35,493 nt of DNA, from the NCBI GenBank assembly GCA_903946745.1, contig CAJAWW010000162.1, forward strand, positions 1-35,493. Direction: 5' to 3'. Below, in pieces: positions 1 through 35,493 of this stretch; the stretch's first letter is position 1; the number at the start of each line of letters is the position of its first letter. The translations under genes and the position numbers were made by a program. Source of the DNA: an uncultured beta proteobacterium. GTDB lineage: Bacteria > Pseudomonadota > Gammaproteobacteria > Burkholderiales > Rhodocyclaceae. The notes beneath the pieces were generated by a model that was given only the letters and a program-made list of their open reading frames with translations, made no database searches and was not told where the DNA came from.

Positions 1-318
1 GAAGAAGCCAATCGCCGCACCGAAGCGGGCATTCGCGAAGCTGTGGAACGCATCGCGGCATCGACCGGTGCCGCACGCGAAACCTATTTGCGCGACCGCT
101 CGGCCAGCACCGAACTGGTGACGCGTCTGGAACTCGATGTGATGCACATTTTTGCGCACATGGAGATGTCGCAGGCCGAAGAGCGTGCGCTGACCAACGT
201 CATCAGCACCTTCTCGCGCAACATGCTGCAACTGATCGAAAATGGCGAAGAAACGCATCAGGCCATGCAGGATCTTGGCAACCGCCTGAGACAACTGCAA
301 CAGGTCAAACCGGACTGA
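1..318 (+). CDS. 3' end of a coiled-coil protein of unknown function (partial)
   Basis: The frame is open from the first base of the window and ends at TGA 316-318, so only the last 105 residues of a longer protein are seen. They are rich in Glu, Ala, Arg and Gln with heptad-like spacing of Leu, Ile and Met, and the last 40 residues look like a continuous amphipathic helix. That indicates a coiled-coil or helical-bundle tail. No catalytic motif, signal peptide or membrane segment is visible in this part. An internal ATG at 43 is unlikely to be the true start because the same frame continues upstream with similar composition and no ribosome-binding site precedes it. The gene converges on the chemotaxis gene to its right. 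I do not recognise the family; the missing N-terminal part would be needed to name it. Confidence 0.7.
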   Translation, partial: EEANRRTEAGIREAVERIAASTGAARETYLRDRSASTELVTRLELDVMHIFAHMEMSQAEERALTNVISTFSRNMLQLIENGEETHQAMQDLGNRLRQLQQVKPD

Positions 319-353
319 ATTTCAGCTGAAATTTCGCCCAGCCAAGCTTGGCT
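318..353. repeat. Two adjacent perfect palindromes between convergent genes
   Basis: A 16-bp perfect palindrome, AATTTCAGCTGAAATT (318-333), starts on the last base of the upstream stop codon. Six bases later comes a 14-bp perfect palindrome, AGCCAAGCTTGGCT (340-353). Each can form a short hairpin on either strand. They lie in the 50-base gap between convergent genes, which suggests transcript-end structures. There is no T-run on either side, so a canonical intrinsic terminator is not supported. Confidence 0.6.
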
Positions 354-368
354 CAGGGCTTCACTGAC

Positions 369-2165
369 TCAGGACTTCAGCAGCACCGAGCTATCAACCC
401 CGACGCGCACGTTGCCCCAGATCTTGTTGTCCACCATGATCGGAAGATTGATCTCCGAGAGAATTTCACCGGTATCCCGCGCATAGGTTTGCAATAGCAT
501 CGGCTGCGTATTTTTGGCGCACCGCTGTCCGGTCGGATCGTCCCAGATACGCTTGGTGCGGTTGCCCGCCAAGTCGGCCGCATAATTGCCGGTCAAGGGT
601 TTTGAGGTCTTGAGGTTGTGGATCGGACCGTAGCCCTTTGTGTCGATCGCCAGCGTGTAAGCCCCACCCTGCAACTTGGCAAGATATTCTTCCATCACCG
701 GCTGAATCTCCCGCTCATACGCACGCAGATAGCTGACGTCGTACTTTTGCGGGTTGGTACCGGCAATCGGGCGGTAGGTCTGATCCCAGATGTTATTGCC
801 ATCTTTGCTCAGTGCTGCCAGTTTTGTCTGCACGGCATCGCGGTACTCGCGTGCCACATCAACGTTGAAGTCAAAGGCACCCCGTCCGATCTTGAAGCGC
901 GACACCAGTTCCTGCACGCTTTCGGTTGCCTGAGCGAGCGCCTCGGTGGATTTCCCCGAAGAATTCATGCTGTCCGAAACCTCGGAGGACAGTTGATGCA
1001 ACTGACTCACCGCATTATGGACACTCTCATTGGTGACATTGAGCTGCTCCATGGAGGTCGCGATATTCGTCAGCTGATCGCTGGTACGCTCAAAATCGGT
1101 CACCATGCGCTGAAATTCAAGTGCGGAGTGCTCCACCACTTTGCGCGTCTGCTTGATATCGGCATTGATATTGGCGTTTTCTTCCTGGGTGCTTTTCACC
1201 AGCAAAGTCATGCCGCCGATATTTTCGGTAATTTCCTGTGTCGCCAGATTGACGCGCTCGGCCAGCTTGCGCACTTCGTCGGCCACCACGGCAAAACCCC
1301 GCCCCTGCTCACCGGCACGCGCCGCCTCAATGGCCGCATTGAGCGCCAGCAGATTGGTCTGGTCGGCCACGTCCTTGATGAGCGTGGCAATGGTGCAAAT
1401 ACTGTCGGAACGCCGTCCCAGATCAGTCACGGTTTCATTGAAACCCGCCAGCCGATTGCTGACGCTCTCGACCTCCTGAACAATTTGATGCATTTCAGTG
1501 AGCGCATTGCGGGCGGTCTGAAGATTGGTGTCCGTCGCATGCGCAATCGTATCGGCCGACGCCGATACCTCGCGGATAGCATCCGTGGCATTGGAGCTGG
1601 CACCGAATACCGACTGTGCGATTTCGCCCTGCTGGTTCGCCCGTTTAGTGGTTGAGGCCACCGTGGTTCTGACCACCGTTGCCTCGCGCGAAATGCCGAC
1701 GCTCATCTTGCGCACCTCGCCGATGAGTTGCCTCATCTTGTCGGCGAAACGGTTGTAGCTCTCGGCCAGCACCCGCAACTCGTCATGCGTGATGGTGGGC
1801 AGATCACGCGAAAAGTCACCTTCGCCACGCGAAATCTCATCAAAAATTGTCGTAATCATCCGTATCGGCTTGAGCACCAAATGACGGATATAAAAAATTT
1901 GCAAGACATTCCAAGCCAAGCCGACAACGGTCAACACCACCATGAGCACAAGCCCCTGATCGAGTGCCGCATTCACGGTCGCGGCCATCGCAGCGGTACC
2001 TTGACCCTTCTGCACCGCCTCGGCTACCGTGCCTTTCATTTGCAGGTAGATGCTCAGGTATGCCAGATCGATCAGAAACAGCAATAAAAAGCTCGACAGT
2101 TTTTTGGTGAGCGTGTTCCAGAAGGTCCGCTCGTTCCAGTCGTAGATACGCCAGAACAGTTCCAT
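369..2165 (-). CDS. Methyl-accepting chemotaxis protein with C-terminal sensor-like domain
   Basis: A 598-residue chemoreceptor. Two membrane helices are visible at about residues 24-42 and 71-93, separated by only some 28 residues, so there is almost no periplasmic domain. A HAMP domain follows (about 95-148). The conserved MCP signalling hairpin tip lies near residues 258-305, with [20 protein letters not shown] and the following [15 protein letters not shown]. After the signalling coiled coil comes an extra domain of about 150 residues (about 445-598) with the pieces [28 protein letters not shown] and WGNVRVGV. This resembles the Cache/PAS-like C-terminal domains of some proteobacterial receptors. 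The likely role is to signal to CheA/CheW, sensing a cytoplasmic or membrane-linked cue. The start ATG at 2165 has a strong AGGAG site and a sigma70 promoter upstream. No che genes adjoin. Confidence 0.93.
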
Positions 2166-2218
2166 ATTTTCTCCTCGGCCGCAACGATCTTTAGCGTCGC
2201 ATTTTGTTCCAACGTAAG

Positions 2219-2247
2219 AATATAGGCGTACTTGCGATGTTTTGCAA
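2219..2247 (-). promoter_or_regulatory. Sigma70-type promoter of the chemoreceptor gene
   Basis: Read on the minus strand, TTGCAA (2242-2247) and TATATT (2219-2224) are separated by exactly 17 bases. Transcription would start near 2212, about 46 bases before the ATG at 2165. An AGGAG ribosome-binding site sits just before that ATG. The match is to general sigma70 rather than the sigma28 pattern common for chemotaxis genes. Confidence 0.65.
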
Positions 2248-2298
2248 AAACTGAATTATGCCGCTTGCCACACCCTTGACGCGCGGCGCGGCACATAA

Positions 2299-2322
2299 CA
2301 AAAAGCCCCTAAAATAGGGGCG
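2299..2322 (-). terminator. Intrinsic terminator of tRNA-Ser
   Basis: On the minus strand a 7-bp GC-rich stem (GCCCCTA/TAGGGGC, 2305-2311 with 2315-2321) with a 3-base loop is followed by five T residues. It lies about 70 bases past the 3' end of tRNA-Ser and upstream of the chemoreceptor promoter, so it separates the two transcription units. Confidence 0.8.
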
Positions 2323-2390
2323 CAATCAATAGCAACAAATAGCAGCAGCATGTAGCAAAGTGTGTGGCAAATCGGGTGACGGACAGCGGA

Positions 2391-2480
2391 TGGCGGAGAG
2401 GGTGGGATTCGAACCCACGGATGCCTTGCGACATCGCCTGATTTCGAGTCAGGTACATTCGACCACTCTGCCACCTCTCC
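2391..2480 (-). tRNA. tRNA-Ser(CGA)
   Basis: A 90-nt class II tRNA with encoded CCA. The acceptor stem GGAGAGG (from 2480) pairs with CCTCTCC, followed by discriminator G and CCA (2391-2393). The anticodon stem CCTGA/TCAGG encloses loop CTCGAAA, giving anticodon CGA, which reads UCG serine codons. The long variable arm typical of tRNA-Ser is present, and the T arm contains GGTTCGAATCC. It is transcribed from its own promoter. The seryl-tRNA synthetase gene lies only about 1.4 kb away, which is probably coincidental. Confidence 0.97.
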
Positions 2481-2490
2481 GTCGGCGCGC

Positions 2491-2496
2491 ATTATA
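2491..2496 (-). promoter_or_regulatory. -10 element of tRNA-Ser
   Basis: A perfect TATAAT on the minus strand ends 10 bases before the tRNA 5' end, placing the transcription start a few bases upstream of the mature tRNA. No good -35 is visible at 16-18 bases. The downstream GC-rich stretch GCGCGCC resembles a stringent discriminator, as expected for a stable RNA gene. Confidence 0.65.
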
Positions 2497-2535
2497 CGCA
2501 TGAAGCGCCCGCCGACCCTCAGTTAGCGGAGGGCA

Positions 2536-5200
<2,665 letters not shown>

Positions 5201-6508
5201 CTAACGTTGAGTCTTCGCAGTTGCGTCAAGATCACGCAGATGCGCCAGTTTTTCGGCAATCTTTTGTTCCAGCCCGCGCGGCACCGGTTCGTACCAGCGC
5301 ACGGCCGGCATGTCGTCGGGGAAGTAATTTTCGCCAGCGGCATAGGCTTCGGATTCGTGATGGGCGTAACGATATTCGGCACCAAAACCAAGGTCTTTCA
5401 TGAGTTTTGTCGGGGCATTGCGCAGATGCTCGGGCACCGGGCGGCTCTTGTCCTTGGCGACAAAGGCGCGCGCGGCATTATAGGCGTTGTAACTGGCGTT
5501 CGATTTGGCAGCGACAGCCAGATAAATCACCGCATTCGCCAACGCCAGTTCCCCCTCCGGACTGCCGAGTCGTTCGTAAGTAGCGCATGCATTCAACGCA
5601 ATGTCGTGCGCGCGCGGGTCGGCCAACCCGATATCTTCAATCGCCATGCGCACAATGCGCCGCCCCATGTAAAGCGGATCAGCCCCGCCATCGAGCATAC
5701 GGATCAGCCAATACAGCGCAGCGTCCGGGTTTGAACCACGCACTGACTTGTGCAGCGCTGAAATCTGATCGTAGAAAGCGTCGCCGCCTTTATCAAAGCG
5801 GCGCAGATCGGCCGCCAGCGTCTGCTCTAAAAAGTCGACGCTGGCGATACGGCAATGGGCGGTGTGCATGGCCGTGCGCACGGTTTCCAGCACATTGAGC
5901 AAGCGTCGCGCATCGCCATCGGCATAGCCCACCAGACGCTCGCGCGCCGCCGGTTCGAATTCCAGATCGTGCAAGGCGTGGTTGCAGGCGCGGTCGAACA
6001 ACGCACCCAGCTCAGTGTCGTCAAGGCTTTTCAATACATACACGGCAGCACGCGACAACAACGCCGAATTGACCTCGAACGACGGATTTTCGGTCGTCGC
6101 ACCGATAAAAGTCACCGTGCCGCGCTCAACATAGGGCAGGAAAGCATCCTGCTGCGCCTTGTTGAAACGATGCACTTCATCCACAAAAAGAATGGTGCGC
6201 CGCCCCTGCTGCGCAGTGATTTCGGCCTGCTGCATCGCCTCGCGGATATCCTTGACGCCGGAAAACACGGCCGACAGCGCAACGAATGCGGCATCGAAAC
6301 TGTCGGCCATCAACCGTGCCAACGTGGTCTTGCCCACCCCCGGCGGCCCCCACAGAATCATCGAATGCGGCGTGCCGGATTCAAAGGCGAGACGTAACGG
6401 CTTGCCTTCACCGAGCAGGTGGCGCTGACCAAGCACCGCATCAAGCGTGTGCGGCCGCATCTGCTCGGCAAGTGGTGCATGGGGTGCAGAGCTAAACAGA
6501 TCGTTCAT
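5201..6508 (-). CDS. rarA: Replication-associated recombination protein A (AAA+ ATPase)
   Basis: RarA/MgsA acts at stalled replication forks and is related to clamp-loader subunits and eukaryotic WRNIP1. The 435 residues contain Walker A GPPGVGKT (54-61), Walker B ILFVDE (106-111) followed by VHRFNKAQQD, and sensor 1 within GATTENPSF. The C-terminal half has the tetramerisation region with DPLYMGRR and the family signature NAPTKLMKDLGFG. Its place directly upstream of serS agrees with E. coli, but lolA, which precedes rarA there, is absent; tRNA-Pro occupies the upstream position instead. Start ATG at 6508 lacks an obvious strong ribosome-binding site. I saw no convincing promoter in the 128 bases to the tRNA. 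Confidence 0.97.
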   Translation of the reverse strand: MNDLFSSAPHAPLAEQMRPHTLDAVLGQRHLLGEGKPLRLAFESGTPHSMILWGPPGVGKTTLARLMADSFDAAFVALSAVFSGVKDIREAMQQAEITAQQGRRTILFVDEVHRFNKAQQDAFLPYVERGTVTFIGATTENPSFEVNSALLSRAAVYVLKSLDDTELGALFDRACNHALHDLEFEPAARERLVGYADGDARRLLNVLETVRTAMHTAHCRIASVDFLEQTLAADLRRFDKGGDAFYDQISALHKSVRGSNPDAALYWLIRMLDGGADPLYMGRRIVRMAIEDIGLADPRAHDIALNACATYERLGSPEGELALANAVIYLAVAAKSNASYNAYNAARAFVAKDKSRPVPEHLRNAPTKLMKDLGFGAEYRYAHHESEAYAAGENYFPDDMPAVRWYEPVPRGLEQKIAEKLAHLRDLDATAKTQR

Positions 6509-6591
6509 GACATTGATGACTTCGTATCTGTACGACGATCCTGCTCAACCTGAGGCCGGGACTACCCGGGGCAATTTTGGGACAGTGAAAA

Positions 6592-6613
6592 TGGTAACCA
6601 GCGTTGGTAACCA
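6592..6613. repeat. 9-bp direct repeat in the rarA upstream region
   Basis: TGGTAACCA occurs twice (6592-6600 and 6605-6613), separated by GCGT, giving a 13-base period. Each copy is nearly self-complementary. It lies between tRNA-Pro and rarA, both on the minus strand. It could be a binding site or part of the tRNA 3' trailer; the sequence alone does not decide. Confidence 0.4.
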
Positions 6614-6636
6614 CATCCATGGAAACCCTTGATATT

Positions 6637-6713
<77 letters not shown>

Positions 6714-6811
6714 ATGGCAAGTGGGTGACAAGGAGGATACGGGAGCGGGCTTGTGCTTCATACAACTTACAACGTCAGCCCGATAAATCGTCCTTGCAGG
6801 CGCTGCAGCGA

Positions 6812-7780
6812 TCAGAAACTTCGTTGCACCGCAAAGTCTGCCAATTGTAGCAGCGTTTCCTTGAATGTTGAATCCGGCACCGCTTTCAGCGCGTCCTTTG
6901 CGGCCTCGGCCTCGGCCACGCCGTGACTGCGTGCGCGCTCTAGCGCACCACCGTTGCGCACCGCCAACAAGACGGCCGGAAAGGCTTCCCGATTTGCATT
7001 TTCGATGGCGTCGCGCACCAATCTGGCCTGCTCGGGCTCGCCATGCTGTATCACATGAATGAGCGGCAGCGTCGGCTTGCCTTCAGCCAGATCGTCACCC
7101 AGATGCTTGCCGGTTTCGGCTTCCACACCAGAATAGTCGAGCACGTCGTCAATCAACTGAAAGGCAGTGCCAATGTGCATGCCATACAAGGCCATGGCGT
7201 CTTCGGTCACTGAATCAGTGCCGCCGAGAATCGCACCCAGCCGACCCGCCGCTTCAAACAGCTTGGCTGTTTTGTAACGGATCACCTGTAGGTAGTCATC
7301 CACCGAAATATCAGCGTTGCGGCAGTTCATGAGTTGCAGCACTTCACCTTCAGCAATGACGTTGGTGGCATCGGCCAGCACCTGCATCACGCGCATGCTG
7401 CCCACACCGACCATCATCTGAAAGGCGCGGGAGTACAAAAAATCACCCACCAGAACACTGGCGGCATTGCCAAATACGGCGTTGGCGGTATCGCGACCAC
7501 GGCGCAAAGCCGATTCATCCACTACATCATCATGCAGCAGCGTGGCGGTATGAATGAACTCGACCACCGCCGCCAGCGCATGGTGATGCGTGCCCTGATA
7601 GCCGCAGGCTCCCGCAGAAAGCAGCACCAATGCCGGACGCATGCGCTTGCCGCCGGCCGAAATGATGTACTCGGCAACCTGCCGTACCAAAACGACCTCG
7701 GAATGCAGGCGGGCGCGAACAACCGCATCGACCGCGCGCATGTCGGCATCGATCGGAGCATACAGATTGGCAAAATCCAC
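6812..7780 (-). CDS. ispB: Octaprenyl diphosphate synthase (long-chain polyprenyl synthetase)
   Basis: Condenses isopentenyl diphosphate units onto farnesyl diphosphate to make the ubiquinone side chain. The 322 residues carry both aspartate-rich motifs: first DDVVD (84-88) within HDDVVDESALRRG, and second DDVLD (211-215). The GGKRMRP substrate-binding segment lies near residues 43-49. The small residue A79, five positions before the first motif, fits a long-chain product. It aligns well with E. coli IspB in FIHTATLLHDDVVDES and EGEVLQLMN. Translation starts at GTG 7780, which matches the usual N terminus, but no Shine-Dalgarno sequence is visible in the short leader. The exact chain length (C40 against C45-50) is inferred from similarity only. 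Confidence 0.95.
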   Translation of the reverse strand: MDFANLYAPIDADMRAVDAVVRARLHSEVVLVRQVAEYIISAGGKRMRPALVLLSAGACGYQGTHHHALAAVVEFIHTATLLHDDVVDESALRRGRDTANAVFGNAASVLVGDFLYSRAFQMMVGVGSMRVMQVLADATNVIAEGEVLQLMNCRNADISVDDYLQVIRYKTAKLFEAAGRLGAILGGTDSVTEDAMALYGMHIGTAFQLIDDVLDYSGVEAETGKHLGDDLAEGKPTLPLIHVIQHGEPEQARLVRDAIENANREAFPAVLLAVRNGGALERARSHGVAEAEAAKDALKAVPDSTFKETLLQLADFAVQRSF

Positions 7781-7809
7781 GTTGAATGCAGGAAGTTGAT
7801 AAAAGAGCG

Positions 7810-7838
7810 ATGTTAGGCGGCGTGGTCGCTGGCGTCAA
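7810..7838 (-). promoter_or_regulatory. Sigma70-type promoter of ispB
   Basis: On the minus strand, TTGACG (7833-7838) and TAACAT (7810-7815) are spaced 17 bases apart. Transcription would start near 7803, giving a leader of only about 23 bases before the GTG start codon at 7780. It faces away from argH. Confidence 0.65.
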
Positions 7839-7911
7839 TAAATCCGTGCCAGACAATAACCGCCACAAATCGATTTCAACGCGCCGGCATGGTCTGCACT
7901 TTCTTTTACCT

Positions 7912-7917
7912 TATACT
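7912..7917 (+). promoter_or_regulatory. Possible -10 element upstream of argH
   Basis: TATACT lies 70 bases before the argH ATG in the divergent ispB/argH region. The -35 position at 17 bases (7889-7894) matches poorly, so the call rests on the -10 hexamer alone. The rest of the 207-base region shows no operator I could identify; no clear ARG-box was seen. Confidence 0.35.
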
Positions 7918-7987
7918 AAACACTTGAACCAACCGTCTGTATGCATTGATTTTCAAGCATTTTTATAACCGCAACAACCGATAGACC

Positions 7988-9382
7988 ATGACCGAATCCA
8001 TCACTTCCGCGTCCGACAAAATCTGGTCAGGACGCTTTGCGGAACCCGTTTCCGATCTCGTCAAACGTTACACCGCCTCCGTGTTCTTCGACCGGCGCAT
8101 GTGGCGTCAGGACATTCGCGGTTCGCTCGCCCACGCCCGCATGCTCGCGCGTCAGGGCATTCTGGCCGCAGCTGATCTCGCCGCCATCGAGTCCGGCATG
8201 GCAAGCATTACAAATGAAATTGAAGCCGGCACCTTCCACTGGAACCTTGATGACGAAGACGTTCATCTCAATATCGAAAAACGTCTGACGGCGCTCGTCG
8301 GTGATGCCGGCAAGCGCTTGCACACCGGGCGTTCACGCAACGATCAGGTCGCCACCGATATCCGGCTCTGGCTGCGTGATTCCATCGACGAAATTGATGG
8401 TTTGCTGCGCGCCATGCAAGCGGCGCTGCTCAATATGGCCGAAGCACACGCTGACACGCCGCTGCCCGGATTCACCCATCTGCAAGTCGCCCAGCCGGTG
8501 ACCTTCGGCCATCATCTGCTGGCATATTTTGAAATGCTGCGTCGTGACCGCGAGCGTTTTGCCGACTGCCGCAAGCGCGTCAACCGCCTGCCGCTGGGTG
8601 CCGCGGCTCTGGCCGGAACCACCTTTCCGATCGACCGCGAAAGTGTGGCGCACGAACTTGGATTCGAAAGCGTTTGCGAAAACTCGCTCGACGCCGTATC
8701 CGACCGCGACTTTGCGATTGAGTTCTGCGGCGCTGCGGCACTGGTGATGACGCATATCTCGCGCTTCTCGGAAGAGTTGATTTTATGGATGAGCCCACGC
8801 GTCGGCTTCATTGATCTCGCCGACCGTTTTTGCACCGGCTCCTCGATCATGCCGCAGAAAAAAAACCCCGACGTCCCCGAACTTGCGCGCGGGAAAACCG
8901 GTCGCGTTTTCGGCCACCTGATGGGGTTGCTCACGCTCATGAAGGGTCAGCCGCTGGCCTATAACAAAGACAATCAGGAAGACAAAGAGCCCCTGTTCGA
9001 CACCGCCGATACGCTGATGGATACCCTGCGTATTTTTGCCGAACTGGTGCCGGGCATCCGCGTCAAACCCGAAGCCATGGCGGCTGCGTTGCGTCAGGGC
9101 TATGCCACCGCCACCGATCTGGCGGACTATCTCGTCAAGAAAGGTCTGCCGTTCCGTGACGCTCACGAAGCGGTTGCGCGGGCAGTGCGCGCCTGTGAAA
9201 TACGCGGCTGCGATCTGGCCGATCTGTCGGTCGACGCACTGCGTGAGTTTTCACCGTTGATTGCCGACGATGTGCATTCAGTGCTCACCGTTGCCGGCTC
9301 GCTGGCGGCTCGTGACCATCTGGGCGGCACGGCACCCAACCAAGTACGCGCAGCGATCGTGCGCTCACGCGCGCGGTTGTAA
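7988..9382 (+). CDS. argH: Argininosuccinate lyase
   Basis: Last step of arginine synthesis: cleaves argininosuccinate to arginine and fumarate in the cytoplasm as a homotetramer. The 464 residues match the family length. The fumarase/aspartase superfamily signature [15 protein letters not shown] is near residue 284 and contains the catalytic serine loop. Other conserved pieces are WSGRF at the N terminus, [26 protein letters not shown] and [14 protein letters not shown] at 7988 gives the canonical N terminus. Only 8 bases separate the argH stop from the kinase gene downstream, suggesting one transcript. argJ is also in this window but 18 kb away, so the arginine genes are dispersed. Confidence 0.98.
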
Positions 9383-9390
9383 ATCCACAC

Positions 9391-10704
9391 ATGGCGCTGC
9401 CAGAACGCATCGGCAAGTACGAAATCCGCAAGAAACTCGGTGAAGGTGCCACGTCCACGGTTTATCTGGGGTTCGACCCCTTCTCCGGGCGCGAAGTGGC
9501 CGTCAAAGCCATCTTCCCCGAGGTATTGCGCGACAAGGAACGCGGCCGGCTCTACCGGCATCTGCTGCTAACAGAAGCCTCGCTGGCCGGAAAACTGAAC
9601 CATCCGCACATCGTGCAGATCTTTGATGCGGTGCTCGACGAAGAACAAAGCTATATCGTCATGGAATATGTACCGGGCGGCACCCTGGAACCATTCTGCA
9701 CGCCCAGCACGTTATTGCCCGTCGACCGCCTGGTCGAGATGATCTTCAAATGCACCCGTGCACTCGACTATGCATACCGCGCCGGCATTACGCACCGCGA
9801 CATCAAACCGGCCAACATTCTGCTGTCCAAAGAAGACGATGCCGGCCAGAAAGGCGGCGGCGACATCAAGATTTCTGACTTTGGCGCGGCGCTGATGAGT
9901 GGCGGCGATCAAACCCGCACGCAGGTAGCCGGTGTCGGCTCACCCGCCTACATGTCGCCGCAACAGGTTCGCGACCTCTCGCTGGACCATCAGACCGACA
10001 TCTATTCGCTGGGTGTGGTGATGTACCAATTGCTGACCGGGCGACTGCCATTTCAGGCCACCTCGAACTACGGCATGATCTACCAGATCTGCAATACCGA
10101 CCCGCCGCCGCCTTCCACCTTTCGCGCCGACATGCCCACCAGTCTGGATGCCGTCGTAGCCCGCGCCATGCAAAAAGAAATCGAGGCGCGCTACCAGAGC
10201 TGGGAAGAGTTCTCCCATGATCTCGCACAATCATTTCGCAACAAGCAACTTCTGGCACGACGGCAGGATTTTCCCGATAGCGAAAAATTTGAAGCACTGC
10301 GCGCACTGCGTTTCTTTGGCGAGTTTTCAGACGTCGAATTGTGGGAAGTCGTGCGCTTTTCGCGCTGGGAAGACGTTGCCCCGGATACCGTCATCATGCG
10401 CGACGGCGAGCGCGGCGACTTTTTCGCTTTTCTGCTCGAAGGCGAACTGAACGTAGCCAAAAAAGGACGCTCACTGGGCACCCTGAATCCCGGCGAATGC
10501 TTCGGCGAAATGGCCATCATCCGGCGTGGCGGTCATGATCGCGGTGCTGATGTCATCGCCCTCACCGCATCGCGCGTCGTGACTATTTCTGCGCAGGCGT
10601 TGATGCATGCATCCGACGTCTGCCGGATGCATTTCTTTCAGGGCTTTCTGGACGTCATGGCGAATCGCCTGTCCGATGCCAACTCCAAACTGGCATCGTT
10701 GTAA
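9391..10704 (+). CDS. Ser/Thr protein kinase fused to a cyclic-nucleotide-binding domain
   Basis: A 437-residue soluble Hanks-type kinase. It shows the glycine loop GEGATSTVYLG (17-27), VAVK with the ATP lysine K39, catalytic HRDIKPAN (135-142) and DFG (163-165), then SPAYMSPQQ and DIYSLGVVMYQLLTGRLPF. All catalytic residues are present, so activity is expected. After residue 300 comes a Crp/CNB-like beta-barrel domain with GECFGEMAIIRRGGHDRGAD, which resembles the phosphate-binding cassette. Its PRAA-type core reads DRGAD, so ligand binding is likely but not certain. No membrane helix or PASTA repeats are present. It follows argH by 8 bases and has no obvious ribosome-binding site of its own. 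The substrate is unknown; the likely logic is kinase control by cAMP or another cyclic nucleotide. Confidence 0.92.
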   Translation: MALPERIGKYEIRKKLGEGATSTVYLGFDPFSGREVAVKAIFPEVLRDKERGRLYRHLLLTEASLAGKLNHPHIVQIFDAVLDEEQSYIVMEYVPGGTLEPFCTPSTLLPVDRLVEMIFKCTRALDYAYRAGITHRDIKPANILLSKEDDAGQKGGGDIKISDFGAALMSGGDQTRTQVAGVGSPAYMSPQQVRDLSLDHQTDIYSLGVVMYQLLTGRLPFQATSNYGMIYQICNTDPPPPSTFRADMPTSLDAVVARAMQKEIEARYQSWEEFSHDLAQSFRNKQLLARRQDFPDSEKFEALRALRFFGEFSDVELWEVVRFSRWEDVAPDTVIMRDGERGDFFAFLLEGELNVAKKGRSLGTLNPGECFGEMAIIRRGGHDRGADVIALTASRVVTISAQALMHASDVCRMHFFQGFLDVMANRLSDANSKLASL

Positions 10705-10736
10705 AACAAATCAGGCCGCGTATTTAGCTTGCGAAT

Positions 10737-11060
10737 TCAGCCAGCATTGACGATAGGCTCAAGCTGTTTTTGTAACTCACCCGCCTGATACATCTCGGTC
10801 ATGATGTCACTGCCACCGACGAACTCGCCAGCGATATAAAGTTGCGGCACCGTCGGCCAGTTCGCGTAATCCTTCACGCCCTGACGAACTTCCGGATCAG
10901 CGAGCACATCCACGGTCACGAGCTCTTTGACGCCGCATGCGCGAAGGATCTGTACAGCGCGCGCCGAAAACCCGCACTGTGGAAAATCGGCGTTGCCTTT
11001 CATGTAAAGCACTACCGGATTACCGGTCACGGTTTCGTGAATTTTCTGTTTGATATCCAT
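10737..11060 (-). CDS. grxD: Monothiol glutaredoxin (Grx4 family)
   Basis: A 107-residue CGFS-type glutaredoxin that binds and transfers [2Fe-2S] clusters using glutathione, usually together with BolA proteins, rather than acting as a general disulfide reductase. The active site CGFS is at residues 29-32, preceded by VVLYMKGN. The glutathione-site pieces TVPQLYI and GGSDI follow, as in E. coli GrxD. A longer frame begins with TTG at 11075, but ATG at 11060 is preceded by GACGAGG at good spacing and gives the usual N terminus MDIKQKI, so I use it. The gene converges on the kinase gene with a 32-base gap and has its own promoter. Confidence 0.96.
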   Translation of the reverse strand: MDIKQKIHETVTGNPVVLYMKGNADFPQCGFSARAVQILRACGVKELVTVDVLADPEVRQGVKDYANWPTVPQLYIAGEFVGGSDIMTEMYQAGELQKQLEPIVNAG

Positions 11061-11116
11061 GGCTCGCCTCGTCAAATTGATTTGCAGAAATAATAGTTGA
11101 TAAAATTACTCGGGAT

Positions 11117-11146
11117 ATTCTAACGAGAACGGGTAGCGCCGGTCAA
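11117..11146 (-). promoter_or_regulatory. Sigma70-type promoter of grxD
   Basis: On the minus strand, TTGACC (11141-11146) and TAGAAT (11117-11122) are 18 bases apart. The start of transcription would fall near 11110, about 50 bases before the grxD ATG. The leader is AT-rich. The -35 lies just past the end of the upstream methyltransferase gene. Confidence 0.65.
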
Positions 11147-11171
11147 GCCTGCGCGCCTTCGTTTGCAGCGT

Positions 11172-11783
11172 TCAGCGCGCAGCCTCGGTCGACGATTTCC
11201 GCAAACGGATCAGCCGAAACCAACCTGAGGCCAGCGCAGGCTGGTTCGAGACCAGCGTCAGCCCGGCCACGCCGGCATGCACGTCTTCGAACACCACATC
11301 CAGACGCGTCGCAATATGCCGCGTCAGCGGATTCAGCCAACGCTTCCAGCCGCCTTCGCCGCGCCGCAGAAACTTGTCGAACACCAACAGGCAACCACCG
11401 GGGCGAAGTACCCGGGCAGCCTCCGCCAGACACAGAGCCGGCTCGGGCACCACCGCGAGAATCAGATGCAGCACGGCAACATCGAAGCTGCCATCAGCAA
11501 ACGGCAACCGCTGTGCATCACCGCGCAGGGCTGAAAAATTCAATCCGGCCGTGCGCGGCCGTGCGCGGCGCAGCATGGCCGCCGTGAGATCAAGACCGAC
11601 ATAGCGGTGTTGCGCTGGCAGATAGGGCAGGTCAAGCCCCGTTCCGACCCCCAGCAGCAACACCTCGCGTGGCGCCTGATCGGCCAGCGCAATCAGGCTG
11701 CGTCGCCGCGCCGCACGCGTAGCAACAGCCAAAGCGACGTCGTAGAACGGCGCCACGAGCGTGTAGCTATGTTTGAGGCTCAG
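11172..11783 (-). CDS. SAM-dependent class I methyltransferase
   Basis: A Rossmann-fold methyltransferase of the UbiE-like group. Motif I is LLLGVGTGLDLPYLP with the acidic end of strand 2 in YVGLDLT, then RGDAQRLPFADGSFD and a VLRPGG post-motif, all typical of this class. The first ATG/GTG/TTG in frame is GTG at 11756, which would start at APFYD and drop an upstream LKHSYTL segment that looks like part of the family N terminus. I therefore place the start at CTG 11781-11783, which overlaps the apaG stop as CTGA; this gives 203 residues. The substrate cannot be told from sequence; lipid or small-molecule methylation is likelier than ubiquinone, since motif order alone does not define UbiE. 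It follows apaG in one transcript. Confidence 0.85.
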   Translation of the reverse strand: MSLKHSYTLVAPFYDVALAVATRAARRRSLIALADQAPREVLLLGVGTGLDLPYLPAQHRYVGLDLTAAMLRRARPRTAGLNFSALRGDAQRLPFADGSFDVAVLHLILAVVPEPALCLAEAARVLRPGGCLLVFDKFLRRGEGGWKRWLNPLTRHIATRLDVVFEDVHAGVAGLTLVSNQPALASGWFRLIRLRKSSTEAAR

Positions 11784-12163
11784 TGCAGAACCCGCGGCAT
11801 GGAAAGCACGAACTCCGGGATCGGCGCGTCAAACTGGACACCATCCTCCGCCGTCATCTGATAACAACCCTTCATCGTACCGACTGCGGTCGCCAACTGG
11901 CAGCCGCTGCTGTATTCAAAACTTTGCCCCGGCTTCAGCAGCGGTTGATGCCCCACCACGCCGAGCCCACGAACCTCCTGAACCCGGTTTTCGGCATCGG
12001 TGATGATCCAGTGGCGTGAGATCAGTTGTGCGGGCACGTTGCCAACATTTCGCAGGGTCACCGAATAGCTAAAAACGTGACGGTTGATCGCCGTATCGGA
12101 TTGTTCGGAAATGTAATGGCTTGCCACCAACACTTCGATTTCGTATTTTTTGCTCTCGGCCAT
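11780..12163 (-). CDS. apaG: ApaG family protein
   Basis: A 127-residue protein with a fibronectin-III-like beta sandwich fold, linked in enterobacteria to Co2+/Mg2+ sensitivity and encoded near ksgA/apaH there. Family pieces are visible: VLVASHYISEQSDTAINRHVFSYSVTLRN, cut here into VASHYISEQSD, FSYSVTLRN and HWIITDAE, then GVVGHQPLLKPGQSFEYSSG, which is read as GHQPLLKPG and FEYSSGC, and the G-x-M segment GTMKGCYQM. The role in bacteria remains loosely defined. Start ATG at 12163 gives the typical N terminus. The stop TGA (11780-11782) overlaps the likely CTG start of the methyltransferase. No apaH or ksgA is present nearby, so the context differs from that of E. coli. Confidence 0.95.
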   Translation of the reverse strand: MAESKKYEIEVLVASHYISEQSDTAINRHVFSYSVTLRNVGNVPAQLISRHWIITDAENRVQEVRGLGVVGHQPLLKPGQSFEYSSGCQLATAVGTMKGCYQMTAEDGVQFDAPIPEFVLSMPRVLH

Positions 12164-12210
12164 GACGTCTCATTCAACACAAAATATTGTGGCGTGGCAA
12201 GGCCTTGTCC

Positions 12211-12702
12211 TCAGTCGCAGCTTGCTTCACAGGCTGCGGAATCCGTCGTGCAATTGCTGGCTTTTACCGCGCACGCGGCTCGGGTTCGGTAGGTGAAATT
12301 AACATCGTCGCCATAGCTGCAAACCACATGCGTCATCTTCCCTTGCTTGCGGATCTTGATCGCGGAGGCCTTGGTGTCTTTGACTTTATCAGCAGGCAGG
12401 TCGCAGGAGACATAGGCACTGAACGCGCCATCGCCCGATTCCCATAGTGCGACATTCTTCAATTTTCGATAGAGCGTGTAATCCGTGCAGACATCGGTTT
12501 CACCTCGATATGCCTGATTGCTGTCGCTGCAATAGCCGGTGAATGTGTACTTCAGCTCCTCTTCGGCCGGACAGGTAGCGACTTGAGTCGCTTTGCTCAG
12601 ATCGGGGCAGGAAACCGTGGCCGCCGATGCGGTGGACAACACGGGCGCGACCAGCAACGCAAAAAATAATGGGCGCAAATTCAGGCGCAGAGTCGATTTC
12701 AT
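12211..12702 (-). CDS. Cys-rich exported protein of unknown function
   Basis: A 163-residue protein with a clear Sec signal peptide: basic start, hydrophobic stretch LFFALLVAPVL, and a likely cleavage after STASA. The mature part of about 135 residues has ten cysteines, an even number consistent with five disulfides formed in the periplasm or outside the cell. It has a beta-rich look with many Thr, Tyr and Lys, and ends in a dense CxxxxC cluster (SNCTTDSAACEASCD). GGAG precedes the ATG at about 9 bases. I do not recognise the family; a faint resemblance to small Cys-containing periplasmic DUF3757-type proteins is not strong enough for a call. It lies upstream of apaG on the same strand with a 47-base gap. 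Confidence 0.8.
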   Translation of the reverse strand: MKSTLRLNLRPLFFALLVAPVLSTASAATVSCPDLSKATQVATCPAEEELKYTFTGYCSDSNQAYRGETDVCTDYTLYRKLKNVALWESGDGAFSAYVSCDLPADKVKDTKASAIKIRKQGKMTHVVCSYGDDVNFTYRTRAACAVKASNCTTDSAACEASCD

Positions 12703-12877
12703 CAGGTAAATCTCCGAAAACAGAACGGCAGAGCAGCCGATGGATCAATTTTAGTGCGGGGGTGGCGTATGTGGTTCACTAATCCGTCGCGCGCCTGAAA
12801 GGAGGCGACCGCTGCGAACTGGTAGCATATTCATCACGAAATCCGAACGGTCAGACAATTATGGAACGGAAACGCGG
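12703..12877. other. Divergent intergenic region without identifiable elements
   Basis: This 175-base gap separates the Cys-rich exported gene (minus) from the EI24 gene (plus) and must hold both promoters. On the minus strand a TAAAAT hexamer lies about 50 bases before the ATG, but no matching -35 is found at 16-18 bases. On the plus strand I see no clear sigma70 pair and only a weak GGAACGGAAA stretch before the start. Confidence 0.5.
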
Positions 12878-13600
12878 ATGATGGGTTTTGCAGAACTATT
12901 GGCCGCGATCAGCAAGGCGGCGCGCGATGTCACACGGCCAGAACTGCTCTGGCATGCGCTATGGCCTCCTTTGGTGGCGGTGCTGCTGTGGGGCGTGGTG
13001 GCGTTTTCGGTCTGGTCGCAGGCGCTTGCTGTGGCTGCCAGCATTGTGCCGCAGTTACCGTGGTCGGGCTGGGAATGGATTTCACATTGGGCCGCCGTGT
13101 TCCTCGCGCTGGCCGCTTTTGCGATTGCAAGCTACATGACGGCACTGCTGTTGGTGGCCGTGATTGCACTGCCGCGTATGCTCGATATTGTGGCGCGGCG
13201 CGATTACCCCGATCTTGGCCGCCATGGCGAAAATGTGTTCTGGGGAAGCCTGGGCACGACGCTGGGGGCGGCCGCAGTCTTTCTGGTCGGTGGTTTGCTA
13301 ACGCTGCCGCTACTGCTGATTCCCGGTGTGGTGCTGGTGCTGCCGTTTGTGTGGACGACGTGGCTCAATCAACGCACCTTCCGCTTTGATGCGCTGGCCG
13401 ATCACGCGACGCGCGCCGAACTGACACAGATTATCCAGACGCGACGTGCGCAATTTTATGCAGCGGCTGCGGTATCGGCACTGACTGCCGGAATACCGCT
13501 GGTGCAGTTGCTAGCGCCCGCTTTCACGGCACTGCTGTTTGTTCATCTTGGGCTTGCAGCACTGCGCCGGCAGCGGCGCGAACAGGGTATCGAACTATGA
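12878..13600 (+). CDS. EI24/CysZ-like integral membrane protein
   Basis: A 240-residue membrane protein with about four long hydrophobic segments (roughly residues 28-55, 68-95, 130-165 and 195-222) and an amphipathic N terminus. The N-terminal pattern ELLAAISKAARDVTRPELLW followed by a Pro-Pro and hydrophobic LW segment is typical of the EI24 (formerly DUF540) family. That family includes the sulfate permease CysZ. The function of the betaproteobacterial branch is not established; sulfate transport is one possibility, and no cys genes adjoin here. Two consecutive ATG codons (12878, 12881) could both serve as start. The stop codon overlaps the next start as ATGA (13597-13600), so it is translationally coupled to the CinA-like gene. 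Confidence 0.9.
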   Translation: MMGFAELLAAISKAARDVTRPELLWHALWPPLVAVLLWGVVAFSVWSQALAVAASIVPQLPWSGWEWISHWAAVFLALAAFAIASYMTALLLVAVIALPRMLDIVARRDYPDLGRHGENVFWGSLGTTLGAAAVFLVGGLLTLPLLLIPGVVLVLPFVWTTWLNQRTFRFDALADHATRAELTQIIQTRRAQFYAAAAVSALTAGIPLVQLLAPAFTALLFVHLGLAALRRQRREQGIEL

Positions 13601-14379
13601 ATTCATCATCCGGCGTGGGCGCACTCATCATTGGCGACGAGATCACGCGCGGCAAACGGCAGGACAAGCACTTTGCAAAAATTGTCGACATTCTCGCTGC
13701 CCGTGGCATGGCGCTCGATTGGGCGCTGTATCTTGGCGATGACCGTCAGCGTTTGACGGACACCCTGCGTCGCAGTCTGGCGAGCTCCGATCTGGTGTTT
13801 TCATTCGGCGGCATTGGCAACACGCCAGACGATCACACGCGTCAGTCCGCCGCGGCCGCGCTGGATGTGGAACTGGTTCTGCACCCTGAAGCCGAACGCG
13901 AAATTCGCGCCCGCTTTGTCGCGCTTAACCGTGAGGTCACCGAAGATTCACTAGGCATGGGGCGCTTCCCGGCCGGCAGTCACATCATTCCCAATCCGTT
14001 TAATCGCATCCCCGGTTTCTCCGTGGGTGATCATCATTTTGTTCCCGGTTTTCCGCAGATGGCGTGGCCGATGGTTGAGTGGGTTCTCGACACCCGATAC
14101 GCCGACCGTTTCAATCGCCAACCCAGTGCGGAGGATTCCATCCTCGTCTGGGAGGGTATCGAAAGCGTGCTGACGCCACTCATGCGACGCATCGAGAACG
14201 AATATCCCGGCGTCAAGGTGTTCAGCCTGCCCTTCCTTGGTTCTGAAACGCTGCATCGCCACATTGAGCTTGGGGTGCGCGGAGTGCCGGTGCAGGTTCC
14301 CGGTGCGATGGCGGCGATTCAACAGGAAGTCTCCGCGCTGGGTTACCGCTTTGATGACCCTACCGCCATCCGTGGCTAG
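13597..14379 (+). CDS. CinA-like molybdopterin-binding-fold protein (MoaB/Mog family)
   Basis: A 260-residue cytoplasmic protein of the CinA N-terminal (competence/damage-inducible protein A) group. It opens with GALIIGDEITRGKRQDKHF and carries the MoCF-fold signature FSFGGIGNTPDDHTRQ, followed by NPFNRIPGFSVG and a VPGFPQMAWPM loop. Only the MoCF-like domain is present; the C-terminal nicotinamide-nucleotide deamidase domain of full CinA is absent, and the remaining C-terminal part of about 85 residues is unassigned. The biochemical role of such stand-alone proteins is uncertain: ADP-ribose pyrophosphatase activity is known for some full-length relatives. It starts inside the stop of the EI24 gene (ATGA), a pairing that suggests shared expression. 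Confidence 0.9.
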   Translation: MNSSSGVGALIIGDEITRGKRQDKHFAKIVDILAARGMALDWALYLGDDRQRLTDTLRRSLASSDLVFSFGGIGNTPDDHTRQSAAAALDVELVLHPEAEREIRARFVALNREVTEDSLGMGRFPAGSHIIPNPFNRIPGFSVGDHHFVPGFPQMAWPMVEWVLDTRYADRFNRQPSAEDSILVWEGIESVLTPLMRRIENEYPGVKVFSLPFLGSETLHRHIELGVRGVPVQVPGAMAAIQQEVSALGYRFDDPTAIRG

Positions 14380-14418
14380 TAGAATGCGCCCTCTTCTAAA
14401 AAAACCGGAGAAAACATC

Positions 14419-15453
14419 ATGAGTTCGACCAAAATGATTCCCGCAACATTGATTCCCGGCGATGGCGTCGGCCCCGAGATTACCGAAGCGACGCTCGCGG
14501 CACTGGCTGCCCTGAATGCCCCGTTTGAGTGGGATCATCAGGTCGCCGGCATGGGCGGCGTGACAGCCTGCGGCGACCCGCTGCCGCCGGCGTGTGTGGA
14601 AAGCATCCGCAAGCACGGCCTTGCCCTGAAGGGCCCGCTGGAGACACCGATTGGCGGCGGTTACCGTTCGTCGAACGTGCGCCTGCGCGAAGAATTCAAG
14701 CTCTACGCCAATCTGCGCCCGGCGCTGACCATTATTCCCGGCGGCCGCTATGACAAAATTGATCTGGTGATGGTGCGCGAGAACAATGAAGGTTTGTATA
14801 TGGGCTACGAGCACTTCATTCCGATTGACGGTGATCCGCATGCTGTGGGGATGTCCACCGGCATCAACACCCGTCAGGGCTGCCGCCGCATCGTGCGCTT
14901 TGCTTTTGAGTATGCGGTTGCGCATGGCCGCAAGAAGGTGACGGTAGTGCACAAGGCCAACATCATGAAGGCGCTGACCGGGATTTTTCTGGAGACCGCG
15001 CGCGAAATTCATGAGGCCGAATACAAAGACAAGGTCATCATGGACGAGATCATCGTCGATGCCTGCGCCATGAAGTTGGTGATGAATCCGTGGCAGTTCG
15101 ATGTGCTGGTGACCACCAATTTGTTCGGCGATATTTTGTCCGACGAAATCGCCGGTCTGGTCGGCGGCCTGGGTATGGCTCCGGGTGCGAACATTGGCGA
15201 GAAGGCCGCAATTTTCGAGGCCGTGCATGGCTCGGCACCGGACATCGCCGGCAAAGGCATTGCCAATCCGATCGCCCTGATGCTGGCGGCGGCCATGATG
15301 CTCGACCATGTGGGTCTGCCCGAAAAGGCGACGCGCCTGCGCCGTGACATTGATCTGGTGCTGAACACCGACAATATCCGTACCGGCGATCTGGGCGGCA
15401 AGGCGACGACGAAGGAATTTACGGCAGCGCTGGTCAAGCGGCTTTCCGCTTAA
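14419..15453 (+). CDS. NAD-dependent isocitrate dehydrogenase
   Basis: A 344-residue member of the isocitrate/isopropylmalate dehydrogenase family, catalysing oxidative decarboxylation of isocitrate to 2-oxoglutarate in the citric acid cycle. Substrate-binding residues appear in PIGGGYRSSNVRLREEF: the Ser-Asn-Arg-Arg pattern favours isocitrate over isopropylmalate. The metal-binding signature is NLFGDILSDEIAGLVGG. The cofactor loop HGSAPDIAGKGIANP with a downstream NTDNIRTGDLGG resembles NAD-using enzymes rather than the NADP-type Icd of E. coli, and the protein is shorter than the latter (about 416). No leuC/leuD genes are near, which also argues against LeuB. A CCGGAG ribosome-binding site precedes the ATG by 8-9 bases. 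Tartrate dehydrogenase is a less likely alternative. Confidence 0.92.
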   Translation: MSSTKMIPATLIPGDGVGPEITEATLAALAALNAPFEWDHQVAGMGGVTACGDPLPPACVESIRKHGLALKGPLETPIGGGYRSSNVRLREEFKLYANLRPALTIIPGGRYDKIDLVMVRENNEGLYMGYEHFIPIDGDPHAVGMSTGINTRQGCRRIVRFAFEYAVAHGRKKVTVVHKANIMKALTGIFLETAREIHEAEYKDKVIMDEIIVDACAMKLVMNPWQFDVLVTTNLFGDILSDEIAGLVGGLGMAPGANIGEKAAIFEAVHGSAPDIAGKGIANPIALMLAAAMMLDHVGLPEKATRLRRDIDLVLNTDNIRTGDLGGKATTKEFTAALVKRLSA

Positions 15454-15529
15454 ACGCAATCCCGGTTTTTCGGCGTCCTGAGCCAGCCGGAAAATTCGTC
15501 TCTAAGTACTTCACGGGGAGCAATTCTTG

Positions 15530-16228
15530 ATGGATGGGTTTCTCGGCGTACTGGGGGGAATGGGACCCTTGGCGACGGCGGATTTTCTCGGCAAGCTGGT
15601 CGAGAATTCGCCGGCGCTTGTTGACCAGGATCACGTTCCGGTCATTGTCTATGGCGACTGCACCACGCCGGATCGGACGGCCAGCATCGTCGGTACCGGC
15701 CCCTCGCCGCTACCGAAGCTGCTGGCCGGCATCACGCTCCTCAATCAGGCGGGCGTCAAGGCGATCTGCATTCCCTGCAATAGTGCCCATTGCTGGTATG
15801 ACGAACTGAGCGCTGCATCATCCGTACCGGTGTTTCACATCGTCAAAGCCAGTGCGGAGCAGGTGCGTAAAAAGCAACCCGATGCCAAAACCGTTGGTGT
15901 TCTGTCGACATTCGGCACGCATCAGATGGGCATTTACCGCGATACGCTCGCGGCGATGGGCTATGCGGTGGTTGCACCCTCGGAGGACGAGTTTCATACC
16001 CTGGTTTCGCCGGCCATCGCCATGATCAAGGCCAATCGGCTGGACGAGGCGGAGGATGTATTCCGCGAAGCGGCGAGCCGGCTGCGCGCACGCGGCGCCG
16101 AGATCATCATTCTGGGCTGCACCGAAATTCCCATCGGCATGCGCCGGCAGTACCGCGAAACCCCCGCATTGTTCGTTGACTCCAACGACGCGCTTGCCTT
16201 GGCTGTCATTGACTTTTTCGCCGCTTGA
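15530..16228 (+). CDS. Aspartate/glutamate racemase family protein
   Basis: A 232-residue cofactor-independent amino-acid racemase. The family begins with GVLGGMGPLATADFL as here, and two catalytic cysteines sit in IPCNSAHCWY (C83) and LGCTEIP (C197), the usual two-base pair. It interconverts the L and D forms of an acidic amino acid, most likely aspartate; the exact substrate cannot be read off. ATG at 15530 is 9 bases after GGGGAG and is preferred over the adjacent TTG at 15527. The stop is only 4 bases before the GTG start of the SulP transporter, so the two are probably co-transcribed. The 76-base gap to the isocitrate dehydrogenase gene contains no convincing terminator. Confidence 0.92.
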   Translation: MDGFLGVLGGMGPLATADFLGKLVENSPALVDQDHVPVIVYGDCTTPDRTASIVGTGPSPLPKLLAGITLLNQAGVKAICIPCNSAHCWYDELSAASSVPVFHIVKASAEQVRKKQPDAKTVGVLSTFGTHQMGIYRDTLAAMGYAVVAPSEDEFHTLVSPAIAMIKANRLDEAEDVFREAASRLRARGAEIIILGCTEIPIGMRRQYRETPALFVDSNDALALAVIDFFAA

Positions 16229-16232
16229 CACG

Positions 16233-18407
16233 GTGAGCGTGAATTTTGCCACGGTAGCGCGGCAGGTCTCGGCCGGCGGCATCGTCGGCCTGAGTGCGGT
16301 GATCTACGCCGTCTCCTATGGTGCGCTGCTGTTTTCGGGTTCGCTCACCACCTATGTCGGCTATGGTATTGCCGCGGCCTTGGTGACAGCCGGGATCGGC
16401 GCGCTGTTTGGCCTGTGGTCGGAGGAACGTACCTTCATTTGCGGCCCGGATTCCAATACCATCTCCGTGTTGGCGGCGATGTTATCGGTGCTCACATCGT
16501 TGGGCTTGCCAGAACAGCGTACATTCGGCCTGGCCTTGGCCACGCTTTTCCTGACTTCGATGGTCTGCGCCCTGGCCTTTTATGCGACGGCACGCTTCAA
16601 ACTCGCCGGACTGGTTCGTTACATTCCGTTTTCCGTCATGGCCGGATTTTTAGCATCGACCGGATGGCTGATGTGTAGCGGTGCCCTGAACATCGTGACC
16701 GGAACACCGTTGAGTATCCCGGGACTGGAAGCACTGCTGAGCAATCCACAGCGACCGGAACTCCTGTTCGCACTGGGGATCGTTGTGGCGTTGTATGGGC
16801 TGGCGTCGCGCGTGTCCGGTTCGATCTTGATCCCGCTGGTCATTCTGGTTGCAACCGTCATCGTCAATCTCTTTCTGTTCAGTGGCGTTTGCAGTGCGGC
16901 CGCCTGCCAGCGTGAGGTCTGGATGTTCGCCGGTTTGCAGGGCGTTTCGTGGCAAGCGCCATGGGATGTGGCCTTGCAGTGGGACGATGTGCGGGTACTG
17001 CTCGGTGCGTTACCGTCCATGCTGGTGGTCAGTTTTGTCGGTCTGCTGACGATACTGCTCTCATTGGCCAGCCTGGAGCTGAGTTTTCGCCGGGAATTCG
17101 ACTTGAACCGGGTGCTCAATGCGCACGCGGCCTCTACTGGTGTCGCTGCGCTGCTGGGCGGATTTGTCGGCGTGATCTCGATCGGACGAACCTCGCTGAA
17201 CAAGGCGGCAGGCGGGGGCGGGCTCTCGGGTGTCGTCGCGGCGATGATATGTATCGCCATCCTGATGGGCGCGGGCGGTGCCATTGGTCATGTGCCGAAG
17301 GCTGCGCTGGGGGGGCTGGTGCTGTACCTGGGGCTGAACATGCTCAAGCAGTGGCTTTGGGATCAGCGCAAAGTGACATCCCGCGACGAGATCATGCAGA
17401 TTCTCCTGATCGTGGTGCTGGTCGCCAACTATGGTTACCTGATCGGGTTTGTTGCCGGAGTGCTTATCTCCTGCATGATCTTTGTCCTGACCTACAGCCG
17501 CGTTCCGCTGGCAAGCCTGACCACGAATCTGTCATTGCTGTCGAGTTCGGTGGTACGTCTCGGGCATGCGGCCGAACTGCTCGGCGTGCATGGCGAGAAG
17601 ACCATTATTTATCGGCTGCAGGGATACATGTTCTTCGGCTCCGCCAGCAAGATCGATATGGTGTTTCAGGAAATGAATATCGACGCGCTGGAAGGCATCG
17701 TGCTGGATTTCACGGGCGTGAGCGGCATTGATCGCTCGGCCATTGGCGTATTCCAGCGGATTCTGCGCCGCTATCGTGACCGGCCGTTGCGCTTCTATTT
17801 CGTCTATTCGGCGGGCAACCGGGATGCGCTGCAATCCATTTCCGCCGAATCGGGTAGCAGTGGTAGCAGTGGTAACAGTGGCGACGGTGGTGACGGTGGC
17901 GTCAGCTATTTCCCCTCGCTGGATCATGCCCTGGAAACGGCGGAGGAGCACCTTCTCGGACGCCTGGGAATGTCAGCGGTCACAGCGGACTGCTTTGCGT
18001 TTCTTGATGCGGCCGAGGATCGGGAAGCGTTCCGCAGTTACTGCGAAGCAAAATCCATTGGCAAGGATGCAGTGCTGTGCCGGGATGGAGAATTCTCCGA
18101 TGCGATCTATTTTGTCGATAGCGGCTGCTTCGATGTGGTGAAGCGTGCGGCAGTGGCTTCGGATCGCCGGCTGGCCAGGGTGAGCGAAGGCGCCATGATG
18201 GGCGAGATGGCATTTTATTCGGGCGAAGCGCGTACTGCCTCGATCTGTGCCGTGGTGGATTCGCGTGTCTATGTGCTGCACAAGGACGCGTTGCAGACGA
18301 TGCGTGCGCGCATGCCCGGGTTGGCGATGCGCTTCGATCACATGGTCATTGAAAAACTGACGCATTCGCTGACCCGCGCCAATAAGTTGACCGCGACGTT
18401 TGGCTAA
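16233..18407 (+). CDS. SulP-family anion transporter with STAS and cyclic-nucleotide-binding domains
   Basis: A 724-residue inner-membrane transporter of the SLC26/SulP family. About ten to twelve hydrophobic segments occupy residues 10-425. A cytoplasmic STAS domain (about 445-540) contains YMFFGSASKID and VLDFTGVSGIDRSAI. A Gly/Ser/Asp linker built of 9-bp repeats follows (541-556). The protein ends with a CNB domain (about 590-710) whose phosphate-binding cassette MMGEMAFYSGEARTAS has the canonical Gly-Glu and Arg-Thr-Ala. Anion type (sulfate, bicarbonate or other) is not decidable by eye. The frame is open further upstream, but that part overlaps the racemase and is its shadow; GTG at 16233 (or 16239) is the first start after the racemase stop. 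No ribosome-binding site is evident, suggesting coupled translation. It is not accompanied by sulfate-reduction genes. Confidence 0.9.
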   Translation: MSVNFATVARQVSAGGIVGLSAVIYAVSYGALLFSGSLTTYVGYGIAAALVTAGIGALFGLWSEERTFICGPDSNTISVLAAMLSVLTSLGLPEQRTFGLALATLFLTSMVCALAFYATARFKLAGLVRYIPFSVMAGFLASTGWLMCSGALNIVTGTPLSIPGLEALLSNPQRPELLFALGIVVALYGLASRVSGSILIPLVILVATVIVNLFLFSGVCSAAACQREVWMFAGLQGVSWQAPWDVALQWDDVRVLLGALPSMLVVSFVGLLTILLSLASLELSFRREFDLNRVLNAHAASTGVAALLGGFVGVISIGRTSLNKAAGGGGLSGVVAAMICIAILMGAGGAIGHVPKAALGGLVLYLGLNMLKQWLWDQRKVTSRDEIMQILLIVVLVANYGYLIGFVAGVLISCMIFVLTYSRVPLASLTTNLSLLSSSVVRLGHAAELLGVHGEKTIIYRLQGYMFFGSASKIDMVFQEMNIDALEGIVLDFTGVSGIDRSAIGVFQRILRRYRDRPLRFYFVYSAGNRDALQSISAESGSSGSSGNSGDGGDGGVSYFPSLDHALETAEEHLLGRLGMSAVTADCFAFLDAAEDREAFRSYCEAKSIGKDAVLCRDGEFSDAIYFVDSGCFDVVKRAAVASDRRLARVSEGAMMGEMAFYSGEARTASICAVVDSRVYVLHKDALQTMRARMPGLAMRFDHMVIEKLTHSLTRANKLTATFG
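17853..17900 (+). repeat. Tandem 9-bp repeats encoding a Gly-Ser/Gly-Asp linker
   Basis: Five 9-bp units, in frame: GGTAGCAGT twice, GGTAACAGT, GGCGACGGT and GGTGACGGT, then GGC. They encode Gly-Ser-Ser, Gly-Ser-Ser, Gly-Asn-Ser, Gly-Asp-Gly, Gly-Asp-Gly. The units join the STAS and CNB domains of the transporter. Such repeats can gain or lose units without breaking the frame, altering linker length. Confidence 0.85.
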
Positions 18408-18425
18408 ACGCCGCAAGGCGGCATC

Positions 18426-18447
18426 GTCAGCCCGTGGTCAGCCCGTG
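18426..18447. repeat. 11-bp tandem duplication at the tldD stop codon
   Basis: GTCAGCCCGTG is present twice in direct succession (18426-18436, 18437-18447). The second copy contains the tldD stop codon (minus strand) and its last codons; the first copy lies in the 3' flank. The unit is not a multiple of three, but the stop codon in use precedes the extra copy, so the protein is unaffected. Confidence 0.7.
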
Positions 18448-19901
18448 CCGCCCACCGTTAATCCATCGATACGCAGCGTCGGCTGACCGACGCCGACCGG
18501 GACGCTCTGGCCTTCTTTGCCGCAGGTGCCGACGCCCGAATCCAGCGCCATGTCGTTGCCGATCATCGACACCCGCATCATGGCCTCGGGGCCGTTGCCG
18601 ATCAGTGTGGCGCCCTTGACCGGCGTGGTGATTTTTCCGTTTTCGATCAAATAGGCTTCGGCGGTTGAGAAGACGAATTTGCCGCTGGTGATGTCGACCT
18701 GACCGCCGCCGAAGTTGGCCGCATACAAACCCTTTTTGACTGACTTGATGATCTCAGCCGGATCGTGGTTGCCGGCCAGCATCATGGTGTTGGTCATGCG
18801 TGGCAGCGGCAGGTGGGCGAAGGATTCGCGTCGTCCGTTACCGGTGGGCAGCACGCCCATCAGGCGCGCATTGAGAGAATCTTGCAGGTAGCCGACGAGA
18901 ATGCCATCTTCAATCAACACCGTGCGCCGCGTCGGGTTGCCCTCGTCGTCAATGGACAACGAGCCGCGCCGGTCAGGGATGGTGCCGTCATCCACCACGG
19001 TGACGCCCTTGGCGGCGACACGCTGGCCGATGCGCCCAGCGAAAGTCGAACTGCCTTTGCGATTGAAGTCGCCTTCAAGACCGTGCCCAACGGCTTCGTG
19101 CAGCAGAATGCCCGGCCAACCGGGGCCAAGCACAACGGTCATTTCGCCGGCGGGTGCGGGCTTGGCGGCGAGGTTCACGCTGGCCTGATGCACGGCTTTT
19201 TTGGCGTAGTCGCGCAGAATGTCGTCGGTGAAATAGCTGTAGTCATAGCGCCCGCCGCCACCGGATGATCCCTGCTCGCGGCGACGTTTGGCACCTTTGC
19301 CGTGTTCCATGATGACATTGAGCGACACCCGCACCAGGGGGCGCACGTCGGTTGCCATCCGGCCATCCGAGCGCGCGACGAGCACGACTTCCCAGGTGCC
19401 GGCAATGTGCGCCATGACTTCCGTGACGCGCGGGTCTTCGGCGCGCGCCATGGTTTCGAGGCGCTCCAGCAGTTTGACCTTGGCGGCATCTTCGAGTGAG
19501 GCAATCGGGTTGTCGCCACCGTAAAGAATTGTGGGTGCAGCCCAGTGTTTCGGCAGGGTGGATTGACGTGCCGCGCCGGCACCGGTGGCATTGGCAATCG
19601 CACGGGTGGTGGTCGCGGCGGCCTGCAGTGCCGTCATGCTGATGTCGTCTGAATAGGCAAAGGCGGTTTTTTCGCCCGAGATGGCGCGCACGCCAACGCC
19701 CTGCTCGATGTTGAAGCTGCCGGATTTGACGATGCCTTCTTCAAGACTCCAAGCTTCGGAGCGGGCATGCTGAAAATACAGGTCGGCGTAATCGACATGA
19801 TGACCGAACAACTGCCCGAATACGGTCTCCAGTGAGTGAGGTGAAAGTCCGTGCGCGGTCAGCAGGGTCTTTTCGGCGATCTGGTCGTGGGCGTGGGTCA
19901 T
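18438..19901 (-). CDS. tldD: Metalloprotease TldD
   Basis: Zinc-dependent protease subunit that works with TldE/PmbA; in E. coli the pair processes the microcin B17 precursor and degrades CcdA antitoxin. The 487 residues contain the metal motif HEAVGH (268-273) in [16 protein letters not shown], an N-terminal region beginning [11 protein letters not shown], a CP-rich-type Gly segment near 211-217, and the conserved C-terminal [11 protein letters not shown] and [14 protein letters not shown] longer reading frame starts with TTG at 19913, but ATG at 19901 follows GAGGA at ideal spacing. The nitrilase gene ends at 19910, 8 bases before it, so translation is probably coupled. No tldE/pmbA lies in this window. 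The order yhdP-nit-tldD is conserved in betaproteobacteria. Confidence 0.97.
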
Positions 19902-19909
19902 GGTTTTCC

Positions 19910-20746
19910 TCAAAGAATCCGGTGGCGCAAGGCAGGCAGGCTACTTCTGATGTCGACAATTTGTTGCGGATCAAGTTCAGCACTTACGATACCTTCGCCC
20001 TTGTCCATGCGCGCAATGATTTCGCCCCACGGGTCAATCACCATGCTGTTGCCATGGGTCATGCGCCCGGTGGGGTGGCGGCCGCCTTGTGCCGCAGCCA
20101 GAACATAACACTGGTTTTCAACGGCGCGTGCGCGCAACAATAATTCCCAGTGCGCGCGGCCGGTGGTTTCGGTGAATGCGGCGGGGACCACCAAAAGATC
20201 AACCGGATTGGGCATCTGCGCCATGCGACGAAACAGTTCGGGAAAACGCAGGTCGTAGCAAATGGCAAGTCCGACGCGTAACCCACCTAACCCGCCCAAT
20301 TGCACAACAACGATATCGCTGCCGGCTTCGATGGTCAGCGATTCATCGTAGGATTCGGCGTCTTTGGTGAAGCTGAATAAATGAATTTTGTCATAGCGCG
20401 CAACGCGCTCACCTTGTGGGTCGTAGATCAGGCAGCTGTTGCGCACTTTGTTGGCGGCATTGGCCTCCAACGGAATCGAGCCGCCAACGAGCCAGACCCC
20501 ATGGCGACGCGCCGCCTCGGCAAGAAAGGTTTGCACCGTACCCTGGCCGTCGACTTCTCGGGCGGCGAGGCGGGCGTTATCGCTGGCACCGATCAGCGGA
20601 AAATATTCTGGCAGCGCCACCAACTGCGCGCCGGCGGCGGCGGCCTCGGCGATGAGGCGCGCCGCGGTGTCGAGATTGGGTGCCAGTTCTGGCCCCGAGA
20701 TCATTTGTACCGCGGTAATTTTGAGTCGATCCGGGCGCTGGCTCAT
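19910..20746 (-). CDS. Nitrilase-family carbon-nitrogen hydrolase (Nit2/omega-amidase-like)
   Basis: A 278-residue cytoplasmic amidase with the full Glu-Lys-Cys triad: E47 in ALPEYFP, K120 in RYDKIHLF and C163 in [13 protein letters not shown]. These contexts match the Nit1/Nit2 branch, whose members act as omega-amidases on 2-oxoglutaramate or 2-oxosuccinamate, or repair deaminated glutathione. The branch is fairly clear, but which of these substrates applies is an inference. The start ATG overlaps the yhdP stop as ATGA (20743-20746), and the stop lies 8 bases before the tldD ATG, so it sits in the middle of a tightly packed three-gene operon. Confidence 0.93.
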
Positions 20747-23700
20747 TTCTTTGGCTCAACTTTTGCCGCGGGTGCCTGACCGACTTTTTCCACTTTTGGA
20801 TCGGCCCAGCTTCCCGTAATCGTGTAGTCAAAGGCAAACGCCTTGTCGAGCGGGTTTTTGAGCAGTTTTTGTGCGACCCACGCGATTGCGCCGGCGACGG
20901 GATTGGCGATCATGGCACCGACCGCGATGCTTTCACCGACGGCCGGCTGCACATTGACTTTGAGATTCTGGGTTTCGTTCCCCAGATTTACCGAACCGCT
21001 CATCAGCACCTTGGCCGACGGCCCGTTGATTTGTAAATCGCTGGTTTCCATCACACCACGGGCGACGGCAAATTTTCCGTCAATGTTGTCAAAGGCAAAA
21101 CCTTCACTGAAGATATCGCGAAAATCGAGCGTAATGCGGCGCGGTAGCGACTGCAAACTCAAGATGCCCAGCAAGCGCCCGACACCGGGTTCGAGTTTGC
21201 GAAACTGCCCACTGGCCGCTTCCAGCGTGAGATTGCCGTTCAGCGTCGGGTAATCAATGCTGAAGGGTGTTCCGCTCCATGACAGGGTGCCACTGGCATT
21301 TGCGCTGCCGCGACGCATGGCTTCCGGGTAACCAAATCGCGCCAGTTGATTCTCGAGATTTTTCGCGTTCAGCTTGATTTCCATCCGGGTATCAGGCTGG
21401 TTCGGATTGGGGCGCCAGCGGCCGATGACCTCAAGCGTGCCATCCTCGTTGCTGACGTCCACCTTCGAGTTCCAGTAACCCTCACGATTTTCTGCGGCGA
21501 TGCGTACCGTACCCAGGTCGCGATTTTTGAACGACAGATGATCCACGGTGATATCCAGCGCCGGCAGTTGTTCAACAATTGCGCTGGCGCGGGCTTGTAG
21601 CGTGGTGGGCGAGGTTGCCGCTTCGGGCACCGCAAACTGCGCGATGCGCCCGGTCAGTTTGCCAGCACCGCCGGCCAGCCACTCAAAGTTGCCGGAAACC
21701 TCCCGGCTCTTGAGATCAAAGCGCGTCGGCGCTGTGGATTCGGCTCGGCTACCCGTCACGCGCACGTCATGCAGGGTTTTCTCGGTCAGCGTCAGATCGC
21801 CAGTACGCAGATCAAATTGCAGCGCGGGCAGCGTGGACAGTAAGGAATTGGCGGCCTTGCTCTCACCATTCGCTTCGGCGTTGCTACGATCTCCCAGTGC
21901 GCGCCAGAAGTCGGCATTGATGCGCGGCACGTTGACGGACACCAGCAGTGCGCGCTCCGGCATGGCGGCGGCCGTGGTGGCAGCGGTAGCGTTCTCGCCT
22001 ACGTTCAGCAGACCGCGTGTGATGGTCGGCGGCTTGGACGATTCCGTGTCGTGGCGGCGGATCAGTTGCAGACGTGCTACGGTGCCTAGGCTGATGTCGA
22101 GCAGATCGGTGCCCGTGGTCGCTTCCGCCGCCTTCTGGCGCTTGGGCAGAGCTGATTCCGCCGGGGGCTTGCGCTCGAAGCTGAACGCCAGTGCTTCGGT
22201 GGCCGATTTATTGAAAGGCTCGGGAAGACTGGACGACAGGCCGACCAGGTTCGACGTAACCTTCACTTCGGCAGTTTTCTTGCGCACGCGCAGCGCGGCA
22301 TTCCAGCGTGCGCTGCCGGAGAGATGGTCGAACAGGGATGAGGTGAACTTCTGCCGCAAGGCCGCGATGCTGATTTCGCCCGCCGCATGGGCTTGCACGT
22401 TGCCGTCGCCCAGTGTTTTGATATCGACCATAAACGGATTGCCCAGCAGATTGCCGCGCAGCGCCTTGGCTTCCATGCTGTCGCTGTCAAAATGCAAGGT
22501 GCCGCGCACATCGGTCAGCGGCGGCAGATCAGCATCCACCGTCAGGCGGTTGCCATCAAAGCGATAATTGCCATCCACCCGCGAATTGGCAAGCTTGCGC
22601 AGGGGCAGCACCAATTTGATGTCCAGTTCGCCATCGCCTTCTGCGCGCATTTCATCAGTGAAATGATCGATCTGCTCGCCAACCGGGCTGGACTCGATGT
22701 AACGCAGGAAGTCGGTGGTCGGCCCATTAGCTTTGCCGCTGACGGTGAGGAGTTCTTCGGGCAGTTCCAGATCAGCGATTTCGGCGCGCACACTGTGCAG
22801 TTTGACGCCGTAAATTTTCGCCTTGCTGGCCGTAATCAACATGCGCACGCCCTGAAACAGGAACTCGCCATCGATGTCCTCAATCGGCGGCCAATTCTCG
22901 GCGTAATTGAGTCGTGCGCGGTTGAACTTGCCGCGCACTTCAAAGATTCCGCTGCCATCGCGAAACGGAAATTTCGCCAGATTTCCCTTGAGTTTTAGCG
23001 CAGCTTCACTGGTGCCACCGCCGGTGATACCGGTTTGCAGCCAGTCGCGAGCGACTTTTCCCACCGTCAGCGGCATGTAGCGCCACACGGCTTCGCCACT
23101 GCCGCGCGTCAGCTTGGCGGTCATGTCAATGTCTCCGGGGCCATCCACCGCTGAATGCCAGTTCCCCGTTGCTTCGCCGGCTGCATCCTTGTTCTGGAAG
23201 GATAGTTTTTGCAGATTGACGCGTGTGCCCTCGCGGGTAGTCTTCCATTGCGCCTCTGCGGCGAAGGCTTCCAGCGTCAGGTTCGGGTCGGCAAAGAGCG
23301 TGGGCAGCTCAAAGCCGGCATGGGTGCCATCCAGGCGCAGTGTGCCGCCTTTCTCGCTGCCCTCGATGTGGCCGTTGATGCCGGCAATGCCCGGCACCGG
23401 CCCCAGTGCAGTCAGCCCGAGCCCCTCGAAGCGGCCATCGATGTTCCAACTCTCGAGCGCTTCCAGCGCGCCTTTCCAGCTCAGTTTGAGATCAAAAATG
23501 CGGCCGTGCGGTGCATGTTTGGCGAGTCGTGCGCGGGTGCCGTCATCAAAAGGCAGATAGGCGGCAAGTTTGGCCAGTGCGGCGAGATTCAGCCCGTTGG
23601 CGCTGGCCGAACCCAGTAGCGGACGATTGGCGGCTGCGGCCTGCCACGATAGTTTAAGGTCGGTCGGTTCGATCGTCAGTCCGGCGCGCGTCGTCAGTGC

Positions 23701-24732
23701 GAGTTGCTTGGCTTCGATCTCGAAACCGCTGTCCAGACGGCGTCCGCCCAGACGTCCGTTCAGCGTCAGCAAATCCAGTTGCGGCAACTCGGGGCGCAGT
23801 TGCAAGCGCACGTCGGCCAATCGCACATCGGCCGTCGCTGACGTCAGCCGTTTTTGGTCGATGCCCAACCACAAGCGCAGGGCGCCGCTACCTTGCGGCA
23901 AGAGCACTGGGTAGTCTACCCACGATTTCCAGCCGGCCAGATCGGCGTATTCCAGTTCTGCGAAGACATCGCCTTTCCATGATTCCAGTTCATCAATGTC
24001 GCGGCCTTTGAAATCGCCACGAATATCGATGCGCGCGGCCAGTTGTTTGGGCGGATCGGCGGTAAAGCCGAAGCGGTGGCGACCGCGCCCGTTGTCGAGC
24101 TGAAAGTTAAGATTCTTCAGTTCAAGCGCAGGTGCATTGCGTTGCTCGTCTTGCCAGACAACGGTGGCATTGCGGATAACGACCCGATCTTGCACCATCA
24201 GCCAGTCGCCAAAGCTGGCTTCGTCACCGGGGTGCGGAGTAACTTCAAGGCTGGCGGCAAACAAGCGGCCGTCACGATCGCGTCGCAGTACCAGATTCGG
24301 CGCCTCGATTTCCAATCGAGCCAACCGTAGCTCTTGGTGCCAGATAGAGTCCCAGGCCAGCTCGGCCTCGATTTGTTCGAAACCCAAGGCAGTTTGACCC
24401 GCCTTGTCACGGATGGCGAAACCTTCGAGCTTGAGCGCCGGCCGCAGCCCGATCCAGTGTGCCTCGATATGTCGGATCGCAACCGGCCGGTTGATGGCGG
24501 TGCCGATCATGCGTTCAATGTCGCCGCGATAATTTTCAATCTGCGGCAAAATTGCGTAGCGCAGTGCGATCAGCAGCAGGACGAAAACAAAATAGACCAG
24601 TCCTGTCGCCCATGCGCCCACGCGCAGCAACACACGCAGCCGCGGATAGCGGCTGAAGAAGCGGTGATAGCGAGCGCGCAGGGCAGGAAGAGTGAAGGAA
24701 ATAAGCGGTTCTGGCGGAACGGAATGAGACAT
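20743..24732 (-). CDS. yhdP: YhdP family AsmA-like envelope protein
   Basis: A 1329-residue protein of the AsmA-like superfamily. YhdP, with TamB and YdbH in E. coli, bridges the periplasm and supports phospholipid transport to the outer membrane. One N-terminal membrane helix (about 38-62) anchors it in the inner membrane after a basic cytoplasmic stretch. The rest is a long series of beta-strand repeats expected to form a hydrophobic-groove rod. The N-terminal segment ENYRGDIERMIGTAINRPVAI, split here as YRGDIERMIG and NRPVAI, and the C-terminal DFRDIFSEGFAFDNIDGKF region (RDIFSEGFAFD) are family signatures. It ends in a Lys-rich tail (KVEPKK). It is the first gene of the yhdP-nit-tldD operon and is divergent from glnE across 103 bases; no clear promoter pair was found there. 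Confidence 0.95.
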   Translation of the reverse strand: MSHSVPPEPLISFTLPALRARYHRFFSRYPRLRVLLRVGAWATGLVYFVFVLLLIALRYAILPQIENYRGDIERMIGTAINRPVAIRHIEAHWIGLRPALKLEGFAIRDKAGQTALGFEQIEAELAWDSIWHQELRLARLEIEAPNLVLRRDRDGRLFAASLEVTPHPGDEASFGDWLMVQDRVVIRNATVVWQDEQRNAPALELKNLNFQLDNGRGRHRFGFTADPPKQLAARIDIRGDFKGRDIDELESWKGDVFAELEYADLAGWKSWVDYPVLLPQGSGALRLWLGIDQKRLTSATADVRLADVRLQLRPELPQLDLLTLNGRLGGRRLDSGFEIEAKQLALTTRAGLTIEPTDLKLSWQAAAANRPLLGSASANGLNLAALAKLAAYLPFDDGTRARLAKHAPHGRIFDLKLSWKGALEALESWNIDGRFEGLGLTALGPVPGIAGINGHIEGSEKGGTLRLDGTHAGFELPTLFADPNLTLEAFAAEAQWKTTREGTRVNLQKLSFQNKDAAGEATGNWHSAVDGPGDIDMTAKLTRGSGEAVWRYMPLTVGKVARDWLQTGITGGGTSEAALKLKGNLAKFPFRDGSGIFEVRGKFNRARLNYAENWPPIEDIDGEFLFQGVRMLITASKAKIYGVKLHSVRAEIADLELPEELLTVSGKANGPTTDFLRYIESSPVGEQIDHFTDEMRAEGDGELDIKLVLPLRKLANSRVDGNYRFDGNRLTVDADLPPLTDVRGTLHFDSDSMEAKALRGNLLGNPFMVDIKTLGDGNVQAHAAGEISIAALRQKFTSSLFDHLSGSARWNAALRVRKKTAEVKVTSNLVGLSSSLPEPFNKSATEALAFSFERKPPAESALPKRQKAAEATTGTDLLDISLGTVARLQLIRRHDTESSKPPTITRGLLNVGENATAATTAAAMPERALLVSVNVPRINADFWRALGDRSNAEANGESKAANSLLSTLPALQFDLRTGDLTLTEKTLHDVRVTGSRAESTAPTRFDLKSREVSGNFEWLAGGAGKLTGRIAQFAVPEAATSPTTLQARASAIVEQLPALDITVDHLSFKNRDLGTVRIAAENREGYWNSKVDVSNEDGTLEVIGRWRPNPNQPDTRMEIKLNAKNLENQLARFGYPEAMRRGSANASGTLSWSGTPFSIDYPTLNGNLTLEAASGQFRKLEPGVGRLLGILSLQSLPRRITLDFRDIFSEGFAFDNIDGKFAVARGVMETSDLQINGPSAKVLMSGSVNLGNETQNLKVNVQPAVGESIAVGAMIANPVAGAIAWVAQKLLKNPLDKAFAFDYTITGSWADPKVEKVGQAPAAKVEPKK

Positions 24733-24835
24733 GAAGGGCGTACGTTGTGGCCCAAGCTAAAATGGGCGGATGCAGCACTCAGCAAAACACAGCAACGCAC
24801 ATCAAACAACAAAAATCAACGCTAAATTCTAACCG

Positions 24836-27514
24836 ATGCCATCCTTGGACGTTATTGTTGAAACATCACGTTACCTCAGTCGTTTACTAACTGCGCGGCC
24901 TGCGCTGGGCACGGAGGTAGAGGCTGCACTGACGCAGCCGGTGACCGCAGCCGAACTGGGTGACTGGCTGGCCGCACAGCCGGTGGATGAAGCCAACCTG
25001 AAATCGGTGCTACGGCAGCTCAAGCAGCGTGCCTATGCTCGCATTGCGGCGCGCGATCTGGCCGGGCTGGCACCCTTATCCGAGGTGACCGAATGCATGA
25101 CGCTGATCGCCGAACTGGCGGTTGCCAAGACGCTGGAAATCACGCGCGACGCGCTGGTCGCACGCTACGGCGTGCCACGCGATGCGGCGGGGTGTGAGCA
25201 AGATTTGATTGTGGTGGGCATGGGCAAGCTCGGTGGGCGTGAGCTGAATGTCTCGTCGGATATCGATCTGATCTTTGTCTATCCGGAGGACGGCGACACC
25301 GATGGGGCGCACGGCGGACTTAAATCAATTTCAAATTTTGAGTTTTTTACCCGTGTTGGCCGGGGTCTGATTAACGCCATTGCCGACGTCACCGAAGATG
25401 GCCAGGTTTTTCGTGTCGATATGCGTTTGCGGCCGAATGGCGAATCCGGTCCGCTGGTGTGTTCGTTTGACATGCTGGAGAACTACTTTGTCACCCAGGG
25501 GCGCGAATGGGAGCGTTATGCCTGGATCAAGGCGCGGCCGTTGACGGGCGTGCGTCACGACGCGCTGGAGGCCATTCGCCGACCTTTTGTATTCCGCAAG
25601 TATCTGGATTTTGGCACCGTCAATGCCATGCGCGAACTACATGTGCAGATTCGGCGCGAGGTGGCCAAGAAGGATATGGCCAATAACGTCAAGCTCGGCC
25701 CCGGCGGCATCCGCGAGATTGAATTCATTGCGCAGGTATTCCAGCTGATTCGCGGCGGACGCGATACGCCGTTGCAGATCAAGCCGACGCTGAAGGTGCT
25801 GGCTTTACTGGCGGAACGCGGGATTCTGAATGCGGACGCTGCGCTGGAGCTGGCGGCCGCGTATGATTTTTTGCGTCGCGTCGAACATCGCTTGCAATAT
25901 CTCGACGACGCGCAGACACACCAGTTGCCAGCGTCATCTGAGGATCAGACATTGATCGCGCGGGGGATGGGTTTTGCCAGTTACGAGGCGCTACTGGTCG
26001 AACTGGACGATCACCGCGGTGCCGTCTCACGGCATTTCGAGCAGGTATTTGCCGACCCAAATCGCGAAGAACATCGACTTGCAGCGGTGTGGGCGGGGGC
26101 GTGCGACGAGGATCAGGATGATTGCTTCGAGCGTCTTGGCTATCGCAATCCGCCCGCCGCAGCCCAGCGTCTGGCGGCCTTGCGTGCGGGGCCGCGCTAC
26201 CAGCAGATGGGTGAGGACATTCGCCGCCGTTTCGATGTGCTGGTGCCGCGGCTGATCGAAGCCGCCGCCGCGATGCCCAGCCCCGACGATACCCTGACGC
26301 GAGTCATTGATCTGCTCGAATCGATCTCGCGTCGCGCAGCCTATCTGGCGCTGTTGCAGCAGTATCCGCAGGCCTTGCAAAAAGTGGTCGAACTGGTCGG
26401 CAGTTCGAGCTGGGCGGCGACCTATCTGCAGCGCCATCCAATTTTGATGGACGAACTGCTCGATCCGCGTCTGCTCGAATTCATCCCGAACTGGGCAAGC
26501 GTGCGCGAGCAACTCGGCACGCACCTAGACGAACTGGAGCCGGACACCGAGCGGCAAATGGATGCCCTGCGTGAAATGCATCACGCCCAGGCTTTCCGTC
26601 TGCTGGCGCAGGATATTGGCGGGCGTCTGTCGGTGGAAAAACTCGCCGATCATCTTTCTGAACTGGCCGACATCATGCTCGATGCGGCGATTCGCGGGGC
26701 GTGGAAAAAGCTGCTCATGCGTCATCTTGAGGTGCCCAAATTCGCCGTCATCAGCTATGGCAAGCTCGGCGGCAAGGAGCTTGGCTACGCCTCCGATCTG
26801 GATCTGGTGTTTCTATACGATGACCCGGCACCAGAAGCGGGCGAGAACTATGGCCGGCTGGGCATGCGGCTCAACACCTGGCTGTCGGCGCAAACAGCGG
26901 CCGGGCAGTTGTTTGAAACCGATTTGCGTTTGCGACCCAATGGGGATTCCGGGTTGGTGGTCAGTTCCATTGAGGCATTTCGAAAATACCAAATGGAATC
27001 GGCGTGGGTGTGGGAACATCAGGCGCTCACCCGCGCGCGCTTTTCTGCCGGCGACCCGGCCGTGGGCGTAGCCTTTGAGCGTATCCGTTGCGAAGTGCTG
27101 TGCCAGTCCCGCGATCTGGGCAAACTGCGCGAGGAAATTCTCGCCATGCGTAGCCGCATGCGCGATGCCCACGGCACCCGGGAGGATGAAATCGAATACA
27201 TATTCGATCTCAAGCACGACGCCGGTGGTTTGGTGGATGTCGAGTTCATCGTGCAGTATCTGGTGCTGGGTTTTTCACACCGGCACGCCGAGCTCACAGG
27301 CAATCTGGGCAACATCGCGCTGCTGAAAATCGCCGCCGGCCTCGGCTTGATTCCGCCCGCGCTGGCCGAAGAAGTACGCAACGCCTACCGCGATTACCGC
27401 CGCCTGCAACACGGGTTGCGCCTGAACGACGCCCGCCCGCGCGTCGAACCCTCCACCGTGGCTGCGCGCGTCAAGGCGGTGCGGGCGCTGTGGGGGATTG
27501 TGTTTGAAACGTAG
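24836..27514 (+). CDS. glnE: Bifunctional glutamine synthetase adenylyltransferase/adenylyl-removing enzyme
   Basis: GlnE switches glutamine synthetase off by adenylylation and on by phosphorolytic deadenylylation, under control of the PII protein. The 892 residues show two nucleotidyltransferase domains. The N-terminal adenylyl-removing domain has GMGKLGGRELNVSSDIDL (near 126) and the C-terminal adenylyl-transferase domain has YGKLGGKELGYASDLDLVF (near 638). Each carries the DxD metal motif and is followed by a RLRPNGDSG-type segment. The protein is about 50 residues shorter than the E. coli enzyme (946), the shortfall lying in the N terminus. ATG at 24836 gives the shortest plausible start; no strong ribosome-binding site is visible. 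It ends just before a large hairpin with a T-run. Confidence 0.97.
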   Translation: MPSLDVIVETSRYLSRLLTARPALGTEVEAALTQPVTAAELGDWLAAQPVDEANLKSVLRQLKQRAYARIAARDLAGLAPLSEVTECMTLIAELAVAKTLEITRDALVARYGVPRDAAGCEQDLIVVGMGKLGGRELNVSSDIDLIFVYPEDGDTDGAHGGLKSISNFEFFTRVGRGLINAIADVTEDGQVFRVDMRLRPNGESGPLVCSFDMLENYFVTQGREWERYAWIKARPLTGVRHDALEAIRRPFVFRKYLDFGTVNAMRELHVQIRREVAKKDMANNVKLGPGGIREIEFIAQVFQLIRGGRDTPLQIKPTLKVLALLAERGILNADAALELAAAYDFLRRVEHRLQYLDDAQTHQLPASSEDQTLIARGMGFASYEALLVELDDHRGAVSRHFEQVFADPNREEHRLAAVWAGACDEDQDDCFERLGYRNPPAAAQRLAALRAGPRYQQMGEDIRRRFDVLVPRLIEAAAAMPSPDDTLTRVIDLLESISRRAAYLALLQQYPQALQKVVELVGSSSWAATYLQRHPILMDELLDPRLLEFIPNWASVREQLGTHLDELEPDTERQMDALREMHHAQAFRLLAQDIGGRLSVEKLADHLSELADIMLDAAIRGAWKKLLMRHLEVPKFAVISYGKLGGKELGYASDLDLVFLYDDPAPEAGENYGRLGMRLNTWLSAQTAAGQLFETDLRLRPNGDSGLVVSSIEAFRKYQMESAWVWEHQALTRARFSAGDPAVGVAFERIRCEVLCQSRDLGKLREEILAMRSRMRDAHGTREDEIEYIFDLKHDAGGLVDVEFIVQYLVLGFSHRHAELTGNLGNIALLKIAAGLGLIPPALAEEVRNAYRDYRRLQHGLRLNDARPRVEPSTVAARVKAVRALWGIVFET

Positions 27515-27523
27515 AATCGGTTT

Positions 27524-27617
27524 ACCACGGGGAACACGGGGGGCACGGGGAAGTCAAAACCGTAGTTCTCCAGATTTTCCCCGTGTGCCCCGTGTCCCCC
27601 GTGGTCAATTTTTTTTT
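27524..27617 (+). terminator. Large inverted repeat built of CACGGGGNN units, followed by a T-run
   Basis: The left arm (27524-27552) and right arm (27577-27605) are 29 bases each and match at 26 of 29 positions when one is reverse-complemented; the loop is 24 bases. Each arm holds three 9-base units of the form CACGGGGNN. Nine T residues follow (27609-27617). On the plus strand this has the form of an oversized intrinsic terminator for glnE. The unit structure also resembles dispersed intergenic repeats seen in environmental proteobacteria. The argJ ATG is only 15 bases past the T-run. Confidence 0.75.
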
Positions 27618-27632
27618 GAATGAAAGTCCGTC

Positions 27633-28871
27633 ATGCCCGTCAATTACGCCACCCCCGCCCCTGAAGCCTTGTTCCCCGTCGCGGGCGTTCGCCTTGGCAC
27701 TGCTGAAGCGGGTATTCGCAAAGCCAATCGCCGCGATTTGACGCTGGTTGAGCTGACCCCCGGCAGTCGTGCCGCCGGGGTGTTTACGCAGAATCGATTC
27801 TGTGCGGCACCGGTGACGGTGTGTCGCGAGCACCTGGCGTCGGATGGCAGCTTGCGGGCGCTAATTATCAATACCGGCATTGCCAATGCGGCGACCGGTG
27901 AGCAGGGCATGCAGGCGGCGCGCGATACCTGCGCGGCCGTGGCGAACGTGCTGGGCTGCAAGGCCAGCGAAGTGTTGCCATTTTCCACCGGCGTGATTCT
28001 TGAGCATCTGCCGACGGCGCGTCTGATCGCCGGTTTGCCGGCGGCGCAGGCTGATCTGCATGCCGACCACTGGCACGCCGCAGCGCATGCCATCATGACC
28101 ACCGACACCGTGGCCAAGGCTGCGTCGCGCCAGCTTCAGCTGAACGGCAAGACCGTCACCCTCACTGGCATCAGCAAGGGCGCGGGCATGATCCGCCCCA
28201 ACATGGCGACCATGCTCGGTTTTGTCGCCACCGACGCCGGGATCGCCCCCGACTTGCTGCAAGGGCTGGCGAAAGAGGCGGCCGACGTGTCGTTCAACTG
28301 CATCACGGTCGACGGGGATACTTCGACTAATGATTCGTTTGTTGTCATCGCCACCGGCCAGAGCGGTATCAACATCGCCGATGCCGCCGCACCGGAATGG
28401 GCGGCGGTGCGCGGTGCCTTGATTGCCGTGGCGCAGGAACTGGCGCAGGCCATTGTGCGCGACGGTGAAGGTGCGACCAAGTTCATTACCGTAAAAGTCG
28501 ACGCTGGGGAGACGGTAGCCGAATGCCGCAAAGTAGCGTATGCCATTGGTCACTCACCGCTGGTAAAAACTGCGTTCTTTGCCTCTGACCCCAATCTCGG
28601 GCGTATTCTTGCGGCCATTGGCTATGCCGGCATTGATGATCTCGATGCCGCTGCGGTGCGCGTCTGGCTGGGTAGCGGCGAAGAAGAAATACTGGTTTCC
28701 GAACACGGTGGACGTGCCGCCAGCTATCGTGAGGAAGACGGCTCGCGCATCATGAAAAGCGCCGAGATCACGGTGCACGTTGATCTTGGTCGGGGTGCCC
28801 AGAGTGCAACCGTCTGGACGTGTGATTTTTCTTACGATTACGTCAAGATCAACGCAGATTACCGGTCTTGA
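27633..28871 (+). CDS. argJ: Glutamate N-acetyltransferase/amino-acid acetyltransferase (ArgJ)
   Basis: Transfers acetyl from N-acetylornithine to glutamate, and in bifunctional forms also acetylates glutamate with acetyl-CoA, in the cyclic arginine pathway. The 412 residues match the family length. The precursor self-cleaves before the nucleophile threonine, T193, in [10 protein letters not shown], preceded by GISKGAGMI (the oxyanion region). GDTSTND-type and [10 protein letters not shown] segments follow, and the C terminus has the typical NADYRS ending. Mono- or bifunctionality cannot be decided by eye. The start ATG has a weak GAAAG site. Only 15 bases separate it from the T-run of the upstream hairpin, so there is no room for a promoter after the hairpin. 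Confidence 0.97.
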
Positions 28872-28916
28872 CGCCACGGCGCGGCCGGGAGTAAATTTGT
28901 CGCTTGCGCGAGGAAT

Positions 28917-29462
28917 GTGGTGAATAAACGCTTGAAACTCCAGAAACAGCTACTTGCACTGACCGTTGCGATGAGCGTCATACCTGCTTGCAAGGCGGGC
29001 TGTGTGGCTGCGCCGGGTGCGGGGGCATGGGAAGCGGGGGCATGGAAAGATGTGTGCCTATTTTTAGGACAAGCACAATTTTCGGTGGGTTCCGGTAGCG
29101 TGGACGCTTCCGCCGAAACCAGTGTGACAGCGCATCCTGCACAAACAGTCGATGTGCCTGTGACGCTGAACTTGTCCTTGCCCCGTTTGGGTTTGCCCCG
29201 GGAAGATGCCGTGCAGGTTGGGGTTGCGGCCACACCCCAAGCGGCTCAAGCAACCCATAGTGCCGGGTCGTCGCGTGCATCAGACACCGCAGTCCCGTTC
29301 GGGGTGGTACGCGGCGAACAATGGAGCATGAAATTACGCGGCGTACAACGCTTGAATCTGACGCTGAAAAACACCGCGAATGGCGTACTCGGGCTGGAAA
29401 TCGATGCGCGCAAAAACATCACGTCCGATACCGTTCGGCTGACACAACGCTGGAACTTCTGA
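28917..29462 (+). CDS. Exported protein of unknown function
   Basis: A protein of about 180 residues starting at GTG 28917 or 28920, with GAGGA just upstream. The N terminus is basic, followed by a hydrophobic stretch QLLALTVAMSVIPA and cysteines in ACKAGC, so it is probably exported by Sec and perhaps lipidated, though the lipobox is imperfect. The mature part is rich in Ala, Val, Ser and Thr with alternating hydrophobic residues, suggesting beta strands, and ends in an aromatic residue (QRWNF). A C-terminal Phe is typical of outer-membrane or beta-rich envelope proteins. An in-frame duplication of five residues (AGAWE/AGAWK) lies near residue 35. I recognise no family. It lies 45 bases after argJ on the same strand. 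Confidence 0.65.
   Translation: MVNKRLKLQKQLLALTVAMSVIPACKAGCVAAPGAGAWEAGAWKDVCLFLGQAQFSVGSGSVDASAETSVTAHPAQTVDVPVTLNLSLPRLGLPREDAVQVGVAATPQAAQATHSAGSSRASDTAVPFGVVRGEQWSMKLRGVQRLNLTLKNTANGVLGLEIDARKNITSDTVRLTQRWNF
29019..29048 (+). repeat. In-frame 15-bp tandem duplication
   Basis: GCGGGGGCATGGGAA (29019-29033) is followed directly by GCGGGGGCATGGAAA (29034-29048), one mismatch in fifteen. In frame they encode AGAWE and AGAWK in the exported orphan protein. The near identity points to a recent duplication. Confidence 0.8.
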
Positions 29463-29519
29463 GCCGAAACCGATTTGCTGCTGCGGTGATGTTACATCGT
29501 GGCACACAGGACAAAACTG

Positions 29520-30158
29520 ATGAATTCAATCAACACCTACCCGTCGGAGCGTCGTGCCGATGGCAGCGCCACCACCGCAGTCTTCGCCAGCGCCATCGCC
29601 CTGTTCGATGCAGCCAATGCACAAGACCCGAATCTGGACGAAGGCCAGCCCAAAGAATTGCTCTACGCACAACGCATGACGGAGATGATCGACCGCTTTG
29701 CAGCGGACGCCTCCGACGTGGCGCGCTTGGCCGTGCGCGCCCAGCACATCCGGCGCTGGACGGTGCCACGCAACAGTTACCCGATGACGAAAGAGGGCTA
29801 CCACGCCTGGCGCACCGGTTTGTACAAATTTCACGCAGAAACGGCGGGCGAACTGTTGCAGCAGGCCGGCTACGATGAAACGACCATTGCAGAAGTCAAA
29901 GCGGCAGTGGGCAAGCGTGGCATCAAGGTGAATCCGGATACGCAAATGCTGGAAGACGTATCCAGCCTTGTATTCATTGAGCATTACATGCTGGGTTTTG
30001 CCGGCCAGCATGCCGAATACAGCGAGGAAAAGTGGCTGGAGATCATTCGTCGTACATGGAAAAAAATGTCGGCTCGCGCCCATGCGTTTGCCACGAGCGG
30101 CGGCGTCAAACTGCCAGAACCGCTGGTACCGCTGATTCTCAAGGCAATCGGCCATTGA
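29520..30158 (+). CDS. DUF4202 family protein
   Basis: A 212-residue cytoplasmic protein with no signal peptide or membrane helix. It matches the DUF4202 pattern: FDAANAQDPN near the N terminus, QPKELLYAQRM, then AQHIRRWTVPRNSYP and a GYHAWRTGLYKFHAE segment. Later it has KVNPDTQMLEDVSSLVFIEHYM. The protein is mostly helical. The spaced residues H76, H105-x-E107 and E145-D146 recall the H...HD...D spacing of HD-domain metal hydrolases, but the second motif reads HA rather than HD, so this is only a suggestion. ATG at 29520 follows AGGA by 8 bases and is preferred over GTG at 29499. A good ribosome-binding site and a 22-base gap connect it to the dehydrogenase gene downstream. No function is established for the family as far as I know. 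Confidence 0.88.
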   Translation: MNSINTYPSERRADGSATTAVFASAIALFDAANAQDPNLDEGQPKELLYAQRMTEMIDRFAADASDVARLAVRAQHIRRWTVPRNSYPMTKEGYHAWRTGLYKFHAETAGELLQQAGYDETTIAEVKAAVGKRGIKVNPDTQMLEDVSSLVFIEHYMLGFAGQHAEYSEEKWLEIIRRTWKKMSARAHAFATSGGVKLPEPLVPLILKAIGH

Positions 30159-30180
30159 GCACTGACAAAGGGAGAATCAC

Positions 30181-31059
30181 ATGAACGTCGGATTTATTGG
30201 CCTTGGCCTGATGGGTCGTCCCATGGCGCTGCATCTGGAACAGGCCGGCCATACCTTGCACCTGTGGGCGCGGCGACCGGAATCGCTGGCACCGTTTGCA
30301 GCAGTTAACGCCAAAACCCATGCCTCGCCCGCCGCCGTTGCCGCGCATGCCGAGGTTGTCATCACGCTGGTGGCCGATGCGCCGGACGTTGACGCCGTAT
30401 GTCTGGGCGAGAACGGGCTTGCAGCAGGCGCAAAGCCGGGGTTGATCGTGGTCGATATGTCGACCATCAACCCGAATGCGGCGCGCAACATCGGTGAAAA
30501 GTTGGCCGCGCTGGGCATTGCGTTTGTTGATGCCCCGGTCTCTGGTGGCGAGATTGGTGCCATCAATGCGACGCTCACCATCATGGTCGGGGGCACGCCG
30601 GCTGCGTTCGAGACGGTAAAACCATTGCTAGAGAAAATGGGCAAGTCGGTGACCTTGATCGGCGAATCCGGTGCCGGGCAGGTGGCCAAAGCCTGCAACC
30701 AGATTTTGACCGGTGTCGGCACGCTGGCGGTGGCCGAAGCGCTCAACTTTGCGGCCAAAAGTGGCGTGGATCCGGCCAAGGTACGCGAGGCACTGCTGGG
30801 TGGTTTTGCTTATTCAAAAATTCTGGAAAACCACGGTCAGCGCATGCTGGATCGCAACTTCAAACCCGGTTTCAAGGCATGGATGCACCAGAAGGATTTG
30901 CGTATCGTGATGGAAGAAGCGCACCGGCTAGGCTTGATGTTGCCCTCGGCAGCAGCGACGGCGCAGGTGTTCAACGCCATGGTCGGCAGCGGTTTGGGTG
31001 AGCAGGATTCGATCTCTGCCTTGATGCTGCTGGAAAAGATGAGCACACCGGAAGCATGA
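30181..31059 (+). CDS. NAD(P)-dependent beta-hydroxyacid dehydrogenase (first of two paralogues)
   Basis: A 292-residue member of the 3-hydroxyisobutyrate dehydrogenase/tartronate semialdehyde reductase/GLYR superfamily. The N-terminal Rossmann loop is GFIGLGLMGRPMA (4-16). The substrate segment DAPVSGGEIGA (117-127) and the catalytic lysine K170 in [10 protein letters not shown] are intact. The residues after the second strand (WARR) suggest NADPH use, since an Arg there often binds the 2'-phosphate. Candidate substrates are glyoxylate, succinic semialdehyde, tartronate semialdehyde or methylmalonate-type semialdehydes; context does not choose among them. It has a GGGAG ribosome-binding site, and a paralogue follows 19 bases downstream. 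No glyoxylate-pathway genes adjoin. Confidence 0.93.
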   Translation: MNVGFIGLGLMGRPMALHLEQAGHTLHLWARRPESLAPFAAVNAKTHASPAAVAAHAEVVITLVADAPDVDAVCLGENGLAAGAKPGLIVVDMSTINPNAARNIGEKLAALGIAFVDAPVSGGEIGAINATLTIMVGGTPAAFETVKPLLEKMGKSVTLIGESGAGQVAKACNQILTGVGTLAVAEALNFAAKSGVDPAKVREALLGGFAYSKILENHGQRMLDRNFKPGFKAWMHQKDLRIVMEEAHRLGLMLPSAAATAQVFNAMVGSGLGEQDSISALMLLEKMSTPEA

Positions 31060-31078
31060 GCATTGAGGCAATGCGCGA

Positions 31079-31948
31079 ATGCACATAGGCTTCATTGGTT
31101 TCGGCACCATGGGAAAACCCATGGCAACGCATTTGTTGCGTGCCGGGCACACGCTTCACGTCTGGAGTCGCCGGGTCTCCAGCGTCGACTTTTTGCTGCA
31201 ACAAGGCGCGATCTGGTGTGCGTCGCCGGCTGAGGTGGCGCGCGCGAGCGAGATTGTTTGCACCAATGTGACGGGCAGCTCAGACGTTGAAGAGTTGGCC
31301 GAACAACTGGCGACCGGCTTTGTCCGCGGCGGCATTCATGTTGATTTTTCCACCATCGCCCCTTCTGTCGCACGCTCCATTGCGGCAATGTACGCACCAC
31401 ACGGCATTGAGTTTGTCGATGCGCCGGTGTCGGGCGGTGGTGCGGGTGCGCGTGACGCGACGCTGGCAATCATGTGGGGCGGAAAGACTGCGCTGACGCC
31501 CCGCCTTGCCCCGTTATTTTCAGTGCTGGGCAAGACCGTTGTGCAGGTGGGTGACGTCGGTGCCGGACAGGTGGCGAAAGCCTGTAATCAGATGGTGATG
31601 GTGGCTGCCATCCAAGCCTGTGCAGAGGCCGCGCAGCTAGCGCAAGCGGCGGGGGTAAGCTTTGCAATAGTGCAGCAAGCTTTGCTGGGAGGGTCGGCCG
31701 CTTCGCGCGTACTCGAAGTGTTCGGTGGACGCATGGCAAATCGCAACTTTTCCGCCGGTGTCGAGGCGCGCTTGCATCACAAGGATTACGCCTTGTTGAT
31801 GGAGTCAGCGCATCGACTGGGCGTGCCGCTGCCGGTGTCATCGGTGGTATGGCAACAACTCAACGCACTGATGGCGCAAGGCATGGGACGTGAGGACACG
31901 TCATCATTGCTGCGCGTTCTGGAAAATAAATTCAACCAAGGAGAGTGA
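31079..31948 (+). CDS. NAD(P)-dependent beta-hydroxyacid dehydrogenase (second paralogue)
   Basis: A 289-residue enzyme of the same superfamily as its neighbour, with [13 protein letters not shown] (4-16), [17 protein letters not shown] (115-130) and K167 in [10 protein letters not shown]. Both copies keep all catalytic residues, so neither looks like a decaying gene. They differ at many positions, including the Rossmann middle segment, implying an old duplication with distinct substrates rather than a recent copy. The second strand ends WSRR, again suggesting NADPH. A short perfect hairpin (GCATTG-AGG-CAATGC, 31060-31074) covers the gap before the ATG and holds the weak ribosome-binding sequence in its loop. 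The stop is one base before the FKBP ATG. Confidence 0.92.
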
Positions 31949-31949
31949 A

Positions 31950-32291
31950 ATGGAAGTAACGACAGACAGCGGCTTGATCTACGAAGACATGGTAACGGGC
32001 GAAGGTGCCGAAGCCGCAGCAGGACAGCATGTGTCGGTGCACTACACGGGCTGGCTGACCAATGGCAACAAGTTCGATTCCAGCAAGGATCGCAATGATC
32101 CGTTCGATTTTTTGCTCGGCGGACGGCATGTCATCGCGGGATGGGATGAAGGCGTACAGGGGATGAAAATTGGCGGTACGCGCAAGCTGACGATTCCGCC
32201 CGAACTTGGCTACGGCGCACGCGGTGCGGGCGGTGTGATTCCACCTAATGCGACATTGGTGTTCGAGGTGGAACTACTCGGCCTGAGTTGA
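31950..32291 (+). CDS. FKBP-type peptidyl-prolyl cis-trans isomerase
   Basis: A minimal one-domain FKBP of 113 residues that catalyses prolyl bond isomerisation and aids folding. Family residues are visible: [38 protein letters not shown], and [24 protein letters not shown]. The aromatic pocket residues Tyr, Phe, Asp, Trp and Tyr are all present. There is no signal peptide, so it acts in the cytoplasm. AAGGAG (31938-31943) sits 6 bases before ATG 31950. A longer open frame from 31890 lies inside the dehydrogenase gene and is a shadow. This is the last gene of the plus-strand run; tandem hairpins follow. Confidence 0.97.
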
Positions 32292-32318
32292 GCGCGCTCT
32301 ACGCATAAATCTCAGCCA

Positions 32319-32371
32319 TAAAAAAACCCGATGCCGAGGCATCGGGTTAAAACCAGCCCATTGCGGGCTGG
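32319..32371 (-). terminator. Tandem terminator hairpins after the phasin gene
   Basis: Read on the minus strand, a CCAGCCC/GGGCTGG hairpin (32353-32371) followed by TTTT comes first, then an 11-bp stem AACCCGATGCC/GGCATCGGGTT (32325-32348) with a very short loop and seven T residues. The stronger one clearly serves the phasin transcript. On the plus strand, the FKBP transcript meets the same stems but without a T-run. Confidence 0.85.
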
Positions 32372-32396
32372 AGGAGGAGACAGTACAAACAGCGAA

Positions 32397-32963
32397 TTAG
32401 GCAGCCTTCTTCGACTTGGTGGCAACCGTGCTGGAGCCAACAGCCTTGACCGTTGCGGAGGTCGCGGCAGCGACGTTGGCTTCGGCGATTTCAGCAACTT
32501 GTTTGGCAGCCTTGGTCATGCTGTCGTAGGCCGAGTTGGCGGCAGCGATAGCGGACTTGACGGCAGCCACAGCGACATCGGAACCGGCCGGGGCACCCTT
32601 GACAGCCTTGTCGAGTGCGGAAGTTACGTTTTTGTTCAGTTCCGAGTACTGCGCCTCGACAACCTTCGACAGCTCTTCTTGCGTCTGGGTAGCGATTTCA
32701 TACACGCTGCGGGAGTAAGCAACCGCCTTTTCAACAGCCGGCTGAGCCAGCGTGGTTTGCAGAGCAACCAGTTCTTGCACATCCTTGACGGCGAGCAGAG
32801 CCTTGGCACCAGCGACGCTGTCTTCCAGCACGCTGCGGGCGGTGTTCAGATTGAGAGCGGCGATACGCTCAGCACTGGCAAACGCGGTGTTGGCGATCGT
32901 CAGCAGGGTTTCGACATTGGCCTTGTTGGAAGCGGCGAATTGCTCGGGGGCGTTGAATGACAT
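32397..32963 (-). CDS. Phasin family protein (PHA granule-associated)
   Basis: An amphipathic helical protein of 188 residues that coats polyhydroxyalkanoate granules, limiting their size and fusion. It is Ala-rich with no Cys, mostly helix, with the phasin features ANVETLLTIANTAFASAERIAALNL (shown here by TLLTIANTAF and ERIAALNLN) near the N terminus, AKALLAVKDVQELVALQ in the middle and an Ala/Lys tail ending KSKKAA. The start ATG at 32963 has AGGAG at 6 bases spacing; the ATG at 32969 lies directly on the ribosome-binding site and is rejected. The gene stands alone with its own promoter and terminator. No phaC/phaA/phaB genes are in this window. Confidence 0.94.
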   Translation of the reverse strand: MSFNAPEQFAASNKANVETLLTIANTAFASAERIAALNLNTARSVLEDSVAGAKALLAVKDVQELVALQTTLAQPAVEKAVAYSRSVYEIATQTQEELSKVVEAQYSELNKNVTSALDKAVKGAPAGSDVAVAAVKSAIAAANSAYDSMTKAAKQVAEIAEANVAAATSATVKAVGSSTVATKSKKAA

Positions 32964-33051
32964 AATCATCTCCTAAAAGTGGTGTGAGTCAAAAAGTGTT
33001 TCAAAAATGTTTCGTTGGTATCACCCTGGACCGCTTTCGGCTGGAGTGATG

Positions 33052-33062
33052 TTGCGCTGCAA
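33052..33062. promoter_or_regulatory. Possible operator TTGC-N3-GCAA by the phasin start site
   Basis: TTGCGCTGCAA is an inverted repeat with half sites TTGC/GCAA. It lies 9 bases downstream of the phasin -10 element, right at the expected transcription start. TGC/GCA-rich sites at such positions are known targets of PhaR-type repressors that control phasin genes. The assignment is inferred from position and sequence only. Confidence 0.45.
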
Positions 33063-33071
33063 TATGAATGC

Positions 33072-33100
33072 ATTATGCGCAGTCGAAAACACAATGTCAA
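33072..33100 (-). promoter_or_regulatory. Sigma70-type promoter of the phasin gene
   Basis: On the minus strand, a consensus TTGACA (33095-33100) and CATAAT (33072-33077) are exactly 17 bases apart. Transcription would begin near 33065, giving a leader of about 100 bases. It is the strongest promoter match in this window, in keeping with the high expression expected of phasins. Confidence 0.8.
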
Positions 33101-33107
33101 CACTTTT

Positions 33108-33120
33108 TTGCTGCATTGCA
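33108..33120. promoter_or_regulatory. Second TGC-rich element upstream of the phasin -35
   Basis: TTGCTGCATTGCA lies 7 bases upstream of the -35 hexamer and shares the TTGC/GCA pattern of the element at 33052. The pair would flank the promoter and could be bridged by one repressor. This is an inference; no other sites of this type were seen in the window. Confidence 0.4.
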
Positions 33121-33204
33121 CCAAAAAAGCAGAGCCGAGTAAAATTCCTTGTTAATCAGTGCATTGCTACGCCGTTAGCCGCTCTTCTTGGATATACGTC
33201 GTCG

Positions 33205-33837
33205 TCAATGCTGCGTTGCGCCAGATTCTGTGCGTGGGTTGGCGATGTCGTCAGCGCCTTTGAGTGGCGCGGATGTTGAGGGCATCACGCCCGGAGCCGC
33301 GCCCTTAACTCTGGACTGGATGACCGCACGCACGCGCTCACCGGATTCAGGCTTGGCGTTGGTGCCGTTGGGGCCATTGGTCACAAAATAGCGTTCGGTT
33401 TTGGCGTCATAAGAAATGAACTGACCGCGTACTTCATCAAGGCCGCTCTTGACCCAGGCACGATTAAAAAATTCGGTTTTTTCTGTCTTGGCGTTGTGTT
33501 CGATGCGCTCGCCTTCGCCTTCGATATATTCGTCCATGCCTTCGCGCTTCTGGCGGAAGCGTGGCAGCGTGGTCTCCGTCCCCGTGGCAATGCCGCGCTG
33601 GTAGCCGCTGTCATCCTGAATAACAACAATTTTGGCGGCACGGATAATCAGTGTGCCTTTGACCAGTTGCACATTGCCTTCAAATATCTGAATGCCCTTG
33701 ACATCATCCACGCTGACGCGATCGGCTTCCAGATTGACCGGTTTGTCCTGATCGGCCTTTTCAGCGCGCAAGGGTGCGGCGGCAAGCGTGAGAGAGAGTA
33801 TGCCGGCGAGGGCGGTCTGGCGAATGAGAGGGGTCAT
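33205..33837 (-). CDS. lptA: Lipopolysaccharide transport periplasmic protein LptA
   Basis: LptA polymerises into the periplasmic bridge that carries LPS from LptBFGC to LptDE. The 210 residues start with a signal peptide (hydrophobic ALAGILSLTLAAAPLRA, cleavage near residue 25), then the OstA-type jelly-roll: KPVNLEADRVSVDDVKG, FEGNVQLVKGTLIIRA and IEGEGERIEHNAKTEKTEFF, read here as EGNVQLVKGTL and ERIEHNAKTEKTEF. A Pro/Ser/Ala-rich tail of about 35 residues follows the folded part, making it longer than the E. coli protein (185). ATG at 33837 is 5 bases after the lptC stop. lptB, which usually comes next, is missing here; no clear terminator was seen after the stop. Confidence 0.95.
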   Translation of the reverse strand: MTPLIRQTALAGILSLTLAAAPLRAEKADQDKPVNLEADRVSVDDVKGIQIFEGNVQLVKGTLIIRAAKIVVIQDDSGYQRGIATGTETTLPRFRQKREGMDEYIEGEGERIEHNAKTEKTEFFNRAWVKSGLDEVRGQFISYDAKTERYFVTNGPNGTNAKPESGERVRAVIQSRVKGAAPGVMPSTSAPLKGADDIANPRTESGATQH

Positions 33838-33842
33838 GGCGA

Positions 33843-34406
33843 TTATTTCTGGTTGCGATGGATGGTGCCGGTGACGCGGCCGCGTAGCACCGAGATGCTG
33901 GTCTTGCCGTCGAACGTGAGGCCGCTGCCGTTCAAAATGCTTTTGCCCCGGGTGATGACAACCGGTACATCGGCATGGCCCTTTTCTTCATCGGGAAAAA
34001 TCTTCATGGCGTTGGTGCGGATGATGGTCGCCGGCGCGCCGTTGGAACCCTGGCGGATGATCTCGACCTGATCCACCAGATCAATCTCCTTGCCATCCTG
34101 ACCGATGAGCGCCGTGCGGGCTCGAATCTGCGTGGGCGGAAGCTGATGATACGTCATGTGCGGTGCGACCACGACGGTCGTGTCATCATCAGGATAGTGC
34201 GTCAGTTTCTCGGCAATGAGCGTGTGCTGCAAGCGGCCATCGGGATCGAAGCGTCTGACTTTGAAGTGTTCAACAATGAAATCCGCCGCATGGCGCTGTG
34301 CCCCGCGTGGATTATCGTTTTGCACCAGACGGTTGAGCCAGATGCTGGCAGCCGCCAGCACCAGCAGCAGCACGAGTGGCAGCAGCGCCGAGACGCGTCC
34401 GTTCAC
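33843..34406 (-). CDS. lptC: LPS export system protein LptC
   Basis: A bitopic inner-membrane protein of 187 residues that passes LPS from the LptBFG ABC transporter to LptA. One N-terminal helix (LLPLVLLLVLAAASIWL, about 8-24) is followed by a periplasmic OstA-like beta-jellyroll with FIVEHFKVRRFDPDGRLQHTL (seen as VEHFKVRRFDPDG) and IRTNAMKIFPDEEKGHADVPV (TNAMKIFPDEEKGHAD), which are typical for betaproteobacterial LptC. The GTG start at 34406 overlaps the kdsC stop as GTGA, so translation is coupled. The stop is 5 bases before lptA. Confidence 0.95.
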   Translation of the reverse strand: MNGRVSALLPLVLLLVLAAASIWLNRLVQNDNPRGAQRHAADFIVEHFKVRRFDPDGRLQHTLIAEKLTHYPDDDTTVVVAPHMTYHQLPPTQIRARTALIGQDGKEIDLVDQVEIIRQGSNGAPATIIRTNAMKIFPDEEKGHADVPVVITRGKSILNGSGLTFDGKTSISVLRGRVTGTIHRNQK

Positions 34407-34933
34407 GCCAGATACTCCGCCATCAACTCATCCCAGCGGTTTTGGCTGCGCAGGATGAAGTCGCACACTTCACGCACGGCACCACGGCCACCACCGCGTG
34501 TGGCAAGAAAATCTGTGCGTGCGATAACTTCTTCGTGTGCGTCAGCCACGGTGGCCGAAAATCCACAGGCGCGCAGCACCGGCAGGTCGACCACGTCGTC
34601 GCCCATGTAGCCGGCTTGCTCGAGCGACAGACCGCGCGTTTGAACAAGTTGTTGCATGAGGGCGCGTTTGTCATCAACGCCCATGTGCAAAGCGGTGATA
34701 CCCAGGTTTTGGGCGCGCAGCTCCAGTGCGCGCGAACTGCGGCCACTGATGATGATGACTTCGATCCCGGCACGTTGCAGCATCTTGATGCCGTGCCCGT
34801 CAAGGCTGGAGAAGGCTTTGATCTCGTCACCTTGCGGTGTGAAATAGAGCGTGCCGTCGGTCAGCACGCCATCGACATCGAAACCCATCAGGCGCAGTTT
34901 GACAGCTTTGGTTTTTGCGGTGGCGGTGTCCAT
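34403..34933 (-). CDS. kdsC: 3-deoxy-D-manno-octulosonate 8-phosphate phosphatase
   Basis: HAD-family phosphatase of 176 residues, removing phosphate from Kdo-8-phosphate to give Kdo for LPS inner core. The nucleophile motif is FDVDGVLTDG (D19, D21); IISGRSS is motif II, and GYMGDDVVDLPVL is motif IV. This small, cap-less form acts as a tetramer. A longer open frame reaches GTG at 34981, but ATG 34933 overlaps the kdsD stop (TGATG) and gives the right length, so I use it. The C terminus ends over the lptC start (GTGA). The gene order kdsD-kdsC-lptC-lptA is as in E. coli. Confidence 0.97.
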   Translation of the reverse strand: MDTATAKTKAVKLRLMGFDVDGVLTDGTLYFTPQGDEIKAFSSLDGHGIKMLQRAGIEVIIISGRSSRALELRAQNLGITALHMGVDDKRALMQQLVQTRGLSLEQAGYMGDDVVDLPVLRACGFSATVADAHEEVIARTDFLATRGGGRGAVREVCDFILRSQNRWDELMAEYLA

Positions 34934-35493
34934 CACACCACCTTGGCCTGAAACAGATCGTGCATATTGAGTGCGCCACACAGCGCACCCTGCTCGTCGA
35001 CTACCAGCAACTGGTTGATCTTGTGCGCTTCCATCATTTCAACAGCCTCGACCGCAAGACGGCGCTGACCAATGCTGCGCGGATCACGCGTCATCACTTG
35101 GCCGACAGGAATGGCACGCAGATCACCGCTACGCTCCATGGCGCGCCGTAAATCGCCGTCGGTAAAAATGCCCACGATGCGATCCATGCCGTCACGCACG
35201 ACCACCATGCCCATGCCACCGCGCGTCATGGCGGCCAGTGCGGCGGGCACCAGCGTCGTGTCGGCCAATGTGGGGACATCCACGCGCATGACATCAGCAA
35301 CATGGGTCAGCAGCTTGCGACCCAGCACGCCGCCAGGATGCGAGCGGGCGAAGTCGTCGGCACCAAAACCGCGTGCATCGAGCAGCGCCACGGCCAGCGC
35401 ATCGCCCAGCGCCAGTGCGGCCGTGGTGCTGGCCGTGGGTGCGAGATTCAGCGGGCAGGCCTCCTGATCGACGCGAGCATCAAGGTGAATGTC
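34933..35493 (-). CDS. kdsD: D-arabinose 5-phosphate isomerase (3' part)
   Basis: Converts ribulose 5-phosphate to arabinose 5-phosphate, the first committed step to Kdo. Only the C-terminal 186 residues are in the window; the frame runs off the end at 35493. The end of the SIS domain shows ACPLNLAPTASTTAALALGD and AVALLDARGF, followed by FARSHPGGVLGRKLL and two CBS domains (about 34 and 100 residues into the visible part) with RDGMDRIVGIFTDGDLRRA and NQLLVVDEQGALCGALNMHDL (VVDEQGALCGALNMHDL). An internal GTG at 35391 is not the real start, since the SIS domain lies upstream of it. The stop overlaps the kdsC start as TGATG. No sign of disruption. Confidence 0.96.
   Translation of the reverse strand, partial: DIHLDARVDQEACPLNLAPTASTTAALALGDALAVALLDARGFGADDFARSHPGGVLGRKLLTHVADVMRVDVPTLADTTLVPAALAAMTRGGMGMVVVRDGMDRIVGIFTDGDLRRAMERSGDLRAIPVGQVMTRDPRSIGQRRLAVEAVEMMEAHKINQLLVVDEQGALCGALNMHDLFQAKVV

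Follow-up and report, generated by a model that had tools for sequence, protein, structure and literature searches.

The interval between glnE and argJ in this Rhodocyclaceae genome is occupied by a long hairpin of tandem repeats, and it raises the question of whether such a structure is a terminator belonging to this junction or a copy of something that moves. We approached it from the window (the whole stretch of 35,493 nt that was analyzed), from the rest of the host genome, and from genomes of near and distant lineages.

A tandem-unit hairpin between glnE and argJ

The original prediction described a giant hairpin with three 9-base units in each arm, lying between glnE and argJ and followed by nine T. 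The hairpin is real: both neighbors match their profiles (NF008292 and NF003802), the nine T are present at 27609-27617, and the 29-base arms lie inside a 32-nt inverted repeat (27521-27552 and 27577-27608) that is 88% complementary across a gap of 24 nt. The interval contains the following features.

24836-27514, plus strand: glnE (NF008292)
27503-27508, plus strand: flanking direct repeat TTTGAA, left copy, at the end of the glnE reading frame
27521-27552, plus strand: left arm, TTTAC and three CACGGGGNN units (inverted-repeat search, unit match)
27553-27576: loop, unrelated to the 75-nt core found in 23 of 50 host loops
27577-27608, minus strand: right arm, three minus-strand CACGGGGNN units, then plus-strand GTCAA (inverted-repeat search)
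27609-27617, plus strand: T-run of nine T, mirror counterpart of the left A-run in most copies
27615-27620, plus strand: flanking direct repeat TTTGAA, right copy
27633-28871, plus strand: argJ (NF003802)

Within each arm, three CACGGGG cores recur every 9 nt (27526-27550 on the left; 27579-27603, minus strand, on the right). The three-unit pattern has two matches in the window, both exact, and none in 100 shuffles. Folded as RNA, the hairpin reaches -60.5 kcal/mol (z -6.8; none of 200 shuffles folds equally well), and folded as DNA it has a z of -5.5. With a stable stem followed by a T-run it has the structure of an intrinsic terminator, and on that structural ground the terminator role suggested in the original prediction is possible. 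Rfam gathering scores were reached in the window by two tRNAs only, and by no RNA family at the hairpin. The window holds one other inverted repeat, at 15678-15728 (23 nt, 87% complementary, 5-nt loop), which is unrelated to the CACGGGG family.

The hairpin is one of about 60 copies in the host

A single occurrence in the genome, with the same design absent from relatives, would have argued against a dispersed, MITE-like intergenic element, as the hairpin had been proposed to be. A search of the host genome (2,825,442 bases in 332 contigs, 98.6% complete) instead bears the proposal out, with 59+57 exact three-unit CACGGGGNN arms against none for the reversed-pattern control, and 70+66 against 7+13 when up to three mismatches are allowed. 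The 48 host stretches fetched around matches (259,940 bases including the window, about 224 kb besides it) contain 60 arm clusters, 56 of which are paired hairpins. Among 40 relatives from the same family or order, an exact CACGGGG arm occurs in one genome, as one single arm, a count that covers the CACGGGG unit only; PF13366 genes, discussed below, are found in seven of the 40, and the sole relative with a CACGGGG arm has no PF13366 match. The CACGGGG hairpins are thus a burst in one lineage among those sampled.

Gene context was classed for 49 host copies with a simple in-house gene-calling script, by which one copy falls ‘inside’ a gene, probably through a gene-calling error. Thirty-eight copies lie between tandem (co-directional) genes, 10 between convergent genes and one between divergent genes, compared with 127, 21 and 22 of the 170 pairs of neighboring genes in those stretches, so that copies between co-directional genes occur at the background proportion.

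The glnE-argJ junction itself varies among relatives. In ten of 30 fetched loci (L161-L190), host included, glnE adjoins argJ. Six relatives (L163, L164, L168, L169, L180, L181) have an empty junction, with 10-32 nt between the two matches and no hairpin, and three have inverted repeats built of other units: CACGAAG/CACAAAG/CACCAAG in L162, CACCAAG in L165, and a shorter, more degenerate repeat of CACGGTG type in L170. It therefore seems that different variants struck this junction on more than one occasion. When the host flanks are joined at TTTGAA, glnE ends in ...VFE-stop, matching L169; the present glnE stop is a TAG at 27512-27514 inside the element, between the two TTTGAA repeats, and adds one residue.

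Copies share mirrored ends and carry marks of copying

Alignment of 56 copies, proposed earlier as a means of defining the borders, gives the following outline. Outward of the arms lies a mirrored TTRAC, followed about 11-14 nt out by an A-run, or by a T-run on the opposite side. About 20 bases of mirrored outer sequence are common to the copies, and little consensus is left beyond about 24 nt. The left A-run and right T-run are thus the mirrored ends of the element in most copies.

Between the arms, loop length is 14-77 nt in the 34 host copies with 3+3 exact units and 14-84 nt across the 50 host loops measured. As expected of MITEs, the short copies consist of inverted ends without coding capacity. 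A 75-nt loop core, or shortened versions of it, is present in either orientation in 23 of the 50 loops; the other 27, the window's among them, are unrelated. We considered whether the core derives from the GxxExxY gene described below, and the comparison with that element's interior gave no clear relation and no support (score 23; shuffles reach 22 at 95% and 28 at maximum).

The few differences between the window's two arms had been read as a sign of recent origin or conversion, a reading that does not survive comparison across the family. In the 34 host copies with 3+3 exact units, the spacer dinucleotides of a copy's two arms match no better than those of arms drawn from separate copies. 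Pairing of the outer 14 bases falls short of that in permuted pairs (237 of 476, compared with 269, sd 10), and pairing adjoining the T-run is likewise below expectation. Arm covariation, which would point to selection on an RNA stem, was absent from the 34 host copies and from eight copies of a second genome, G041. What is kept is the repeated core and not a perfect palindrome.

Two kinds of copy bear the marks of DNA that was copied and inserted. In three copies (L042 3111, L055 222, L077 1258) the same 39-nt insert interrupts one arm's outer unit, which marks them as a sub-family that was copied. Elsewhere, two CACGGGG copies are nested in the loops of hairpins built of CACAGAG and CACGGCG units (L067 2990-3250, L076 100-280).

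A predicted nuclease gene lies between the same arms

In one host copy, on contig C24 (L038), the 3+3 CACGGGGNN arms are separated by 385 nt and enclose an intact GxxExxY gene. The gene matches TIGR04256 at 132.1 bits (cut-off 35) and PF13366 at 131.9 (cut-off 22), and the element is neighbored by gspE/pilB-like and gspF/pilC-like genes. The second and only other PF13366 gene of the host (contig C87) has more degenerate 9-mer arms, leaving a single CACGGGG-armed GxxExxY gene for about 60 host hairpins.

Several lines of evidence bear on what the protein does. PF13366 is matched by all 51 GxxExxY proteins compared, one of which also matches Cas4, weakly. Residues E33, E83, K85 and Y101 are invariant in the 51, and D73 and Q97 are present in 90% or more. 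A sequence search with the protein found no solved structure at E 0.001. The AlphaFold2 model (pLDDT 95) has as its best structural match in the PDB SSO0001, a Cas4 (Z 9.3, rmsd 3.8 over 100 aligned residues); from rank 2 down no match exceeds Z 7.1, and BglII, Hjc and alkaline exonucleases are among these lower matches. Foldseek likewise places SSO0001 first (E 1.1e-3), and a defense-system library returned one weak Cas4 match (E 0.00093), to the second host gene on C87. With D...ExK and QxxxY residues on a PD-(D/E)XK fold, the GxxExxY protein is predicted to be a PD-(D/E)XK nuclease of Cas4/RecB type.

In open-licence literature we found no description of the function of the GxxExxY family, and GxxExxY-hairpin elements are absent from its titles and abstract openings; this kind of element is apparently undescribed. 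A link to phages gave no match among 50,697 phage records, and plasmid records gave eight.

Tandem-unit arms accompany GxxExxY genes in many lineages

The arrangement on C24 is widespread. In a first sample, inverted arms of tandem ~9-mers (score at least 26) flank 63 of 78 GxxExxY loci, compared with 7 of 287 displaced sites (moved 700-900 nt) and 5% of mismatched flanks; earlier flank limits gave 61 of 78 at the same score. This sample comprised 80 loci kept of 169 and the two host genes, minus four too near a contig end, and its query held arm-encoded residues (GEHGGHGE, one of six patterns), a possible bias toward armed loci. In a second sample not selected by arms, 31 of 34 loci are armed, compared with 3 of 130 displaced sites and 23% of mismatched flanks, the latter figure being high because related loci share arms. 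The second sample drew on the 30 best-scoring loci, all of one family (f51), and six from the family of the host itself, where two partial G020 matches were excluded; 34 loci were usable. Arms are absent at this threshold from 15 of 78 and 3 of 34 genes.

The armed loci are found in records of Pseudomonadota, Planctomycetota, Bacteroidota, Acidobacteriota, Verrucomicrobiota and Calditrichota. Among archaea, five Methanocorpusculum GxxExxY genes (L141, L148, L150, L152, L158) fall below the arm threshold, and a sixth, L140, scored 36. The best lag is 9 in 34 of the 63 armed loci of the first sample; for the 31 of the second it is 9 in 14 and 10 in 12. The units themselves differ by lineage and include CACGGGGNN, CACGAAGNN, CACRGATTT, CGCAACGNN, AAATCTTGT and CACGTATCT, among others.

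The unit type of the gene's arms is mirrored in the rest of the genome. In 21 genomes, counted with the arms of the GxxExxY genes themselves included, two-unit CACGGGG arms are found only in the four that have a CACGGGG-armed GxxExxY gene (254, 158, 12 and 111 matches) and are absent from the other 17. CACRGATTT arms occur in their three genomes (13, 6 and 4 matches), with one match each in two others, and AAATCTTGT arms occur in their two genomes (4 and 21 matches), with none in 19. For these three unit types, the genomes with dispersed copies are essentially those with matching GxxExxY arms. In two of the CACGGGG cases, a Planctomycetota and a Thiobacillus genome, the armed gene is broken while dispersed copies are present.

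L081, 3001-3369: broken GxxExxY gene, in-frame stop
L085, 989-1388: broken GxxExxY gene, frameshift

Arm types also follow the protein tree, on which they were labeled by eye. Each of three groups of proteins, those with AAATCTTGT (12), CACRGATTT (6) and CGCAACG (6) arms, lies wholly to one side of a single branch. The CACGGGG type can be judged only from L038 and L080, which are sisters; L078, L085, L100, L137, L193, L194 and L282 look misframed or very long-branched, and L081 dropped out of the tree.

Host copies tend to be flanked by a 4-bp repeat

One distance from the arm recurs at neighboring genes: 16 of 63 gene ends have their stop codon exactly 20 nt away, and 13 of 41 gene starts have their start codon at that same distance. 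Comparing bases on the two sides, the four at -24 to -21 and those at +20 to +23 agree best among 288 offset pairs (z 5.0), and neighboring columns are not raised. An exact 4-bp repeat at -24/+20 is present in 8 of 56 host copies, compared with a permuted mean of 1.7 and a maximum of 5 in 400. When six copies that are nested, insert-bearing or beside other repeats are dropped (L042, L055, L067, two in L076 and the first in L077), the count is 8 of 50, whereas 5000 permutations average 1.8 and never exceed 7. Four copies repeat ATGA, two TCAT, one TTAA and one TTTT; most of these words are stop/start or stop/stop overlaps, duplicated in such a way that neither neighboring gene is damaged. Permutations that keep the stop-codon and ATG classes give weaker values (p 0.02 for exact 4-mers, p 0.05 for bases), and the signal thus rests largely on such overlaps.

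In G041, a 4-mer repeat within 2 nt either way of the expected place is found in 9 of 23 copies, where 2.9 would be expected (p 0.0025); the exact offset pair itself comes 13th of 400, and its same-diagonal neighbor ranks first. Without a fixed offset, the longest direct repeat around host copies carries little signal (4.61 compared with 4.35; sd 1.04 of single values). The window copy lacks the 4-bp repeat at the standard offset (GTTT and AAGT); its own repeat, TTTGAA, is displaced from that position. As a family trait of the host copies, a flanking duplication of 4 bp, in many cases of a stop/start overlap, has statistical support. The target-site duplication expected of a MITE is accordingly present for the family and partly replicated in G041, and it is not clean at the window copy.

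In other lineages we also examined the surroundings of complete elements for target duplication; any excess there is weak or absent and does not convince. The mean longest flanking repeat is 4.25 at 60 complete GxxExxY loci (permuted 3.94, sd 0.14) and 3.96 at 27 others, no excess over a permuted 4.0; at 21 loci of TIGR02436, a second protein family to which we now turn, it is 4.38 compared with 3.93 (sd 0.23).

A sister design surrounds TIGR02436 genes

TIGR02436 genes encode the S23/IVS protein, a four-helix bundle. They have no match in the host genome, where the hairpin ORF is GxxExxY. In a sample of 30 fetched loci (L223-L252), from 98 matches in 17 of 21 genomes, inverted tandem 7-mer arms are found in 24, compared with 1 of 116 displaced sites and 5% of mismatched flanks. 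Identity within these arms is 0.65 at lag 7 and 0.61 at lag 14, compared with 0.26-0.30 at other lags. The cyanobacterial heptamer repeats (STRR) may belong to the same 7-mer design. The 23S rRNA intervening sequences with S23/TIGR02436 resemble the host element in having hairpin arms around a small ORF, and the host element differs from them in its ~9-mers, its nuclease protein and its intergenic rather than rRNA position. In the Coxiella IVS, tandem heptamers are reported to precede the S23 ORF (PMC4990558).

Discussion

The copies are dispersed, their design is conserved and nuclease genes sit within the arms; from these sequence comparisons we infer that transposition would be driven by the nuclease. 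In our judgment the hairpins are likely MITE-like copies of a small mobile element in whose mobility the GxxExxY nuclease probably takes part. In a short copy, an outer stretch of about 20 nt (A-run and TTRAC) would lead into three CACGGGGNN units and a 14-77 nt loop, with the mirror image of the outer stretch and units on the other side, and in the apparent complete form the GxxExxY gene would stand in place of the short loop. The nuclease may bind the 9-mer units and cut target DNA with a 4-nt stagger, mobilizing both complete and short copies. Fill-in of the staggered cut after insertion would leave the 4-bp flanking duplication, and insertions would survive where the duplicated bases preserve both neighboring reading frames. 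That the nuclease mobilizes the copies would be the simplest reading of its place within the arms, the matching of units and the 4-bp duplication taken together.

The main rival is that the nuclease genes are passengers: host replication, repair or template switching would have spread the hairpins, and small genes would have settled in their harmless loops. Two unrelated protein families, GxxExxY and TIGR02436, do occupy the same design, the nested hairpins of L067 and L076 imply that loops accept insertions, and many short copies have unrelated loops. Yet each protein family has its own unit length (~9 nt for GxxExxY, 7 nt for TIGR02436), protein clades go with unit types, the genomes with dispersed CACGGGG copies are, among 21, exactly those with a CACGGGG-armed GxxExxY gene, and a preferred 4-bp duplication suggests an enzyme. 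We consider this explanation unlikely.

A homing process, in which GxxExxY cuts hairpins already in place, with its gene then copied in via the arms while short hairpins spread otherwise, would fit the replacement of the loop by a nuclease gene with the arms retained (L038), as well as a fold of the PD-(D/E)XK class. It leaves the spread of the short copies unexplained, though, and arm types that go with protein clades and one CACGGGG-armed gene per about 60 host hairpins also speak against it, making it improbable in our view. Finally, intrinsic terminators of the ordinary bidirectional kind, made numerous through convergent selection or gene conversion, would account for the strong stem with its left A-run and right T-run, for the few divergent copies (1 of 49, compared with 22 of 170) and for the somewhat more frequent convergent ones (10 of 49, compared with 21 of 170), but we regard this as very improbable because the loop core in 23 of 50 loops, the shared 39-nt insert and the nested copies show DNA copying, and because 38 of 49 copies have co-directional genes on both sides and some occur at ATGA overlaps, the variable positions of the arms do not agree, and nuclease genes are found inside the same design in several phyla.

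The proposed element invites comparison with known systems. REP/REPIN sequences and their RAYT enzymes offer a parallel: intergenic palindromes that are short, dispersed and present in tens to hundreds per genome, with one linked DNA-processing enzyme. The earlier suggestion that the hairpin is REP-like with a RAYT was nonetheless not borne out: the Y1_Tnp family (PF01797) has no match in the host genome (98.6% complete), and a REP/RAYT origin was accordingly rejected. Unlike REPs, the host arms are tandem 9-mers whose edge is TTRAC (56 copies) rather than a GTAG or CGTC tag, and the linked enzyme is a predicted PD-(D/E)XK nuclease. Bacterial MITEs are closer, with short non-coding copies, inverted ends, a short flanking duplication and a longer gene-bearing copy. 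They differ in that the longer host copy encodes a Cas4/RecB-like nuclease and not a known transposase, and that its ends are mirrored tandem repeats. The candidate parent on C24 carries the GxxExxY nuclease, in a genome where our transposase search covered Y1 only. To our knowledge, none of the transposases behind known MITEs belongs to the GxxExxY nuclease class.

The TAACTGA heptamers of Beggiatoaceae are also dispersed intergenic tandem short repeats in distant lineages, for which carriage by mobile elements has been considered (PMC4679880). Unlike the host hairpins, they are 7-mers mostly in one direction and upstream of start codons, and the text of that report names no S23 or four-helix protein (0 occurrences), while the passages considered link no nuclease to them (PMC4679880).

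These observations could reach beyond the host. We tentatively propose, as a possibility short of a conclusion, a broad and undescribed superfamily of minimal mobile elements spanning several phyla, in which a tandem-unit hairpin encloses one small gene (GxxExxY with ~9-nt units, S23 with 7-nt units) and each protein recognizes its own units and spreads copies with and without a gene. If true, this would explain many tandem-unit palindromes, intergenic heptamer repeats and the origin of the 23S rRNA IVS. A class of dispersed hairpins is now tied to a specific and widespread nuclease family, and what spreads tandem-unit palindromes and heptamer repeats, along with the origin of the 23S rRNA IVS, becomes testable. 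If the nuclease does mobilize these copies, it would count as a mobility enzyme, only about 120-130 residues long and different in class from the Y1 enzymes of REP elements.
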